A stretch of 64,000 nt of DNA from Acidiferrobacterales bacterium (lineage in GTDB: Bacteria > Pseudomonadota > Gammaproteobacteria > Arenicellales > JAJDZL01), in contig JAPPIB010000049.1 of the NCBI GenBank assembly GCA_028820695.1, positions 1-64,000 on the forward strand, written 5' to 3'. The notes beneath the pieces are model-generated. The model was given only the letters and a program-made list of their open reading frames with translations, made no database searches and had not been told where the DNA came from. How positions within the stretch are numbered: the first letter of the stretch is position 1; every line of letters starts with the position of its first letter. The position numbers and the translations under genes are program-made. Positions 1-64,000 of the stretch are shown here, piece by piece.

Positions 1-311
1 GAAAGCGGTAGTCGATAACCGATAAACCTGTTGCGGAACGCAACTTAGTTCAAGAGTCGTTACTTGCCGTAATTGAACCAAACTGTTGGTCTAAACCAGC
101 TAATGTCAAGAACAATTGGCAGTATATTAAAAGTAAACATCAATGTTATCATTTTGATTTTTCTTCGAAAATTAAAATATCTGAATGCGGGATAGATCTC
201 GTTAGGCTTTTAGCATGTAGTTATTTCGCAGTTACTCAGGGGCGAATTAGTTGGCTTTCTGCAAACCGAATTTGCGGTCAAAGGATAAACAAACAAACAG
301 TAATTTGGATA

Positions 312-722
312 ATGTCTTTCTTGATTATGTTGCGTGTCGTAAGTTCCTCGGAAACTTGGCAATGCGAACATAGAACTCGGGATGATGTTCCCGAAATGCT
401 CAATTACCTATCTGAGACATTATCAGTGTACGGAATAATTCATTGGACAAAACCATACATTCGAGGTCAGTTTTTAGAAGAATCGCATGCGCTCAACCCA
501 GATGAATTTGGTTGGGTCGACATCGAAGACTTACGGCAACGCTTACTCATTTCTACTTCTGGTTTGCAAGCTTGGGGGAGACATGAGGGTTCCTCCGAGT
601 ATGATTCCCCTGATATTGAAAACGAAGACTCGTATGGTGACATTGTTGATGATTTGATTAATGAAAAGAAACGAACGGAAATTGACAATACCTTGGATTC
701 CTTAATTACTGGTCGTAACTGA
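312..722 (+). CDS. Hypothetical protein, 5' end missing or uncertain
   Basis: I do not recognise this protein. The first ATG gives 136 residues with an acidic C-terminal third. The same frame stays open upstream to position 12, just after a TAG at 9-11, with no ATG, GTG or TTG before 312. That extra stretch translates into ordinary-looking protein, so the gene is probably longer than the ATG suggests and has lost its 5' end, or it starts at a rare codon. It ends 12 bases before the nuclease-helicase gene, on the same strand and with the same AT-rich composition, so it probably belongs to that operon. Confidence 0.45.
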   Translation: MSFLIMLRVVSSSETWQCEHRTRDDVPEMLNYLSETLSVYGIIHWTKPYIRGQFLEESHALNPDEFGWVDIEDLRQRLLISTSGLQAWGRHEGSSEYDSPDIENEDSYGDIVDDLINEKKRTEIDNTLDSLITGRN

Positions 723-734
723 AATCAAATACTG

Positions 735-2741
735 ATGAAGTCAAATACTGAGTTTTACGCATCAATTCGCGATCAATATCGTTCAGGTACTCACAATATT
801 GGTAAAGACTTCTTTGTCCCGTGTATGTCGAGATGCACTGAATATTGCCGAGCGGTTGGATTCTTCTCGAGCACTGCATTAACAAATTGGTGTGCGTTGC
901 TTGACAAACTTTTTAACAACGAAAAAATTCCGCTTCGTCTAATAATATCACCAGAATTATCACCTACTGACGCTGCTGTTTTACGGGATGTTGTAACTGA
1001 TGAAGGTCGAAAACGAGCACAGAATTTGATTGTCGAAAGACTTATATCTGGGATTCTAAATTTGGAACACGGTAGCTTGCAAGATGAATATCGGGTAAAG
1101 ATTTTTAGTTGGTTGATTGCTACAGAAACCCTTGAATTGAAATTTGCTTTTGCTAACCATGCGAAAGTTTCTGGGATCTTTCATGATAAGCTAGGTCTTT
1201 TCAAATTCAGTGATGGTGAGAAGATAGCGTTTTCTGGCTCAGCTAACGAAACCATTTACGGTCACGAAATAAACTACGAATCCATTGATGTATACCGAAG
1301 TTGGGTACCAGAGGATAAAAGTAGAGTTCTGAATAAAGAAAGAGATTTTGAAGAGGCGTGGTCAAATACCGCGAGTGGCTTAATTGTAAAACCATTAAGC
1401 GAAGATACCATTAGAATGATTAAGGTGCGCGCACCGTCACACAAACCAATTCCGCCTGATAAACCGAAATTAGATGTTCGTCCACGTTCGGTTACCTCGC
1501 CAGTCGAGTCAGCCTCAAGCAAAACAGATATTAGATGGTTGCATCAGTCTGAAGCTGTCGAAAGGGTTATTCAACTGCGGTCAGGAATTATTGAAATGGC
1601 GACCGGAACAGGGAAAACACACACAGCTTTACAAATCTTTTCGGTGCTTTTGGACAGAGATCAAATAGACAGTGCTATTGTCACTACCATAGGAAATGAT
1701 CTCTTAGACCAGTGGAGTAGTGAAATATCAAGTTGGCTCCTAAACGAAAACAGAGACCTGGCTATTGTCAAGCATTACGATACTCACAAAAATTACGATA
1801 CATTTGTGCTTGATCCGAGTGATTGCATACTTTTGATTTCTTTGAATCAATTAGGTGATCTATTTCAACGTTTGTCACCTGATAAACGCCACAGAACCAT
1901 CATAGTACACGATGAAGTGCACGGGTTAGGAGTTCCTACAGCCCAAGAGCGACTACATGGTCAACACAAGTATTTTCCGTATCGATTGGGACTTAGCGCG
2001 ACTCCTGAACGAGAATATGATGAACAAGGAAACAATTTTATAGAAAGTGAAATTGGTGAGATAATTTTTAGTTTTCCAATTGAGGCTGCAATTGCGCGCG
2101 GTACTCTCTGCGAATTTGATTACGTTGCCCTTGATTATGACTTAACACCGAACGATCAAGAACGTATTCAAATGGTATACAGGAAACAGGCAGCGAGAAA
2201 ACACGCAGGCAATCCGATGACTAAGGAAGAACTGTGGATTGATATTGCCAGAGTACACAAAACGGCGGAAATGAAACCTGTAGTTTTTCGAGAATACTTA
2301 CAAACACACCCAAATGTCTTAAACCGTACGATAATTTTTGTAGATACCAAAGAGTATGGTGAAAAAATATTGTCAAATCTACAGGAATACACACACCTTT
2401 ATAGAACTTATTATGCAGAGGATGACCGTGACAATCTGGTTGCATTTTCCAAAGGTGAAATAGACTGTTTGATTACTTGCCATCGAATCTCACAAGGTAT
2501 AGACATTCAGTCTCTTAAAAATATTGTTCTGCTTTCTTCTGCTCGAGCAAAACTTGAAACAATACAAAGAATTGGACGCTGTCTCCGGACCGAACCTTTA
2601 AATCCAAACAAAAAGGCAACAGTTATTGATTTTGTTCGTATCACTATTCCTGCATCTGACGTTCTTAGCGCAGATCAAACTAGGTGCGAATGGCTAAGTG
2701 AATTGTCTAAAGTAAAGAGAGGAGATCAAATTGAACATTAG
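735..2741 (+). CDS. PLD-like nuclease fused to SF2 (DExH) helicase, candidate Dnd-linked restriction enzyme
   Basis: This 668-residue protein has two parts. Residues about 30-220 carry one phospholipase-D-type active site (HDK near residue 150, then GSANET near 168); one copy implies dimerisation. Residues about 265-660 form a superfamily 2 helicase: Walker A TGTGKT near 290, DEVH near 393, SATPE near 423 and QRIGRCLR near 612. The fold suits an ATP-driven DNA translocase with a nuclease, like type III Res subunits. I recall a TIGRFAM family named DNA phosphorothioation system restriction enzyme made of similar helicases; membership needs an HMM search. It starts at ATG 735, and its end overlaps the next gene by 11 bases. 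Restriction of unmodified DNA is inferred from the neighbouring dnd genes. Confidence 0.82.
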   Translation: MKSNTEFYASIRDQYRSGTHNIGKDFFVPCMSRCTEYCRAVGFFSSTALTNWCALLDKLFNNEKIPLRLIISPELSPTDAAVLRDVVTDEGRKRAQNLIVERLISGILNLEHGSLQDEYRVKIFSWLIATETLELKFAFANHAKVSGIFHDKLGLFKFSDGEKIAFSGSANETIYGHEINYESIDVYRSWVPEDKSRVLNKERDFEEAWSNTASGLIVKPLSEDTIRMIKVRAPSHKPIPPDKPKLDVRPRSVTSPVESASSKTDIRWLHQSEAVERVIQLRSGIIEMATGTGKTHTALQIFSVLLDRDQIDSAIVTTIGNDLLDQWSSEISSWLLNENRDLAIVKHYDTHKNYDTFVLDPSDCILLISLNQLGDLFQRLSPDKRHRTIIVHDEVHGLGVPTAQERLHGQHKYFPYRLGLSATPEREYDEQGNNFIESEIGEIIFSFPIEAAIARGTLCEFDYVALDYDLTPNDQERIQMVYRKQAARKHAGNPMTKEELWIDIARVHKTAEMKPVVFREYLQTHPNVLNRTIIFVDTKEYGEKILSNLQEYTHLYRTYYAEDDRDNLVAFSKGEIDCLITCHRISQGIDIQSLKNIVLLSSARAKLETIQRIGRCLRTEPLNPNKKATVIDFVRITIPASDVLSADQTRCEWLSELSKVKRGDQIEH

Positions 2742-2919
2742 CGATGAACTTATTGATTCGATTTACGAAGCAGTTGAATCTGTTGACCAACCTGAAACAG
2801 TAGCAAAACGGTTGGTTGCTTGGCTCAATGAAATGAGTTATCGAGAACTTTCTGCTGAAGAAGAAAGGGAATATTTGGAGAATTTAAAATCAGCAATTAG
2901 TGATTCTATGTCGAGTTAG
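2731..2919 (+). CDS. Small acidic protein (62 aa) in the restriction-like operon
   Basis: This small, strongly acidic, helix-rich protein matches no family I know. It starts at TTG 2731, inside the last codons of the helicase gene, behind a good ribosome site (GAGAGGAG). The overlap implies translational coupling and a stoichiometric link to the helicase. The stop lies 11 bases before the ATPase gene. An adaptor or inhibitor role is possible but only inferred from position and size. Confidence 0.6.
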   Translation: MNISDELIDSIYEAVESVDQPETVAKRLVAWLNEMSYRELSAEEEREYLENLKSAISDSMSS

Positions 2920-2930
2920 GAGGTAATGCG

Positions 2931-4892
2931 ATGCGCGTTCAAGTTATAGGATGGTCTTGTAGCGGGTTACGGTGCCCTGATTTTGACATTGATCTTGCTA
3001 GAAATGGCGATCCATCACAAATTTCATTAATACAAATGCCTAATGGAACAGGTAAAACTACAACGCTGGATATGCTGACGGCCACTTTAAATGGCGAGGC
3101 TCGTAACTGGTCACCTGAAGATATACGCGAACTAAAAGGAAGGGAATCTCAAACATCGATTGGGTCATTTAAAATCAATCTCAAAGCGGATAACGTTCCG
3201 ATAACAATTGAACTTAGATTAGATTTCGATACTGGAACAGCACAGTATCGTACTACATCCCCTCAATCCGGGGGAGTGGAACCTGGTTGGGTACCTCCTG
3301 CCAATCTGTACCCTTTCCTTTCTTCTGAATTCATTCGACTGTTTGTTTTTAATGGAGAGTTTGCTAATCGATTACTAGATGATTCGGCATCAGAAGCCGA
3401 GAAAGCGATTGATGCTTTATGCCACCTGTATTTGCTGGAAAATGTTGCAAATGTCGCTACAAAGGATTGGGAGATGGCTTCCAAAAACTCAACTGGCAAG
3501 TCCAAAGCAAATTTAAGGACTTGGCAAAACAAACTTGATACAGTGAAAGATCGAATTAACAAAATTGAGCAAGCGAAGAACAAGGCGATTTTCGAATGTG
3601 AAAAACTACGGGAGCACAACAAAGAGCTGCATAACAAAATTTCATCAAGATTGAAGTCAGATGATTCAGTGAGGGATCAATTCCACGAAGCCGAAAAGAA
3701 AAGAAAAGACGCTCTAGAAAACTTGGAAACTTATAGAGACCGCTTGCTTGATAAACTTCGACAACCTCAACAGATTCACACGACTTTCGAGAAAAGTCTC
3801 GTTCAACTCAAGTCTAACCTTGACAGACTAAAGTTGCCTGACTCCACGTCAAGTACTTTTTTTAAGGAATTGTCGGAAGAGCTTTCTTGTATTTGCGGGC
3901 GGTATATTGGGCCCGCGGAGCGCCAAGAAATCCTAAAGCGATCGGAAAGTTATCTTGATGTTGATGAAACTGGAGTAATTAATACTATTAAACAGTCTAT
4001 CGCCGATGCTGTTGAAAACCAAAATGACCAATTTGATGCGGTTCAACAGAAATTGACTCAGTCGATAAAGTCACTGAGAGTTGCGGAGACGCAAGTGGAG
4101 GCGTTAGAGAAAAAGAGCGAAAGTCAAGGTGATGATGAAATCTCATTGTGGCGGAATAGCATTCAAAAGAATGAAGACAGATTACGTAATCTTACGAATC
4201 TACTTGACGAAATAAATGGAATTGGAGATGGTATGGACGATAAGAATCAAAAAAGTCTCAAGGCTCTCAACAAAATCAGAATGAATTCTGAAACAAGAGT
4301 TTCAGAGATTACCGGAACAATACAACTGCGAGAGCAAAAAGAAATTATCACAAAGTTGTGTGAGAGTGTGCGTAGTAATGCAAGACAACGAATTAGAGCG
4401 AAAGTATTACGTGAGTGCAACAGTAGACTGCTAACTATTCTTGGGTCTGACCCGTTGCAACTCAAGAGTATCGATAAATGTCTAAAATTGAAAGGGCAGT
4501 CCAGTGGTTCTGTAGGACAAGTATTGTCTGTAGGATACGCATTCCTTCTAACAGCCTTACGCTACGGTGATAACGATTTTCCATTAATTGTAGATAGTCC
4601 CGCAGGTTCACTTGACGATAGTCGTAGAACTGAAATTGGTAGTCTGATTCCAGATAATTGTAACCAATTCATCGCATTTATGATTTCTACGGAACGAAAC
4701 TATTTCTTGGACGCAATAGAAAGTGGCACAAGTGAAGCTATTCGGTATATTACAGCATTTAGGAAAACCTCAGGAGTTAAGCACTTAATTAATAGTCTTC
4801 CTAGTGGGAATGAAACGAAACAAACGGATAATTCAGTTATCGTTGAAGGGCGTGACTACTTCGTAAATTTTACTGCAGTAGAAGAGAAATAG
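2931..4892 (+). CDS. SMC/Rad50-like ATPase related to DndD
   Basis: This 653-residue ABC-type ATPase has the split SMC layout. The N-terminal Walker A is PNGTGKTT near residue 40, followed by long charged coiled-coil stretches (about 180-300 and 350-470). The C-terminal signature region is GSVGQVLSVG and the Walker B is PLIVDSPAGSLD near 552. The coil is interrupted near residue 318 by CICG, which could act as a reduced zinc hook. The Walker B style resembles DndD of the same island (PMIIDTPLGRLD), suggesting a distant paralogue. It is preceded by the strong ribosome site GGAGG and followed four bases later by the 166-residue gene. I infer a DNA-sensing or clamp role beside the nuclease-helicase. 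I cannot name the family. Confidence 0.75.
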   Translation: MRVQVIGWSCSGLRCPDFDIDLARNGDPSQISLIQMPNGTGKTTTLDMLTATLNGEARNWSPEDIRELKGRESQTSIGSFKINLKADNVPITIELRLDFDTGTAQYRTTSPQSGGVEPGWVPPANLYPFLSSEFIRLFVFNGEFANRLLDDSASEAEKAIDALCHLYLLENVANVATKDWEMASKNSTGKSKANLRTWQNKLDTVKDRINKIEQAKNKAIFECEKLREHNKELHNKISSRLKSDDSVRDQFHEAEKKRKDALENLETYRDRLLDKLRQPQQIHTTFEKSLVQLKSNLDRLKLPDSTSSTFFKELSEELSCICGRYIGPAERQEILKRSESYLDVDETGVINTIKQSIADAVENQNDQFDAVQQKLTQSIKSLRVAETQVEALEKKSESQGDDEISLWRNSIQKNEDRLRNLTNLLDEINGIGDGMDDKNQKSLKALNKIRMNSETRVSEITGTIQLREQKEIITKLCESVRSNARQRIRAKVLRECNSRLLTILGSDPLQLKSIDKCLKLKGQSSGSVGQVLSVGYAFLLTALRYGDNDFPLIVDSPAGSLDDSRRTEIGSLIPDNCNQFIAFMISTERNYFLDAIESGTSEAIRYITAFRKTSGVKHLINSLPSGNETKQTDNSVIVEGRDYFVNFTAVEEK

Positions 4893-4896
4893 GATT

Positions 4897-5397
4897 ATGT
4901 TTAGACTAAGACAAGATGCGGAAGATTGGCTAAAACATATCGCATCAACTAAACCGCTGAAAACAAAATTTGACCTTAATTATTTGTGCCTTATAGTAGG
5001 CTTGGCTAGTGGATTTAAATCTGAACCTCAAAAGAACGGGAAAGTTGCCCAAGAATTTGTGGATTATTTCGTTGAAGATTACAAGGATGCTCAATATTTA
5101 ATAATAGGGTTACTTGTCGTAGCTGAACTAGGAAAAAACGGAATTGATTTAGATGAAAAAAAATCTGTACGAGATCAGATAAGGAAATTGGTTAATCCCG
5201 AATCCCAGACTAAACTGACGTCTAAAGGAATTGATGAACTAAACCGGTACGCGAGCGGCGGATTCGATTTTCTCCGGCAGCAATATGGCATTTCAAAGCC
5301 TTACCATACGGCTGAATTTCTCTTGTTTATAGCTACGTTAACTAAGCAGACATTAGATGAGAGCCAAATTTGGAATTCAATGATAGGTTCCGAATAG
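4897..5397 (+). CDS. Hypothetical protein (166 aa), last gene of the restriction-like operon
   Basis: I do not recognise this protein. It is 166 residues, mostly predicted helical, with a hydrophobic stretch near residues 65-80 (YLIIGLLVVAEL) that looks like a buried helix rather than a membrane anchor. It starts four bases after the ATPase stop and so is co-translated with it. The arrangement around residues 22-40 (basic residue, then LNYLCLIVGLASG) is loosely like helix-bundle DNA-binding accessory proteins such as DndE, but that is too weak to assign. It faces dndA tail to tail. Confidence 0.6.
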   Translation: MFRLRQDAEDWLKHIASTKPLKTKFDLNYLCLIVGLASGFKSEPQKNGKVAQEFVDYFVEDYKDAQYLIIGLLVVAELGKNGIDLDEKKSVRDQIRKLVNPESQTKLTSKGIDELNRYASGGFDFLRQQYGISKPYHTAEFLLFIATLTKQTLDESQIWNSMIGSE

Positions 5398-5417
5398 TTG
5401 ATAGCGTTATCGTCTAA

Positions 5418-5443
5418 CCACGTCATAATGATGGGTTACGTGG
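5418..5443. terminator. Possible convergent terminator between the effector operon and dndA
   Basis: A dyad CCACGT / ACGTGG (5418-5423 and 5438-5443) lies in the 50-base gap between two convergent genes and is followed on the plus strand by AGTTTTA. The stem is only six pairs with a 14-base loop, so the call is tentative. Confidence 0.3.
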
Positions 5444-5447
5444 AGTT

Positions 5448-6578
5448 TTACCTTAGGAGTCGGAACTGATTAGCGATGGCGTCCCAATCTACGTTTGGGA
5501 TGTCATGAAACCATGATATTCTTACGGCGCCAGAAATTCGATTATCATCAAGCCCCATAGCATTTAGGACATGGCTTGGTTTATAGGATGAAGAAGTACA
5601 AGCTGAGCCGTTGGAAATTGCTGCTACTCCTTTTAGAGCAACCATCACCGCTTCTGCATCCAAACCCGGAAAGGAAACATTAAGTATGTGAGGTAGAGCA
5701 AGGGATTGGTCTCCGTTTGTTTTCGGATTAAGGTCGGAAAAAGCCTCATAAACTCTGTCCTTTATTTTGCTGCAATCTTGTTGTCGCTCGGCATGTTCAT
5801 AGCTGGCAAGTTCCGCGGCCAATCCTAACCCGGCGATTAGAGGAACTGGCAACGTGCCAGGACGCAACCCTAATTCTTGTCCGCCGCCAAATAACAGCGG
5901 TTTCAAGGGCGGTAATTTATAACCTCGTCGCCTTGTAATCAAGGCTCCTATACCTTTTGGTCCGAAAATTTTGTGACCGCTAATACTCAGAAGATCGATT
6001 CTGTTTGATTTCAGTGTGTTTATCACCTTGCCAAACCCTTGAGCAGCATCGACGTGAAAATAAGCTTCATGATCACGTAGCGCCTCCGTAATCGTCTTAA
6101 TCGGTTGTTGCACCCCAGTTTCATTGTTAACGTGCATTATTGAAACTAAGCCCGTATCCTCGCGAAGACTATTGTTGATAGAATCTATGTTTACAACTCC
6201 TCTGCGACAGACCGGAAGAAAATCGACATCAAAACCACGATTGTTTAATATTTGAACTGGTGCTAAAACCGACTTGTGCTCGATTGCACTTGTGATAATG
6301 TGCTTGCGGCCTGATTCCCTTAAATATTCCTCCAATCCAAGAATCGCTAAATTATTACTTTCTGTTGCTCCGGATGTGAAGACTACTTCCAGGGGGTCCG
6401 ATTCAACTACATCAGCGATTTGAGTTCTCGCTTTCTGAACAGCACTCTTGGCACGCATTCCATATTCATGAGTGCGACTACCAGAATTGCCATATTCTTC
6501 CATAAGATAAAATCTCATGATTTCAAATACTCTACGGTCTAGGGGGGTAGTCGCCGCTGTGTCAAGATAGATCGTCAT
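5448..6578 (-). CDS. dndA: Cysteine desulfurase DndA (IscS/NifS type)
   Basis: DndA takes sulfur from L-cysteine as a persulfide and feeds it to DndC for insertion into the DNA backbone. The 376-residue protein shows the class V aminotransferase features: HVDAAQGFGK for cofactor contacts, the PLP lysine in SGHKIFGPKG near residue 203, and the catalytic cysteine in NGSACTSS near 325, in the short IscS-type active loop. The Dnd role comes from its place between the effector operon and dndB. A second desulfurase, sufS, lies elsewhere in the window and belongs to the SUF operon. dndA is divergent from dndBCDE, with 132 bases between the two starts. Confidence 0.88.
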   Translation of the reverse strand: MTIYLDTAATTPLDRRVFEIMRFYLMEEYGNSGSRTHEYGMRAKSAVQKARTQIADVVESDPLEVVFTSGATESNNLAILGLEEYLRESGRKHIITSAIEHKSVLAPVQILNNRGFDVDFLPVCRRGVVNIDSINNSLREDTGLVSIMHVNNETGVQQPIKTITEALRDHEAYFHVDAAQGFGKVINTLKSNRIDLLSISGHKIFGPKGIGALITRRRGYKLPPLKPLLFGGGQELGLRPGTLPVPLIAGLGLAAELASYEHAERQQDCSKIKDRVYEAFSDLNPKTNGDQSLALPHILNVSFPGLDAEAVMVALKGVAAISNGSACTSSSYKPSHVLNAMGLDDNRISGAVRISWFHDIPNVDWDAIANQFRLLR

Positions 6579-6604
6579 GTTTGATAAGTGATATTGATTA
6601 GCGA

Positions 6605-6657
6605 ATATTGTTTGTATTATGGGTATATTGGTATGTAATTAATATAACAAACAATAT
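6605..6657. promoter_or_regulatory. Inverted repeat in the dndA/dndB divergent promoter
   Basis: Two perfect 11-bp arms, ATATTGTTTGT (6605-6615) and ACAAACAATAT (6647-6657), are separated by 31 very AT-rich bases. The element sits between the divergent starts of dndA and dndB, where a shared operator would be expected. Promoter boxes are not clear because the whole stretch is AT-rich. Confidence 0.5.
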
Positions 6658-6660
6658 ATA

Positions 6661-6677
6661 ATTGTATACTATACAAT
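6661..6677. promoter_or_regulatory. 17-bp palindromic operator-like site upstream of dndB
   Basis: The site is a perfect dyad of two 8-base arms, ATTGTATA and TATACAAT, around a central C, ending 33 bases before the dndB start. Size and position suit a dimeric repressor. DndB is reported to regulate its own operon in Salmonella, so autoregulation is a reasonable guess, but no helix-turn-helix regulator is encoded nearby. Confidence 0.5.
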
Positions 6678-6710
6678 CAGATTAATAAATGGATTAAATC
6701 TAGTTTTGGT

Positions 6711-7802
6711 ATGGAACAACATAATTTCGGATATTCATTTCCTGCAATTAAGGGATTTCAAGCTGGAAAGTCATATTTTATTACCATGTGCCCCTTGGGA
6801 GTCATTCCCAAAATTTTCCTATTTGACGAAGAGGAATTAGTTGCTGAAGTGCGCGCGCAGAGAACACTAAACCGTTCTAGAGTCCCTGAGATAGCTGACT
6901 ACATTCTTGAAAAAAGAAATTCGTATGTCTTTTCTGCACTTACAGCATCGGTCGATGGGCCAGTGCACTTTGAACCAGTGAGCAACGTCAATGGTAACGA
7001 TCAAATTGGAACACTACATATTCCAATGACCGCCAATTTTGTTATTAACGATGGTCAACATCGACGAGCGGCTATAGAAACTGCTTTAAAGGTTCAGCCA
7101 GATCTTGCCGATGAAACTATAGCTGTAGTTCTTTTCCGTGATTCAGGTCTGAAGCGGAGTCAACAAATGTTTGCGGATCTTAACCGATATGCCGTAAAAC
7201 CTTCTCGCTCGCTTGGGTTGTTATACGACCATGGTGATGAAGGTGCCGAAGTGACTCGAAATTTAGTGTCGGGTTGTGTAGCATTTCGTGACGTTGTAGA
7301 AATGGAGAAGACCGCACTCGCTTCTCGTTCGCGTCGATTATTTACCTTTAGCGCAATATACGGGGCTACTAAACTTCTCCTAATCGAATTCAAAGAAGAG
7401 ACTCTGGACGAGCGCACGAATAGAGCGATTCGTTTTTGGAGTGCTGTTGAAAGAGCGTTTCCAGAGTGGAAACGCGTTCGTGAGGGACGGTTAACCTCGG
7501 GTGAAGTCAGACAGGACTATATTCATTCACATGGTGTAGTACTCTCAGCGATTGGTCGAGCCGGTAGTGCTTTAATGACTGCTCATGATAAAGACTGGCC
7601 TTCAAAAATCGCGCCTCTAAAAAAACTTGACTGGTCTCGGAGTAATTTCAAACTTTGGGAAGGTCGCGCTATGCGCAATGGAAAACTCTCCAAAGCGAAT
7701 GACAACATTGTCCTTACATCCAATGTCATAAAGAAAGTCTGGGGATTGCAATTTACTCCTGAGGAACGACGATTGGAAAATAAAGTACATAAGAGTGATT
7801 AG
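6711..7802 (+). CDS. dndB: DndB, DGQHR-domain protein of the phosphorothioation system
   Basis: This 363-residue protein carries the family motif DGQHRRAA near residue 114, followed by FADLNRYAVKPS, which defines the DGQHR/DndB family. DndB is not required for sulfur insertion; in characterised systems it tunes modification and represses dnd transcription. It is the first gene of the plus-strand operon and stops one base before dndC begins. The start is ATG 6711. Its 5' region carries the two dyads at 6605-6677. Confidence 0.92.
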   Translation: MEQHNFGYSFPAIKGFQAGKSYFITMCPLGVIPKIFLFDEEELVAEVRAQRTLNRSRVPEIADYILEKRNSYVFSALTASVDGPVHFEPVSNVNGNDQIGTLHIPMTANFVINDGQHRRAAIETALKVQPDLADETIAVVLFRDSGLKRSQQMFADLNRYAVKPSRSLGLLYDHGDEGAEVTRNLVSGCVAFRDVVEMEKTALASRSRRLFTFSAIYGATKLLLIEFKEETLDERTNRAIRFWSAVERAFPEWKRVREGRLTSGEVRQDYIHSHGVVLSAIGRAGSALMTAHDKDWPSKIAPLKKLDWSRSNFKLWEGRAMRNGKLSKANDNIVLTSNVIKKVWGLQFTPEERRLENKVHKSD

Positions 7803-9362
7803 ATGACTAAAAGCAATCTATTAAATAGCGTTCAAAATAAACAATTTGGGTTCAAAGCAGCAGTTCAAGAAAAAGTCGATGAGATTAAGAATCTCTACTG
7901 TAGCGACATGATTCCTTGGGTTATTGGTTATAGCGGTGGGAAAGACTCCACAGCTGTTACCCAATTGATTTGGATTGCTCTTTCTCAATTACAAAAAACA
8001 AAAAGAAAAAAAACGGTGTACGTTATTTCAACTGATACTCTGGTGGAAAACCCTGTAGTCGCACTATGGGTACAGAATTCGCTGAACAAAATGGAGGACT
8101 CGGCGAATGAGAATGGGTTGCCAATTGCTACATTTAATCTAACGCCAGATATCAAAGACACATTCTGGGTCAACTTGATTGGACGCGGCTACCCAGCACC
8201 TCGCCCTCGTTTTAGATGGTGTACAGAGCGAATGAAAATCAATCCATCGAATACTTTTATCAAACAAACTGTAGCCGAACACAATGAAGCTATAGTTGTA
8301 TTGGGTACAAGAAAAGCTGAGAGTTCAGAGCGGGCTGCCCGTATCAATCGATTGCAGAAAAATAGTATTCGAGAACATCTAATTCCGCACACCACTATGC
8401 CGAATGCGTTTGTTTACGCACCTATATCAGAATGGTCGAATGATGATGTCTGGCTATTTTTGATGCAATTTGCGAATCCTTGGGGATACAACAATAAAGA
8501 CCTATTGACAATGTACCAAGGAGCATCAACAGATGGTGAGTGCCCCCTTGTTGTCGATACAACCACACCAAGTTGTGGGAATAGCAGATTTGGGTGCTGG
8601 GTTTGTACTATGGTTGAGCAAGACAAATCCATGACAGCGATGATACAAAATGATGAAGAAAAGAGATGGATGGAGCCATTGCTAGCCCTTCGTAATGAAC
8701 TTGATAAACCTGATCATAAAAAACGCGACTTTCGACGTATGGCTGGGCATGTTCAACTTTTTGATTCCAGGAAAAATCTACAAGGTGTCAAAACTGTACC
8801 TGGGCCATACACTCAAGAATATCGAGGTATATGGCTAAGGAAACTTCTTGAAGCACAGAAGTTCATTCAAGACAATCCTAACACACCGAAAGATGTCAAG
8901 GATATCGAATTAATCAAAGAGCAAGAACTTCATGAAATTCGCAGAATATGGATCCTCGAAAAGCATGAAATCGAAGATCTATTGCCGAAAATCTATTTCG
9001 AAGTTTTTGGAAAACAATTTCGAGTACAGATGCTTGATGACAGTCAACCATTTGATGACGCAGTTATGCATATTCTCGGTGAGGTATGTGAAGGCAACGA
9101 TTTACACTTTGAGATGATGCGTAATCTACTTGATGTTGAGCGACGTTACAGATCAATGTTAAAGCGCACGAACTTGTTTAAGAAAATTGACGATGTAATA
9201 AAGCGTACATTTTACGAAGACGCTTCTGACGCAGTAAATTGGGTAACTCGCAAAGCAGAATGGCGCGATGAAATAGTCGACTCATATAGAAGGCTTGATC
9301 GTGAATCGACTACAAACAAACGCACCGGAGATCATCATGAGGTTAGCGAAAGTTCCACCTAA
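7803..9362 (+). CDS. dndC: DndC, PAPS-reductase-like sulfurtransferase
   Basis: DndC activates the DNA phosphate with ATP and passes on sulfur from DndA. The 519-residue protein has the PP-loop SGGKDS near residues 44-49, a conserved RWCTERMK further on, and four cysteines spaced C-x10-C-x6-C-x2-C (about residues 245-268) that suit the [4Fe-4S] cluster of the family. It starts directly after dndB, implying coupling. The last 20 residues are polar and poorly conserved-looking. A gap of 72 bases separates it from dndD. Confidence 0.96.
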   Translation: MTKSNLLNSVQNKQFGFKAAVQEKVDEIKNLYCSDMIPWVIGYSGGKDSTAVTQLIWIALSQLQKTKRKKTVYVISTDTLVENPVVALWVQNSLNKMEDSANENGLPIATFNLTPDIKDTFWVNLIGRGYPAPRPRFRWCTERMKINPSNTFIKQTVAEHNEAIVVLGTRKAESSERAARINRLQKNSIREHLIPHTTMPNAFVYAPISEWSNDDVWLFLMQFANPWGYNNKDLLTMYQGASTDGECPLVVDTTTPSCGNSRFGCWVCTMVEQDKSMTAMIQNDEEKRWMEPLLALRNELDKPDHKKRDFRRMAGHVQLFDSRKNLQGVKTVPGPYTQEYRGIWLRKLLEAQKFIQDNPNTPKDVKDIELIKEQELHEIRRIWILEKHEIEDLLPKIYFEVFGKQFRVQMLDDSQPFDDAVMHILGEVCEGNDLHFEMMRNLLDVERRYRSMLKRTNLFKKIDDVIKRTFYEDASDAVNWVTRKAEWRDEIVDSYRRLDRESTTNKRTGDHHEVSESST

Positions 9363-9434
9363 TTGCTGTTGCTGAAACTTGTGCGAAATGGACAAGTCTA
9401 ATTTCATTCTAGCAATTTAGGTTGTTAGAGCTCA

Positions 9435-11429
9435 ATGATCATCCATAGACTTAAGCTCCACAACTTTGGAGTGTACATTGGTGAGCACACCTTTAATTTA
9501 ACTCCTAACAACGAAATCCAGCCGATAGTTCTCATTGGAGCACTTAATGGTTCCGGTAAAACGACATTCCTTAACGCTATACAGTTTGCGCTATACGGTA
9601 AACTTGCTCCATTCGTCGTCGAATCAGGAAAAAGCTACGACAATTTTCTCCGAAAGATAATCAATAGACATGTTCCTCAAAATGTAGGAGCATCAATAGA
9701 ACTAGATTTCTCAGTCGCAATTGAGGGAAAGACCCGACAAATCAGATTGGTAAGAACATGGTTTGTAGCTAAGAACAATAGAATATCCGAATCTTTTGAT
9801 GTGTCATATCTTGCGGGTGGCACAGAGACATGTGACAAATTACTTGCTGATAGCTGGTTCGATTTCCTAGAAGATATTCTACCCAAACGTATCATGCCTC
9901 TTTTCTTTTTCGATGGAGAAAAAATTGAAGAACTAGCGGACGAATCATCGGCATCAAAGATTTTAGCAACAGCTATCAACGCTTTACTTGGTATGGATAT
10001 CGTCGAACAACTACACCAAGACTTAAACGTGTATGCTAGAAGAAAACTAAATACTATACGCAATGACACAGAAAGGGAGGAATATGACACACTTGACAAC
10101 GAAGCCAAACAAATTCGTATGGAGATCAACATACTTGAGGAAAGAGAATCCGAAGTTCGAGAATCTATAGCGAAATTACAAAAAGAACTTGACGAATTGC
10201 GAGCTAAATTCACTTCAGCTGGGGGAGAAATTTTTGAATCGCATTCAAAACTTGAAGAAGAGCGGAAGGAGTTACTATACCAGGCTCATCAACATTCTGA
10301 AAACATGGAGACATTCGTTGCCAAAGATGAAACTCCATTTTTGCTAATTTTACCGCTTCTCAAAAAGATAAGTACCCAGGTTGAAGAGGAGTCGTACGGT
10401 AAGCATTCAGAAATAGTATTAGAAATTCTGAGTCAGAGAGATGAGAATTTGATCACGTTACTCAAAACTCTAGATATAACATCGACTAATCATCAAGCTG
10501 TCGCCCAGTTTTTAGATCGAAGTCGTAAGGAGTTTGACGTTGCTACAGAACATCCAAGATACCTAAACTTCTCAGATAGAGCCTCGCAGACTTTGTCTAT
10601 TCTCAATTCTCACTTGATAAGAGATAGAATTTCTGAAGTAGACGCATCTTTGAATGAAAACGCCTCTCTAGCGGCGAAGTTGCTACATATAGAGCGTCAA
10701 TTAGCTAGCGTTCCTGATAAACATAAAATCCAACCAATTTTGGATAATTTGGAACAGTGTAATCAATCAATAAATGAGTTACACCAAGAGTCTACGCGTT
10801 TGTACGACGAAAAGTGCCGAAAAGAACGTGAATACGAAAAATGTTCTCGACAACTTAATCTATTTCTAGAACAGAAATCACTGGAAGAAGTTCGTCAAAG
10901 GGAGGTATCGAGATCAATAGAGTATGCGAGTAAAGCGCGAAAAACACTCCTTAATTTTCGAAATGCTGTAATCGCACACCATATAGCAGGAATCGAAAAA
11001 CTCATCGTTACGTGTTTCGATGAATTGACAAGAAAGAGCTCGCTAATCACTAACGTGAGTATTGACTCCTCAAACTTTTCGATAGGGTTAAAATCGAGGA
11101 AACAAGAAATAAAGCCAAAAGACCTTTCAGCGGGTGAAAGACAACTATTAGCTGTTGCAATTCTCTGGGCTTTATCTCGATATTCGAGTCGTCCAATTCC
11201 AATGATAATTGATACTCCACTGGGGCGATTGGATTCAAACCATAGATCGAAACTTGTTAATGAGTATTTTCCTAAAGCAAGCCATCAGGTAATTTTGCTA
11301 TCAACCGATGAAGAAATCTATGGCGAGTATCATAGAGATTTGCAAAGTAGCCTTTCTCGAAGTTATCTGATTGAATTTGACGAAGATAGTGGAGGCAGTA
11401 AAATTTCGGAAGGATATTTCAATAAATAG
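9435..11429 (+). CDS. dndD: DndD, SMC-like ATPase of DNA phosphorothioation
   Basis: DndD works with DndC and DndE in modification, probably nicking or opening the DNA with ATP. The 664-residue protein has Walker A GALNGSGKTT near residues 35-44, long coiled-coil arms (about 195-260 and 410-500), the ABC signature LSAGERQLLAVA near 565 and Walker B PMIIDTPLGRLD near 590. A segment FFFDGEKIEELAD near residue 160 is typical of DndD. It starts with ATG 9435 after the only sizeable gap in the operon and is followed nine bases later by dndE. Confidence 0.95.
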   Translation: MIIHRLKLHNFGVYIGEHTFNLTPNNEIQPIVLIGALNGSGKTTFLNAIQFALYGKLAPFVVESGKSYDNFLRKIINRHVPQNVGASIELDFSVAIEGKTRQIRLVRTWFVAKNNRISESFDVSYLAGGTETCDKLLADSWFDFLEDILPKRIMPLFFFDGEKIEELADESSASKILATAINALLGMDIVEQLHQDLNVYARRKLNTIRNDTEREEYDTLDNEAKQIRMEINILEERESEVRESIAKLQKELDELRAKFTSAGGEIFESHSKLEEERKELLYQAHQHSENMETFVAKDETPFLLILPLLKKISTQVEEESYGKHSEIVLEILSQRDENLITLLKTLDITSTNHQAVAQFLDRSRKEFDVATEHPRYLNFSDRASQTLSILNSHLIRDRISEVDASLNENASLAAKLLHIERQLASVPDKHKIQPILDNLEQCNQSINELHQESTRLYDEKCRKEREYEKCSRQLNLFLEQKSLEEVRQREVSRSIEYASKARKTLLNFRNAVIAHHIAGIEKLIVTCFDELTRKSSLITNVSIDSSNFSIGLKSRKQEIKPKDLSAGERQLLAVAILWALSRYSSRPIPMIIDTPLGRLDSNHRSKLVNEYFPKASHQVILLSTDEEIYGEYHRDLQSSLSRSYLIEFDEDSGGSKISEGYFNK

Positions 11430-11438
11430 GTTTGTGAT

Positions 11439-11867
11439 TTGGCTATCTCAACTGTTTACATAAACTCCAAAGGCAAGGACAACCTAGCCCGCCTAAAGAG
11501 AAACACCGGAGTGAAGAACTGGAACACTCTGTGTCGATGGGCGCTCTGTTATTCTTTATCTGAGGAAACACCGCCACCACCCATAGATAAAGGAGTAGAA
11601 ATCGAAGGATTAATGACTTGGAAGGTGTTTTCCGGCCAATACGAGGAATTGTACCTTGGATTAATTAAGCTACGTTGCAAAGAGGAGGGGTTAGAACCGA
11701 CTGATAAGATATGCGCAGAACAATTCAGGCTACATATTCACAGAGGATTGGCTAGACTGATCGAACTGGATGGAATCAAAGTTTCACGGTTACCACACCC
11801 TCGTTCACCAGTAGGATTAGTAGAATTGGCAAGTCAATTCGTGTCGTTCAATGGGCGTGACGATTAG
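11439..11867 (+). CDS. dndE: DndE, DNA-binding component of phosphorothioation
   Basis: DndE binds nicked DNA and holds the Dnd complex to its target. The 142-residue product shows family features: RLKRNTG near residue 19, LCRWALCYSLSE near 31, TWKVFSGQYEELYLGL near 60 and QFRLHIHRGLARL near 93. The start is TTG 11439, the only reasonable start in this frame after the dndD stop. It is the last gene of the operon; a strong hairpin begins 29 bases past its stop. Confidence 0.92.
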   Translation: MAISTVYINSKGKDNLARLKRNTGVKNWNTLCRWALCYSLSEETPPPPIDKGVEIEGLMTWKVFSGQYEELYLGLIKLRCKEEGLEPTDKICAEQFRLHIHRGLARLIELDGIKVSRLPHPRSPVGLVELASQFVSFNGRDD

Positions 11868-11895
11868 CAATCGTCTTTGTTGTAATTTTAGAGTT

Positions 11896-11947
11896 TGTAT
11901 AGGCTTTTATTTGGCGTGCTGACGCACATCAAATAAAAGCCTATACA
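11896..11947 (+). terminator. Long hairpin after dndE
   Basis: Two perfect 18-bp arms (11896-11913 and 11930-11947) enclose 16 bases that contain a second small stem, GTGC-TGAC-GCAC. The arms include TTTTATTTG, so both strands present U-rich sequence; the element could end transcription in either direction. It lies at the point where the AT-rich island ends. Confidence 0.7.
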
Positions 11948-11967
11948 TTATGTTGAATTCAACATAA
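11948..11967. repeat. Perfect 20-bp palindrome at the island's right edge
   Basis: TTATGTTGAATTCAACATAA is self-complementary over all 20 bases and directly follows the long hairpin. GC content rises just after it. It may be a protein-binding or recombination site, or part of a compound terminator. Function unknown. Confidence 0.6.
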
Positions 11968-12372
11968 GGCCGGACTAAACGTAAAGTTTTAATCGGAAGT
12001 GACAAGGGCCGTTGCAGTGGCGGTGGTGCTCAAGCAAGGACGCCGGTCGTCGGACAGGGAGTTATCGAGTTTTGCGAAAGACAGCTCAGTAGGCTGATTC
12101 CCGAGCAGGCATGGGATGCAATAATTGCGCTCAACCAGTCTTCAGTTTTCCATGCAACAACGCCGGTGCCGCCAACGATGGTCAAACAGCGTTGGGCCGC
12201 ATCGCCAACAACGATTCTGCAATTTCGATTGACTGCGGATGCTCTGCCCAGCAAGCCTGCCGTGCTTAGATTCATTCAGGAAAATATTGCGACTGCCAGG
12301 TGGCCGCTTTCAGACTCCGGATCGTTTTGTGGTTTCAGCATTATGGGCCGAGTACCTTATTGGAGTGTCTGT
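11968..12372. other. Stretch without a recognised gene
   Basis: Composition changes from AT-rich to the GC level of the rest of the window within the first 50 bases. A plus-strand frame is open through much of the stretch and runs on to 12,441, but it overlaps vapC, lacks a convincing start and matches nothing I recognise. I treat the stretch as junction DNA. Confidence 0.4.
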
Positions 12373-12807
12373 TCAGTCGAAGTTGAGGTGCTTGGTCCGG
12401 AATCTGGTGAAAAGATCGAAATCCCGGTCTTCTGTCAGTAGAGCGGTAACGCCATTGCCTCGACACACGGCAACAATTTGAGCATCATGTACAAGATTTC
12501 CAGTTGCATTGACTTCCGTCATGGCGACTGAAAGCAGTGACAGGTAGTCGGAAGTCGGATAGAGTAACTTTAGGCTCGGGGATTCAAGCAGTCGATTGAG
12601 AGCGGTGACTGCCTCATCGACAGTAAATGGGTTCTCAAAAACTTTGCGATGCGTTATTACACGAAGAAATTCCCCTATGCAATGCAACGGAATACCCCAA
12701 CGAATCGATGATTCGGCGAGGAAGCATATCTCAGCCTTTGCTGTTTCGTGATATTTCGAAAACTTATTGTGAGCGTACACCAATATATTGGTGTCGACAG
12801 CAATCAA
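12373..12807 (-). CDS. vapC: PIN-domain ribonuclease toxin, VapC family
   Basis: The 144-residue protein has the acidic pocket of PIN nucleases: VDTNILVYAH at the N-terminus (Asp5), GEFLRV near residue 46, VHDAQIVA near 107 and TEDRDFD near 124. These coordinate Mg2+ for RNA cleavage. It overlaps the preceding antitoxin gene by four bases, the usual toxin-antitoxin coupling. Such pairs often sit beside mobile or defence DNA, as here beside the Dnd island. Confidence 0.88.
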   Translation of the reverse strand: MIAVDTNILVYAHNKFSKYHETAKAEICFLAESSIRWGIPLHCIGEFLRVITHRKVFENPFTVDEAVTALNRLLESPSLKLLYPTSDYLSLLSVAMTEVNATGNLVHDAQIVAVCRGNGVTALLTEDRDFDLFTRFRTKHLNFD

Positions 12808-13043
12808 TCTTTCGACTCCATTACGTCGTACAGCATGTTTCTGTCACTTACAACCAGGTCCGTGTTGCGCCCACAATTTTTCGTCAGCAAATTCAACTGA
12901 AAAGTTTCATTCGGGGTGTTTGCCGCATCCAGATAATCGCGAACTGACAACTCAATTAACTTGGTTAATGAAATACCTTTCTCGAGAGCTGCACTTTTAG
13001 CGTCTCGCATCAGTTCAGGGTTTAGATACAGTGTTGTTTTCAT
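12804..13043 (-). CDS. vapB: Antitoxin of the VapBC pair, ribbon-helix-helix type
   Basis: The 79-residue product begins MKTTLYLNPELMRDAKSAA, a typical ribbon-helix-helix N-terminus with an alternating beta strand followed by two helices (LTKLIELSVRDYL). This part should bind the pair's own promoter. The C-terminal tail is polar and likely wraps the toxin. It precedes and overlaps vapC by four bases. Confidence 0.82.
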   Translation of the reverse strand: MKTTLYLNPELMRDAKSAALEKGISLTKLIELSVRDYLDAANTPNETFQLNLLTKNCGRNTDLVVSDRNMLYDVMESKD

Positions 13044-13093
13044 ATGAGATTAACTATTGATATTTGATTTATGCACTATATGACAGAATTCTG

Positions 13094-13420
13094 TCATATT
13101 ATATATTGTTTTGATTCAGCCAATGCTTCTTTAATTTCGATTGGCTGGCAGTGACGAGTGATTTCGGTTCCATCGCATGGTCCGCGAATCCAATGTGAGT
13201 AATCGCACGATAATTGAACATCGATCCACAGAACTATAAGGTTCGGCTTATGAAGCGTAAACTTTCTTGCCGTCCCGTTGGTCGCGAAAACTTCATCGTG
13301 CCAATGTTCGACTAGACGTGACACCCGGTCAGTTGGCTGAAGGTGGAGCATCGACGCGAGGAGAATCACAAGCGACAATAACAGTTCACGGAATAAAATC
13401 GTCTTCTGTTCGATCGGCAA
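13094..13420 (-). CDS. Hypothetical protein, weakly supported
   Basis: An open frame of up to 108 residues from TTG 13420; an internal ATG near 13349 would give about 84. The first part is hydrophobic, the rest mixed, and no family is recognised. The TTG start lies only seven bases from the divergent dehydrogenase start, leaving no room for separate promoters, so it may be a decayed or false gene. No other candidate occupies this stretch. Confidence 0.28.
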   Translation of the reverse strand: MPIEQKTILFRELLLSLVILLASMLHLQPTDRVSRLVEHWHDEVFATNGTARKFTLHKPNLIVLWIDVQLSCDYSHWIRGPCDGTEITRHCQPIEIKEALAESKQYII

Positions 13421-13426
13421 TATTCA

Positions 13427-15838
13427 ATGAAAGATTCAGCACAGGTAGTGGTCATCGGAGGCGGCATTGTCGGGTGTTCTGTCGCTTACCACCTGGCAAA
13501 ATACGGCTGGACCGATGTCGTCCTTGTAGAGCGGCAGGAACTGACGTCGGGATCAAGCTGGCATGCCGCCGGCGGACTGTTTACTGTCGTCCGGCCCAAT
13601 GCTCCGGCCCGGATTCACAAGTACACGTTTGAGACCTATCGGGAGATCGAGTCGGAAAGCGGTCAGTCCTGTGGGTTCCATTTCACCGGAGGGATGAACA
13701 TCTGTCGAACCATCGAGGAAGTCGACAGCAACCGGATGTTGCAAAGCGCTTGTCGGATTCTCGACATCGAAAGTTACTTCATCTCGCCCGAAGAAGCTCG
13801 TCGCAAAGCCCCAATTCTTGATACAACTGATGTGATTGCATGCCTTTGGGAAACCGACGGCGGACACGTAGACCCGGCGTCTGCGACCCAGGCATTCGCT
13901 CGCGCAGCCAGGAAGCTCGGGGTTGAGATTTATCGTCATACTCCGGTGATACAGACTGAACAGCGATCTGACGGGTCCTGGATGGTCGGAACCGAAAAAG
14001 GCAACATCATCGCCGAGTATGTCGTCAATGCGGCCGGTCTGTGGGGACGGGAAGTCGGCCGGCTGGCTGGAATCGAACTGCCACTGATGCCGGTTGAGCA
14101 TCACTATCTGGTTACCGAAAGCATTCCCGAAATTGAACGTCTTGAATTTGAGTTACCGCAGATCAACGACAACGAAACGGGATGCTATGCGAGACAGGAA
14201 GGGCAGGGTTTGCTGCTTGGCGCATACGAAAAAGTCTGTACACATTGGGCCATAGACGGAACACCGCAGGACTTCGGGCACGAGTTGCTGCCGGATGATC
14301 TTTCTCGCATGGACTGGAATTTCCAGAAGTCCGTCGACATCATGCCATGCCTTGCACAAGCAGGAATCAAGCGGGTAATCAACGGTCCGATGATTTTCTC
14401 ACCTGACCTGGGCCCCTTGATCGGTCCGCATCCCGAACTGCAAAACTACTTCTGTGCAAATGGGGTGATGGCAGGCTTCAACCAGGGCCCCGGTATCGGC
14501 AGAGCGCTTGCCGAATGGATGATTCAGGGGGAGCCGGAGTTTGACCTGTTCTGTTGGGATGTCGCCCGATACGGACATTGGGCAACCAAGTCCTATACAC
14601 AGGAGACAACCCGGTACTTCTACGAAAACCGATCAGAAAAAATAGTTCCGTATCAGGAATTTGATGCGGGACGTCCGATACACAAACCACCAATCTACGA
14701 TCAGCTCGAATCAGCCGGTGCTGTTTTTGGCGCGTCATTCGGGCTTGAGCATGTCAATTGGTTCTCACCGACGAAGGTTGGTGCAAGCGACTCCCTTACT
14801 TTCCGTCAGCCCAATTGGTGGCAACCTGTAATCGATGAGGGCAAGCGAGTGCGAAATGAAGTCGGGTTGATGGAATATTCCGCTATGGCCAAGTTCGAGG
14901 TGAGCGGTCCAGATGCCGAGAGCTGGCTAAACCACATCATGGCGAACCGAATGCCCGATACCGGTCAAGTGAGGTTGACGCCGATGCTGTCGGAACAGGG
15001 TCGGTTGATCGGAGATTTTTCGGTTTCCAGAATCGGGGAGGACCGGTTTCTGATACTGGGGGCTGACGTCATGCAACTTTCGTTTATGCGACATTTTGGC
15101 CGCTTTCTTCCATCCGATGGAGTCAGCCTGGAAAATCAATCCGCTGACTATGCGGGTCTGCACCTGTGCGGACCCAATGCACAGGAATTGCTGGCCCGCC
15201 TGGCGGAAGAGGAAATGGACACCTTGAACTTTCCCTTCTTGCATGCCGCCACAATATCAATTGGTGCAATACCGAATATCATTGCACTTCGAGTCTCGTT
15301 CACCGGTGAAACTGGCTACGAACTGTATCTGCCGTTGCGACATCAGCCCATATTGTTCGAGTTGCTGATGAAGGAGGGACGAAATCTCGGCATAGGACTT
15401 GTGGGCACACGGTGTCTTATGCAGACCCGCTTGGAGAAGAGTTTTCCGGCCTGGGGCCTGGAGCTATCTCCCGACTACACCGTGGTGGAAGCCGCAATGG
15501 AGCGATTTGTAAGACTTGACAAGGGTGAATTCGTCGGGCGCAGTGCGGTGTTGAGGCATGTACCTCCGAAATTGAAACGCGTGACCCTGGTTGTCGACGC
15601 CCGAGACTGCGCGATCTGGGGTGATGAGGCGATATTCCTTGATGGGGAACTGGTCGGCGCAGTGTCGTCCGGTGGATACGGACCGGAATCCGAGTGCCAC
15701 ATTGCCATGGGTTATATTGACGTTGATGCCGCGACCGCCAGCGGCCAGTTCAAGGTTGAAGTCCTGGGTGAGTTGTTGCCGGCTGAGCTTTGCAGTGAAC
15801 CCATAGTTGATCCAACCGGTGCCCGAATGAGAACATAG
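13427..15838 (+). CDS. FAD-dependent dimethylglycine/sarcosine dehydrogenase-like protein with GcvT domain
   Basis: This 803-residue flavoprotein probably oxidatively demethylates an N-methylated glycine and passes the one-carbon unit to folate. Residues 1-380 form a DAO-type FAD domain: nucleotide motif VVIGGGIVG near residue 8, and SSWHAAGG near 44, whose histidine matches the residue that binds FAD covalently in dimethylglycine dehydrogenase. Residues about 430-800 are an aminomethyltransferase (GcvT) domain, with FTGETGYELYLP near 624 as its clearest motif. An MttB-type gene follows, pointing to methylated-amine catabolism. The exact substrate cannot be read from sequence. A paralogue starts at 62,496. 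Confidence 0.88.
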   Translation: MKDSAQVVVIGGGIVGCSVAYHLAKYGWTDVVLVERQELTSGSSWHAAGGLFTVVRPNAPARIHKYTFETYREIESESGQSCGFHFTGGMNICRTIEEVDSNRMLQSACRILDIESYFISPEEARRKAPILDTTDVIACLWETDGGHVDPASATQAFARAARKLGVEIYRHTPVIQTEQRSDGSWMVGTEKGNIIAEYVVNAAGLWGREVGRLAGIELPLMPVEHHYLVTESIPEIERLEFELPQINDNETGCYARQEGQGLLLGAYEKVCTHWAIDGTPQDFGHELLPDDLSRMDWNFQKSVDIMPCLAQAGIKRVINGPMIFSPDLGPLIGPHPELQNYFCANGVMAGFNQGPGIGRALAEWMIQGEPEFDLFCWDVARYGHWATKSYTQETTRYFYENRSEKIVPYQEFDAGRPIHKPPIYDQLESAGAVFGASFGLEHVNWFSPTKVGASDSLTFRQPNWWQPVIDEGKRVRNEVGLMEYSAMAKFEVSGPDAESWLNHIMANRMPDTGQVRLTPMLSEQGRLIGDFSVSRIGEDRFLILGADVMQLSFMRHFGRFLPSDGVSLENQSADYAGLHLCGPNAQELLARLAEEEMDTLNFPFLHAATISIGAIPNIIALRVSFTGETGYELYLPLRHQPILFELLMKEGRNLGIGLVGTRCLMQTRLEKSFPAWGLELSPDYTVVEAAMERFVRLDKGEFVGRSAVLRHVPPKLKRVTLVVDARDCAIWGDEAIFLDGELVGAVSSGGYGPESECHIAMGYIDVDAATASGQFKVEVLGELLPAELCSEPIVDPTGARMRT

Positions 15839-15935
15839 CAACCGTGTGCTGACAATTTCAAACTTTGGTCTATGAGAATCTTTAATCTCAGATTTTGTGG
15901 TTCTGACCGGTGTTGCATTCCGTCAGGTTAGCTGA

Positions 15936-17474
15936 GTGGGCCGCCGTCAATCCGAAAGAAGAACCCGCCGCATGCTAAGCGGCAACCAGGGATTCGTACA
16001 ACAGCCTTTCAAGGCGTTGCGAAATCCCTACCCGCCGATGGAAATTATTTCCGCCGATCAGGTTGAATCCATTCATCAAGCCAGTCTCAGGGTTCTGCGT
16101 GATGTCGGCATTCGGGTCGAAAGCGAGACTGCCTTGCGATTGCTGAACGATGCAAGAGCGGATGTCGATAAGGACCGCAGGCACGTCCGATTCGACCCCG
16201 ATCTTGTCGAAGAATTGATCAGCGGCTTGCCTGAAGAATTCACCATCCATGCCAGAAACCCATCCAAGACTGTCACCATGGGTAAGAATTCAATCGTATT
16301 TGCGACAGTGACCGGTCCTTCTTTTGTGACTGACATGGACCGCGGGCGCCGGGCAGGCACTCAGCAGGACATGGAAAATTTCGTCAGATTGTCGGGTTCG
16401 CTGAATGTCTTCCATCATGAAGGCGGTAGCGGATTGGAGCCCTTGGACCTGCCGCCTGCCACCCGGCACCTGGAAATGATGTACGCCCAAGTCACCTTGA
16501 CTGACAAGGGTTGGCAGCCATGCTGGATGAACACAGGTGAGCGGGCCAGGGACTGTATCGAAATGGCAAAAATCGCGTTGCAGACGGATGATGATGGGTT
16601 GCGAGACAAACCGGCCATCATCGGCGGCATCAACACAAACACACCCTTGTTGCTGGACGAGGGTCAGGCGGACGCCATGCGAGAATTCGCGTTGGCGGGA
16701 CAGCCTGTACACATCACACCGTTCACATTGGCAGGCGCCATGGCCCCGGCGACGGTCGCAGGGGCGGTCACATTGCAAAATGCCGAAGTCCTCGGTTGTA
16801 TCGCGCTGACTCAGGCCGCCGCTCCCGGTTCTCCCACATTCTACGGACACTTTACCTCCAATGTGGACATGAGGAGCGGCTCTCCGGCATTCGGCACGCC
16901 GGAATATGCGCAATCGCTGATCATGTCCGGTCAGCTTGCGCGCCGATACAAACTGCCGTTGCGCTCATCCAATACGACTGCTTCCGCTTGTGTGGATCTC
17001 CAGGCCGTCTACGAGAGTGACATGTCGATCAACGCCTGCATCCAGGCACACGTCAACAATGTCATGCATGCAGGTGGCTGGCTGGAAGGCGGATTGACCT
17101 GCTCATTCGAGAAACTGATACTGGATGCTGAATTGCTGCAGATGCAGTCCGCTTTTCTTGAGCCGGTGATTATCGACGAGGATACGCTGGCTTTTGATGC
17201 CATTGAGGAAGTCGGAGCCGGCGGACACTACTTTGGTGCCGCGCATACCCTTGAACGGTATCAGGATGCATTCTATCAGCCAATCCTGTCGGATTGGCGT
17301 AACTTTGAGACTTGGCGGGACGATGGCGGTCGAACCGCATTGGACCGGGCGAATTCAATCTGGAAGCAACTGTTGCGAGATTATGAGAAGCCTCCGATTG
17401 ATCCGGCACTTGAAGAGGAGCTGCAGGCATTCATGGCAAAGCGTAAACAGGAGATTCAGTCCAAACGTGCCTGA
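15936..17474 (+). CDS. Trimethylamine methyltransferase (MttB) family protein, non-pyrrolysine
   Basis: The 512-residue protein belongs to the MttB superfamily of corrinoid-linked methyltransferases for quaternary or tertiary amines. Family features include EGGSGLEPLDLPP near residue 165, NTNTPLLLDEGQ near 230 and a glycine-rich GAGGHYFGAAHTL near 430. The frame runs without any TAG, so it has no pyrrolysine and is more like glycine betaine methyltransferase (MtgB) than archaeal MttB. A corrinoid protein gene is not seen nearby. The start may be GTG 15936 or ATG 15972. It follows the dehydrogenase by 97 bases. Confidence 0.88.
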   Translation: MGRRQSERRTRRMLSGNQGFVQQPFKALRNPYPPMEIISADQVESIHQASLRVLRDVGIRVESETALRLLNDARADVDKDRRHVRFDPDLVEELISGLPEEFTIHARNPSKTVTMGKNSIVFATVTGPSFVTDMDRGRRAGTQQDMENFVRLSGSLNVFHHEGGSGLEPLDLPPATRHLEMMYAQVTLTDKGWQPCWMNTGERARDCIEMAKIALQTDDDGLRDKPAIIGGINTNTPLLLDEGQADAMREFALAGQPVHITPFTLAGAMAPATVAGAVTLQNAEVLGCIALTQAAAPGSPTFYGHFTSNVDMRSGSPAFGTPEYAQSLIMSGQLARRYKLPLRSSNTTASACVDLQAVYESDMSINACIQAHVNNVMHAGGWLEGGLTCSFEKLILDAELLQMQSAFLEPVIIDEDTLAFDAIEEVGAGGHYFGAAHTLERYQDAFYQPILSDWRNFETWRDDGGRTALDRANSIWKQLLRDYEKPPIDPALEEELQAFMAKRKQEIQSKRA

Positions 17475-17512
17475 CGAGGCTTTCATCGAGGACGGGAAAG
17501 GCGGATCCCGAA

Positions 17513-18169
17513 TTGAGTGAGATCTATGATCGATTGGACGGCACCTACCAGAAAATTCACAATCTCTATCTGGCATTTTCCCTGCAGCCGAAACCGCTGC
17601 TCGCCGCAGACCGGCATTTTCGGGACGTCATGCACAATCCGGACAATCAGTTGTCGATGTGGTTTCTGGAGTTATTGGCTTCCCAGGTTGCGATCATCGC
17701 CGAATGCCACTATGCATTGACGCATCACGGCGCAAACTTCAAGCATTTGCTCGGTGATGAACAGCTCGGAGAATCCATGCTGCAAGCGGTACGAGAGGAT
17801 AACTTTGTCGATAACTCCCTGTTCACCCCGAAACACGCCGCCTTGCTGGTTTTCGGCGCAAAGCTGTCGCGTTGTCCACAAGACATGACTGGCGAGGATA
17901 TTGAGTCACTCAGACAGGTTGGGGTGACCGACACTGAAATACTTGAAGCGGTGCAGGCGACGTCTTGTTTTGCCTACTGGGTGCGATTCATCAATGCTTT
18001 GGGCATCAAATCGGTGATGAATGACTTCATTGAAGACGCTGACTCCTCACCCCGATGTCGGTCGAGTGATACGACGACATCGTCTGAGGTCACAGTCTTA
18101 CCGTTGTGGAACGTTACACCTTCTCGCAATGTGAAGATCCACTCTGAAGGATCCGCACCAGGCTCGTAG
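17513..18169 (+). CDS. Carboxymuconolactone decarboxylase / AhpD-like protein
   Basis: The 218-residue product has the all-helical AhpD fold signature IIAECHYALTHHG near residue 61, with one cysteine instead of the CxxC pair, and a second helical repeat with ILEAVQATSCFAYWVRFINALG near 145. These are usual for peroxidase-related CMD proteins. The last 40 residues, from about 178, are serine/threonine-rich and not typical of the family; they may be an extension from a lost stop. The start is TTG 17513. It follows the MttB gene by 38 bases and is probably in the same transcript. The reaction is unknown. Confidence 0.75.
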   Translation: MSEIYDRLDGTYQKIHNLYLAFSLQPKPLLAADRHFRDVMHNPDNQLSMWFLELLASQVAIIAECHYALTHHGANFKHLLGDEQLGESMLQAVREDNFVDNSLFTPKHAALLVFGAKLSRCPQDMTGEDIESLRQVGVTDTEILEAVQATSCFAYWVRFINALGIKSVMNDFIEDADSSPRCRSSDTTTSSEVTVLPLWNVTPSRNVKIHSEGSAPGS

Positions 18170-18368
18170 GACTCGGCCAGCAGAGGTTTCGTTGCTGTTG
18201 TGCCGTTCTTGAGCTGTCAATTCGGAATTTCCCCAACTCGGCAAGTCAAACGGAGATGATGGGCTCAATCAGATAAACGAATAGCCCTGATCAGGTTGCT
18301 TCGACAGGCTGCCGGGTTCGCGCATTGAGATATAATTCAGGTACTTCGATCATCGTTGCTTTCGTCTG

Positions 18369-19190
18369 ATGCCAAGTTCCGAACCCCCTGATCCTGAACG
18401 TCTTATTGATGATGTAGTGCAACTGTCGATTGAGGCCGGCCAGGAGATTCTGCAACATTATCAGACTGATTACAGTGTTGAGTACAAGTCCAACAATACG
18501 CCTGTAACGATCGCCGATGTGCGTGCGAACGGAATCATCGTCTCGGGTCTCAAGCACCTTGAGCCATCCATTCCCATCATTTCAGAAGAGTCACCGCTTC
18601 CGGACTACGAAGAACGTTCGATGTGGTCATGCTACTGGCTCGTAGATCCGCTGGATGGAACGAAGTCATTCGTGCGTCAGGAAGATGAATTCACCGTAAA
18701 TATCGCACTTGTGGACGGGGCATCAGTAATATTGGGTGTGGTGCACAGCCCGTGCGAAAATCGCACCTATTGGGGTGTAAGCGGTAATGGGGCACACTGC
18801 CTTGACAGCGAGAACGATGTGGTGCGAAAGATCAGCGTTCGTAACTGCTCGGAAGGTCGGGCGACGGTCATCACCCCGCGGTCCCGAGGGTTTGAGAAAT
18901 CGAAGGTTTTCATTGATCACCTGGCGAGTGAGTCAATTGAATGTGATGTCGTTCGCGCTTCCAGTTCGATTAAGTTCTGCAGGGTTGCTGAAGGTGTGGC
19001 CGATGTCTTTCCCAGTTTTACCAATACATGTGAATGGGATACTGCAGCCGCACAATGTGTATTGGAATGTGCTGGTGGAAAAGTCGTGGACCCCGCCGGG
19101 AACACAGTTGTCTATAACAAGCCTGATATGCTGAACCCCAATTTTCTGGCTTCAGGCGATGCCGACATTGATTGGACAAGATTTGTTTGA
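18369..19190 (+). CDS. cysQ: 3'(2'),5'-bisphosphate nucleotidase CysQ (inositol phosphatase family)
   Basis: This enzyme removes phosphate from 3'-phosphoadenosine 5'-phosphate, a by-product of sulfate activation. The 273-residue protein has the metal-binding set of the family: ISEES near residue 74, WLVDPLDGTKSF near 95 and CEWDTAAAQ near 218. Length and the DPLDGTK pattern favour CysQ over plain inositol monophosphatase, though the two are hard to separate. It is followed by a convergent small membrane-protein gene. Confidence 0.85.
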   Translation: MPSSEPPDPERLIDDVVQLSIEAGQEILQHYQTDYSVEYKSNNTPVTIADVRANGIIVSGLKHLEPSIPIISEESPLPDYEERSMWSCYWLVDPLDGTKSFVRQEDEFTVNIALVDGASVILGVVHSPCENRTYWGVSGNGAHCLDSENDVVRKISVRNCSEGRATVITPRSRGFEKSKVFIDHLASESIECDVVRASSSIKFCRVAEGVADVFPSFTNTCEWDTAAAQCVLECAGGKVVDPAGNTVVYNKPDMLNPNFLASGDADIDWTRFV

Positions 19191-19191
19191 C

Positions 19192-19479
19192 TCATGCGTT
19201 GGTGCTTCGACTGCCTCTTCTCGCCCGGGCAACCCATCCCCAGCGTCTGACGCGGCGGACAAGCAGCTTGATATTGACATATAGGTAGCGGGCAAAACGA
19301 TAGTCTGCGGACAGTACGATCAATCCCAGAGGAATCATCCAGAAGCCGATAATCGGCAGGAATCCGAGAAATCCAAGCAGGACCAACCCAATACCAATTA
19401 TCTTGCGCAGCAGTGGCGGGAATGAATGGAGTCTTGTGATGTACTCCCTGATGCGATGTTTGCGCATGTCAGGTAGCAC
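19192..19479 (-). CDS. Small membrane protein, PGPGW-like
   Basis: The 95-residue protein has two closely spaced hydrophobic segments, about residues 25-58 (IIGIGLVLLGFLGFLP then GFWMIPLGLIVLS), and a very basic C-terminal tail. This hairpin plus basic tail resembles the small PGPGW transmembrane family. It lies head to head with dapF, and its stop is one base from cysQ. Function unknown. Confidence 0.65.
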   Translation of the reverse strand: MLPDMRKHRIREYITRLHSFPPLLRKIIGIGLVLLGFLGFLPIIGFWMIPLGLIVLSADYRFARYLYVNIKLLVRRVRRWGWVARARRGSRSTNA

Positions 19480-19499
19480 CCGTTGGTGAGATTTTGTCC

Positions 19500-20327
19500 A
19501 TGTTCAATTTCACAAAAATGCACTCATTCGGCAATGATTTCGTAATCATTGTAGGTGATGACGGACTTACCGGTTTGACACCGGCTAGAGCGAAATCGAT
19601 AGCCAACCGGAACAGCGGTATCGGCTGTGATCAGATTTTACTGGTGATTCCAATTTGCACTGAAAAGAACGTCTTCAAGTTTCGAATTTACAACACTGAC
19701 GGATCTCAAGCCGCGCAGTGTGGGAATGGCGCCCGATGTGTTGCTAGATTTCTGTATGATCGCGGGCTGGCAAACGATGAGGATATTATATTGCGAACCC
19801 ACGCTGACGACATTCGCTGCAAGATCAATGACGAGTCTACCGTAACTGTGTCGTTGGGCGTCCCCAATTTTGTACCGTCGGAAATTCCATTCGTCGCCGA
19901 CACAATCGCGGATACATACGAATTGGAAGTTAAGGGGACTTTGCAGACTGCATCAGTCCTGTCGATTGGCAATCCGCATGCTGTCATTGTTGTATCGGAT
20001 GTGGAATCGGCACCTGTGAGCGAACTGGGCGGTCCGATCGAGTTCCATCCCAGGTTCCCGCAGCGAACCAATGTCGGATTTATGGAAGTTGAATCCTCGG
20101 ATTCGATTCGCTTGCGGGTGCACGAACGCGGTGTTGGTGAGACTCGTGCCTGCGGCAGCGGCGCGTGTGCCGCTGTCATTGCAGGACAACGCCTTGGGTT
20201 GTTGGACGAGTCCGTGACTGTCAATGTCGAGGCCGGACAGCTGTTTGTCGAATGGCATGGCGAAGGCGAACCGGTGTTGCTGACCGGGCCTACAACGTAC
20301 GTATTCGAGGGCCGGTTGCTGGACTGA
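19500..20327 (+). CDS. dapF: Diaminopimelate epimerase DapF
   Basis: DapF converts LL- to meso-diaminopimelate for lysine and peptidoglycan synthesis, without a cofactor. The 275-residue protein shows both catalytic cysteines: QCGNGARC near residue 71 and RACGSGAC near 215. The N-terminus FTKMHSFGNDF is typical. I place the start at ATG 19500; a TTG two codons upstream is possible. xerC follows, as in many gammaproteobacteria, but the usual DUF484 gene between them is missing. Confidence 0.96.
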   Translation: MFNFTKMHSFGNDFVIIVGDDGLTGLTPARAKSIANRNSGIGCDQILLVIPICTEKNVFKFRIYNTDGSQAAQCGNGARCVARFLYDRGLANDEDIILRTHADDIRCKINDESTVTVSLGVPNFVPSEIPFVADTIADTYELEVKGTLQTASVLSIGNPHAVIVVSDVESAPVSELGGPIEFHPRFPQRTNVGFMEVESSDSIRLRVHERGVGETRACGSGACAAVIAGQRLGLLDESVTVNVEAGQLFVEWHGEGEPVLLTGPTTYVFEGRLLD

Positions 20328-20355
20328 TCGATTCGGTCCGAAATGGGAATGGGAC

Positions 20356-21258
20356 ATGTCAGCCACTGATCTTGTATATCGTTTTGTCAGTCACCTGGAG
20401 AACGAACGGAGGCTGTCACCGCACACAGTTTCGAATTACAGGCGGGATCTGCAGCGTCTGAACCTGTACCGAACTGAACATGAGATCAAGAGTTGGTCCC
20501 AGTTCACAGTGGTGCTCGCGCGCGGCTTCGTGGGAGATTGTCATCGTAACGGACTGTCCGGCTCGAGCATTGGCAGAATGCTGTCAAGTTCACGTTCGTT
20601 CTTCAGGTTCCTCAAGCGCGAGAATCTTGTCTCCTACAACCCGTTTGAGGGCGTATCCGCACCAAAGTCCCCGCGAAAGCTACCGAAAGTCCTGACTGCA
20701 GAACAGGCAATCAGTCTTGTGGACCTCAAGGGCGACGATCTGATTACCGTTCGCGATCGGGCAATACTTGAACTCGTTTATTCGACTGGTATCCGGTTGC
20801 AGGAACTGATTGGCGCGGACGTTAACGATGTCAACCTGTCAGAGAAGATGATTCGGGTGCTCGGGAAGGGCTCCAAGGAGAGAATTGTTCCGATCGGAAC
20901 TCATGCATCACGGGCACTTGAGGAGTGGTTGACGAGGCGACACGAGTGGGCAGACACTGACGAGACCGCCCTGTTTGTCACTGCCAGGGGGAAACGCCCC
21001 GGCAGTCGGGCAATTCAGAAAAGAATTGAGGTCCGCGCAGTGGAGCAGGGCTTGCCTGTCAATGTGCATCCACACATGCTGCGTCATTCGTTTGCGACGC
21101 ATGTCCTCGAATCGAGCGGCGACATCCGGGCGATCCAGGAGTTTCTCGGGCACGCCAATCTGTCGACAACCCAGATTTACACTCATCTGGATTTCGGCCA
21201 TCTGTCGAGAGAGTACGATAGGGCTCATCCGAGGGCGAAAAAGAAACAGTCAACATAG
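20356..21258 (+). CDS. xerC: Tyrosine recombinase XerC
   Basis: XerC, with XerD, resolves chromosome dimers at dif. The 300-residue protein has an N-terminal SAM-like core-binding domain (residues 1-95) and a catalytic domain with all the active-site groups: Arg in STGIRLQEL near 145, Lys in GKGSKERIVP near 170, HMLRHSFATH near 242, the later His in LGHANLSTTQ and the nucleophile in IYTHLD near 277. Gene order after dapF supports XerC over XerD or a phage integrase. A transposase remnant begins 14 bases after the stop. Confidence 0.93.
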   Translation: MSATDLVYRFVSHLENERRLSPHTVSNYRRDLQRLNLYRTEHEIKSWSQFTVVLARGFVGDCHRNGLSGSSIGRMLSSSRSFFRFLKRENLVSYNPFEGVSAPKSPRKLPKVLTAEQAISLVDLKGDDLITVRDRAILELVYSTGIRLQELIGADVNDVNLSEKMIRVLGKGSKERIVPIGTHASRALEEWLTRRHEWADTDETALFVTARGKRPGSRAIQKRIEVRAVEQGLPVNVHPHMLRHSFATHVLESSGDIRAIQEFLGHANLSTTQIYTHLDFGHLSREYDRAHPRAKKKQST

Positions 21259-21272
21259 GCCCCTGCACGATT

Positions 21273-21599
21273 TTGATGGAAGTTATAAATCATGGTGCCG
21301 GTGAATATGTAAGGGAGCAAGCACATACCAACGGAATCGAGTCTTTTTGGGCTACTCTGAAACGAGCTCATTTTTGTACATTCCACAAACTTAGCCCCAA
21401 ACACTTGCAACGCTATGTTGATGAGTTTGCCGGTCGGCACAATGTACGCAGTCAAGACACCACTGCGCAAATTGAATCAATCAGGCGTGGTATGGAAGGC
21501 GAACGGCTTACGTACAAAGACCTTATCGCTGGGAATGGGCTTGATTCTTATTTAAGCGTAATGCACGGATATAGGGGTTTTAAAATATTTCATCAATAA
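21273..21599 (+). pseudogene. C-terminal remnant of an IS1595-family (ISXO2-like) transposase
   Basis: The 108-residue frame matches the last third of ISXO2-type transposases: HTNGIESFWATLKRAH, which includes the last acidic catalytic residue, then SPKHLQRYVDEFAGRHN and a tail with YKDLIAGNGL. The N-terminal zinc ribbon and first catalytic acids are absent, and no terminal inverted repeats are apparent. It lies right behind xerC, so the element inserted there and decayed by deletion of its left part. Confidence 0.8.
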
Positions 21600-22149
21600 A
21601 AACAGATAGTTGTTATTTAAGCGCAACATTGCATTGTGCGTATTGATCCGCGATGGGTTGGCCGTCGTCACCTCAACACCCAATACCGTTACGGGCCGAT
21701 TCTGTCCCCCTCCCACCGTCCGGACTTGATTCATGCGGTCAACGTGTGTCTTCTTCCACATTATCGAGAGTCTCCCTCACCGACTCACATCTTGCCATGT
21801 TCCACCGTTCAGTTGTCGGTAAACGACCAGCCATGGCGCCAGTCAAGACTCTGCGACCATACCTGGCGAACAAGAATTGGCGGGGACCGCCGTAATGGCA
21901 CAGCACCAATACAATAGGCGAACTTCGGTGGGAGGCAATTAAAGGCTGATATCGAAAATGCCTCTATATGAGGCGCTCGTTTATCTAAAAAGCCAACGCC
22001 AAACTTGAAGAATTAGCAAAATTTTGAGCCGTTAGGGAGCGAGTCGGCTTTCGGCACTCATCTATAACATTCCCCATTTTGATTGACAATTGAATTGGTG
22101 TCTGGTAATGTGGACTCAGACCAACTAATGAAGAGAGAGGAAAAAGGCT
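21600..22149. other. Stretch without a recognised gene between the IS remnant and sodC
   Basis: Several short frames exist but none resembles a known protein. A small hairpin GCCTC-TATAT-GAGGC lies at 21960-21974. The last 70 bases should hold the sodC promoter. Confidence 0.4.
22083..22111 (+). promoter_or_regulatory. Candidate sigma70 promoter of sodC
   Basis: TTGACA at 22083-22088 is followed 17 bases later by TAATGT (22106-22111), preceded by TG as in an extended -10. It is 39 bases upstream of the sodC start, behind which lies a good ribosome site (AGAGAGGA). The -10 match is weak. Confidence 0.35.
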
Positions 22150-22698
22150 ATGAAGCGATTTCTGATTCTATTGGCCTTGGCGGGCTCTATGTTTTCCACC
22201 GCAGTTTTAGCCGATCAAGCGGTGAAAATGGTTGCCATGGCTCACTTTGTCAACGCAGACGGCGACATGATTGGAGAAGCCAAGATGTGGCAGGGTCCCA
22301 AAGGTGTGGTAGTGCTGGTGGAGATTTCCGGGTTGGAGCCCGGTAAGCATGCCATTCACATCCATAGTGTTGGAACCTGCGAACCGGATTTCAAGGCTTC
22401 AAAAGGTCACATCAACATTTTAGGCGCTTCTCACGGGCTGTTGAATCCGGATGGCCCGGACAATGGAGACTTGCCGAATATCTATGTAAATTCCGATGGC
22501 AGTGCGATGGCGGAAATGTACACGACCGCCGTTCATTTCGGGGGAATGATGGACAATCCGCCCGACACGTCCGCCAACCTGATGGATGAAGATGGCTCCG
22601 CGCTCGTTGTACACGCGCAGGGTGATGATCATATTACTCAGCCGATCGGAGGTGCTGGCGGCAGGGTTGCCTGTGGAGTGATTACCGGAATGATGTGA
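22150..22698 (+). CDS. sodC: Periplasmic Cu/Zn superoxide dismutase
   Basis: SodC dismutates superoxide in the periplasm. The 182-residue precursor starts with a signal peptide (MKRF, hydrophobic core, cleavage after VLA near residue 21). Metal ligands are visible in HAIHIHSVGTC (near 75), SHGLLNPDGP (near 97) and ALVVHAQGDDH (near 156), with the conserved Arg in GGRVACGVI near the end. Unusual features are a methionine-rich surface (HFGGMMDNPP) and the TGMM tail. It appears to be a single-gene unit with its own promoter and a hairpin after the stop. Confidence 0.93.
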   Translation: MKRFLILLALAGSMFSTAVLADQAVKMVAMAHFVNADGDMIGEAKMWQGPKGVVVLVEISGLEPGKHAIHIHSVGTCEPDFKASKGHINILGASHGLLNPDGPDNGDLPNIYVNSDGSAMAEMYTTAVHFGGMMDNPPDTSANLMDEDGSALVVHAQGDDHITQPIGGAGGRVACGVITGMM

Positions 22699-22722
22699 GG
22701 TTTCACATAGACTTGTGAAACC
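22699..22722 (+). terminator. Hairpin directly after sodC
   Basis: GGTTTCACA and TGTGAAACC pair perfectly around a six-base loop, beginning one base after the sodC stop. No clear T-run follows, so it may end transcription weakly or protect the 3' end of the mRNA. Confidence 0.5.
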
Positions 22723-23074
22723 GTATGGCTGCGTCCGCTCCTGACTGTGACGGAGTTTTCCGAGTCGCGGGCAACCGCTTCTGATGGTGCGAACTGGCGC
22801 ATGGCTGAAAAATCGCCTCGGCGATATTTCCTCGTCTTTCAGTATTCTCGTCGACACTGATTTAAGTTACAATTAGCCCTTTTGTTCGATTATCTACGCA
22901 ACAGATCACCAACTCTCAACTGACTCAAGGTGTCGGGTGGTTGTTGCGGAATTCTAGTCGATGAATTCGTTTTTGTCGCCGCTGTCGAGAGTGCGACTCT
23001 TGCCATTAACTCAAAATCAAAGAGTCTTTGAATCAGCGGTAATTTTTCTATGAAGTAAATTCAGGGAGATATAC
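22723..23074. other. Leader region upstream of the membrane pyrophosphatase
   Basis: No gene recognised. A short dyad ATCGCC-TC-GGCGAT lies at 22812-22825. The last bases give a clear ribosome site (CAGGGAGA) for hppA. The long leader could hold the promoter; no riboswitch was recognised. Confidence 0.35.
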
Positions 23075-25075
23075 ATGGATACAGGGGGTTTGATCCCGGT
23101 AAGCCTCGGAATCCTCGGGTTGGTATCTGCGTGGATCGTATTCGGTTTTGTCAAGCGCTTTCCGGAAGGCGAGGGCAAGGTTGTTGAAATATCGGCCGCA
23201 ATCCATAAAGGCGCAATGGTTTTCATGCGTCGCGAATACACAATTCTGATTATATTTGTTGCGGTCGTTGCTGTTTTTATCGCGATTTCGGATCTTGGCC
23301 TGAACACAATGTACGCGTTCTTGCTGGGAGCATTCTGTTCCGGCAGTGCCGGATACATCGGAATGTATACCGCGACAAAGTCAAACGTCCGTACAACCAC
23401 TGCCGCCCACACGCAAGGCGCATCCGAAGCTCTGACCGTAGCGTTTTTCGGTGGCTCGATCATGGGCTTGACCGTTGCGGCAATGGGACTTTTCGGACTG
23501 GGATTGCTCTATCTGTTTTTCGGTTCCGATCCTCATTCCGCCCATGCGATCCATGGCTTCGGGATGGGTGCCTCTTCAGTCGCACTGTTTTCCCGTGTCG
23601 GTGGGGGTATCTTTACCAAGAGCGCTGACGTCGGTGCCGATCTGGTTGGAAAAGTTGAAGCTGGGATTCCAGAGGACGATCCCCGCAATCCAGGTGTGAT
23701 TGCAGATAACGTCGGTGACAACGTCGGTGACGTTGCGGGTATGGGCTCGGACATTTTCGAGTCGTATTGCGGCTCAATGATCGCCAGCATCGCCATCGCC
23801 GCAACACTGAGTCAGTCAGATCTTGGCGCACAGGATAGTCTCATGTTCCTGCCGCTCGCCCTGTCGTCGGCAGGAATCCTGTGCTCACTGGCAGGAATCA
23901 TCCTTGTACGGATATTCACTTCCAGATCGGCGGAGGTTGCGTTACGAATCGGAACGATCGGCGCTTCAGTCATCTTTATCGGTGTTGCCGCGGTCGTTGT
24001 GAACTGGGTTGGTGTCGAAATGGCTGTATGGGGTGCCGTGCTGGTCGGCGCGGTCGGAGGAATCGTGATCGGTATGGTCACTGACTACTACACCAGCGGC
24101 AATCCAATACGAAAGATTGCCAAGGGTGGTGAAACCGGTCCCGCAACTGTGATGATCACAGGTCTGTCAGTTGGCATGCAGTCCGTAGTGGTGCCGTTGC
24201 TCATGCTCTGCACCATCATTGTCGTAGCGAGCTACCTTGCCGGACTGTACGGAGTTGGTGTTGCGGCAGTCGGTATGCTTGCGACTGTCGGTATGACCAT
24301 GGCAATCGATGCATACGGGCCGGTGGCAGACAATGCCGGTGGTATTGCGGAAATGGCCGGCCTCGGCGAAGAGACGCGTGAAATCACCGACTCTCTCGAT
24401 GCGCTGGGCAATACTACAGCCGCGATCGGAAAGGGTTTTGCGATCGGGGCGGCCGCGTTGGCAGCGCTTGCGATCATCACCGCGTATATCGAAACAGTGT
24501 CACTCAATGATCCTGAATTCTCATTGCAGATCAACGATCCGGTGGTTCTTGCAGGGATGTTCCTGGGCGGCATCTTCCCGTTTCTTGTCAGCAGTATGAC
24601 GATGACGGCAGTCGGGGACGCGGCATTTGACATGATCAAGGAAATCCGCCGCCAGTTCAAGGAAATCCCCGGACTGCTTGAGGGTAAGGCGGAGCCTGAC
24701 ACCGAGCGTTGTGTGGATATTGCGACCAAGGCCGCATTGCGCAGAATGGTGCCACCCGGCGTACTCGCTGTCGCCGCTCCCGTTGCAGTCGGATTCTCAC
24801 CACTTGGGCCGGAAGCGCTTGGTGGCATGCTGGGCGGCGCGCTGATTGGTTGCGTTCTGCTGGCATTGACAATGGCCAATGCCGGTGGTGCATGGGACAA
24901 TGCCAAGAAGTATGTCGAGAGCGGCAATCTTGGCGGCAAGGGTTCTGATGTTCACAAAGCTGTTGTGGTCGGAGATACAGTCGGCGACCCGTTCAAGGAC
25001 ACTTCAGGCCCATCGATGAATATCCTGATCAACGTCATGGCGATTGTAAGCCTGGTCATTGCGCCATTGCTGTAA
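23075..25075 (+). CDS. hppA: Membrane-bound ion-translocating pyrophosphatase
   Basis: HppA hydrolyses cytoplasmic PPi and pumps H+ or Na+ across the inner membrane. The 666-residue protein is almost all transmembrane helices and carries the PPi site motifs [11 protein letters not shown] near residue 187, [21 protein letters not shown] near 210-230, and [15 protein letters not shown] near 635. At the potassium switch it has [10 protein letters not shown] (Ala rather than Lys), the pattern of K+-stimulated enzymes. Whether it pumps Na+ or H+ cannot be settled by eye. The convergent neighbour is a PPi-type phosphofructokinase, another PPi-using enzyme. Confidence 0.95.
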
Positions 25076-25281
25076 CCGGCGCAAACTCACTTCGATGAGA
25101 AAACACTGAAGTTGGCGTCAGGCGCCGAGGCTGCTGGAAAAATCGATTCGTTCTGACTGTCGGGGTGAATTCGCACCTTGACGGGACAGGCGATTCATCG
25201 ACTTATCCGGCAACAGGATCAGCCTGACTTGTTGTGCTGCCCGAAGCGGATTTCAAGGTTTTTCGATCGCCGCAGCAACCT

Positions 25282-26556
25282 TCAATTCTTGTGCGTGCTC
25301 CAGTCAGCGGGCAGTTTCGGCGCGATTGGAATATTGCGCAATCTGACATATTCCGGCAACCCATTGGAGTATGGCGGATAGCTTTCTCCGGCAATCAGAG
25401 GGGACAGATAGTCCCGGGCACTCTGAGTGATTCCGAATCCGTCGTCTGAAATGAAATCGCGCGGCAACATCTTCTCCGTATTCGCTATATCGGCCAGATC
25501 CGCTTCAACAATGTCCCAGCGATAAGGTGCATCCGACAGCCGGCGAATTGCCGGCATCAGGCCTGATTTTCCGCTGGCGGCATATTCGACTGCAGCCTTG
25601 CCCACCGCATAAGCCTGATCGAAATCAGTCTTTGACGCGATGTGGCGCGCCGATCTTTGCAGGTAGTCTGCGACAGCGTAGTGGTACTTGAATCCAAGGT
25701 CATCCCTGACAATCTGTGCAACAACCTGTGCGGCACCACCCAACTGTGCATGACCGAACGCATCGCGGGTGCCCTGTTCAGCCAAAAATCTGCCATCCTC
25801 GTAACGAGCGCCTTCGGATACTACGATCGAGACGTATCCATGAGTCTGTACGCAGTGCTTGACCTTGTGAGTGAAACTGGCGCGATCGAACGGCACTTCC
25901 GGAAAAAGAATCACGATTGGTATATTGGTTTCAGAATCGGAGGCAAGTCCGCCGGCTGCGGCGATCCACCCCGCATGCCGTCCCATGACTTCGATGATGA
26001 AGACTTTGGTCGAGGTGCTGGCCATGGCGGCGACATCGAAGCTGGCCTCTCGGGTAGAAATGGCAATGTATTTGGCGACTGATCCGAATCCGGGACAGCA
26101 ATCGGTAACTGCCAGATCGTTATCAACAGTTTTGGGTATGTGATTGACCGTGACATCCCCGAGGCGTTTTTCCAGCTGGCGGGCAAGCTTCAGACAGGTA
26201 TCTGCCGAATCATTGCCGCCGTTATAGAGAAAATGGCGGATGTTGTATTGCTCGAACACATCGACAACCCGGTCAAATTCCCGATGCTGTCTTTCCGGAT
26301 CCTGAAGCTTGTAGCGACATGAACCGAATGCACCCGAGGGCGTGTGCTTGAGAGCGCGCAGGTTTCCCTCCGGCTCTTCAGTGACGTCGATCAGAGTTTC
26401 GTTCAGCACGCCGAGAATTCCGTCTTTTGCGGCGAAAACCCGACCGATTGCATCTGGATGCGCACGGGAGGTCTCTATGACAGCGGCCGCGGAAACGTTA
26501 ATGACGGAAGTCACTCCACCGGATTGAGCATACAAGAGATTTCCAGAAATTGACAT
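25282..26556 (-). CDS. pfp: Pyrophosphate-dependent 6-phosphofructokinase
   Basis: The enzyme phosphorylates fructose 6-phosphate with PPi, reversibly, in glycolysis/gluconeogenesis. The 424-residue protein has the phosphodonor site GGNDSADT near residue 113, where Asp after GGN is the mark of PPi rather than ATP use, the catalytic PKTVDND near 140 and VMGRHAGW near 193. Length suits the long group of PPi-PFKs. The proximity to hppA suggests a linked PPi economy. The gene is convergent with hppA across about 200 bases. Confidence 0.9.
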   Translation of the reverse strand: MSISGNLLYAQSGGVTSVINVSAAAVIETSRAHPDAIGRVFAAKDGILGVLNETLIDVTEEPEGNLRALKHTPSGAFGSCRYKLQDPERQHREFDRVVDVFEQYNIRHFLYNGGNDSADTCLKLARQLEKRLGDVTVNHIPKTVDNDLAVTDCCPGFGSVAKYIAISTREASFDVAAMASTSTKVFIIEVMGRHAGWIAAAGGLASDSETNIPIVILFPEVPFDRASFTHKVKHCVQTHGYVSIVVSEGARYEDGRFLAEQGTRDAFGHAQLGGAAQVVAQIVRDDLGFKYHYAVADYLQRSARHIASKTDFDQAYAVGKAAVEYAASGKSGLMPAIRRLSDAPYRWDIVEADLADIANTEKMLPRDFISDDGFGITQSARDYLSPLIAGESYPPYSNGLPEYVRLRNIPIAPKLPADWSTHKN

Positions 26557-26672
26557 CAGTTGGTCAGGTAGTGTGGATTGAAATCATTATCAAATTGCAC
26601 TGGTATTTTACGAACTGGCACAATGAGTTTCATGTTGTAAATTTTATAAAGAAGTGAATAATTCGGGTACGA

Positions 26673-27086
26673 TCAATCGAAAACTTCTCCCCGGGCTTTC
26701 TTCAGTAGATTTTCGATATCGGCAGGTGGCTTGACGCAGGGAATGCTCAGATAAGCCAAGATTTCGCCGAATTTACGGTACCCATTCGGAGCACTCAATT
26801 CGATCCAGAATATATTCGCGCAATTCAACTGATTCTTATTTTGCTGAGACAACTTGTCAGCAACAAAAATCTGAGAAAGTCTCGGATAAACAGAATCTTC
26901 GCTCTCTGGATTACCTTTACCCATCAACTTGACTTCGGCAACTTTATTGAAAAACTCTATTGCATATCGGAGAAATTCGGCATCAAGCAGATTGATAATG
27001 TCAACTCTATTCTCACCAGCTCGGAACAGTTTTCGGATAATTTCTCGAATTACTTTGTCAGATGGCTGAAAATTTAGCTTGAGCAA
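26673..27086 (-). CDS. Hypothetical protein, AT-rich orphan
   Basis: I do not recognise this 137-residue protein. It begins at TTG 27086; the frame is open a little further upstream but has no better start. Base composition is clearly more AT-rich than the neighbours, hinting at transfer. The segment FWIELSAPNGYRKFGEILAYLSIP near residue 92 looks like a structured core. A fragment of a restriction enzyme or other defence gene is possible but unproved. Confidence 0.5.
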   Translation of the reverse strand: MLKLNFQPSDKVIREIIRKLFRAGENRVDIINLLDAEFLRYAIEFFNKVAEVKLMGKGNPESEDSVYPRLSQIFVADKLSQQNKNQLNCANIFWIELSAPNGYRKFGEILAYLSIPCVKPPADIENLLKKARGEVFD

Positions 27087-27670
27087 TTGAGAGAGTACCT
27101 GTTGTTGAATAGCAGTACAGTTATGGCTATGTTATACGTTTGATTCGATAACATGCCATTCTACAACATACCAAATGGTGAACGAAAAGTTGTACGAGAC
27201 CGAGGGTATACGTCAAAGTCTTGGCATTTTTGAGATATAGCAGTTGGCATATTGTTTTGTCGGTCTTATCTGATGGTATATGCTGCCATAAGTCACGAGC
27301 CGCACAGGATTTTACCGGCCGGGTAGATTTCGAAGCGATTGAAGCGGCAGGCACCGCGGATCTAGACAAACAGACGGTCTGGGAACTGTCAAAGCTGATC
27401 TATGGCCAGGGTATCCTCATCGCCACGCAGTGGGCGGAGAACGCCAATGACATTCTCCCCCGGCTAACTTGGTTGAACCTGACGATTGTCATCGTACATA
27501 ATCGAGCACACTAAACGATCATGATTAGCGTCAATCACCCCGTATCATGAAAAGTATTTTTCAAGGCAATAGCGGTGGCGGGCGATGATTTTTGATGTAT
27601 GTTATTATGATTTCGATCCTACAATGGATCACGACACATCGGGTTATTGCGAATTGAGAGGGTATGGATC
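27087..27670. other. Stretch without a recognised gene upstream of adk
   Basis: A plus-strand frame (about 27,221-27,514) is open but its first half reads like random translation, and I match it to nothing. The last 150 bases are AT-rich and should hold the adk promoter. The adk ribosome site GAGAGGG lies at its end. Confidence 0.35.
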
Positions 27671-28336
27671 ATGAGATTGGTGTTTCTGGGACCTCCTGGC
27701 TCAGGGAAAGGCAGTCAGGCTAAGTTTGTGGTCGAACGATATGGCGTAGCGCATATCTCGACCGGTGATTTGCTTCGAGCGGCAGTCAAAGCGGGCACCG
27801 AACTCGGACTGAAGGCGTCCGAGTTAATGCAGAAAGGGAATCTTGTACCGGATGAACTTGTAACTGAACTGATTGCACAGCATTTGGATGCAGGTGATCT
27901 TTGGTCTAATTTCCTGCTGGATGGGTTCCCGCGCAGCATAAATCAGGCAGAGGGGCTGGCCGCGATGTTGGAGCAAAGGAATTCGCCCTTGACGATGGTG
28001 GTCCATCTGCATGTTGAGCACAGTGCGCTGGTCAAAAGACTGTCCGGGCGCAGAACCTGCATCAAGTGCGGGGAAATCTATAATGTTTATTTCAATCCAC
28101 CCAAGGTTGCAGGATTGTGTGACTGTGAACGTGCCGGCGAACTGATGCAACGCGATGACGATAACGAGAAATCAATCGTTAATCGTCTCTCGGTATACGA
28201 TGAGAACACAAAGCCATTGCTTGCCTACTATGAACAGTCGGGTTTGCTTCGAACAGTCGATGCGTCCGGCGAGCTGGCTGGTATAGCACAGCAGGTTGAG
28301 CAGGTGCTCGGGAACCAGCAGACAGGAAGTGTCTGA
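27671..28336 (+). CDS. adk: Adenylate kinase
   Basis: Adk interconverts AMP, ADP and ATP. The 221-residue protein has the P-loop GPPGSGKGSQ near residue 7, the AMP site motif STGDLLR near 31, DGFPRSINQAE near 84, and a LID domain with two cysteine pairs (CIKC and CDC, near 129 and 148) suited to structural zinc. That zinc LID is less common in gammaproteobacteria. I use ATG 27671, which follows a good ribosome site; a TTG eight codons upstream is less likely. hemB follows. Confidence 0.96.
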   Translation: MRLVFLGPPGSGKGSQAKFVVERYGVAHISTGDLLRAAVKAGTELGLKASELMQKGNLVPDELVTELIAQHLDAGDLWSNFLLDGFPRSINQAEGLAAMLEQRNSPLTMVVHLHVEHSALVKRLSGRRTCIKCGEIYNVYFNPPKVAGLCDCERAGELMQRDDDNEKSIVNRLSVYDENTKPLLAYYEQSGLLRTVDASGELAGIAQQVEQVLGNQQTGSV

Positions 28337-29371
<1,035 letters not shown>

Positions 29372-29385
29372 GAAGACGGACCTTT

Positions 29386-29766
29386 ATGCCGACGATCGTG
29401 GACGACTACTTCACACCCACCGAGATCAAGCTTCGCAAGCAGTCTCGGATTTTGGAAGTCAGTTTCAGGGACGGCAGCACTTACGAGTTGGGTTGCGAAT
29501 ACCTGCGAGTCTATTCGCCGTCAGCTGAAGTCCAAGGGCATGGTCCCGGACAGCAGGTTCTTCAATACGGCAAGGAGCAGGTCAATATCTGGGCAATCGA
29601 ACCTGTGGGGAACTACGCGGTTGTGCTGAAGTTCGATGACGGTCACGATACCGGGATCTATTCATGGGAACTCTTATACGAACTAGGTGCGAACAAGGAC
29701 AGATACTGGCAGTCATATCTGGATAGGTTGCAGGATGCCGGATATCAACGAAGAGAATCGACGTAA
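29386..29766 (+). CDS. DUF971 family protein
   Basis: The 126-residue product matches the DUF971 fold also found at the N-terminus of gamma-butyrobetaine hydroxylase: FTPTEIKLRKQSRILEVSF near residue 8, CEYLRVYSPSAEVQGHG near 37 and a C-terminal GIYSWELLYELG near 93. The role is unknown; it has been linked to Fe-S proteins. The gene begins 14 bases after hemB and overlaps ubiE by 32 bases, so the three are probably one transcript. Confidence 0.85.
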   Translation: MPTIVDDYFTPTEIKLRKQSRILEVSFRDGSTYELGCEYLRVYSPSAEVQGHGPGQQVLQYGKEQVNIWAIEPVGNYAVVLKFDDGHDTGIYSWELLYELGANKDRYWQSYLDRLQDAGYQRREST

Positions 29767-30523
29767 ATCGGACGGCGGCCGCACCGCAAAAACCGAGTTC
29801 GGATTTCGCCGGGTGATTGAGTCTGAAAAGGACTCGCTCGTGCACCAGGTCTTCAGCTCGGTTTCAAGTCGCTACGATCTGATGAACGACCTGATGTCGT
29901 TTGGCGCTCACAGGCTGTGGAAGCGTCTGGCGATTGCCTACGGTGGTATCCGACCAAACAGTTCTGTACTTGATGTGGCTGGCGGTACTGGAGACATCAG
30001 TCTCGCGGTAGCAAGGAAACTGGGAGCCGAAGGCCGTATCGTACTGACGGACATCAACGGCTCGATGCTGAAGCTGGGACAGGATCGAATGTTGGATCAT
30101 GGATTTGTCGGACGGCTTCAGTGTGTGCAGACCGACGCTGAGAATCTCGCCTTTGCAGACGACTGCTTCGACTGCGTGATCATCTCGTTCGGGCTGCGAA
30201 ATGTCACACGCATCGACGCCGCGCTGCGGTCCATGTACAGGGTCACTCGCATCGGTGGAAGAATGCTGATTTTGGAATTCTCAAAGCCCGTCATTCCATT
30301 GCTTGAAAGGTTATACGATCGGTATTCTTTCAGTGTGATTCCGAGGCTCGGCGAGGCAGTGGCAGGGGATCGTGCAAGTTACCAGTATCTGGTTGAGTCG
30401 ATTCGTCGACATCCGGATCAGGATACGCTTGCGTCGATGATTGTTTCGGCCGGGTTCGAGCGCGTTGAATATCATAACCTTACCGGTGGAATTGTCGCAC
30501 TTCATATCGGTTGGAAAGTTTGA
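29735..30523 (+). CDS. ubiE: Ubiquinone/menaquinone C-methyltransferase UbiE
   Basis: UbiE methylates the quinone ring with S-adenosylmethionine. The 262-residue protein has the SAM motif LDVAGGTGDIS near residue 70, and family signatures YDLMNDLMSFG near 47 and FGLRNVTRIDAALRSMYRV near 151. The start at ATG 29735 lies inside the end of the DUF971 gene. It is followed by ubiJ and ubiB as in Escherichia coli, which supports a ubiquinone function. Confidence 0.95.
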   Translation: MPDINEENRRKSDGGRTAKTEFGFRRVIESEKDSLVHQVFSSVSSRYDLMNDLMSFGAHRLWKRLAIAYGGIRPNSSVLDVAGGTGDISLAVARKLGAEGRIVLTDINGSMLKLGQDRMLDHGFVGRLQCVQTDAENLAFADDCFDCVIISFGLRNVTRIDAALRSMYRVTRIGGRMLILEFSKPVIPLLERLYDRYSFSVIPRLGEAVAGDRASYQYLVESIRRHPDQDTLASMIVSAGFERVEYHNLTGGIVALHIGWKV

Positions 30524-30533
30524 GTTGATACGA

Positions 30534-31163
30534 GTGTCGAATCCATACACAAACTATATTGTCACCTCATTTTCGGATCGCTTGCTGGTCGCGATCGGCG
30601 AAGCCGCCCAATCCGATGAAGGCGTTCGAAGTCTGCTGCAAGAGCTGGACAATCGGATAATAAACTTGAGGTTCACCGACCTGAATCAGCAGATCGGCCT
30701 CAAGTTTTCAGATGCCGAAGTGTTCGAATGCGATGTGCCGGATGAGGAGGCAGATCTGGTCGTCCAAGGAACCTTGTTCGCTATCATCAAGGCGGTGTTT
30801 TCCGAGAATCGCAACCCCGCGAGACTTCAGAATGTGAAAGTCACAGGTGATTTGGGACTGGCGCAGCGTCTGTATCAGGTATTCGACCGGGCGGAATTTG
30901 ACTTCGAAGAGATACTGGCGCAAAAAACCGGCGACATTCCGGCGCGACAGATCGGTAATCTGCTGCGCTGGGGCAGTCGGAATCTCAGGGGGGAAGACTC
31001 CACACTGGCAACTTCGATTCGAGAGACATTGATTGATCGCAAACAGCTATTGCCAACGCGGTCCAGGGTGGAGAAGTTCATGAGTGATGTGGACGGCCTG
31101 CAGGCGGATCTCGATCGGCTGGAGAAACGTACCGACCGCCTCAACAGACGTACCGGAAAATGA
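30534..31163 (+). CDS. ubiJ: UbiJ, SCP2-domain ubiquinone biosynthesis accessory factor
   Basis: UbiJ supports the aerobic Ubi enzyme complex and binds lipid intermediates through an SCP2 domain. The 209-residue protein has the SCP2-like N-terminal half (about residues 15-115) and a helical C-terminal half ending in a short coiled coil (LQADLDRLEKRTDRLNRR). I place the start at GTG 30534, ten bases after the ubiE stop. Its stop overlaps the ubiB start by four bases. Confidence 0.85.
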   Translation: MSNPYTNYIVTSFSDRLLVAIGEAAQSDEGVRSLLQELDNRIINLRFTDLNQQIGLKFSDAEVFECDVPDEEADLVVQGTLFAIIKAVFSENRNPARLQNVKVTGDLGLAQRLYQVFDRAEFDFEEILAQKTGDIPARQIGNLLRWGSRNLRGEDSTLATSIRETLIDRKQLLPTRSRVEKFMSDVDGLQADLDRLEKRTDRLNRRTGK

Positions 31164-32779
31164 TCACAGTCACACATCTTAAACGACTGCGGGAGATCAT
31201 CCAGATCATTCGAAAGTATGGTCTGGACGAACCGCTCACCCGTCATCAGGGAATTCCATTGCTTGCGGGTGTCTTGAATATCGTCGGTGGCAAGCCGGCT
31301 TTTGATGATCAGCAACCCTATGGTGCCAGACTGCGCGAGGCCTTACAGGAACTGGGGCCGATATTTGTCAAGTTCGGCCAGATCATGTCCACCCGTCCCG
31401 ATCTTTTCCCCGAAGACGTGATCGGAGACCTGAACGTTCTGCAGGACCAGGTCTCGCCATTCAGTGGCGTACTGGCGCGGAATATTGTTGAGCAGACCCT
31501 GAATTCTCCGATTGATGCGGTATTCAGTTCGTTTGATGAGATTCCGATCGCTTCGGCTTCGGTCGCGCAGGCTCACAATGCAGTTCTTCGAAGTGGTGAG
31601 GATGTTGTGGTGAAAGTACTTCGCCCGGGCATTCGCGATCAGGTCAACCTTGATATTCAGGTCATGTACTCCCTGGCCCGGCTGTTCAATCTGTTTCGAC
31701 CGAACGCGGACAACTACCGTCCTCGGGACTTGGTGGGATATTTCGAAAACGTCATGTTGAACAGTCTTGATCTCACCGTCGAGGCGTCCAACGCCAATCG
31801 CTTTCGCAATCGCTTTGAGGACGATGACTTCATCTATGTTCCCCAGGTGCATTGGAAATACACGCGCTCGGATGTGATGGTGCTGGAGCGGGTTGGTGGA
31901 TTGTCGGTTCGGGATGTTGAGGAATTGCACAGTGCCGGGATCGATCTGCAGCTGTTTTCGGAGAATCTGGTCAGGACATTTTTCGTCCAGGCATTTCATG
32001 ATCGATTCTTTCATGGTGATCTTCACCCGGGCAATATGTTCGTGTCCGAGCTCGGCCAGTTACGCATGGTGGATTTTGGAATCATGGGAATCCTGTCGGA
32101 AATTGACTGCAAGTACCTGGTTGAGAACATACTGGCTATTCTTCGACAGGATTATCAGCGGGTGGTGGACCTGCATATCCGCTCCGGCTGGGCACCATCG
32201 GATATTTCAGCACAGGATTTTGAGATCTGTATCCGGTCAGTTTGCGAGCAATATGTGAACCAACCGGTTGGTGAGATTTCGTCGGGTCGGCTGATGGGTC
32301 GGCTGTTCCGGGTATTCCGGGAGTTCGGAATCGTTGTCCAGCCTCAACTGCTGCTGTTTCAGAAGACGTATCTCAATCTTGAGGGATTGGTGAAGACATT
32401 GTGCCCGGAGCTGGACATTGGTGCGACCGCGCGGCCGATCCTCGAAGACTGGGCCCGCAAACAGACGAGTATCTCGAATCTGAGCGAGAAGATCAGAACC
32501 GAGACACCCTATTTGCTGTCGATCGCGCCTGAGATTCCGCGCCTTGCCCACATGGTGCTTTCGTATATCAATGAAAACCAGATGCGGGGGCGGGCAATGG
32601 GTTCGGTTCAGGGACCGAGTGGAATCAGCAGCGAACTTTTCTTTACCTTACTCGGCAGCGCCTTGCTGATTGCGGCAGTGGTTGATTGGAGCAACGATGG
32701 ATTCGGATTCCTGACGCTGATCCTGGGCGGCGCGGCTGCAATCTGTTTGCGTACCGCATGGCCGAACAGGCGCAAGTGA
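31160..32779 (+). CDS. ubiB: UbiB, ABC1/ADCK-family atypical kinase for ubiquinone synthesis
   Basis: The 539-residue protein has the UbiB hallmarks: the KxGQ motif in FVKFGQIMSTRPDLFP near residue 73, an alanine-rich loop ASVAQAH near 131, HGDLHPGN near 286 and DFGIMG near 305. Two hydrophobic segments at the C-terminus (about 497-515 and 518-532) anchor it in the inner membrane. It completes the ubiE-ubiJ-ubiB order. It ends two bases from a convergent metal-ATPase gene. Confidence 0.95.
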   Translation: MITVTHLKRLREIIQIIRKYGLDEPLTRHQGIPLLAGVLNIVGGKPAFDDQQPYGARLREALQELGPIFVKFGQIMSTRPDLFPEDVIGDLNVLQDQVSPFSGVLARNIVEQTLNSPIDAVFSSFDEIPIASASVAQAHNAVLRSGEDVVVKVLRPGIRDQVNLDIQVMYSLARLFNLFRPNADNYRPRDLVGYFENVMLNSLDLTVEASNANRFRNRFEDDDFIYVPQVHWKYTRSDVMVLERVGGLSVRDVEELHSAGIDLQLFSENLVRTFFVQAFHDRFFHGDLHPGNMFVSELGQLRMVDFGIMGILSEIDCKYLVENILAILRQDYQRVVDLHIRSGWAPSDISAQDFEICIRSVCEQYVNQPVGEISSGRLMGRLFRVFREFGIVVQPQLLLFQKTYLNLEGLVKTLCPELDIGATARPILEDWARKQTSISNLSEKIRTETPYLLSIAPEIPRLAHMVLSYINENQMRGRAMGSVQGPSGISSELFFTLLGSALLIAAVVDWSNDGFGFLTLILGGAAAICLRTAWPNRRK

Positions 32780-32781
32780 TT

Positions 32782-35097
32782 CTATGGATTGCGGTTGCGC
32801 AGCCTGAGTGCGTTGGCGATCACCGAAACTGACGACAGGCTCATTGCCGCGGCGGCAATGACCGGCGAGAGCAGCCATCCGAAAAACGGAAAGAATACCC
32901 CGGCGGCAACGGGAACGCTGACAACGTTATAGGCAAAGGCAAAGAAAAGGTTTTGTCTGATATTGGCCATTGTCTTGCGCGCCAGCGAATGCGCCCGGAC
33001 GATGCACTGCAGGTCGCCGTTGGGGATGGTGATGCCGGCACATTCCAGTGACACATCTGCACCGCCACCCATTGCGATACCGACATCCGCCTGTGCCAGT
33101 GCAGGGGCATCGTTGATTCCATCACCAGCCATCGCAATCTTGGCGCCATCGCGTTGCAGCTTCTTGACCAGCCCGAGTTTATTTTCCGGCAGAAGTTCAG
33201 CGTGTACGGTATCGATTCCACACTGTGCGGCTACCGCCTTCGCAGTCGCCTGACTGTCGCCGGTTGCCATGATGACTTCGATGCCGCTGGATTGAAGTGC
33301 CTGCACCGCGGCCGCGCTGGTAGGTTTCACAGGATCGGAAACTTCGAGCACGCCCGCGCAGGTGTTGTTGACGGCAAGATGGACTACCGTATTTGCACTG
33401 GCCGAGGCTTCTTTATGAATCCCCGGGTCCTCGTTTTTGATGCCGCGGTCCTGAAGAAAACGCAGGTTTCCGATCAGGATCCGATGATCGTCCACAGTGC
33501 CCTCGATTCCCATCCCGGGTGTCGCCTCAAAATCAACCACCACCCGGGGCTTGATGCCTCTTTCCTCAGCACATCTGACAATTGCTTCCGACAACGGATG
33601 CTCGCTTGACCGGGCCAGCGCCGCGACGCAAGACAGCACATCCACATCAAGTCCATCCAATGTCCTGACCTGGTTTACAACAGGCCTCCCTTCTGTCAGC
33701 GTCCCGGTCTTGTCGACGACCAGGGTCTGTATTTTCGGCAGAATTTCCAGCGCTTCGGCCTCCTTGACAAGAACACCATGCCTGACCGCCTGTCCCACCG
33801 CCACCATGACCGACATCGGTGTCGCCAGTCCAAGCGCGCAGGGACATGCAATAATCATGACCGAGACGAAAGCGATCAGGGCGAATGTGAATTTTGGCTC
33901 CGGTCCGATCAGGTTCCAAACCGCAAATGAGATCAAGGCAATCGCGATCACAATGGGAACAAACCAGCCGGCTACGGTATCAGCCAGCCTTTGGATCGGT
34001 GCCTGACTTCTTTGGGCCTTGCCAACCATTTGCACGATCTGTGACAGCGTACTGTCGCTGCGGGACCGTGCCACCTTCATCACAAACGAACCGGTACCGT
34101 TGAGCGTCCCGGCACGAACCGCATCGCCGACTGCTTTCTCTACAGGAATCGACTCGCCGGTGATTAATGACTCGTCGATGCCTGAGAATCCGCTGTGTAT
34201 GACACCATCGAGCGGAATGCTGTCACCCGGGCGAATCTGCAGAAGGTCGTCAACCATGACCGTGTCAAGTTCGACCTCTTCGGTTTCACCATTCTCCTTC
34301 AGCCTGCTGGCCGTGGGCGGCATCAGACGCATCAATGCCCTGATCGCCCCAGCGGTTTTCTCGCGTCCTTTCAATTCCAGGATCTGACCGATCAGCACGA
34401 GCACGATAATCGCCGAAGCGACCTCGAAATACACGCCCAATTGCAATGTTTCCGCACCGACCAACGGCGAGAACACGGTGGGAAAAAGCACAAAGCAGAC
34501 GCTTGCGATGTAGGCGACTGCCGTACCCAAAGAGATCAGGGTGAACATATTCAGTGAACGGTTGACGATCGAAGCCCAGCCGCGCTTGAAAAAAGGCATC
34601 CCGCAAAAAAGAACAACAGGCGTCGATAAGATCATTTGAAGCCAGTTTGATGTCTGGACCGAGATGAAGTCGTGAACTGGTATGCCGAGGTGCGGGCCCA
34701 TGGCAATGACGATTACCGGCACGACGAACAACAAGCCTACCCGGAGTCTTGTGGTGAAGTCTACAAGCTCGGGATTCGGGCCGTCGTCGACCAGGGGTAC
34801 ATCCATAGGCTCGAGTGACATGCCGCAACTCGGGCAGTCGCCGGGGCCGACCTGAACGACTTCGGGGTGCATGGGACATGTGAACTTTGTACCCGGCGCA
34901 GTGTTGTCATGCTCGGCTCCGACCCCCTTGCCGAGACGGTCTCGATCCAGATACTTGGACGGATTTGAGGAGAATTTCGTCAGACAGCCGTTACAGCAAA
35001 ACCAGTAGACGTGGCCTTCATGCTCAAAGCTGTGACTGGAACTCTCCGGATCGACCGACATGCCACAAACCGGATCCCTTGTAGTGTCAACTTTCAC
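32782..35097 (-). CDS. copA: Copper-type P1B ATPase with N-terminal YHS and heavy-metal-binding domains
   Basis: This 771-residue pump exports monovalent copper using ATP. In order it shows a YHS domain (DPVCGMSV at residue 8, then WFCCNGC), a heavy-metal-binding domain (FTCPMHPEV near 73, CPSCGM near 90), eight membrane helices, the TGES loop near 317, the channel CPCALG near 424, the phosphorylation site DKTGTLTEG near 467, SEHPLSEAI near 502 and GDGINDAPAL near 675. The helix 7-8 residues (AYNVVSVP, MSLSSVSV) fit Cu+ specificity. The usual CxxC HMA domain is absent, as is typical for this YHS subgroup. Confidence 0.93.
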   Translation of the reverse strand: MKVDTTRDPVCGMSVDPESSSHSFEHEGHVYWFCCNGCLTKFSSNPSKYLDRDRLGKGVGAEHDNTAPGTKFTCPMHPEVVQVGPGDCPSCGMSLEPMDVPLVDDGPNPELVDFTTRLRVGLLFVVPVIVIAMGPHLGIPVHDFISVQTSNWLQMILSTPVVLFCGMPFFKRGWASIVNRSLNMFTLISLGTAVAYIASVCFVLFPTVFSPLVGAETLQLGVYFEVASAIIVLVLIGQILELKGREKTAGAIRALMRLMPPTASRLKENGETEEVELDTVMVDDLLQIRPGDSIPLDGVIHSGFSGIDESLITGESIPVEKAVGDAVRAGTLNGTGSFVMKVARSRSDSTLSQIVQMVGKAQRSQAPIQRLADTVAGWFVPIVIAIALISFAVWNLIGPEPKFTFALIAFVSVMIIACPCALGLATPMSVMVAVGQAVRHGVLVKEAEALEILPKIQTLVVDKTGTLTEGRPVVNQVRTLDGLDVDVLSCVAALARSSEHPLSEAIVRCAEERGIKPRVVVDFEATPGMGIEGTVDDHRILIGNLRFLQDRGIKNEDPGIHKEASASANTVVHLAVNNTCAGVLEVSDPVKPTSAAAVQALQSSGIEVIMATGDSQATAKAVAAQCGIDTVHAELLPENKLGLVKKLQRDGAKIAMAGDGINDAPALAQADVGIAMGGGADVSLECAGITIPNGDLQCIVRAHSLARKTMANIRQNLFFAFAYNVVSVPVAAGVFFPFFGWLLSPVIAAAAMSLSSVSVIANALRLRNRNP

Positions 35098-35293
35098 TGA
35101 TTAGCTGATCAACTCATGCGTGGTATCTGACTGCGATTGAATGATAGCACAGCCACCGCGGAAGAACCTGAACCCCGAGCCCGTATGCCAGGTGTGTGCC
35201 GTGCCACTTGACGCACATGGGCGTCCGCAAGGGCTTGACGACTTGCAGCGGACACGAACCCGCCTCTTTTCGTTTGGGAATTATTTGCCGAAC

Positions 35294-35326
35294 TTGACAA
35301 ACAGCAATAAACCAAGTAAATTGGTT
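35294..35326 (+). promoter_or_regulatory. Promoter with overlapping operator dyad for the Rrf2-SUF operon
   Basis: TTGACA (35294-35299) and TAAATT (35317-35322) are 17 bases apart, a good sigma70 pair. A dyad AACCAA-N5-TTGGTT (35310-35326) covers the -10 box. A repressor bound there would block polymerase, which suits autoregulation by the IscR-like protein encoded 31 bases downstream. This is inference from position. Confidence 0.5.
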
Positions 35327-35356
35327 GGTAATTAATTTGCTGATCGGATTGTCTCG

Positions 35357-35836
35357 ATGAAACTGACCACCAAAGGCCGCTACGCGGTGACCGCCATGAT
35401 GGATCTGGCGTTACACCAGCCCGACCAGGACAGGGTATCGCTTAAGAGTATTGCTGAACACCAGGAAATTTCGATTGCATATCTCGAACAGTTGTTCGCG
35501 GGACTGAAAGCCAAGGGTCTTGTGAGTGGCGTACGGGGTCCCGGAGGCGGTTATCGGTTGACGAAACCGGCAGATGAGATTTCAATCTATGAGATAATCA
35601 GCGCCGTTGACGAATCGGTTGATGTAACCCGCTGTCACGGGCGGGAGGATTGCCAGGATGGAGAGATCTGTCTGACGCACGAGTTGTGGACTGAACTCAG
35701 TTCCCAGATTTCCGGCTTTCTTGATCAGCTGAAACTCGGCGAGATCATTCAGTCACAACGCGTTCGCGAAGTCTCAAGGCGACAATCGGCGCGATGCGAG
35801 TCGCTGCGGCACACCCAGCAAGTCGTCTTCAATTGA
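35357..35836 (+). CDS. iscR: Rrf2-family iron-sulfur regulator, IscR-like
   Basis: The 159-residue protein is an Rrf2 winged-helix regulator beginning [20 protein letters not shown] with the recognition region [18 protein letters not shown] near 39. Three cysteines in [13 protein letters not shown] (near 96-108) should bind a [2Fe-2S] cluster that reports cellular Fe-S status. It heads the SUF operon, so it probably represses sufBCDS when clusters are plentiful. It could equally be named sufR; the cysteine spacing resembles IscR. Confidence 0.9.
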
Positions 35837-35870
35837 AACATGTAACAAACCAGATACCAGGGATCAAATC

Positions 35871-37322
35871 GTGAACGAATCTACTGCGGCCGATATCAGC
35901 GGTTTTGTCAAGCGGGAATATAAGGAAGGCTTCGTAACCGAAATTGAGTCGGATACGTTTGCACCAGGCCTCGACGAAGATGTCGTCAAGGCGCTGTCTG
36001 CCAAGAAAAATGAGCCTGATTTCATGCTCGAGTGGCGTCTGAAGGCGTATGCGAGATGGAAGAAAATGACCGAGCCGGTCTGGGCTCATGTCAACTACAC
36101 TCCGATTGACTATCAGTCCATCAGTTATTACTCCGCGCCCAAGACCGATGCTGACCGACCCAAGAGTCTGGATGAGGTTGATCCGAAACTTCTCGAAACC
36201 TATGAGAAACTGGGCATCCCCCTGTCTGAACAGAAAATGCTCGCCGGTGTCGCGGTGGATGCTGTATTCGACAGTGTCTCAGTCGCTACGACCTTCAAGA
36301 AGACCCTGGCCGATGCAGGTGTGATTTTCTGTTCGTTTTCCGAGGCGGTCCAGGAACATCCGGACATTGTGCAAAAATATCTGGGATCAATCGTGCCATC
36401 CGGCGACAACTACTTTGCTGCCCTGAACTCGGCGGTATTCAGTGATGGATCTTTTGTCTATGTGCCGAAAGGTGTCCGCTGTCCGATGGAGTTGTCGACA
36501 TACTTCCGAATCAACGCGATGAACACCGGACAATTCGAACGAACCCTGATTATTGCTGATGAGGGAAGTCATGTCAGTTATCTTGAGGGATGTACAGCTC
36601 CGATGCGGGATGAGAATCAGCTGCATGCCGCAGTGGTGGAACTGATCGCACTGAAGGATGCGGAAATCAAATACTCTACAGTACAGAACTGGTATCCGGG
36701 CGATGAGGAAGGTCGCGGCGGCATCTATAACTTCGTGACCAAGCGCGGTGCGTGCCGCGGCGAGAATGCAAAAATCTCGTGGACACAGGTGGAGACGGGA
36801 TCGGCCATTACCTGGAAATACCCCAGTGTCATGCTTGAGGCTGACAATTCGGTCGGTGAGTTCTATTCGGTGGCTCTGACGAACAATTGCCAGCAGGCTG
36901 ATACCGGGACAAAAATGGTCCATATCGGACGGAATACGTCCAGCACCATCATCTCCAAAGGCGTATCTGCAGGCCGCGGGCAAAATTCGTATCGCGGGCT
37001 GGTACGCATGTTGAAAGGCGCTGAGAATGCCCGCAACTATTCGCAGTGCGATTCGTTGCTGATGGGTGACCGGTGCGGAGCGCATACATTTCCATATATC
37101 GAGGTCAAGAATCCGACAGCAAAGGTCGAACATGAGGCGACCACCTCGCGAATCAGTGAGGATCAGATGTTTTACTGCCGCCAGCGCGGGTTGTCGGAAG
37201 AGGACTCGGTATCCATGATCGTGAACGGATTCTGCAAGGAGGTATTCAAGGAACTTCCGATGGAGTTTGCGGTCGAGGCGCAGAAACTGCTTGGCATCAG
37301 TCTCGAAGGCGCAGTCGGCTGA
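35871..37322 (+). CDS. sufB: SufB, Fe-S cluster scaffold subunit
   Basis: SufB is the core scaffold of the SufBCD complex, where clusters form. The 483-residue protein is full length and contains [18 protein letters not shown] near residue 241, the long beta-helix core, the SufD-contact region [20 protein letters not shown] near 394 and [17 protein letters not shown] near 421. It starts at GTG 35871 behind CAGGGATC, 34 bases after the regulator gene. Confidence 0.97.
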
Positions 37323-37382
37323 TCGCCGACTGCAAATCAGCCGAACCACCTTTAACCATGTATGCTTAGGGAAAGAGAAATC

Positions 37383-38141
37383 ATGCTCTCAATTGTTGAT
37401 CTGAACGTTCAGATTGAAGAAAAGAATATTCTTGATGGAATCAATCTTGATGTCGCCGCCGGCGAGGTGCACGCTGTGATGGGCCCCAATGGGTCTGGAA
37501 AGAGCACTTTGGCCAACGTGATTACCGGCAAGGTTGAAGATGTGGAGCGGGGCAGCGTCACGTTCAACGGCGTGAACCTGTTGGAGCTCGACCCGGAAGA
37601 GCGTGCCCGCGAGGGGATTTTTCTTGCATTCCAGCATCCAATTGAGATTCCAGGGGTCAACAACATCTACCTGATCAAGGCAGCGGTCAACGCGATGCGC
37701 AAACATCGGGGAGAATCGGAGCTGGACGCGATCGATTTTCTCAAGGTTGTCCGTGAGAAAATGAAGTTGCTTGAGATCAATGAATCATTTCTGTATCGGT
37801 CCGTGAACGAGGGGTTCTCCGGGGGCGAGAAGAAACGAAATGAGATACTTCAGATGATGATGCTCGAGCCAAAGTTGGCGGTGATGGACGAAACCGATTC
37901 GGGACTTGATATCGATGCCCTGAAGATTGTTTCGAAAGGAGTCAACTCGCTTGCTGATGCAGGTCGGTCATGCATCATAATCACTCACTTTCCCAGGATT
38001 CTCGAGTACATCGTTCCGGATCACGTGCATGTTCTGGTCGGCGGTCGTATTGTGCGTTCCGGCGACAGGAACCTGGCTCACGAACTGGAACAGTTCGGTT
38101 ACACCTGGGTGGTCGAGGAGACCGCGGCTGAAGTCGCATGA
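37383..38141 (+). CDS. sufC: SufC, ATPase of the SufBCD complex
   Basis: SufC is an ABC-type ATPase without membrane partners that drives changes in SufB-SufD. The 252-residue protein shows Walker A GPNGSGKST near residue 37, Q-loop AFQHP near 88, signature FSGGEKKRNEIL near 146 and Walker B LAVMDETDSGLD near 167. I choose ATG 37383 because AGGGAAAGAG lies just before it; an in-frame ATG seven codons upstream is less likely. It overlaps sufD by four bases. Confidence 0.97.
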   Translation: MLSIVDLNVQIEEKNILDGINLDVAAGEVHAVMGPNGSGKSTLANVITGKVEDVERGSVTFNGVNLLELDPEERAREGIFLAFQHPIEIPGVNNIYLIKAAVNAMRKHRGESELDAIDFLKVVREKMKLLEINESFLYRSVNEGFSGGEKKRNEILQMMMLEPKLAVMDETDSGLDIDALKIVSKGVNSLADAGRSCIIITHFPRILEYIVPDHVHVLVGGRIVRSGDRNLAHELEQFGYTWVVEETAAEVA

Positions 38142-39499
38142 AAATCAGCCCGCTCGCCAACCATTTCGCTGAGCAGGGTCGGCGTCTTGCTCACAAATTA
38201 CCCGGATCGTCAGTTGATTCGGTCGCCCAGCTGCGCAAGAGCGCGCTTGCCCGCTTCGAACTGACAGGGCTGCCGAGAATTACCGATGAACAGTGGCGAT
38301 ACACCAATATCCGCCTGCTGGAAAAACATCTGTTCGAACTGTCTCAATGTTCGCAGTCCAGTCCAGGCGATGTGGATATCAATCGATGGCGATTACCCGA
38401 AGCCGACACCTATCGGGCTGTTTTCCTGAACGGCTGGTTCAGTGCTGAGCTGTCCGATCTTGTGAATCTGCCGGATTCGGTCAGTGTCTTGAGCCTCGCT
38501 CAGATTCTGGATTCTTCAACCGATGCGGATTCTCATTGTTTCAAGTTCGCATTGCAGGAGTTGCAAACGATGTCAGCCAATGCGGAGCATGGTTTTGCCG
38601 CGTTGGGTGCGGGGTTGTCCGCGGATGGAGCGGTTGTTCGAGTCGATTCGGACGCTTCATTGGACAAACCACTGGAACTATTGTTTCTCAGTCAGGATGA
38701 TGCCGATTCCCGATTCTGTAACGTCAACAGTTTCATTCACGCAGGCCGGGGTGCAAGACTCCAGTTGATCGAGCGGTATCTGTCGCTGGGCGACACGACC
38801 CACCTGACCAATTCCTCGGTTACGTTCAATCTGGAAGGAGACGCTCAGGTTGACCACTATCGGATCCAGAACGAGAGCGAGTCTGCATTCCACATCGGAT
38901 CGGCGAAAACCCGTCAAAAGGACAGCAGCAGGTATCGGATTTTCTCGATCTCGCTCGGCGCCCGGCTCAATCGTCACGAAGTGACCCAGTCGCTGGACGG
39001 GGAACACGCTCACTGCGAACTGAAAGGGCTTTATATCGGCAAAGGCAACCAGCATATAGACAACTACACGACAATTGCACACGAATGCGCGGATGCGACC
39101 AGCGAAGAGTTCTATAAGGGCGTACTGGACGATCATGCCCGTTCCGTATTCCATGGACGCATTAAGGTTGCGCCCGGTGCACAGCATACCGACGCACAAC
39201 AACAGAACAGAAATCTTCTGTTGTCGCGCAATGCTGAAGCCGATACCAAACCGCAACTTGAGATTTACGCCGATGATGTCAAATGCTCACATGGTGCGAC
39301 AATCGGTCAGTTGGATGAGAATGCGGTCTTTTATCTGCGCTCGCGCGGTCTGACACAACAGCAGGCGAGAACAATGCTGACAGATGCCTTTGCGGCAGAA
39401 ATCGTGCGAGAAATCGAACTTGACCCGGTACTGACGGAGGTGTCCAATCTGGTTCAGCAAAAGCTCAGCTCCGACCATCCAGTGCAGGAGGCAGCATGA
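38138..39499 (+). CDS. sufD: SufD, Fe-S assembly scaffold subunit
   Basis: SufD pairs with SufB and is needed for iron entry. The 453-residue protein has a helical N-terminus with DEQWRYTNIRLLEKH near residue 50, the beta-helix core, and the C-terminal EIYADDVKCSHGATIGQLDE near 371, which holds the conserved Cys-His pair. It overlaps sufC and sufS by four bases each, so the operon is tightly coupled. Confidence 0.95.
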   Translation: MKISPLANHFAEQGRRLAHKLPGSSVDSVAQLRKSALARFELTGLPRITDEQWRYTNIRLLEKHLFELSQCSQSSPGDVDINRWRLPEADTYRAVFLNGWFSAELSDLVNLPDSVSVLSLAQILDSSTDADSHCFKFALQELQTMSANAEHGFAALGAGLSADGAVVRVDSDASLDKPLELLFLSQDDADSRFCNVNSFIHAGRGARLQLIERYLSLGDTTHLTNSSVTFNLEGDAQVDHYRIQNESESAFHIGSAKTRQKDSSRYRIFSISLGARLNRHEVTQSLDGEHAHCELKGLYIGKGNQHIDNYTTIAHECADATSEEFYKGVLDDHARSVFHGRIKVAPGAQHTDAQQQNRNLLLSRNAEADTKPQLEIYADDVKCSHGATIGQLDENAVFYLRSRGLTQQQARTMLTDAFAAEIVREIELDPVLTEVSNLVQQKLSSDHPVQEAA

Positions 39500-40764
39500 C
39501 GCAATCGACACTTACAGCTGATCGGGAACGCACAGCAAACGGCACCATTGATCCACACGCGATCCGCGAGCAGTTTCCGATCCTGAGCGAGATCGTCTAC
39601 GGAAAAAATCTGGTCTATCTGGACAATGCCGCCAGTTCGCAAAAGCCCCTGGCAGTCACTGATGCACTGAATAGATACTATGCGTCGCAACATGCCAATG
39701 TCCATCGCGGGGTACATGCGTTGAGCGACCGTGCAACCGAGGCCTATGAAACCGCTCGCAGCCTTGCATGCCAGTTCGTAAACGCAGAGCATGCGAAGGA
39801 GATTATCTTTGTCAGAGGGACAACCGAGGGGTTGAATCTGGTTGCTTCCTCCTATGGCCGACAAACGCTCAGACCCGGGGATGAGATCCTGGTCAGCGAA
39901 ATGGAGCATCACTCGAATATTGTGCCATGGCAGATTATCGCTGAACAGACTGGAAGCCGGGTGCGGATGATTCCGATGGACGACAGCGGGCAGATCATTC
40001 AGCAGGAGTATCTCGCCCTACTGAACGAGAATACCGCGATTGTCGCGATCACCTACGTTGCCAACTCTCTCGGAACCGTCAATCCAATCAAGCAGATGAC
40101 ACAGAGCGCTCACGAATTCGGTGCGGTTGTGGTTGTCGACGCCGCACAAGCGGCGCCGCATATTGAAATTGACGTCAGGGAACTGGGATGCGATTTTCTG
40201 ACTTTATCGGGTCACAAGATGTACGGACCCACAGGAATCGGGATCCTCTATGGACGCGAGGAACTGCTTGAGGCGATGCCGCCCTATCAGGGTGGTGGCG
40301 AAATGATCAAGCGTGTGACATTTGCCGGTTCGGAATATGCCGACATTCCACATAAATTTGAAGCTGGAACACCGAATATTGCAGACAGTGTCGGATTTGG
40401 TGCGGCCGTGAAGTTTATGTGGAGTATCGGGTTTGATGCAATCGCGTCCCATGAGAACCAGTTGCTTGAATACTGTCACGAGCGTGCCGGGCAACACAGT
40501 GATATCCGGATATTCGGCCAGGCACCGCATAAATCCGGAGTATTCGCATTCGAGATGGATGGTATTCATGCGCACGACGTGGGAACCATCGTGGATCGTG
40601 ATGGCGTTGCAATCCGAGTGGGACATCATTGTGCCATGCCGGTCATGAGGCATTTCAATGTCTCGGCAACCGCCAGGGCATCTTTTGCGGTCTACAATTC
40701 AATTGATGATATTGACCTTCTGTTTGACGCTCTGGATAAGGCGAGGGAACTGTTCAGGGGATGA
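39496..40764 (+). CDS. sufS: SufS, cysteine desulfurase (group II)
   Basis: SufS supplies sulfur for Fe-S assembly. The 422-residue PLP enzyme has ASSQKPLAV near residue 46, HHSNIVPWQ near 136, the PLP lysine in LSGHKMYGPTGIG near 240 and the catalytic cysteine in GHHCAMPVM near 378, in the long-loop SufS context. It is distinct from the dndA desulfurase. It overlaps sufD and sufU by four bases. Confidence 0.96.
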   Translation: MTQSTLTADRERTANGTIDPHAIREQFPILSEIVYGKNLVYLDNAASSQKPLAVTDALNRYYASQHANVHRGVHALSDRATEAYETARSLACQFVNAEHAKEIIFVRGTTEGLNLVASSYGRQTLRPGDEILVSEMEHHSNIVPWQIIAEQTGSRVRMIPMDDSGQIIQQEYLALLNENTAIVAITYVANSLGTVNPIKQMTQSAHEFGAVVVVDAAQAAPHIEIDVRELGCDFLTLSGHKMYGPTGIGILYGREELLEAMPPYQGGGEMIKRVTFAGSEYADIPHKFEAGTPNIADSVGFGAAVKFMWSIGFDAIASHENQLLEYCHERAGQHSDIRIFGQAPHKSGVFAFEMDGIHAHDVGTIVDRDGVAIRVGHHCAMPVMRHFNVSATARASFAVYNSIDDIDLLFDALDKARELFRG

Positions 40765-41213
40765 TGGACGATCTGAAAGCGCTTTACCAGGAAGTGATCA
40801 TCGATCACAGCAGGAATCCTCGCAATTTCGGTTGCTTGGAGTCAGCGAATTGCTCAGCCGAAGGTGTCAATCCGCTTTGCGGGGATGAACTCACCTTGCA
40901 ATGCCTGCTTGATGCGGATGATGTTATCCAGGAAATTCGATTCGTTGGCCACGGCTGTGCGATATCGGTTGCCTCGGCTTCGATCATGACCGAGATGATG
41001 CTCGGCATGTCAAAAACTGAAGCAGAGCAGCTCTTTGAAAGGTTTCATGCCAGGGTGACAGGTTGTGCCGATGGCGATTCGGTGGATATCGGGAAATTGG
41101 AGGTTCTGAGCGGTGTTCGTGAGTTTCCGACCCGCGTCAAATGTGCGACACTGGCGTGGCACACAGCAATCGCAGCAATCAACAGGACTGATGAACAGGT
41201 TACAACTGAGTAG
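40761..41213 (+). CDS. sufU: SufU-type sulfur-transfer / scaffold protein
   Basis: The 150-residue protein is of the IscU/SufU fold with three conserved cysteines: NPLCGDE near residue 39, GHGCAIS near 64 and VKCATLAW near 128. The insert before the last cysteine marks the SufU type, which takes sulfur from SufS through bound zinc in place of SufE. No sufE is present in the operon, in agreement. Confidence 0.92.
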   Translation: MMDDLKALYQEVIIDHSRNPRNFGCLESANCSAEGVNPLCGDELTLQCLLDADDVIQEIRFVGHGCAISVASASIMTEMMLGMSKTEAEQLFERFHARVTGCADGDSVDIGKLEVLSGVREFPTRVKCATLAWHTAIAAINRTDEQVTTE

Positions 41214-41655
41214 CATGGCCGGCGACTACAACAATCAGACAGTCCGTTCCCAGAAAGTGGATTTCATCTCGGAATTTCTGAAAAGCTCAGACACCGACCG
41301 TTCCACTGACTCGGAGTCAACTAAGTCTGGCCAAGTTGAGCCAGTATCCGATGCTGTTTTTGCGGAACAGGTCATTGATGCGCTTCGCGGCGTTTATGAT
41401 CCCGAGATTCCAGTGAATATTTACGATCTCGGCCTGATCTATGACGTCGATATCAGCGATGACAGGAAGGTGAGCATTCAGATGACCCTGACGACGCCCG
41501 GATGCCCCGTTGCGCAGACGTTTCCGGGTACTGTGGAATGTGCGGTCAGATGCGTCGAGGGTGTCGAAGATGCCACTGTCGAATTGGTCTGGGATCCGCC
41601 CTGGACCAAGGATCGCATGTCCGAGGATGCTCTGCTCAGTCTGGGGCTCCTATAG
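41191..41655 (+). CDS. sufT: SufT-like DUF59 (MIP18) iron-sulfur maturation protein
   Basis: The 154-residue protein has a variable, polar first 50 residues, then a DUF59 domain: GVYDPEIPVNIYDLGLIY near residue 69, TTPGCPVAQ near 101 and ELVWDPPWTKDRMSEDA near 131. It assists Fe-S delivery to target proteins. ATG 41191 has an AGGA site and overlaps sufU; ATG 41215 just after the sufU stop is the alternative. Confidence 0.9.
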   Translation: MNRLQLSSMAGDYNNQTVRSQKVDFISEFLKSSDTDRSTDSESTKSGQVEPVSDAVFAEQVIDALRGVYDPEIPVNIYDLGLIYDVDISDDRKVSIQMTLTTPGCPVAQTFPGTVECAVRCVEGVEDATVELVWDPPWTKDRMSEDALLSLGLL

Positions 41656-41678
41656 CCCGGTATCCTTCTGTTTCAGCC

Positions 41679-43115
41679 ATGAAGGTCGTCCTGATCAGTC
41701 CGTACGAGATTGGACGGCAGCCGTTTGCGTTGGCTCAGCCTGCCGCCTGGCTGGCGCGCGACGGATTTGACGTCGATTGCATCGACCTGTCCATTGAACC
41801 CTTTCAGGCCGAGTCGGTCAACGGGGCTCAAGTGGTTGCGTTTCACCTTGCCATGCATACAGGTGCGCGGCTGGCAGCCGAACTGATCCCGCAAGTTGTG
41901 GCGAACCACTCGGACGCGGCGCTCTGTGTTTATGGTTTGTATGCCCCGGTCAATGACGAGTTTTTTCGTTCGCTTGGTTGTGAGTTTGTATTTGGCGGGG
42001 AAGCGGAGTCAGACATTCTGGCGTTGTGTCGGGCAGTGCGGGACACCGGTTCGCTGTCGGAATTGCGCGAGACCCGCAGGTCGCTGGATAAACTGGTTTT
42101 TGTCCGCCCGCTTCGTTCCCTGCTCCCCGAATTGGACCAGTATTCCTACCTCACCTGTGCGGACGGTACTGAGAAAACGACGGGTTTTGTCGAGGCCAGT
42201 CGAGGATGCAGACATCTTTGTCGTCACTGCCCGGTGGTACCGGTTTACTCAGGCACCTTCCGAGTTGTTTCCACGGATGTGGTGCTTGAGGACATCCGGC
42301 AGCAGATCGATGCCGGTGCCCAACACATTTCATTTGGCGATCCGGATTTTCTTAACGGGCCGGGTCACGCCCGAAGAATCATTGATCGATTTCAGCAAGA
42401 ATATCCGGGCATGACCTGGGATGCGACAGTCAAGATTGAGCATCTGCTTCGATACGAGGATCTCGTTGGCAGATTTTCAGAGCAGAACTGTCTTTTCATC
42501 ACCAGTGCTGTGGAGTCTGTAGAAAACGATGTACTGGAAAAACTGGACAAGGGTCACACGGCCGAGGACTTTCGAAGCGCACTTCATCTGTTGAGGCGTC
42601 TCGGTATCTCCATGCATCCTACGTTCGTACCCTTTACGCCTTGGACCACTTCAGGGGGATACCTGGAATTGCTGCGTCAGATTGTTGAGCTTGAGTTGAT
42701 CAATGGCGTAGCGCCTGTGCAATTGAGTATCCGTCTGTTACTGCCTCGAGGTTCGAGTCTGGTGGACTCGGAAGATCGGGATGAGTGGCTGGGTCCGTTC
42801 AACCCGAAGATGCTTGGATACGATTGGAGGCATCGCGATTCACGTGTGGATGAGCTTCAGGCAATAGTCCAGGAGTGGGTGATTGGCGCTCAGGACGACA
42901 ACCTGACCCGAATGGATATATTCGCGGGCATCTGGACGGCCGCGCATCAATTCGTTGAGGGAAGGGTGCCGGAACTGATGCGTGCGGCGGGGCGATCTGT
43001 CCCACAGATGTCGGAACCTTGGTACTGCTGTGCCGAACCGACAGAGAATCTCAGGAAAAAGACAACGAAGCCCGTTGGTCCCGAATCACTGGACGAATCA
43101 CGCCTGACTGCGTGA
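41679..43115 (+). CDS. B12-binding-type radical SAM protein with CCAEP tail
   Basis: The 478-residue protein has an N-terminal cobalamin-type Rossmann domain (VVLISPYEIGRQP at residue 2, to about 140) and a radical SAM domain whose cluster motif is CRHLCRHC near residue 179. Near the C-terminus is WYCCAEP (residues about 449-455). I recall a family named CUAEP/CCAEP-tail radical SAM (seleno)protein, in which some members have selenocysteine at the second position. Here it is encoded as Cys. It directly follows the SUF genes, which could supply its clusters. The reaction is unknown. Confidence 0.85.
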   Translation: MKVVLISPYEIGRQPFALAQPAAWLARDGFDVDCIDLSIEPFQAESVNGAQVVAFHLAMHTGARLAAELIPQVVANHSDAALCVYGLYAPVNDEFFRSLGCEFVFGGEAESDILALCRAVRDTGSLSELRETRRSLDKLVFVRPLRSLLPELDQYSYLTCADGTEKTTGFVEASRGCRHLCRHCPVVPVYSGTFRVVSTDVVLEDIRQQIDAGAQHISFGDPDFLNGPGHARRIIDRFQQEYPGMTWDATVKIEHLLRYEDLVGRFSEQNCLFITSAVESVENDVLEKLDKGHTAEDFRSALHLLRRLGISMHPTFVPFTPWTTSGGYLELLRQIVELELINGVAPVQLSIRLLLPRGSSLVDSEDRDEWLGPFNPKMLGYDWRHRDSRVDELQAIVQEWVIGAQDDNLTRMDIFAGIWTAAHQFVEGRVPELMRAAGRSVPQMSEPWYCCAEPTENLRKKTTKPVGPESLDESRLTA

Positions 43116-43131
43116 GATGGCACTCGAGTGA

Positions 43132-43148
43132 CAGCTGATTGTCAGCTG
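43132..43148. terminator. Short convergent hairpin between the radical SAM and protease genes
   Basis: CAGCTGA-TTG-TCAGCTG forms a seven-pair stem with a three-base loop and overlaps the stop codon of the protease gene. It lies in the 26-base gap of two convergent genes, so it may stop transcripts from both sides. No T-run. Confidence 0.35.
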
Positions 43149-44464
43149 CTGAAACTGCCGGAAATTCGAAGTCCCTTGAGTAGATTGAGCGCCTGAAGCA
43201 ACTGATAGTCGCGTTTGACAGCCGGGTTGACCTGAGTTGACGGCAGCTGGTTGTCAAGTTCATCAGGAGAGACGGCATTTTCGTTCTCCAGTGAATCTTC
43301 CAGATTTGATTCACGGAATGTCATTGACTCATTTTGCTCGTCGGGTTCTTCGACCTCGCGCCATTCAACAGTGATGTCGGGAACTATGCCGGAAGCCTGA
43401 ATCGAGCGATTGTTCGGTGTGTAATACCGATCGGTTGTCAGCTTGAGTGCCGTATCTTCGTTGAGGCGGACGATGGTCTGAACGGAACCCTTGCCGAAAG
43501 TATTCTCGCCCATGATGATCGCACGTTTGTGGTCTTGAAGTGCGCCTGCAACAATCTCAGAAGCCGAAGCCGATCCCTCGTTGACCAAAACGACCAGCGG
43601 AACCCCCTCGATGGCATCGCCCGGCGTAGAGCGAAACTCACTGACATGCCTGTTGTTTCGACTCCTGGTGCTGACGATCAGTCCATTGTCGATGAAGACA
43701 TCCGATACGCCGACCGCGCTGTGCAATTCGCCCCCTGGATTGTTGCGCAAATCCATGACCAGACCGTCAAGAGAAATTGAATCGGTGATCAGTTTCTTGA
43801 TCTGTATTCGTGTCAGTTCCGGTGTAGTAGTCTGAAATTGGGTTATGCGAAGGTAGCCGAATCCGGGTTCAAGAATGAAACTATGGACACTCTTGATTCG
43901 TATTACGGCTCGTGTCAGTGTGAATTCCAAAGGTACGTCAACGCCTTGCCGAAGAACAATCAGGGTAATATCGGTTCCCGGCTGGCCTCGCATCGAGTTC
44001 ACAGCTTCTATCAGATTCATTCGCGATGTCAGATGATCATCGAGCTGGATGATCAGATCACCGGGCAAGATGCCTGCATCAAAAGCTGGTGTTCCGTCTA
44101 TCGGAGAAATGACCCGGATGCCACCGTTCTCCTTGGTCACCTCTATACCGAGTCCACCATAGCGACCGGTCGTCTCGGTTTCCACATCGGACATTTCCTG
44201 TGAGTCCAGCAGCGCGGAATGCGGGTCAAGCCCTTCGACCATTCCCTCAATTGCGTTTCTCAGCAGTTCCTCGTCTGTAACTTCCTCGACATAATTGTTC
44301 TTGATCGTCTCGAATACACGGGCGAAAGTGCTGATTGAATCCAAAGGCAGAGGCGAGATACCACTGTGTCCGACTGTGTTCTGGGCTGTTGAAGCCAGTG
44401 GCAGCAGCGATAGTGCAAGAACAGTTGCTGTGAGTGGTTTGACTAATTTTTTTCGGATTGTCAT
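43142..44464 (-). CDS. ctpA: Carboxy-terminal processing protease, S41 family
   Basis: The 440-residue exported serine protease trims or degrades periplasmic proteins. It begins with a signal peptide (basic start TIRKKLVKP, hydrophobic core, cleavage after TAQ near 28). A PDZ domain spans about residues 95-170 (GLGIEVTKENGGIRVISPIDGTPA). The catalytic core has VNEGSASASEIVAGALQDH near 298 with the serine and ENTFGKGSVQT near 322 with the lysine. I use ATG 44464; an in-frame ATG 35 codons upstream would spoil the signal peptide. Long acidic C-terminal tail. Confidence 0.93.
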   Translation of the reverse strand: MTIRKKLVKPLTATVLALSLLPLASTAQNTVGHSGISPLPLDSISTFARVFETIKNNYVEEVTDEELLRNAIEGMVEGLDPHSALLDSQEMSDVETETTGRYGGLGIEVTKENGGIRVISPIDGTPAFDAGILPGDLIIQLDDHLTSRMNLIEAVNSMRGQPGTDITLIVLRQGVDVPLEFTLTRAVIRIKSVHSFILEPGFGYLRITQFQTTTPELTRIQIKKLITDSISLDGLVMDLRNNPGGELHSAVGVSDVFIDNGLIVSTRSRNNRHVSEFRSTPGDAIEGVPLVVLVNEGSASASEIVAGALQDHKRAIIMGENTFGKGSVQTIVRLNEDTALKLTTDRYYTPNNRSIQASGIVPDITVEWREVEEPDEQNESMTFRESNLEDSLENENAVSPDELDNQLPSTQVNPAVKRDYQLLQALNLLKGLRISGSFSS

Positions 44465-45244
44465 GGCACTGTAACGTTGGTGTGGAATTGTGTCACGCGG
44501 AGAACAATCGGGCACGCTTTCCCGGGCGGGATGATTATTTGTGAGCAAGTGCATCCATCCTTGTGGCAATCTGTATATAGAATAGCAAATGCTGAATTGT
44601 TTGTCAGATTAATTGTTGTCCCTAAATCCGCTTTAGAGAAGTCAAAATCAAGACTGGCCCTGTCGGTATAAAGGCTTAGAAACCAAACCCGTTCCACCCA
44701 TTGGGTGAAACATAACCAAAACACAGGAGATATTGCTAAAAGGAGTGCGTGAGGGGGCGGCCGTCTTCAAGCATCTGCCTGGCCGGTTGAATTGCAGTTC
44801 ACCTCGATTCCATTTTTGAACCTTACTCCTTCGATCACCTTGCCCAACTCCCTGAATCTGCGCCGTCGAACGCCGTCTTGGCGAGGGCGGACTGATGCCG
44901 CTGAAATCGAAAGACGAGGTCAGGCTGACGAGACCTAGGAGCTGTTTTTCGATCTGGCAGGATTTTCTGAGACCTTCATTTGTTTTGTGAGATGCATTGT
45001 GGAGTCCGTGCCCGGTCGCTTGATTTGTGATTGTACCAGGTAGGCTCTTGGCTATAATCAGTGTCCTGATCAAAAGATGGAACCGGCGATACTGCATTCA
45101 GCATGAACAGCAAGGCAGCCGCAAATGGTCGCGGATGACTTCAAGAGGTTGGAGTGCCACCAAGATTGGTGGTTTTACTGTCTGAATCGTCCCCGCATCA
45201 ACCGGACACGGTTCATTGGGCTACTTTCCGAAATGGGATGATCA
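44465..45244. other. Long intergenic stretch without a recognised gene
   Basis: About 780 bases lie between the divergent protease and rhodanese genes. A 149-residue minus-strand frame exists but reads like random basic translation and matches nothing I know. One terminator-like hairpin occurs near the right end (45157-45176). A small RNA or decayed gene is possible. Confidence 0.4.
45157..45176 (+). terminator. Terminator-like hairpin before the rhodanese gene
   Basis: CCACCAA-GA-TTGGTGG followed by TTTT. The tight loop would open to CCACC/GGTGG with six unpaired bases, a plausible intrinsic terminator. No coding gene ends upstream on this strand, so it could end a small RNA or act as an attenuator for the rhodanese gene. 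Confidence 0.4.
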
Positions 45245-45664
45245 ATGGAATATATTGAGTTTGTCAAAATCAATTGGCACTTGTTTGTCGCACTCGTCGC
45301 AGTGGTCGCATTGCTTGCTTTCGAACCGCTTCGTAAACGCACTGCAGGAGTTGCATCTGTGTTGCCCCACGATCTTCCCCGTATCATGAAAAAAGAAAAG
45401 GTGATCATCGTTGATGTTTCGGATACAAAGGAGTTTGAGACGGGACGCATTCCCAAAGCAAGGAACATTCCCCTAAGTCGAATCGAATCTGATATCAATA
45501 CATTGACCAAATTCAGATCGCGTCCCATCGTGGTGGTTTGCCGTATCGGAAATCGAAGCGGTAAAGCCGCAAGCATGCTGAAAAAGCACGATTTTTCGGA
45601 TGTAAGGACACTGAAAGGTGGTTTTACCGCCTGGGCCAAGGAAAATCTTCCGGTGGAAAAGTGA
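45245..45664 (+). CDS. Membrane-anchored rhodanese-like sulfurtransferase
   Basis: The 139-residue protein has one N-terminal membrane helix (about residues 12-27) and a single rhodanese domain with DVSDTKEFETGRIPKARNIP near 58 and the active loop VCRIGNRSG with the catalytic cysteine near 99. It resembles the YibN-type rhodanese found near secB and gpm genes in gammaproteobacteria. It probably carries persulfide sulfur; the acceptor is unknown. Confidence 0.88.
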   Translation: MEYIEFVKINWHLFVALVAVVALLAFEPLRKRTAGVASVLPHDLPRIMKKEKVIIVDVSDTKEFETGRIPKARNIPLSRIESDINTLTKFRSRPIVVVCRIGNRSGKAASMLKKHDFSDVRTLKGGFTAWAKENLPVEK

Positions 45665-45787
45665 TTCCCCGTTGAACTGTTCTTGATCCCCCACCGTTAC
45701 AAACCGAATTCTCGCTGAACCTGGAACTTATCGCACCGTCGCGTTGAAACGCTTCCGTATCAATCAAGAATTTACGCTCGACACACC

Positions 45788-46579
45788 ATGCTCGCCAATG
45801 TAGGAAACATCCAGATCCACTACGAAATTTCGGGGAATACCCGAGGTCCAGTGGTTGCAGTGAGCCATTCCCTGGCGTCCAGCGGCATCATGTGGAAGAC
45901 CCAGTTGCCGTTGTTGGAGCCGGATTATCTGGTGATCAGAATCGATACCCGCGGGCACGGAGGTTCTTCTGCACCGGATGCCCAATACGCAATGGATGAA
46001 CTCGTAGATGATGCCGTAGGACTTCTCGACAAGCTCGAAATTGAGCGATTTCACTGGGTTGGCCTTTCGATGGGCGGGATGATCGGCCAGGGAATCGGCA
46101 TCCGTCACCCGGACCGGCTTCTGAGTCTGAGTTTGTGCGATACGATGGCACGAGTGCCGCAAGAGATGTTGCCGGTATGGGAGAAGCGAGTCGAAACCAG
46201 TGAAAGGTTTGGAATGAAGTCCATGGTTGACCCTGCAATGGAGCGCTGGTTCACCGAGCGATATCGTAACCAGCCCCCGACACGGGAGTTTGAGGAAATC
46301 AGACAGCAGGTTCTCGATACACCACTTTCGGGGTTTATCGGGTGCTGTCACGCGATCATGAACTTCAATTTTCTTGACGATCTGAAACATGTCCGAACAC
46401 CGACGCATATTATCGTAGGTGATCAGGATGCAGCCACCCCGGTCAGCGAATCAAAGGCCATGCACGAACGTATTCAGGATTCGACACTTGAGATTATCGA
46501 AGGTGCCGCACATTTTTCCAATGTCGAACAGTCTGGGGCATTTAACCGATCTCTTTCCGCGTTTCTTGCCCAACACTGA
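45788..46579 (+). CDS. Alpha/beta hydrolase, 3-oxoadipate enol-lactonase-like
   Basis: The 263-residue protein has the hydrolase fold with nucleophile GLSMGGMIGQG near residue 95, acid in GDQDAATP near 215 and histidine in GAAHFSN near 241. RIDTRGHGGSS near 57 is typical of the PcaD group. No other beta-ketoadipate genes are nearby, so the true substrate is uncertain. The next gene, an enolase-superfamily member, may act in the same route. Confidence 0.8.
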   Translation: MLANVGNIQIHYEISGNTRGPVVAVSHSLASSGIMWKTQLPLLEPDYLVIRIDTRGHGGSSAPDAQYAMDELVDDAVGLLDKLEIERFHWVGLSMGGMIGQGIGIRHPDRLLSLSLCDTMARVPQEMLPVWEKRVETSERFGMKSMVDPAMERWFTERYRNQPPTREFEEIRQQVLDTPLSGFIGCCHAIMNFNFLDDLKHVRTPTHIIVGDQDAATPVSESKAMHERIQDSTLEIIEGAAHFSNVEQSGAFNRSLSAFLAQH

Positions 46580-46741
46580 TCAGAGCATTCATTGTTGATC
46601 TTGCAAAACCGCGACACCGTGATGTGTTGTTTTGTGTCTGGAAAATTCTTAAGCCTGGAGCGTCCAGTTCCAAACGTTGATCTTTCGTCGGTCTGGGGTT
46701 CACTGACACCGAACCGCAGCCGCGCAGCGGGGTGAGGCAGG

Positions 46742-47845
46742 ATGAAAATAAAAAAGATCTCCGTCTATCAAGTTGATCTTCCAATGAAAGAAGGTGCGTA
46801 CAGCTGGTCGAACCAATCGTATTCCGCTTTCGATAGCACCATCGTGATCATCGATACCGATGAAGGGATATCAGGTGCCGGTGAAACCTGTCCGCTGGGC
46901 GCGGCATATCTTCCCGCCTATGCACAAGGTGCAAGGGCAGGCATTGCACAGTTGGCACCGGATCTCATCGGCGAAAATCCACTGGAACTCGGTGCGATCA
47001 ATGATCGGATGGACTCGTTGCTGAAAGGACACCCGTACGTAAAGTCTGCGGTTGACATGGCCTGTTGGGACATTTTGGGGAAGGCGACCGATCAACCGGT
47101 TTACCGTCTTTTAGGTGGCATGCGTCAGGACAAGGTGAAGCTGTTCAAGGTGGTCAGCCGTCAGCAGCCGGACGCGATGGCGGCGAAGTTGAATGACTAC
47201 CAGACGCAGGGTTTCACACAGTTTCAGATGAAAGTCGGCGAGGACGCGGATGTGGACATCGAACGAATTTTCGCAGTCTCAGAGCAACTGATCCCAGGCA
47301 ATGTGCTCAACGCAGATGCAAATACCGGTTGGCGGCAGCACGATGCGATTCGCGTCGTCAGGGCGGTTCGGGATGTTGACCTGTATCTGGAGCAGCCATG
47401 CCTGAGCTATGAACAATGCCTTGCGGTTCGCAAGCATTGTGACCATCCGATGATCCTGGATGAGTGTATGGATAGCATGGAGATCGTGATTCGAGGCTGG
47501 CAGGAAAGCGCGATGGATGCCATCAATCTGAAGATTAACCGAGTGGGCGGCTTGTGGAAAGCCTCTCAGTTCAGGGACCTGTGTCTGAATCTCGGAATCA
47601 TCATGACTGTAGAGGACTCCTGGGGTGGTGAGATCGCGACTGCAGCCATCGCGCATCTGGCGCATACGCTTCCGAAAGAGTTTCACTTCCAGTCATCCGC
47701 TTTTCACGAGTATACGCATACGCAAATCGCCCAGGGTGCGCCGGTGATGGAGGGTGACTACATGTCTGCCTCGTCCCGACCAGGACTGGGCGTCGAGCCG
47801 AATCTGGATGTTCTGGGTGAGCCGATCCATGTCATCGGCGGTTGA
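46742..47845 (+). CDS. Mandelate racemase / muconate lactonizing enzyme family protein
   Basis: The 367-residue protein is an enolase-superfamily enzyme with the usual capping domain (1-120) and barrel. Metal ligands are NADANTGW near residue 193, LEQPC near 217 and LDECMDS near 240. The catalytic lysines are in FQMKVGE near 163, where the first position of KxK is Gln, and INLKINRVGG near 263. The pattern resembles hydroxyproline dehydratases or betaine epimerases. It has a clear GAGGCAG site before ATG 46742. Substrate assignment is inference from nearby betaine/amine genes. Confidence 0.82.
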   Translation: MKIKKISVYQVDLPMKEGAYSWSNQSYSAFDSTIVIIDTDEGISGAGETCPLGAAYLPAYAQGARAGIAQLAPDLIGENPLELGAINDRMDSLLKGHPYVKSAVDMACWDILGKATDQPVYRLLGGMRQDKVKLFKVVSRQQPDAMAAKLNDYQTQGFTQFQMKVGEDADVDIERIFAVSEQLIPGNVLNADANTGWRQHDAIRVVRAVRDVDLYLEQPCLSYEQCLAVRKHCDHPMILDECMDSMEIVIRGWQESAMDAINLKINRVGGLWKASQFRDLCLNLGIIMTVEDSWGGEIATAAIAHLAHTLPKEFHFQSSAFHEYTHTQIAQGAPVMEGDYMSASSRPGLGVEPNLDVLGEPIHVIGG

Positions 47846-47896
47846 CGATGCAAAGGATACCGGGTCTATACCCCGTTCCGGGTATTGCTGACTGAC

Positions 47897-49015
47897 TCAG
47901 TATAGGCGTACGCCTTCGACATACCAGTTCATATCGTGTAATTCGGTGTCACTGAGCACTTTGGAGTCCGGTACTGCCAAATCGCCCTGAATTCCGTTGA
48001 TTGGTCCTGCAAAAGGGTGCAGTTTTCCAGACCGGACTTGGTTTTCCATAGTTTGGACGAACTCAATGACATCTGGACTGATCTGTGCCTTGTTGTAGTG
48101 GGTCAACTTTGTTGTCGGTCCAAACTTTCCACCCCAGTTTTGAATCGGCTCCCAGGAGCCATCAAGCATCGCATCGACGCGATGGATGTAATACTGACCC
48201 CAATCGTTCGCGATGGTTGCCAGATGGGCATTCGGAGCCACGAAAGTCATGTCGGACGCTTTCCCGAATCCCCAGATACCGTGTTGTTCAGCAACAACCA
48301 GTGCACGTTGAGCGTTGGTATGGGTGATCAATACGTCGGCACCTTCCGAGATCAGGAATAGCGCGGCGTCTATTTCCAGTTCCGGATCGGACCAAGAGTT
48401 GATATAGAGCGCCAGCACTTCGCTGTCCGGACTGACTCGTTTCGCACCCAATGCGACCGAGTTGATGCCGCGGACAACTTCGGGTATCGGGACAGATCCT
48501 ATGTATCCGATTTTTCCTGTCGACGACATCTTGGCGGCCAATGCTCCAGCGGCGAATCGTCCCTCGTAGAATCGCGCAGAATATGTTGATACGTTTTGCG
48601 CGATTGTGCTGCCTGTGCATATTTCAAATGCCACATCCGGATACTGTTTTGCGTAGCGGTGCAGCAGATCGGAGTATTCATATGCCAGGCCGAAAATCAT
48701 TTTGTATCCGTCTTCGAGCATGTTTTGCAAGACGGCCTCCACAGTTGATTCGTCAGCGTTGTTTTCGGCGTAGACAGCGGTTCGAATTCTTTCGCCGAAA
48801 TGCTTTTCGAGTTCCATTCGTCCCAGATCGTGACTGTATGTCCAGCCAAACGGCCCGATCTCGCTAGCGGAGATAAACCCAATTTTGAGTGGCTTTTCTG
48901 AAGCTTGGACCAGCGGGGACAAACCAAGGAACAATACCGCGGCTAAAACAATGAAGAAGGCGTACCGGACAATTGCGGCGGATGCGAACTCAATCGCGCT
49001 GGATAACTTTTTCAT
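47897..49015 (-). CDS. BMP-family periplasmic substrate-binding protein
   Basis: The 372-residue precursor has an N-terminal signal segment (hydrophobic core FFIVLAAVLFLGL, likely cut after VQA near 38) and a basic-membrane-protein (PnrA-like) domain: KIGFISASEIGPFGW near 44, GLAYEYSD near 105, IGYIGSVPIPEVVRGINS near 160 and DVLITHTNAQRAL near 219. It lacks a lipobox. Such proteins feed ABC importers for nucleosides or related solutes, but no permease or ATPase gene is present here. It lies downstream of a flavin amine oxidase gene on the same strand. Confidence 0.88.
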   Translation of the reverse strand: MKKLSSAIEFASAAIVRYAFFIVLAAVLFLGLSPLVQASEKPLKIGFISASEIGPFGWTYSHDLGRMELEKHFGERIRTAVYAENNADESTVEAVLQNMLEDGYKMIFGLAYEYSDLLHRYAKQYPDVAFEICTGSTIAQNVSTYSARFYEGRFAAGALAAKMSSTGKIGYIGSVPIPEVVRGINSVALGAKRVSPDSEVLALYINSWSDPELEIDAALFLISEGADVLITHTNAQRALVVAEQHGIWGFGKASDMTFVAPNAHLATIANDWGQYYIHRVDAMLDGSWEPIQNWGGKFGPTTKLTHYNKAQISPDVIEFVQTMENQVRSGKLHPFAGPINGIQGDLAVPDSKVLSDTELHDMNWYVEGVRLY

Positions 49016-49059
49016 GATCTTCCCTAATCTGATGTGGATCTTTACATGATAGACAAAAA

Positions 49060-50301
49060 CTACTCCAGTATCCCCGAAACCCGCTGGGCGGTTTCCCTTC
49101 CTGACAGATGCGCACCGGCGACTGACGCGAACATGGTTTGATGACAAGCCTCTCCGGCGAAGAAAATTCGGTCAGCAACAGGTTCACGCAAGACATCTCG
49201 CAAATGAAACGCGCCTGGTCGAGCTGAGGCGTAGGACCCTTCAGTCAAGGGATCTGTTGACCAGGAGGATGCGGACCCCTTGACGAACAGCTGATCAATC
49301 TCACCACCGAACACTGAGCGCAACCGATCAAGCGCGAAGTCTATCCGGTCTGCCTCCGCTAGACCGGATAGATCACGGGCGAGCCGCCCGCCGACATCAA
49401 AATATGTCAGTGCGCTGCCAGACACATTGGCTGACGCACCGAACGTACCATCCTGTCGATCTGCCAGATTCAACACGTACGTGTCCGGACTCAGTCCGGC
49501 GATCGGTGTTGAGAACTCAAGCCAGATGTGTTCGTAATTGCCCATGGATATTGAATCAAAAGAATCCTGTTTTTCCGCTGCGAGCGCCGGTCTGAATGCA
49601 ATCGCACCGGATGCGAGCACACCTGTGGACACTGTAACTATGATTGCCTTTGAGCGCAGTTCTCCCTTGTTCGTGGAGACCCGCAATCGTTTCCCGCTCC
49701 AGTCGATCGTGCTGACCGTCGTATCCAGTGCAACGGGAAGTCCGGTGCCGTAGTGTTCAACCAGGGTGCCGAAACCTTCTCGGCAAAACCAGTCCACACT
49801 GTCCTTCATTGACACATAATCCAAAACAGACAATCGATCAAGTTCCTTTCCCATGGTCCATGGACCGAGAATGTATCCGGCCATCGAGGTCAAAGGGTGG
49901 TCGACGTCTTTGGTCGCGTCACTTAACGAGACATCCATTCCAGCGGCAGCGGACTTCTCAATCGCCCGCTCCATCAATCTCAGAATCTCAGGGATCCGTT
50001 CAGTTCCGTTGTCGACCGCATGGCCGCGGTCGTACAAGGCAACGTTCAGATTGTCGCGATAGATGTCGAAACCGTTGCGCTCGCCGTAGTGCTTGTAGAA
50101 ATTGTCGGATCCGTAGTGCAGCCAGTGCGCACCCATATCGCAGGGGATGCAGAAGGTATCCTGATCGGTCCACACCCGTCCGCCGATTCGACTGGATGCT
50201 TCCAGTACTGTGATCTCGTAGCCTTGTGCGATCAGCGCATGGGCCGCTGAGATTCCAGCCGCTCCGGCACCCACGATCACAACGTCGGGACAGTCGATCA
50301 T
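49060..50301 (-). CDS. Flavin monoamine oxidase family protein
   Basis: The 413-residue protein oxidises an amine using FAD. The N-terminal nucleotide fold is VIVGAGAAGISAAHAL near residue 8, followed by EASSRIGGRVWTD near 35, and the C-terminal FAD contact is RIFFAGEACHQTMFASVAGAHLSG near 377. No signal peptide is seen. The gene ends 44 bases before the BMP-type binding protein gene, so the two likely share a transcript and a substrate route. Confidence 0.88.
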   Translation of the reverse strand: MIDCPDVVIVGAGAAGISAAHALIAQGYEITVLEASSRIGGRVWTDQDTFCIPCDMGAHWLHYGSDNFYKHYGERNGFDIYRDNLNVALYDRGHAVDNGTERIPEILRLMERAIEKSAAAGMDVSLSDATKDVDHPLTSMAGYILGPWTMGKELDRLSVLDYVSMKDSVDWFCREGFGTLVEHYGTGLPVALDTTVSTIDWSGKRLRVSTNKGELRSKAIIVTVSTGVLASGAIAFRPALAAEKQDSFDSISMGNYEHIWLEFSTPIAGLSPDTYVLNLADRQDGTFGASANVSGSALTYFDVGGRLARDLSGLAEADRIDFALDRLRSVFGGEIDQLFVKGSASSWSTDPLTEGSYASARPGAFHLRDVLREPVADRIFFAGEACHQTMFASVAGAHLSGRETAQRVSGILE

Positions 50302-50346
50302 GCTGTGTGCTGAACGGATTGCAAAATATCAGAACTTGAGGTTTTG

Positions 50347-51096
50347 TTACGGATTGGAGGTCTGGGTCTGGTTACGGACTTCCGTGATGAACTTTTCGAG
50401 TGTGGCATCGTCCGCCAGATAGAAATGCCGGATCGGAAAAAGATCCGGGTCCAGGTGATACACCAGCGCGATTCCGGTCGGAATATTCAGCGTTGTGATT
50501 TCCTCATCGGAGATATTGTCCAGATATTTCACCAGTGCGCGCAAACTGTTTCCGTGCGCCACGATCAAGATTCTCTTTCCTGACAGAATCTGATGCATGA
50601 CGGAGTTGTTCCAGTATCTTACAACTCTTGTGTAGGTGTCCGCCAGTGACTCTGTTGCGGGTACAGCATCGAGATGAGCGTATTTGGGATCGGCTTTGAG
50701 TTCATTCCATTGCGGCTGTGCAAGTTCCGGCGGTCGTATCGAATACCCGCGTCGCCATCGATGTACCTGTTCCGGTCCATGCATCTGCACCATTTCCGCT
50801 TTATTGAGCCCCTGCAGTGCACCATAGTGCCGTTCGTTGAGGTGCCAGTCGCGCTGCACCGGGATGTCTGTCTGGCCAAGTTGCTGCAATACCTCGGATA
50901 AGGTATCGATCGAGCGGCGAAGGACCGAAGTCAAGGCCAGGTCGAACTGATAATTCTCCTGCTTCAGTGCGATTCCGGCACTACGCGCTTCCTCCACACC
51001 CCGCGGTGAGAGGCCTACGTCAACCCATCCTGTAAAGCGGTTCTCAAGATTCCATTCACTTTGTCCGTGACGAAGCAATACGAGTTCAAATGTCAT
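50347..51096 (-). CDS. gpmA: 2,3-bisphosphoglycerate-dependent phosphoglycerate mutase
   Basis: The glycolytic enzyme interconverts 3- and 2-phosphoglycerate. The 249-residue protein has the phosphohistidine motif LRHGQSEWN near residue 8, FTGWVDVGLSPRG near 22, HLNERHYGALQGLNK near 85 and HGNSLRALVKYLDNIS near 185. It is the last gene of an rph-rdgB-gpmA cluster, with one base between its start and the rdgB stop. Confidence 0.96.
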   Translation of the reverse strand: MTFELVLLRHGQSEWNLENRFTGWVDVGLSPRGVEEARSAGIALKQENYQFDLALTSVLRRSIDTLSEVLQQLGQTDIPVQRDWHLNERHYGALQGLNKAEMVQMHGPEQVHRWRRGYSIRPPELAQPQWNELKADPKYAHLDAVPATESLADTYTRVVRYWNNSVMHQILSGKRILIVAHGNSLRALVKYLDNISDEEITTLNIPTGIALVYHLDPDLFPIRHFYLADDATLEKFITEVRNQTQTSNP

Positions 51097-51097
51097 G

Positions 51098-51706
51098 TCA
51101 GTGGTATTCGTTCAGTAGTTGTTCGACCATGCTGCGCAACGCCTTCCCCCGATGACTGATCCGGTTTTTCTCGTTCGGTGCAAGTTCGGCCAGCGTGCAC
51201 TCAAGCTGTGGAACCCAGACAACCGGGTCGTAGCCGAATCCGTAGTCGCCCTGTGCCCGATCGTGCACGCGGCCGTGCAATGTGCCATCTGCGATCAGGG
51301 GGGAGGCGTCAGCAACGTGTCTGACATAGACCATCAGGCAGCGAAATCGGCAGTTCCGATCGTCGCCTTGCATCTGTTTAAGTTTACCCAGAAGTTTGGC
51401 TATGTTGCGTTCATCATTTGCGCCGGGATCAGAGTAGCGCGAGGAGATTACACCTGGCTCGCCACGGATTGCATCGACCACGAGGCCGGAGTCATCAGCA
51501 ATGGCTGGCAGTCCCGCTGCCGCGGATGCATGTCGGGCTTTGATCAGGGCATTTTCGACGAAAGTCGGTTGGTCCTCGACCGCCTCTTCTATGCCGAACT
51601 CAGACTGCGAGACAACGTGAATCCTGGTGTCGCGAAGCATGCGGTTTATTTCGTCAATCTTTCCTGGATTGTTGCTCGCCAATACGATTCGGGAGGGGAT
51701 TGTCAC
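51098..51706 (-). CDS. rdgB: RdgB/HAM1 non-canonical purine NTP pyrophosphatase
   Basis: RdgB clears ITP, dITP and XTP from the nucleotide pool. The 202-residue protein has [10 protein letters not shown] near residue 11, [11 protein letters not shown] near 71, GYGFGYDPV-like [13 protein letters not shown] near 153 and [12 protein letters not shown] near 178. It overlaps rph by four bases; the pair is common in proteobacteria. Confidence 0.95.
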
Positions 51707-52422
51707 TGCTGCAACGCCTGTTTCTGGGCATCAATCAAAGTGGAGATCCCCGACTTGGCGAGTTCGGACATGGCAATGAGCTGGTGCAGGGAAAAGTCAT
51801 CCTTCTCCGCAGTGCCTTGAATTTCAATGAAGCATGCGTTCTCATTCATTACGAAATTCATATCGGTCTGAGCGTTTGAATCTTCAGCGTAGTTGAGGTC
51901 CAGGCACAGTTCGTCATTGATCATTCCGACTGATACTGCGGCAACATGATTCCGGATGGGATTTTCGAAGATTTTCCGGTGCTCAAGCAATGTTTGAACT
52001 GCGTCTGCAAGGGCGATAAATCCACCGGTGATCGAGGCGCAGCGGGTTCCGCCGTCGGCCTGAAGCACATCGCAATCGACGATGATCGATCGTTCCCCGA
52101 GCATTTCAAGATCGATGCATGAGCGAAGGCTGCGTCCGATCAGACGTTGAATCTCCTGTGTTCGGCCGCCTTGCCGGCCCCGTGCCGCTTCCCTGGAACT
52201 GCGCTCAATGGTTGACCCTGGCAACATGCTGTATTCGCCCGTCACCCAGCCCTGGTTTTTGCCGCGCAAATGAAAGGGTACCCGGTCGTCGATGCTGGCT
52301 GTGCACAGTACACGGGTATCACCGGTTTCCATCAGTACTGAACCGGCGGCATGCTTTGTGAATCTCCGCGTAATCCGAACGGGTCGCAGCTGATTGCTGG
52401 GTCTTTCGTGTGTTCGTTTCAT
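51703..52422 (-). CDS. rph: Ribonuclease PH
   Basis: RNase PH trims the 3' ends of tRNA and other RNAs with phosphate. The 239-residue protein has RPSNQLRPV at the start, [18 protein letters not shown] near 27, [12 protein letters not shown]-type ligand region near 88, [11 protein letters not shown] near 117 and [15 protein letters not shown] near 176. Full length. It heads the cluster rph-rdgB-gpmA on the minus strand. Confidence 0.96.
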
Positions 52423-52595
52423 GTCGGTTGAATTGCAGTACTATCTTTGGGACTGTGAGGCTGAATATGGCAGATTATTGTACCTGTTCCGTCAGGCTCC
52501 GTTGCCGCTGTTCAACAAGGGGTTTTGTTGTACAGCCGACGTTGGCGGGTGTAGAATTTGAGTTCCAGCCTTACTGTTGAAAAAACCAGTCAATT

Positions 52596-53078
52596 CTAGT
52601 CTGTAACGCGCACGCCCACCAGTTCAAAGTCCCAAAACAGAATGCCTTTTTGGACGGCGTTCCTGAAACTGATATTGTCCTGAAAATCCCTGGCCTGGCG
52701 GGGTGGGACATTGAGCGCGACAAAATCGACCTGCTCACCGATGACCGGGCATTCGTCGGTCACGGTTTCGGTACCGGAGGGGCAGTCGCGCAAGGTTATC
52801 TTGACCAGGACATCGGTGATAACCTTGCTGGAAGAATTCGATACGCGCCCCGAATAATCCCAGCTCTCGCCATAAGACTCCTCAGCTTTCACGTCATCAA
52901 GCTGAACCAATTCCCTTTCTATCGGAAAACCTGCGGTTGAGGATTCATCCAGGTTCAGAAAGTAAAGCGTTGCGACGAGCGCACCCACTGCACCGAGCAG
53001 GCTGAAACCGACTTTTGGAGAATAGTAACTGACTACGACAAGCGCAGTGCACACGATAGCCAATGCGATCCAATGCAT
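52596..53078 (-). CDS. Hypothetical membrane-anchored protein
   Basis: The 160-residue protein has two hydrophobic segments at the start (about 3-20 and 24-44), then a soluble beta-rich domain from residue 60 with one cysteine pair (RDCPSG and DECPV). It resembles a FxLYD-like beta sandwich exposed on one side of the membrane. I do not recognise the family. A large inverted repeat lies 19 bases upstream of its start. Confidence 0.6.
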   Translation of the reverse strand: MHWIALAIVCTALVVVSYYSPKVGFSLLGAVGALVATLYFLNLDESSTAGFPIERELVQLDDVKAEESYGESWDYSGRVSNSSSKVITDVLVKITLRDCPSGTETVTDECPVIGEQVDFVALNVPPRQARDFQDNISFRNAVQKGILFWDFELVGVRVTD

Positions 53079-53096
53079 AGTTTGGGTTCTTTTCTT

Positions 53097-53146
53097 GTAA
53101 CTACTTACCCCTCAATTTTACACCTCCTGAGGGGGCAAGTAGTTAC
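53097..53146. repeat. Large imperfect inverted repeat between two divergent transcription units
   Basis: The left arm GTAACTACTTACCCCTCA (53097-53114) pairs with TGAGGGGGCAAGTAGTTAC (53128-53146) with one bulge and one mismatch, around 13 bases. It could be an operator, a stem in the leader RNA of the membrane protein, or a dispersed palindromic repeat. Only one copy was noticed in this window. Confidence 0.6.
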
Positions 53147-53189
53147 TGCAGGAGTTTATGAATTTTGTAATTGACAGCGACTGCAGCGG

Positions 53190-53555
53190 ATGAAGTATCG
53201 CGAAAATCTTCCCGCTGGATGCCCACCCGCAGATGCTGAGAGTATCGAGAATTATCGATTCATCTTCAGACCAGTGCGACAAGAACAGCCAGCAAATGAT
53301 GATTTCAAATCGCAACGAGCGAAAAATCCAACTGCTGATTTTTATGGGGTATCAGAGTGTCAGGCCTTGGGACTATCAGTTCATACGACAAAAGATGCGT
53401 CTGAATAAATGAAAAAACTGCCCAAATTTCGCAAATATATGATTTGTCGTGTGAAATTGAAAAGTGGTGCGGCGAGGATTCAACAAACGGGGTCTTGTTC
53501 TTTTCACCATATCTGGTGGCCATTCGTCAAATGCGATATGCGTATTCGCTGGTAA
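53190..53555 (+). pseudogene. Small conserved-type protein interrupted by an in-frame TAA
   Basis: The frame codes 72 residues, starting MKYRENLPAGCPPADAE, stops at TAA 53406-53408, and continues in the same frame from ATG 53409 to TAA 53553. Both parts look like one protein: ENLPAGCPP, FRPVRQEQP, DFKSQRAKNP and SECQALGLSV before the stop, then LPKFRKYMICRVKLKSG and HHIWWP after it. I recall small proteins of this layout, about 120 residues, encoded beside DUF6575-type genes. A nonsense mutation is the simplest reading; reinitiation at the adjacent ATG could still give both halves. The second gene begins eight bases past the final stop. Confidence 0.65.
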
Positions 53556-53563
53556 ATTGTTTC

Positions 53564-54064
53564 ATGGAAAATCAAATGTTGAATATTCGTTACAAGTCGA
53601 CTCTATTTGAGTACGACGGTCCGCAAGTTTTTGAAGCGAGAGACCGAATAGGGGGGGGGCGCTATATCGCGGTAGCGGTAGAAGACAATGGGACAGATTG
53701 TCAATATTTGGTAGTTGGAACCGAAGTGGAAAAACTCCGCAAATTTCGTACAGGCGAAATGGACTTGCGTTCTTTGATTGTCGACTCCAGTCAGCACGGA
53801 TGGTATTTGACTCTATCTGATGCAAATAAAGATGAACCGGTAACAATACAGCCACAGTATGGCAGTTTGCACGAACAGGATAATTTACCTGAACCAGATT
53901 TTTTCTTGCATGACAGTCCAGCAACAAATACTCTAATTGCAGAGACACGTTCCAGAGACAATTCAGTTGTGCAAGTTGCTTCTTCGGTAATGATCTCCTC
54001 GCCTAAGCGAGATCGGGGTTTTGGTTTCGAATGGCTGCAGATGCCAGTAATTGCCGGGCAGTGA
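53564..54064 (+). CDS. DUF6575-like protein
   Basis: The 166-residue product begins MENQMLNIRYKSTLFEYDG, followed by VFEARDRIGGGRYIAVAVED near residue 22 and KLRKFRTGEMDLRSLI near 56, which fit my memory of DUF6575. Function unknown. ATG 53564 is chosen because it lies directly behind the frame of the small upstream gene, implying coupling; an upstream in-frame ATG is possible. A run of nine G within codons 29-32 could make the gene phase-variable. It converges on sbcC with 25 bases between. Confidence 0.7.
   Translation: MENQMLNIRYKSTLFEYDGPQVFEARDRIGGGRYIAVAVEDNGTDCQYLVVGTEVEKLRKFRTGEMDLRSLIVDSSQHGWYLTLSDANKDEPVTIQPQYGSLHEQDNLPEPDFFLHDSPATNTLIAETRSRDNSVVQVASSVMISSPKRDRGFGFEWLQMPVIAGQ
53651..53659 (+). 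repeat. G9 homopolymer inside the DUF6575-like gene
   Basis: Nine consecutive G form three glycine codons in frame. Poly-G tracts of this length slip during replication, and a change of one base would shut the gene off. Confidence 0.8.
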
Positions 54065-54089
54065 TATGCCACAATTTGCGCTATAGGTG

Positions 54090-57000
54090 TCAATAAGCAA
54101 CGTTGATCCCTTTGCATCCTGGACCGTCAATGCGGCTTTTCCCTCCAGATTGCTGGGTGACTCGGATTTGGGTGTTTATCCTTTCGCGAAGGGCGGGGAC
54201 ATGAGAAATAAGACCAATCAGTTTGCCTTGCGCCTGCAATCCGGTCAGCGTGTCTAAAGCGATATCGAGCGCTTCCTCATCGAGTGTTCCGAATCCTTCA
54301 TCAAGGAACAGCGAATCGACGCTGACGTTTTGGCTTGCCATGTGTGACAGGCCGAGTGCCAGCGACAGGCTGACAATAAAGCCTTCTCCGCCCGATAAAT
54401 TTTTCGCGGTTCTGATCTCGCCGGCCTGATAGTTGTCGATGACGTTGATTTCCAATGGCTGGTGTTCCTCGCGAGTCAGCACATAACGATCTGTCATTTT
54501 CTTCAGTTGCTCGTTTGCATAGTAGATCATCACTTCAAATGTCAGTCCCTGAACAAAACTGCGATACTTGTTTCCATCGGCCGATCCAATGATGGCGTGC
54601 AGGTTATTCCACTTGTCATGCTCTTTTTGCTGGGCGTCCACTTGCTCTTTCTTTATCTTCCAGCCCTCCTTCGCTTTCTCGTTGTCTTCCAAATTCTGTT
54701 CGAGTGCGCCGATTCTTTCACTTATTTTTCTTACCACGCACTTGTACTCATCCAATCGCGCTTGAAGATCTTCAAGTGACTTGTCCGTAATTTTCTTGTC
54801 TTTTTCCGTCCGTAATTTCGACTCCGCGTCCTTGATTTGAGCCTCAAGGGAAACTTTCCTTTCGTTCAAATCATTAAATTCAGTTTCGAGAATCCCAATC
54901 TCGTGCTGAGTCAGCCTGGCATCACAGAAATCCTTCTCATCTGTGAAACCATGCGTCTTAAGCGCGACTTCAAATGCTGGTTCCAGTTCTTGCAGATTTG
55001 ATTCCTCATTGGCGATCTCTTTTAACAGGGTAGTTTCCTTAGTTCTTGCCTGAAGCAATTCGTTTTCTTTTTCTCTGAATTCTTCTTCGACTTTCTGCTT
55101 GGTTTCTTCGGCATGCTTAACAGCTTGTCTCAAGGCCTCTTCTTCCTCATCAGGGTTCTTGTCACCAAACAGATCTTGTCGTTTTCGCTCTTTCGCGGAA
55201 CACTTTCTTTCTTCTTTATCCAAAGAATCTTGAAGCTCATCGACCGATTGTTTGCGGTCGTTCAATTTGGCTTGCAATCCATCGATCCTGGCCTGTATTT
55301 CCGTACGCTGTTCCTGCAATTTGATCTTTCTTTCTACATGGGTTGTCCAAGAGTCTCGCCTCTCGATGAGCTCAACGTAAAGCTCTATGGCATCTTCAGG
55401 AATGCTTACAACTCCCAAGGGCTTGAGTTGATCAAGGATGTTCGATTCGATGATTTCATATTCAGTTCGAAGTTCTTCGAGTTTCCGTCGAATTTTCAGC
55501 AGACTGCTTTGTTTGGCAGTGATATCCTGCGACGATAGTTTAACCTTGTATTCAGCGGCCGAAACCGCATTGGATGCCTTGGAAGTGATCTCTTCGAGTT
55601 TTTTGATTTCTTCCTTAAGTTCCTCACGTTGGTTGATCAAAGAATTGATTTCTTCAGAGTCGAGAACATGACTGGGAAATTCTGGCAGATCTTTCTCATC
55701 TTTATGTTCTGTTGATCCGCAAACCGGACAAGGTTCGCCGTCTTTGAGTTTTGCTTGAAGTTCTCCCAAGACAACACTGGTATTGTTTGCGTCAATCTGC
55801 ACCTGCAACCGGTCAAGCTGAAGTCGATTTTCATCGTAATTGTTCTGTTCTCTTTTCAAAGTCTTCTCAAGAGTGCTTAACGACTCCTTCCTCTCGTGAA
55901 GCAATATTTTCGCTTCATCGCAGTCTCCGCGAAGTTCATCGTGTTCACTGATATTGTTTTGGATGTCTCGAGATACTCGGTTCAGGTTGCTTATGTCAGC
56001 TTTGACACTCTGTAGATTTTCGACCAGCCATTTATCAGCTTCGTCAGTTCTCAGATACGCGGCGGTCGCTTCAATTTGTTCCTCGATTGAATTGAGCTCC
56101 TTTTTTTCTGCATTAAATTGCTTGTCTAACGACTCGATCTCTTCTTGCATGGTGTGGATTTTGCTTATCAAACTTTGAATCGAATCTCGCATGACGCGAA
56201 TTCTATCGTCGATGAGTCGGACCTCAGTGATCACAGGAGCTATAGTTTCCTGTGTTGCTTTTGCTTTTTCGAATACTTTTATCGCTTCCTTAAGCTTTGC
56301 ACTCAAATTTTCAACCTGAGGCTCCAAAACTCGAATCTGAGAAGAATTTTCTTCGACAGAATCCCGATGTCCTTGAAGACGTTGACGAGAACCTGAGAGT
56401 TTTTGGTATTCAACTGCGAGTCGAAGAGCTTGATTTGCTCTTTTGAGTCTAACCTTTTTCGGAGCGAAGTTATCAATCTCGATTTGCAATTCCTCAAGAC
56501 TTTGCTTCAACCCGGTTATTACTTTCTCTAACTGGTCGATTGTTTCTCGCCACTGAATCGCCTTGCCGGTTTTGTCGATTTTTGCAGTGACTTTACGGAG
56601 TTTTGCTTGTTTCGCTTGAAGTTTACGCCTGATTCTTTTTTCTTCTTTTCGCGTGAGTACATGGATATTCTCTAACTCAAATTTCAACTTTTCGAGTTTA
56701 GACCGCTCAATCGTTCTTCGCTCATGCACCGCTATTGAAATGTCGCTATAAACTTCAGTCCCTGTAATTTGCTCCAGAATCGGTGCTCGCTCTTTGGGCT
56801 TGGCATTCAGAAACGCAGCGAAATCCCCTTGCGCAAGCATCATTGAGCGAGTGAATCGGCTAAAGTCCATGCCGGTCAAATATTCAACTTTGTTTGCAAC
56901 CCCAGCTATGCCTGTTACCAGAATCTCGCCGGTATCATGTTTAGAGATTTCATGCTGAGGTGCCTGGAGATTTCCGTCCGGTTTGTTGCCGGCCCGCCTT

Positions 57001-57293
57001 TGACTCCAGTAGCAGCGGAAGCGGTCTTCTTGGGTTTCGAACGTGACTTCAGAAAAACATTCGCCCGTTTGGCGCGACATGATCTCGTTGGTACTCTTGG
57101 TGACCTTGTTCAGACGCGGAGTGCTTCCATAAAGCGACAGACATATCGCATCGAGTATTGTGGATTTGCCGGCCCCGGTGGGACCGATGATCGCGAAGAT
57201 GCCATCCGCTTCAAATGCCGGGTTTTTAAAGTCGATTGTCCATTCACCGGCCAATGAATTCAGATTCTTGAATCGTATCTGCTGTATTCGCAT
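54090..57293 (-). CDS. sbcC: SbcC, SMC-like subunit of the SbcCD nuclease
   Basis: SbcC is the ATPase of the SbcCD (Rad50-Mre11 type) complex that cuts hairpins and blocked DNA ends. The 1067-residue protein has Walker A GPTGAGKST near residue 36, a Q-loop SMMLAQGDFAAFL near 147, coiled-coil arms meeting at the zinc hook EPCPVCGSTEH near 510, the signature NLSGGEGFIVSLSLALGLS near 965, and Walker B SLFLDEGFGTLD near 994. I use ATG 57293, where MRIQQIRFKNLNSL begins; the frame is open further upstream into sbcD. The gene follows sbcD with ten bases between. Confidence 0.95.
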   Translation of the reverse strand: MRIQQIRFKNLNSLAGEWTIDFKNPAFEADGIFAIIGPTGAGKSTILDAICLSLYGSTPRLNKVTKSTNEIMSRQTGECFSEVTFETQEDRFRCYWSQRRAGNKPDGNLQAPQHEISKHDTGEILVTGIAGVANKVEYLTGMDFSRFTRSMMLAQGDFAAFLNAKPKERAPILEQITGTEVYSDISIAVHERRTIERSKLEKLKFELENIHVLTRKEEKRIRRKLQAKQAKLRKVTAKIDKTGKAIQWRETIDQLEKVITGLKQSLEELQIEIDNFAPKKVRLKRANQALRLAVEYQKLSGSRQRLQGHRDSVEENSSQIRVLEPQVENLSAKLKEAIKVFEKAKATQETIAPVITEVRLIDDRIRVMRDSIQSLISKIHTMQEEIESLDKQFNAEKKELNSIEEQIEATAAYLRTDEADKWLVENLQSVKADISNLNRVSRDIQNNISEHDELRGDCDEAKILLHERKESLSTLEKTLKREQNNYDENRLQLDRLQVQIDANNTSVVLGELQAKLKDGEPCPVCGSTEHKDEKDLPEFPSHVLDSEEINSLINQREELKEEIKKLEEITSKASNAVSAAEYKVKLSSQDITAKQSSLLKIRRKLEELRTEYEIIESNILDQLKPLGVVSIPEDAIELYVELIERRDSWTTHVERKIKLQEQRTEIQARIDGLQAKLNDRKQSVDELQDSLDKEERKCSAKERKRQDLFGDKNPDEEEEALRQAVKHAEETKQKVEEEFREKENELLQARTKETTLLKEIANEESNLQELEPAFEVALKTHGFTDEKDFCDARLTQHEIGILETEFNDLNERKVSLEAQIKDAESKLRTEKDKKITDKSLEDLQARLDEYKCVVRKISERIGALEQNLEDNEKAKEGWKIKKEQVDAQQKEHDKWNNLHAIIGSADGNKYRSFVQGLTFEVMIYYANEQLKKMTDRYVLTREEHQPLEINVIDNYQAGEIRTAKNLSGGEGFIVSLSLALGLSHMASQNVSVDSLFLDEGFGTLDEEALDIALDTLTGLQAQGKLIGLISHVPALRERINTQIRVTQQSGGKSRIDGPGCKGINVAY

Positions 57294-57303
57294 TTTTGCC
57301 TCC

Positions 57304-58542
57304 TTATACGGACATCGTGTCCTGTTCAACGATAGAAGCAAGAATCTCTTTGTGAGCATCGCGCAAATCACAGATCTGTTCGTCCGGAACTTGATGCGCC
57401 TCCAAACATTGTTTGAAAATCTCATTGGGTTCGAGTTCTGGAAGTTTTCCTTCGTTACCTAGGTCAGGTGGTTTAACGCCGATGTTGCGATTGTTTTTCA
57501 CCCGAAGAATTTCAATTTTGCTGTTGTCTATCTCCTGTTCCAAATCATTGCGCAAGCTGGCGCGGACTTCAGCGCTGTCGTACACCACGTCAAGCCAGAC
57601 ATTTTTTCCAGCAGCCTTGAGATCTGCGATGCCCTGCGAGATGTCATTCCAATTCCCTTTTAGAAGTTTCAATTCTTGGAAAACGGGTATTTCGATTTGT
57701 GTAACCGATGGAGCGGTGCCTTCAAATTCAACCATACAGACAACTTTTTGCTGCCCGGCTTCTCCAAACCCCATTGGCAGAGGTGAGCCGCAGTAACGAA
57801 TGGTTTCTTGTTGCCCGACCCGCTGTGGGATATGAAGATGACCCAGTGCAACGTAGTCGAAGCATTTTGGGAATATCCCGCCTGACACATGAGCCAGTGA
57901 ACCAACGTACAGTTCACGGACACCATCACCATCTTCGACCTTCCCGCCCGCTGCGAACAAGTGTCCCATACCGACAATGGGCACATCAACATTCAATGTA
58001 CGTCGTTTTTCTTCGGCGACTTGTCCGACTCGCTGGTAGTGGCGCCGAATTCCCTCAATCAAATTTTTCCCTTTATCTTTAATGCTTTCACCAGGTATTG
58101 CAGTACGAATATCCCTGTCTCTCAAATACGGCACAGCGCATACGATCGCTTCGGGCAGATTTTGTTCATCGGAAAGAACCAGCACTTCGTCTTCCGGCGT
58201 GTCTGGTGTGATGCTGCCCACCACGTGAACATTGAGCGACTTTAGCAAGCTCTTCGGTGCATCCAGAAACGTCGGTGAATCGTGATTGCCGCCGATAATG
58301 ACGATGTGGCGGCATTTCGATGCGGCCGCTTGATGCAATAAGTCGTAATAGATTTCCTGAGCTCGGTTGCTCGGCGTGGCGTTATCGAATATGTCACCCG
58401 CGACAAGCAGCACATCGATGCTGTTCTCTTTCACCGTCTCTACCAGCCAGGCAAAGAAATTCTCAAATTCTGCGAAGCGCCTTTTCCCGTATAGAGTGCG
58501 CCCAATATGCCAGTCAGAAGTATGGAGAAATTTTATGGACAT
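57304..58542 (-). CDS. sbcD: SbcD, nuclease subunit of SbcCD
   Basis: SbcD is the Mn2+-dependent Mre11-type nuclease. The 412-residue protein has the metallophosphatase motifs HTSDWHIG near residue 8, VAGDIFDN near 48, IIGGNHDSP near 84, GMGHLFAAG near 185 and LGHLHIPQ near 226. The C-terminal part forms the capping and SbcC-binding region. I start at ATG 58542 (MSIKFLHTSDWHIGR). Confidence 0.95.
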   Translation of the reverse strand: MSIKFLHTSDWHIGRTLYGKRRFAEFENFFAWLVETVKENSIDVLLVAGDIFDNATPSNRAQEIYYDLLHQAAASKCRHIVIIGGNHDSPTFLDAPKSLLKSLNVHVVGSITPDTPEDEVLVLSDEQNLPEAIVCAVPYLRDRDIRTAIPGESIKDKGKNLIEGIRRHYQRVGQVAEEKRRTLNVDVPIVGMGHLFAAGGKVEDGDGVRELYVGSLAHVSGGIFPKCFDYVALGHLHIPQRVGQQETIRYCGSPLPMGFGEAGQQKVVCMVEFEGTAPSVTQIEIPVFQELKLLKGNWNDISQGIADLKAAGKNVWLDVVYDSAEVRASLRNDLEQEIDNSKIEILRVKNNRNIGVKPPDLGNEGKLPELEPNEIFKQCLEAHQVPDEQICDLRDAHKEILASIVEQDTMSV

Positions 58543-58873
58543 ATTCTTTACCTTGAATCGGGCCGCCGACCTTGAAAAACTGGCCGGCTGCCAATACACA
58601 GCGCGCACATAGTGCCGCAAATAATTTCGATTGGATATTTAGAATTCATTGTCTATTGCGTAACTTTATCCGTAATCCGTCTTGTTCTCAAACTTCCTGG
58701 CAGTCTGTGAGAGTCTGGTGCGTCACAAGATGAAAATCAGTGTTTGGTTGACACCAAAAATCGCTGAACTAACAGGTTCACCGTGCTGCATTCGTTTCAG
58801 CCAGCCAAACATGCCAGGCACCGCCTGTCTCGTAACTTGATTACCTGGCATACCCAGCAAGACTGAAATGTCA

Positions 58874-59071
58874 CTAACCCCTGATCTGTCGAGCACCAGT
58901 ATTGAGACCGCTGTCCCGTATCGCATAGTTCATATTATTTCCGTTGATCAGTCCGATAATTCTTAACAATTCCAGCAATACCGCGTCAAGCGGGAGTGGG
59001 AAAGTATAGACGGCTTCAATATTTCGGTTTTCAAGACTTTCATAAATCTGGGTTACCGCGACTTCCGACAT
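58874..59071 (-). pseudogene. Fragment of a VIT-domain protein
   Basis: A 65-codon frame contains VAVTQIYESLENRNIEAVYTFPLP followed by LDAVLLEL, the hallmark of the vault/inter-alpha-trypsin (VIT) domain that precedes VWA domains. The frame then breaks off and no VWA domain follows in any frame. Upstream bases on the same strand also read like VIT sequence but are interrupted by stops. It is a remnant of a larger gene between sbcD and ttcA. The rest of 58,543-59,381 holds nothing I recognise. Confidence 0.65.
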
Positions 59072-59381
59072 CAGTCCCCGCAGTTTTGCCTGAAAATCGA
59101 CAGATTCAAGAATACACTCCTCCCCAGATGAAGGGTGTTCAACTTGTCCATTGCCAACGTGTTCCTGTGCGTTTTCGGATCACTGTCAGCAATCCGTTTG
59201 CGGAAAACAGGTGTCAATCGACCTCTGACCGGATGAGAATCATCGAACTTTCGCTAGTCTTGCCATGAGCCTGATGTTACTGATCGGAAGCAATGCATTC
59301 CTGTGGATTGCAGAATTTGAATGACGTGCAATTGGGTGAGAGATACAAAACATTCTGTAAAATACTTCAGGGTTCTAACCA

Positions 59382-60257
59382 ATGAGTCTTTCTGTGAACA
59401 ATCGCCCTGTAAGTTCTGTCGAGTTGGCAAGTCCACCGCGTTTTGATTCGCCTCGGGACCGTTACGACTTCAACAAAATTCGCAAGAGATTACAGCGAGA
59501 AGTCGGAAACGCGATCAGGGACTTCGGCATGATCTCGGACCAGGACCGAATCATGGTCTGTCTGTCCGGCGGCAAGGATTCCTACACCCTGCTGGATATC
59601 CTGAAAGATCTTCAGCAGCGCGCACCGGTGAATTTTCAAGTTGAGGCGGTGAATCTGGATCAGAAGCAACCAGGATTTCCACCCGATGTGCTGCCTCAAT
59701 ATCTCGAGTCACTGAATATTCCCTATCACATCATTGAAGCGGATACGTACAGTATCGTGCGTGATGTTATTGAAGAGGGTAAGACGATGTGTGGCCTATG
59801 CTCACGTCTCCGAAGGGGAATACTCTACAATTTTGCGGATGAGCACGGATTCAACAAGATTGCGCTTGGCCATCATCGGGATGACATCGTCGAGACGTTG
59901 TTTCTGAACATGTTCCACGGTGGCAGGATCAAGGCGATGCCGCCCAAGCTGCGAAGTGACGACGGAAGGAATATCGTGATCAGACCTTTGGCCTATTGCA
60001 AGGAATCTGACATTCAGAAGTATGCCGCGAAACGACAGTTCCCGATCATCCCCTGTAACCTGTGCGGGTCGCAGGAGAAACTGGAGCGTGTGAGAATCAA
60101 GAAAATGCTCAGTGAGTGGCACAAGGAATACCCCGGTCGGGTCGAGAATATATTCCGAAGCCTGCAAAATATCTCGCCCTCACAACTGGTTGATCGGAAT
60201 CTGTTTGATTTCGCATCGGTCGATTCCCTCGGGAGCCGGTCTGATGAAAAGGAGTGA
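59382..60257 (+). CDS. ttcA: TtcA, tRNA 2-thiocytidine synthetase
   Basis: TtcA thiolates cytidine 32 in certain tRNAs. The 291-residue protein has the PP-loop [12 protein letters not shown] near residue 57, the first Cys pair [10 protein letters not shown] near 138 and the second CNLCGS near 228; these hold its Fe-S cluster. The full-length family match continues with [17 protein letters not shown] near 164. An aminopeptidase gene follows after one base. Confidence 0.96.
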
Positions 60258-60258
60258 T

Positions 60259-61578
60259 ATGGCAACAGTTTCGACTGCCGAGTCACCGCAGTTATACGGC
60301 GACTCAATCGCTGATTTCATCCATCGCTCACCGTCTCCTTACCATGCGTCAAGCAGTCTGGCTGATCTTCTTGAGAGTGCTGGATTCATACGCCTGTCAG
60401 AACAGGACAAGTGGAGTCTCGAATCCGGAGGTAAATACTACGTCACCAGGAACGACACCTCCCTCATCGCATTTCGTTGTGGACGGAATCCCGCTGATTC
60501 CGCAGGTATACGGGCCATCGGTGCGCATCTCGACAGCCCCTGTCTGAAACTCGCACCCGATCCGGTTCTGAAACGACATGGTTACCGACAGCTGAACGTG
60601 GAGGTCTACGGCTCGCCGCTTTTGAGGACCTGGTTTGATCGCGACCTCTCGATTGCTGGTCGTATTTTTTTCGACGATGGGGCGAGCGGAATCAGAAAGT
60701 GCCTGATTCACAAGGCCGACCCGCTCGCAGTCATACCAAGCATCGCGATTCATCTGGAACGGGATGCGAATGTCCGCCAGGAAGTCGATAGTCAAGCTCA
60801 TCTGAATCCGGTTATAGCCGACGACGTCGATTCCCTAGAGGCGTTCCTTTCGGTTGGGGAAGACCTCACCGAGTCCGGATATGACAGTCAGAGATTGCTC
60901 GGTCACGACCTGAGCCTGTACGATGTGAATCCACCGGAGCGACTGGGAACGGACGGTTTGCTGATTTCCAGTGCGAGAATTGACAACCTGCTGAGTTGTC
61001 ACGCAGGTGCCATTGCAATCGCCGAGGCGCAGACAGACAACTTCTGCCTGTTGGTCTGCAGCGATCACGAAGAGGTTGGAAGCATGTCTGATTCCGGGGC
61101 GGACGGACCGTTTCTGGCGTCTGTACTGCAAAGGACAGTCGGACTGGATCCGACAGTGATCGGTCGGTCACTGCTTGTATCGGCTGACGGTGCACACGGT
61201 ATTCATCCGAACTATCCGCACAAGCATGATGAGCAGCACGCGCCGGCAATCGGCGGCGGACCGGTGATCAAGGTCAATGCCAACCAAAACTACGCATCGT
61301 CCGGCGAATCGATTGCCTGCATACGGAAACTGTGTGAAAGCATCAACGTTCCGCATCAGGTCTTTATCTCAAGAAACGATATCCGGTGCGGGACAACGAT
61401 CGGCCCGATTGTCGCATCTGAGATTGGAATACCGACCGTGGACATCGGTGTTGCCCAGTTTGCGATGCACTCCATTCGGGAACTCGCCAGTGTCGTTGAT
61501 GCGTTGGGTTTCAGGAAGTTGCTGCAAGCGGTTCTGGAATCCGAAAAAGTCAATCAAGCGCAATGGACGGGGACTTGA
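60259..61578 (+). CDS. apeB: M18-family aspartyl aminopeptidase
   Basis: The 439-residue zinc peptidase removes N-terminal acidic residues. Motifs are HRSPSPYHAS near residue 23, the metal ligand GAHLDSPCLKL near 92, SARIDNLLSC near 238, CSDHEEVGSMS near 269 and the late HEY-like histidine in VAQFAMHSIRELA near 401. I use ATG 60259 behind AAAAGGAGTG; it starts one base after the ttcA stop and is likely co-transcribed. The last residues are family-typical except for a short polar tail. Confidence 0.93.
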   Translation: MATVSTAESPQLYGDSIADFIHRSPSPYHASSSLADLLESAGFIRLSEQDKWSLESGGKYYVTRNDTSLIAFRCGRNPADSAGIRAIGAHLDSPCLKLAPDPVLKRHGYRQLNVEVYGSPLLRTWFDRDLSIAGRIFFDDGASGIRKCLIHKADPLAVIPSIAIHLERDANVRQEVDSQAHLNPVIADDVDSLEAFLSVGEDLTESGYDSQRLLGHDLSLYDVNPPERLGTDGLLISSARIDNLLSCHAGAIAIAEAQTDNFCLLVCSDHEEVGSMSDSGADGPFLASVLQRTVGLDPTVIGRSLLVSADGAHGIHPNYPHKHDEQHAPAIGGGPVIKVNANQNYASSGESIACIRKLCESINVPHQVFISRNDIRCGTTIGPIVASEIGIPTVDIGVAQFAMHSIRELASVVDALGFRKLLQAVLESEKVNQAQWTGT

Positions 61579-61586
61579 GCGCCACC

Positions 61587-62363
61587 TTACCGCGGCTTTG
61601 CATCAAGTTGACGGGCAATTTTCTTCAGTTCGATAAATCCGTCCATCAGTCGCGGTGACGGCCGGCCAAGATGTGCTTCGGAAATTCGGAATACATTCTG
61701 ATTTCTGACAAAACTGGTTTCCTGCCATAGAGGATTGCGATACACCACTTTCGGTCGGTATTTGTCAAACTGCACACCGCACCAGGAGATTACGACAGCA
61801 TCTGGGTTGAGATCCCTGACTTCCTCATCGGTCAGAGGCGTGCTCTTCACATCTCTTTGTGCGAGAGGGTTGATGAGCCCGGCCGCATCCATGAGATACT
61901 GTACCCAGGAATTCTTTCCCGGGGCAATGACCGGTTTGGGCCACCATTGAACGATGAGACTCGGCGCGGATTGTGCGGTCGCGTTGCCTTGGATGGTCTC
62001 ACGCATATCATTGATCACATTGTCTGCGCGGGTAGGGACATCCAGCAGCTCCCCGATCGTACGAATGTTGTGATAAACGTCCTCAAGGTTCAATGGTTCA
62101 GGCGCAATAAACGGCAGTCCGGCCGATTCCAGTCCTGCAACGACCTTTTCGTGCCCTGGCACGGTCAGCGATGCCAGCACCAAGTCAGGTTTGAGGGCTG
62201 CTACTGCGTCGATATCGATATTCAGGTCAGGTCCCACCCGAGGCAGTCTCAAGACAATCTCCTCGGGATAGTCGGAGTGGTTGTCGACACCGACGATCTG
62301 GTCACCACACCCAAGAGCGCAGACGATTTCAGTATTGGAGCAGGTGAGGGAAACGAGCCGCAA
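61587..62363 (-). CDS. BtuF-like corrinoid/metal-chelate binding protein
   Basis: The 258-residue protein has the helical-backbone receptor fold of BtuF: SLTCSNTEIVCALGCGDQIVGVDNHSDYP near residue 4, PDLVLASL near 59, and VISWCGVQFDKYRPKVV near 191. It has no signal peptide, unlike periplasmic BtuF, so it may be cytosolic and bind or salvage cobinamide or another corrinoid. Corrinoid use would fit the MttB-type gene at 15,936. It is divergent from the second dehydrogenase gene. Confidence 0.8.
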   Translation of the reverse strand: MRLVSLTCSNTEIVCALGCGDQIVGVDNHSDYPEEIVLRLPRVGPDLNIDIDAVAALKPDLVLASLTVPGHEKVVAGLESAGLPFIAPEPLNLEDVYHNIRTIGELLDVPTRADNVINDMRETIQGNATAQSAPSLIVQWWPKPVIAPGKNSWVQYLMDAAGLINPLAQRDVKSTPLTDEEVRDLNPDAVVISWCGVQFDKYRPKVVYRNPLWQETSFVRNQNVFRISEAHLGRPSPRLMDGFIELKKIARQLDAKPR

Positions 62364-62495
62364 GAAACTTCTCCGCTAGAGTTGGATTTGGAAGGTCCGG
62401 TCTGGAATAATAACGTAATTCCAGTTCGATACCAATAGAATAATGTGCACTGATCGCAATTACTTTCCGAAGCGGCGTAAACGCTTTCAATGGTC

Positions 62496-64000
62496 ATGAG
62501 AAATCACTATCGAGCGGTTGTCATTGGCGGGGGCGTCGTTGGTGCCAGTGTTCTATATCATCTTGCCAAACTAGGTTGGTCCGATATCGCCCTGATCGAG
62601 CGAAAGGAGCTGACTGCAGGTTCTACCTGGCACGCTGCCGGCGGGTTTCACCCGCTGAACAACGATCTCAATATCTCAAGTCTTCAGACCTACACGATCA
62701 ATCTCTACGAGGAAATTCAGCGTGAGAGTGGTCAGGATATCGGCGCGGTCAGAAGCGGCGGCATCATGCTTGCGGCAAGCGCTGCGCGCTGGGAGCATCT
62801 GAAGTATATGCGGACAATCTTTCAGACCATGGAAATTGAGCCTGAACTGATCACCCCGTCACAGATCAAGGACATGTTTCCGCTTATGGACACCTCTGAT
62901 CTGCATGGCGGACTGTTGCACGAATATGAAGGACACCTTGATCCTCATAGTACCACGATGGCTTATGCCAAAGCGGCGCAGCTGCGCGGTGCCGAAATCA
63001 TTGTGCGAAACCAGGTATTGGAACTGAACTATCGCCCGCAAGGCGCGTGGGATGTTATCACCGAACACGGTGCGATCGTCGCTGAACACGTCGTGAACGC
63101 CGGCGGACTATGGGCACGAAAAGTAGGAAGGATGGCCGGTGTCGATCTGCCCGTCACGCCGATGCAGCATCATTATCTTGTGACCGAAGACATACCGGAG
63201 ATTGTGGCACGGGATGAGGGCCTTATATCGATACTTGATCTCGATGGATTTACCTATCTTCGACAGGAGCGCAATGGCCTGCTGATGGGGGTATATGAGT
63301 TGAATCCGAAAATCTGGAATCTTGAAGGCGCACCGTGGGACTACGGCATGGAACTCATTCCGGAGGAGATTGATCGGATCGCACCGCAACTGAGCAAGGG
63401 TTTTGCCCGCTATCCGATGCTGGAAAAAGTCGGGATCAAACGCTGGGTGAACGGTGCGTTCACCTTCACTCCGGACGGAAACCCGCTTGTCGGGCCCGTA
63501 CCGGACTTGCACAACTACTGGGTCGCCTGCGGGGTCATGGCCGGCTTCAGCCAAGGCGGCGGTGTTGGCTTGTCGCTGGCACAATGGATGGTGCACGGGG
63601 AGCCGGGAGCGGATGTCTTCGGAATGGATGTCGCACGTTATGGACAATTTGCGAGCGAACCCGGATATCTGGCTGATACTGCGCGGCAGTTTTATGCCAG
63701 ACGGTTTGTATTGACCTATCCGAACGAGGAACTTCCAGCAGGACGACCGCTTGTCACGTCCCCGATTTATGACAATCTCAAACAGCAAGATGCAGTTTTC
63801 GGTTGTCTGTGGGATCTCGAAGTTCCTTTATTCTTTGCTCCGGGTCAACCCGATTTTCAGGAGACGCCCACACTGAAACGGTCAAACGCCTTCGACCTGA
63901 TTGGTCAGGAGGTGGCAGCAGTTCGACGTGCTGTCGGTATTGTCGACATCACAGGCTTTTCTCGCTATGAGGTCACCGGAACCGGGAGCGAGAAGTGGCT
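62496..64000 (+). CDS. FAD-dependent dimethylglycine/sarcosine dehydrogenase-like protein (3' end outside window)
   Basis: The frame runs open to the right edge, giving about 501 residues. The FAD domain has VVIGGGVVGASVLYHLAKLGW near residue 8-28 and GSTWHAAGGFHPL near 43, with the covalent-FAD histidine. Residues about 440 onward begin a GcvT-like domain (VGIVDITGFSRYEVTG). It is a clear paralogue of the gene at 13,427. The start may be ATG 62496 or ATG 62490. The sequence ends before the folate domain is complete. Confidence 0.88.
   Translation, partial: MRNHYRAVVIGGGVVGASVLYHLAKLGWSDIALIERKELTAGSTWHAAGGFHPLNNDLNISSLQTYTINLYEEIQRESGQDIGAVRSGGIMLAASAARWEHLKYMRTIFQTMEIEPELITPSQIKDMFPLMDTSDLHGGLLHEYEGHLDPHSTTMAYAKAAQLRGAEIIVRNQVLELNYRPQGAWDVITEHGAIVAEHVVNAGGLWARKVGRMAGVDLPVTPMQHHYLVTEDIPEIVARDEGLISILDLDGFTYLRQERNGLLMGVYELNPKIWNLEGAPWDYGMELIPEEIDRIAPQLSKGFARYPMLEKVGIKRWVNGAFTFTPDGNPLVGPVPDLHNYWVACGVMAGFSQGGGVGLSLAQWMVHGEPGADVFGMDVARYGQFASEPGYLADTARQFYARRFVLTYPNEELPAGRPLVTSPIYDNLKQQDAVFGCLWDLEVPLFFAPGQPDFQETPTLKRSNAFDLIGQEVAAVRRAVGIVDITGFSRYEVTGTGSEKW

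Follow-up and report, generated by a model that had tools for sequence, protein, structure and literature searches.

Gene 1 and its internal stop codon

The window analysed here, a 64,000-nucleotide stretch of DNA from an Acidiferrobacterales bacterium, contains a small gene that is interrupted by a single stop codon and followed closely by a second gene. The question is what this pair is, and whether the interrupted gene is broken or is expressed in some unusual way. A sequence-only reading had proposed a toxin-antitoxin or defence cassette in a variable region, in which the first gene was either crippled, suppressed or translated into two peptides.

Gene 1 is a frame of 121 codons on the forward strand that contains a TAA at 53406 with an ATG immediately 3′ to it. 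The 5′ part (53190 to 53408), predicted to encode a PD-T4-10_A-like antitoxin, starts with the ATG at 53190 and has 72 codons before the premature TAA at 53406–53408. The 3′ part (53409 to 53555, same strand and frame) has 48 codons running from the ATG at 53409 to the TAA at 53553–53555, and includes an HHxWWP motif. These frames are as the sequence-only reading had drawn them, and homology joins the two halves. The pair is intact in G005, a genome of the same genus (contig OY282380.1, an Arenicellales MAG), where gene 1 encodes 132 and gene 2 encodes 389 amino acids, and the two genes share a 4-base ATGA overlap. The stop-free G005 gene 1 product spans both halves of the window gene (54% identity over query residues 2 to 117, E = 5.8e-38). 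Because a single chain aligns with both halves, at a level far beyond chance, the two halves are, on the strength of this homology, one protein. Conserved motifs are retained on each side of the TAA, namely CPP, GVSECQA and GLSV in the 5′ part and ICRV, IQQTG and HHxWWP in the 3′ part.

We compared 18 homologous loci: the window, G005, two further genomes of the class, one further genome of the order, ten genomes from elsewhere in the phylum, two plasmids and one viral contig. The frame is uninterrupted across the TAA region in 15 of the 18. The exceptions are the window itself; G533, a single-contig genome in which gene 1 (L033 1411–1882) is frameshifted in the same linker that holds the window TAA and adjoins a full-length gene 2 of 382 amino acids; and G475, in which an internal deletion joins gene 1 to gene 2. 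Homologues ending at the window's TAA, which would mark the first half as the complete protein, occur at none of the 17 other loci.

One interpretation of the ATG that directly follows the TAA is that translation reinitiates there, so that gene 1 is made as two peptides that reassemble into a working antitoxin. Conservation is equal in the two halves, and the G533 frameshift, located in the same linker and next to a full-length gene 2, is in keeping with such an arrangement. However, the 15 unbroken chains speak against it, the Met after the TAA is not conserved (it is Leu in G005), and in G533 no start codon for the second half is present near the break. Moreover, gene 2 of the window is truncated, as described below, and thus no antitoxin is obviously needed. 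We regard synthesis in two pieces as quite unlikely. Another scenario is that the TAA arose in sequencing or assembly and that gene 1 is intact. It is a lone stop in the frame of a gene that is otherwise well conserved, in a genome that is a 58-contig draft, but the neighbouring sbcC, sbcD and ttcA genes are open and the truncation of gene 2 exceeds what a base error could cause, which leaves this scenario with very little probability. A third possibility is that the TAA is suppressed or recoded. No supporting point was found for this, and read-through would carry translation past the terminal TAA at 53553 as well, neighbouring genes are normal under translation table 11, and homologues have no stop at the TAA position; we consider it extremely improbable.

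Several other sequences were noted in or near gene 1. An 11-codon open reading frame at 53158–53192, which has a good AGGAG site and shares an ATGA overlap with the start of gene 1, is possibly a leader peptide or a product of chance. The 25 bases at the 3′ side of the TAA (53407–53431, encoding KKLPKFR) are repeated at 84% identity in gene 2 (53724–53748, EKLRKFR), and the G005 proteins show a similar likeness at the protein level (KLSKFR and EKMRKFR). The cassette gave no match to Rfam families, and no promoter or terminator at it was convincing.

Gene 2 and its lost C-terminal part

Gene 2 (53564 to 54064, forward strand) begins with the ATG at 53564, eight bases past the final TAA of gene 1, as had been noted before, and ends with a TGA at 54064 after 166 codons. 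It is predicted to encode a 3′-truncated DUF6575 protein resembling the PD-T4-10_B toxin. The mention of DUF6575-type genes in the sequence-only reading was borne out by a match to Pfam PF20215 (29.5 bits against a cut-off of 26.6) that covers only positions 21–139 of the 218 in the model. Over residues 1–133 of the 389-residue G005 protein, gene 2 shows 52% identity, and beyond that none. The homology corresponds to 53576–53980 and ends near residue 139, so that about 135 of 389 residues are matched; the last approximately 27 codons are unrelated to the homologues, and the remaining approximately 256 residues of the G005 protein are encoded nowhere in the window. Judged by this alignment (166 against 389 amino acids), gene 2 is damaged too, its C-terminal two-thirds being gone, which the sequence-only reading had missed. 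Its stop codon and the end of the convergent sbcC gene are separated by 25 bases. Gene 2 also contains nine consecutive G residues (53651–53659) and thereby exceeds its G005 and G420 counterparts by a single glycine codon; this tract could be subject to slippage or prone to error.

At most other loci, gene 2 encodes at least 330 amino acids. In G420, a genome of the same taxonomic order, it is short (138 amino acids) and stops at the same domain edge, next to an intact gene 1. One could therefore envision that the N-terminal DUF6575 domain alone is functional and that the system in the window is altered, not dead, and the frame of the window N-domain is indeed intact and not accelerated. On the other hand, the longer form prevails elsewhere, the short one is found in only two of the three carriers among 109 genomes of the order, the tails of these two are unrelated, and gene 1 of the window is broken. 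We think that a functional short form is quite unlikely here. A combined version, namely that PD-T4-10-like systems exist in a short form consisting of just the DUF6575 N-domain and an antitoxin that tolerates being in two pieces, with the window and G420 as two stages, seems highly improbable. In the viral contig (L040 5380–6445), the gene 2 relative consists of two overlapping open reading frames of 187 and 170 amino acids.

To estimate how old the damage is, we counted residues specific to the window and to G005, using G420 as the outgroup. The ratio of window-specific to G005-specific residues was 6:7 before the TAA and 5:3 after it in gene 1, and 13:12 for the N-domain of gene 2. Because there is no excess of window-specific changes, the stop, and the damage in general, are probably recent; by these residue counts, the pair bears no sign of long neutral drift. 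The dN/dS ratio adds little because synonymous sites are saturated.

Relationship to PD-T4-10

Both genes match PADLOC components of PD-T4-10, which agrees with the toxin-antitoxin or defence cassette proposed by the sequence-only reading. As described by Vassallo et al. (2022; PMC9519451), PD-T4-10 of E. coli consists of two overlapping open reading frames, which encode the antitoxin 10A and the toxin 10B. Experiments in that study showed that 10B is toxic and that 10A neutralises it and could not be deleted; protection against T4 was gone without 10B, and the pair aborts infection by T-even phages (PMC9519451).

Gene 1 of the window matched PD-T4-10_A with an E value of 1.3e-5 when X was placed at the stop, and the 5′ half alone with 3.3e-5. 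Among homologues, the match was 2.8e-9 (nearly full length) for G420 and 5.7e-5 for G005, and all six gene 1 proteins tested matched the model. The match of gene 2 to PD-T4-10_B was weak in the window (1.5e-3) and stronger in G005 (4e-4) and G362 (4.1e-7), and involved the same N-terminal region as DUF6575. PDC-M63B, a phage-defence candidate in PADLOC, matches the C-terminal part (residues ~117–390) of intact gene 2 relatives, the part that is absent from the window gene.

As in PD-T4-10, the window genes are adjacent, in the same order with the small gene first, and match both models, and their intact relatives have overlapping reading frames and sit among defence genes. Unlike PD-T4-10, the window genes are 8 bp apart and do not overlap, neither is of full length, and the sequences are distant, with PADLOC E values of 1e-5 to 1e-3. 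Because the scores of the window genes are weak, function at the family level is inferred across a large distance: toxicity, neutralisation and abortive infection of T-even phages are properties of the E. coli system, whereas the window pair is known here from its sequence.

A search of 369 genomes of the class with the PADLOC model returned nothing at 1e-5, and we therefore searched with our own alignments. A three-row alignment searched against genome contigs matched G005 alone. The pair is carried by 3 of 109 genomes of the order, including the window and G005, and distant homologues also occur in Pseudomonadota outside the class, Cyanobacteriota, Actinomycetota and a viral contig. That contig held the one distant relative found among viral contigs, and phage records gave no credible match. 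No meaningful match emerged when solved structures were searched by sequence. AlphaFold models of the intact G005 proteins, built from alignments of 4 and 3 sequences, had pLDDT values of 44.8 and 35.9, too poor for fold searching.

Genomic setting

The pair lies in a 6.3-kb variable stretch (53097–59356) that also holds sbcC (54090–57425, reverse strand) and sbcD (57304–58620, reverse strand) and is missing in the sister genome G004. There, the gene for a 160-residue protein (52596–53078 in the window) and ttcA (59382) flank no cassette, and approximately 93 bases between them are unmatched. Among the six genomes of the genus, SbcC was found in no other. The locus thus varies across the genus, as the sequence-only reading had supposed. 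The left edge of the stretch, where homology to G004 stops, is a near-perfect inverted repeat (53097–53146; RNA fold z −4.6), which may be the end of a mobile element. One other copy of its left arm and loop is present in the genome (G000:C17:2262–2298; L001 1501–1537), between a type I restriction hsdR gene and argH. Between sbcD and ttcA, approximately 740 bases (58621–59356) hold no clear gene and are absent from G004.

In G005, the site between the 160-residue protein gene and ttcA (L020 8400–10060) contains two matches to group II intron D1-D4-6, which are relics. The G005 pair is elsewhere in its genome, between type I restriction-modification genes and a PDC-S11 gene; the G362 pair is 3′ of a PD-T7-4 gene (1.8e-92), and that of G420 precedes a DNA methylase gene. 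Such surroundings are typical of mobile defence.

Discussion

Homology, operon order, the truncation, the nonsense codon and the variable location, all seen here, lead us to conclude that the window pair is quite probably what is left of a decaying PD-T4-10-like toxin-antitoxin (abortive-infection) operon, and most likely a commonplace instance of erosion in a defence gene pair. Among the fates proposed in the sequence-only reading, "crippled" has the best support, given that the C-terminal two-thirds of gene 2 are missing as well; positive evidence emerged for neither suppression nor two peptides.

The roles of antitoxin, toxin and abortive infection are taken from the E. coli literature. By analogy with that system, an antitoxin of approximately 130 amino acids (gene 1) would restrain a DUF6575 toxin of approximately 390 in the intact form, and phage infection would free the toxin and stop cell growth. 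In the window, the C-terminal two-thirds of the toxin gene would have been lost, probably through a deletion that fused gene 2 to sequence flanking sbcC on its 3′ side. Shortened in this way, the toxin is probably inactive, which would have released the antitoxin gene from selection, so that its loss was tolerated, and the antitoxin gene would then have gained the nonsense codon. The order of the two losses, like the loss of function itself, is our inference. Two observations are counterpoints to decay. The equally short gene 2 of G420 accompanies a gene 1 that is intact, so that a toxin of this length could be functional. In addition, the broken gene 1 of G533 together with a full-length gene 2 is hard to reconcile with the principle that the antitoxin cannot be dispensed with.

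The window pair is a member of an already known type of system, and it extends PD-T4-10-like toxin-antitoxin pairs to the Arenicellales. It suggests a route of decay in which the toxin first loses its C-terminus, after which the antitoxin can break as well. The distant homologues yield a conserved antitoxin motif, HxxWW, and set the conserved N-domain of the toxin apart from its variable C-terminal part; both the motif and this division are useful for working out the mechanism of PD-T4-10-like pairs.
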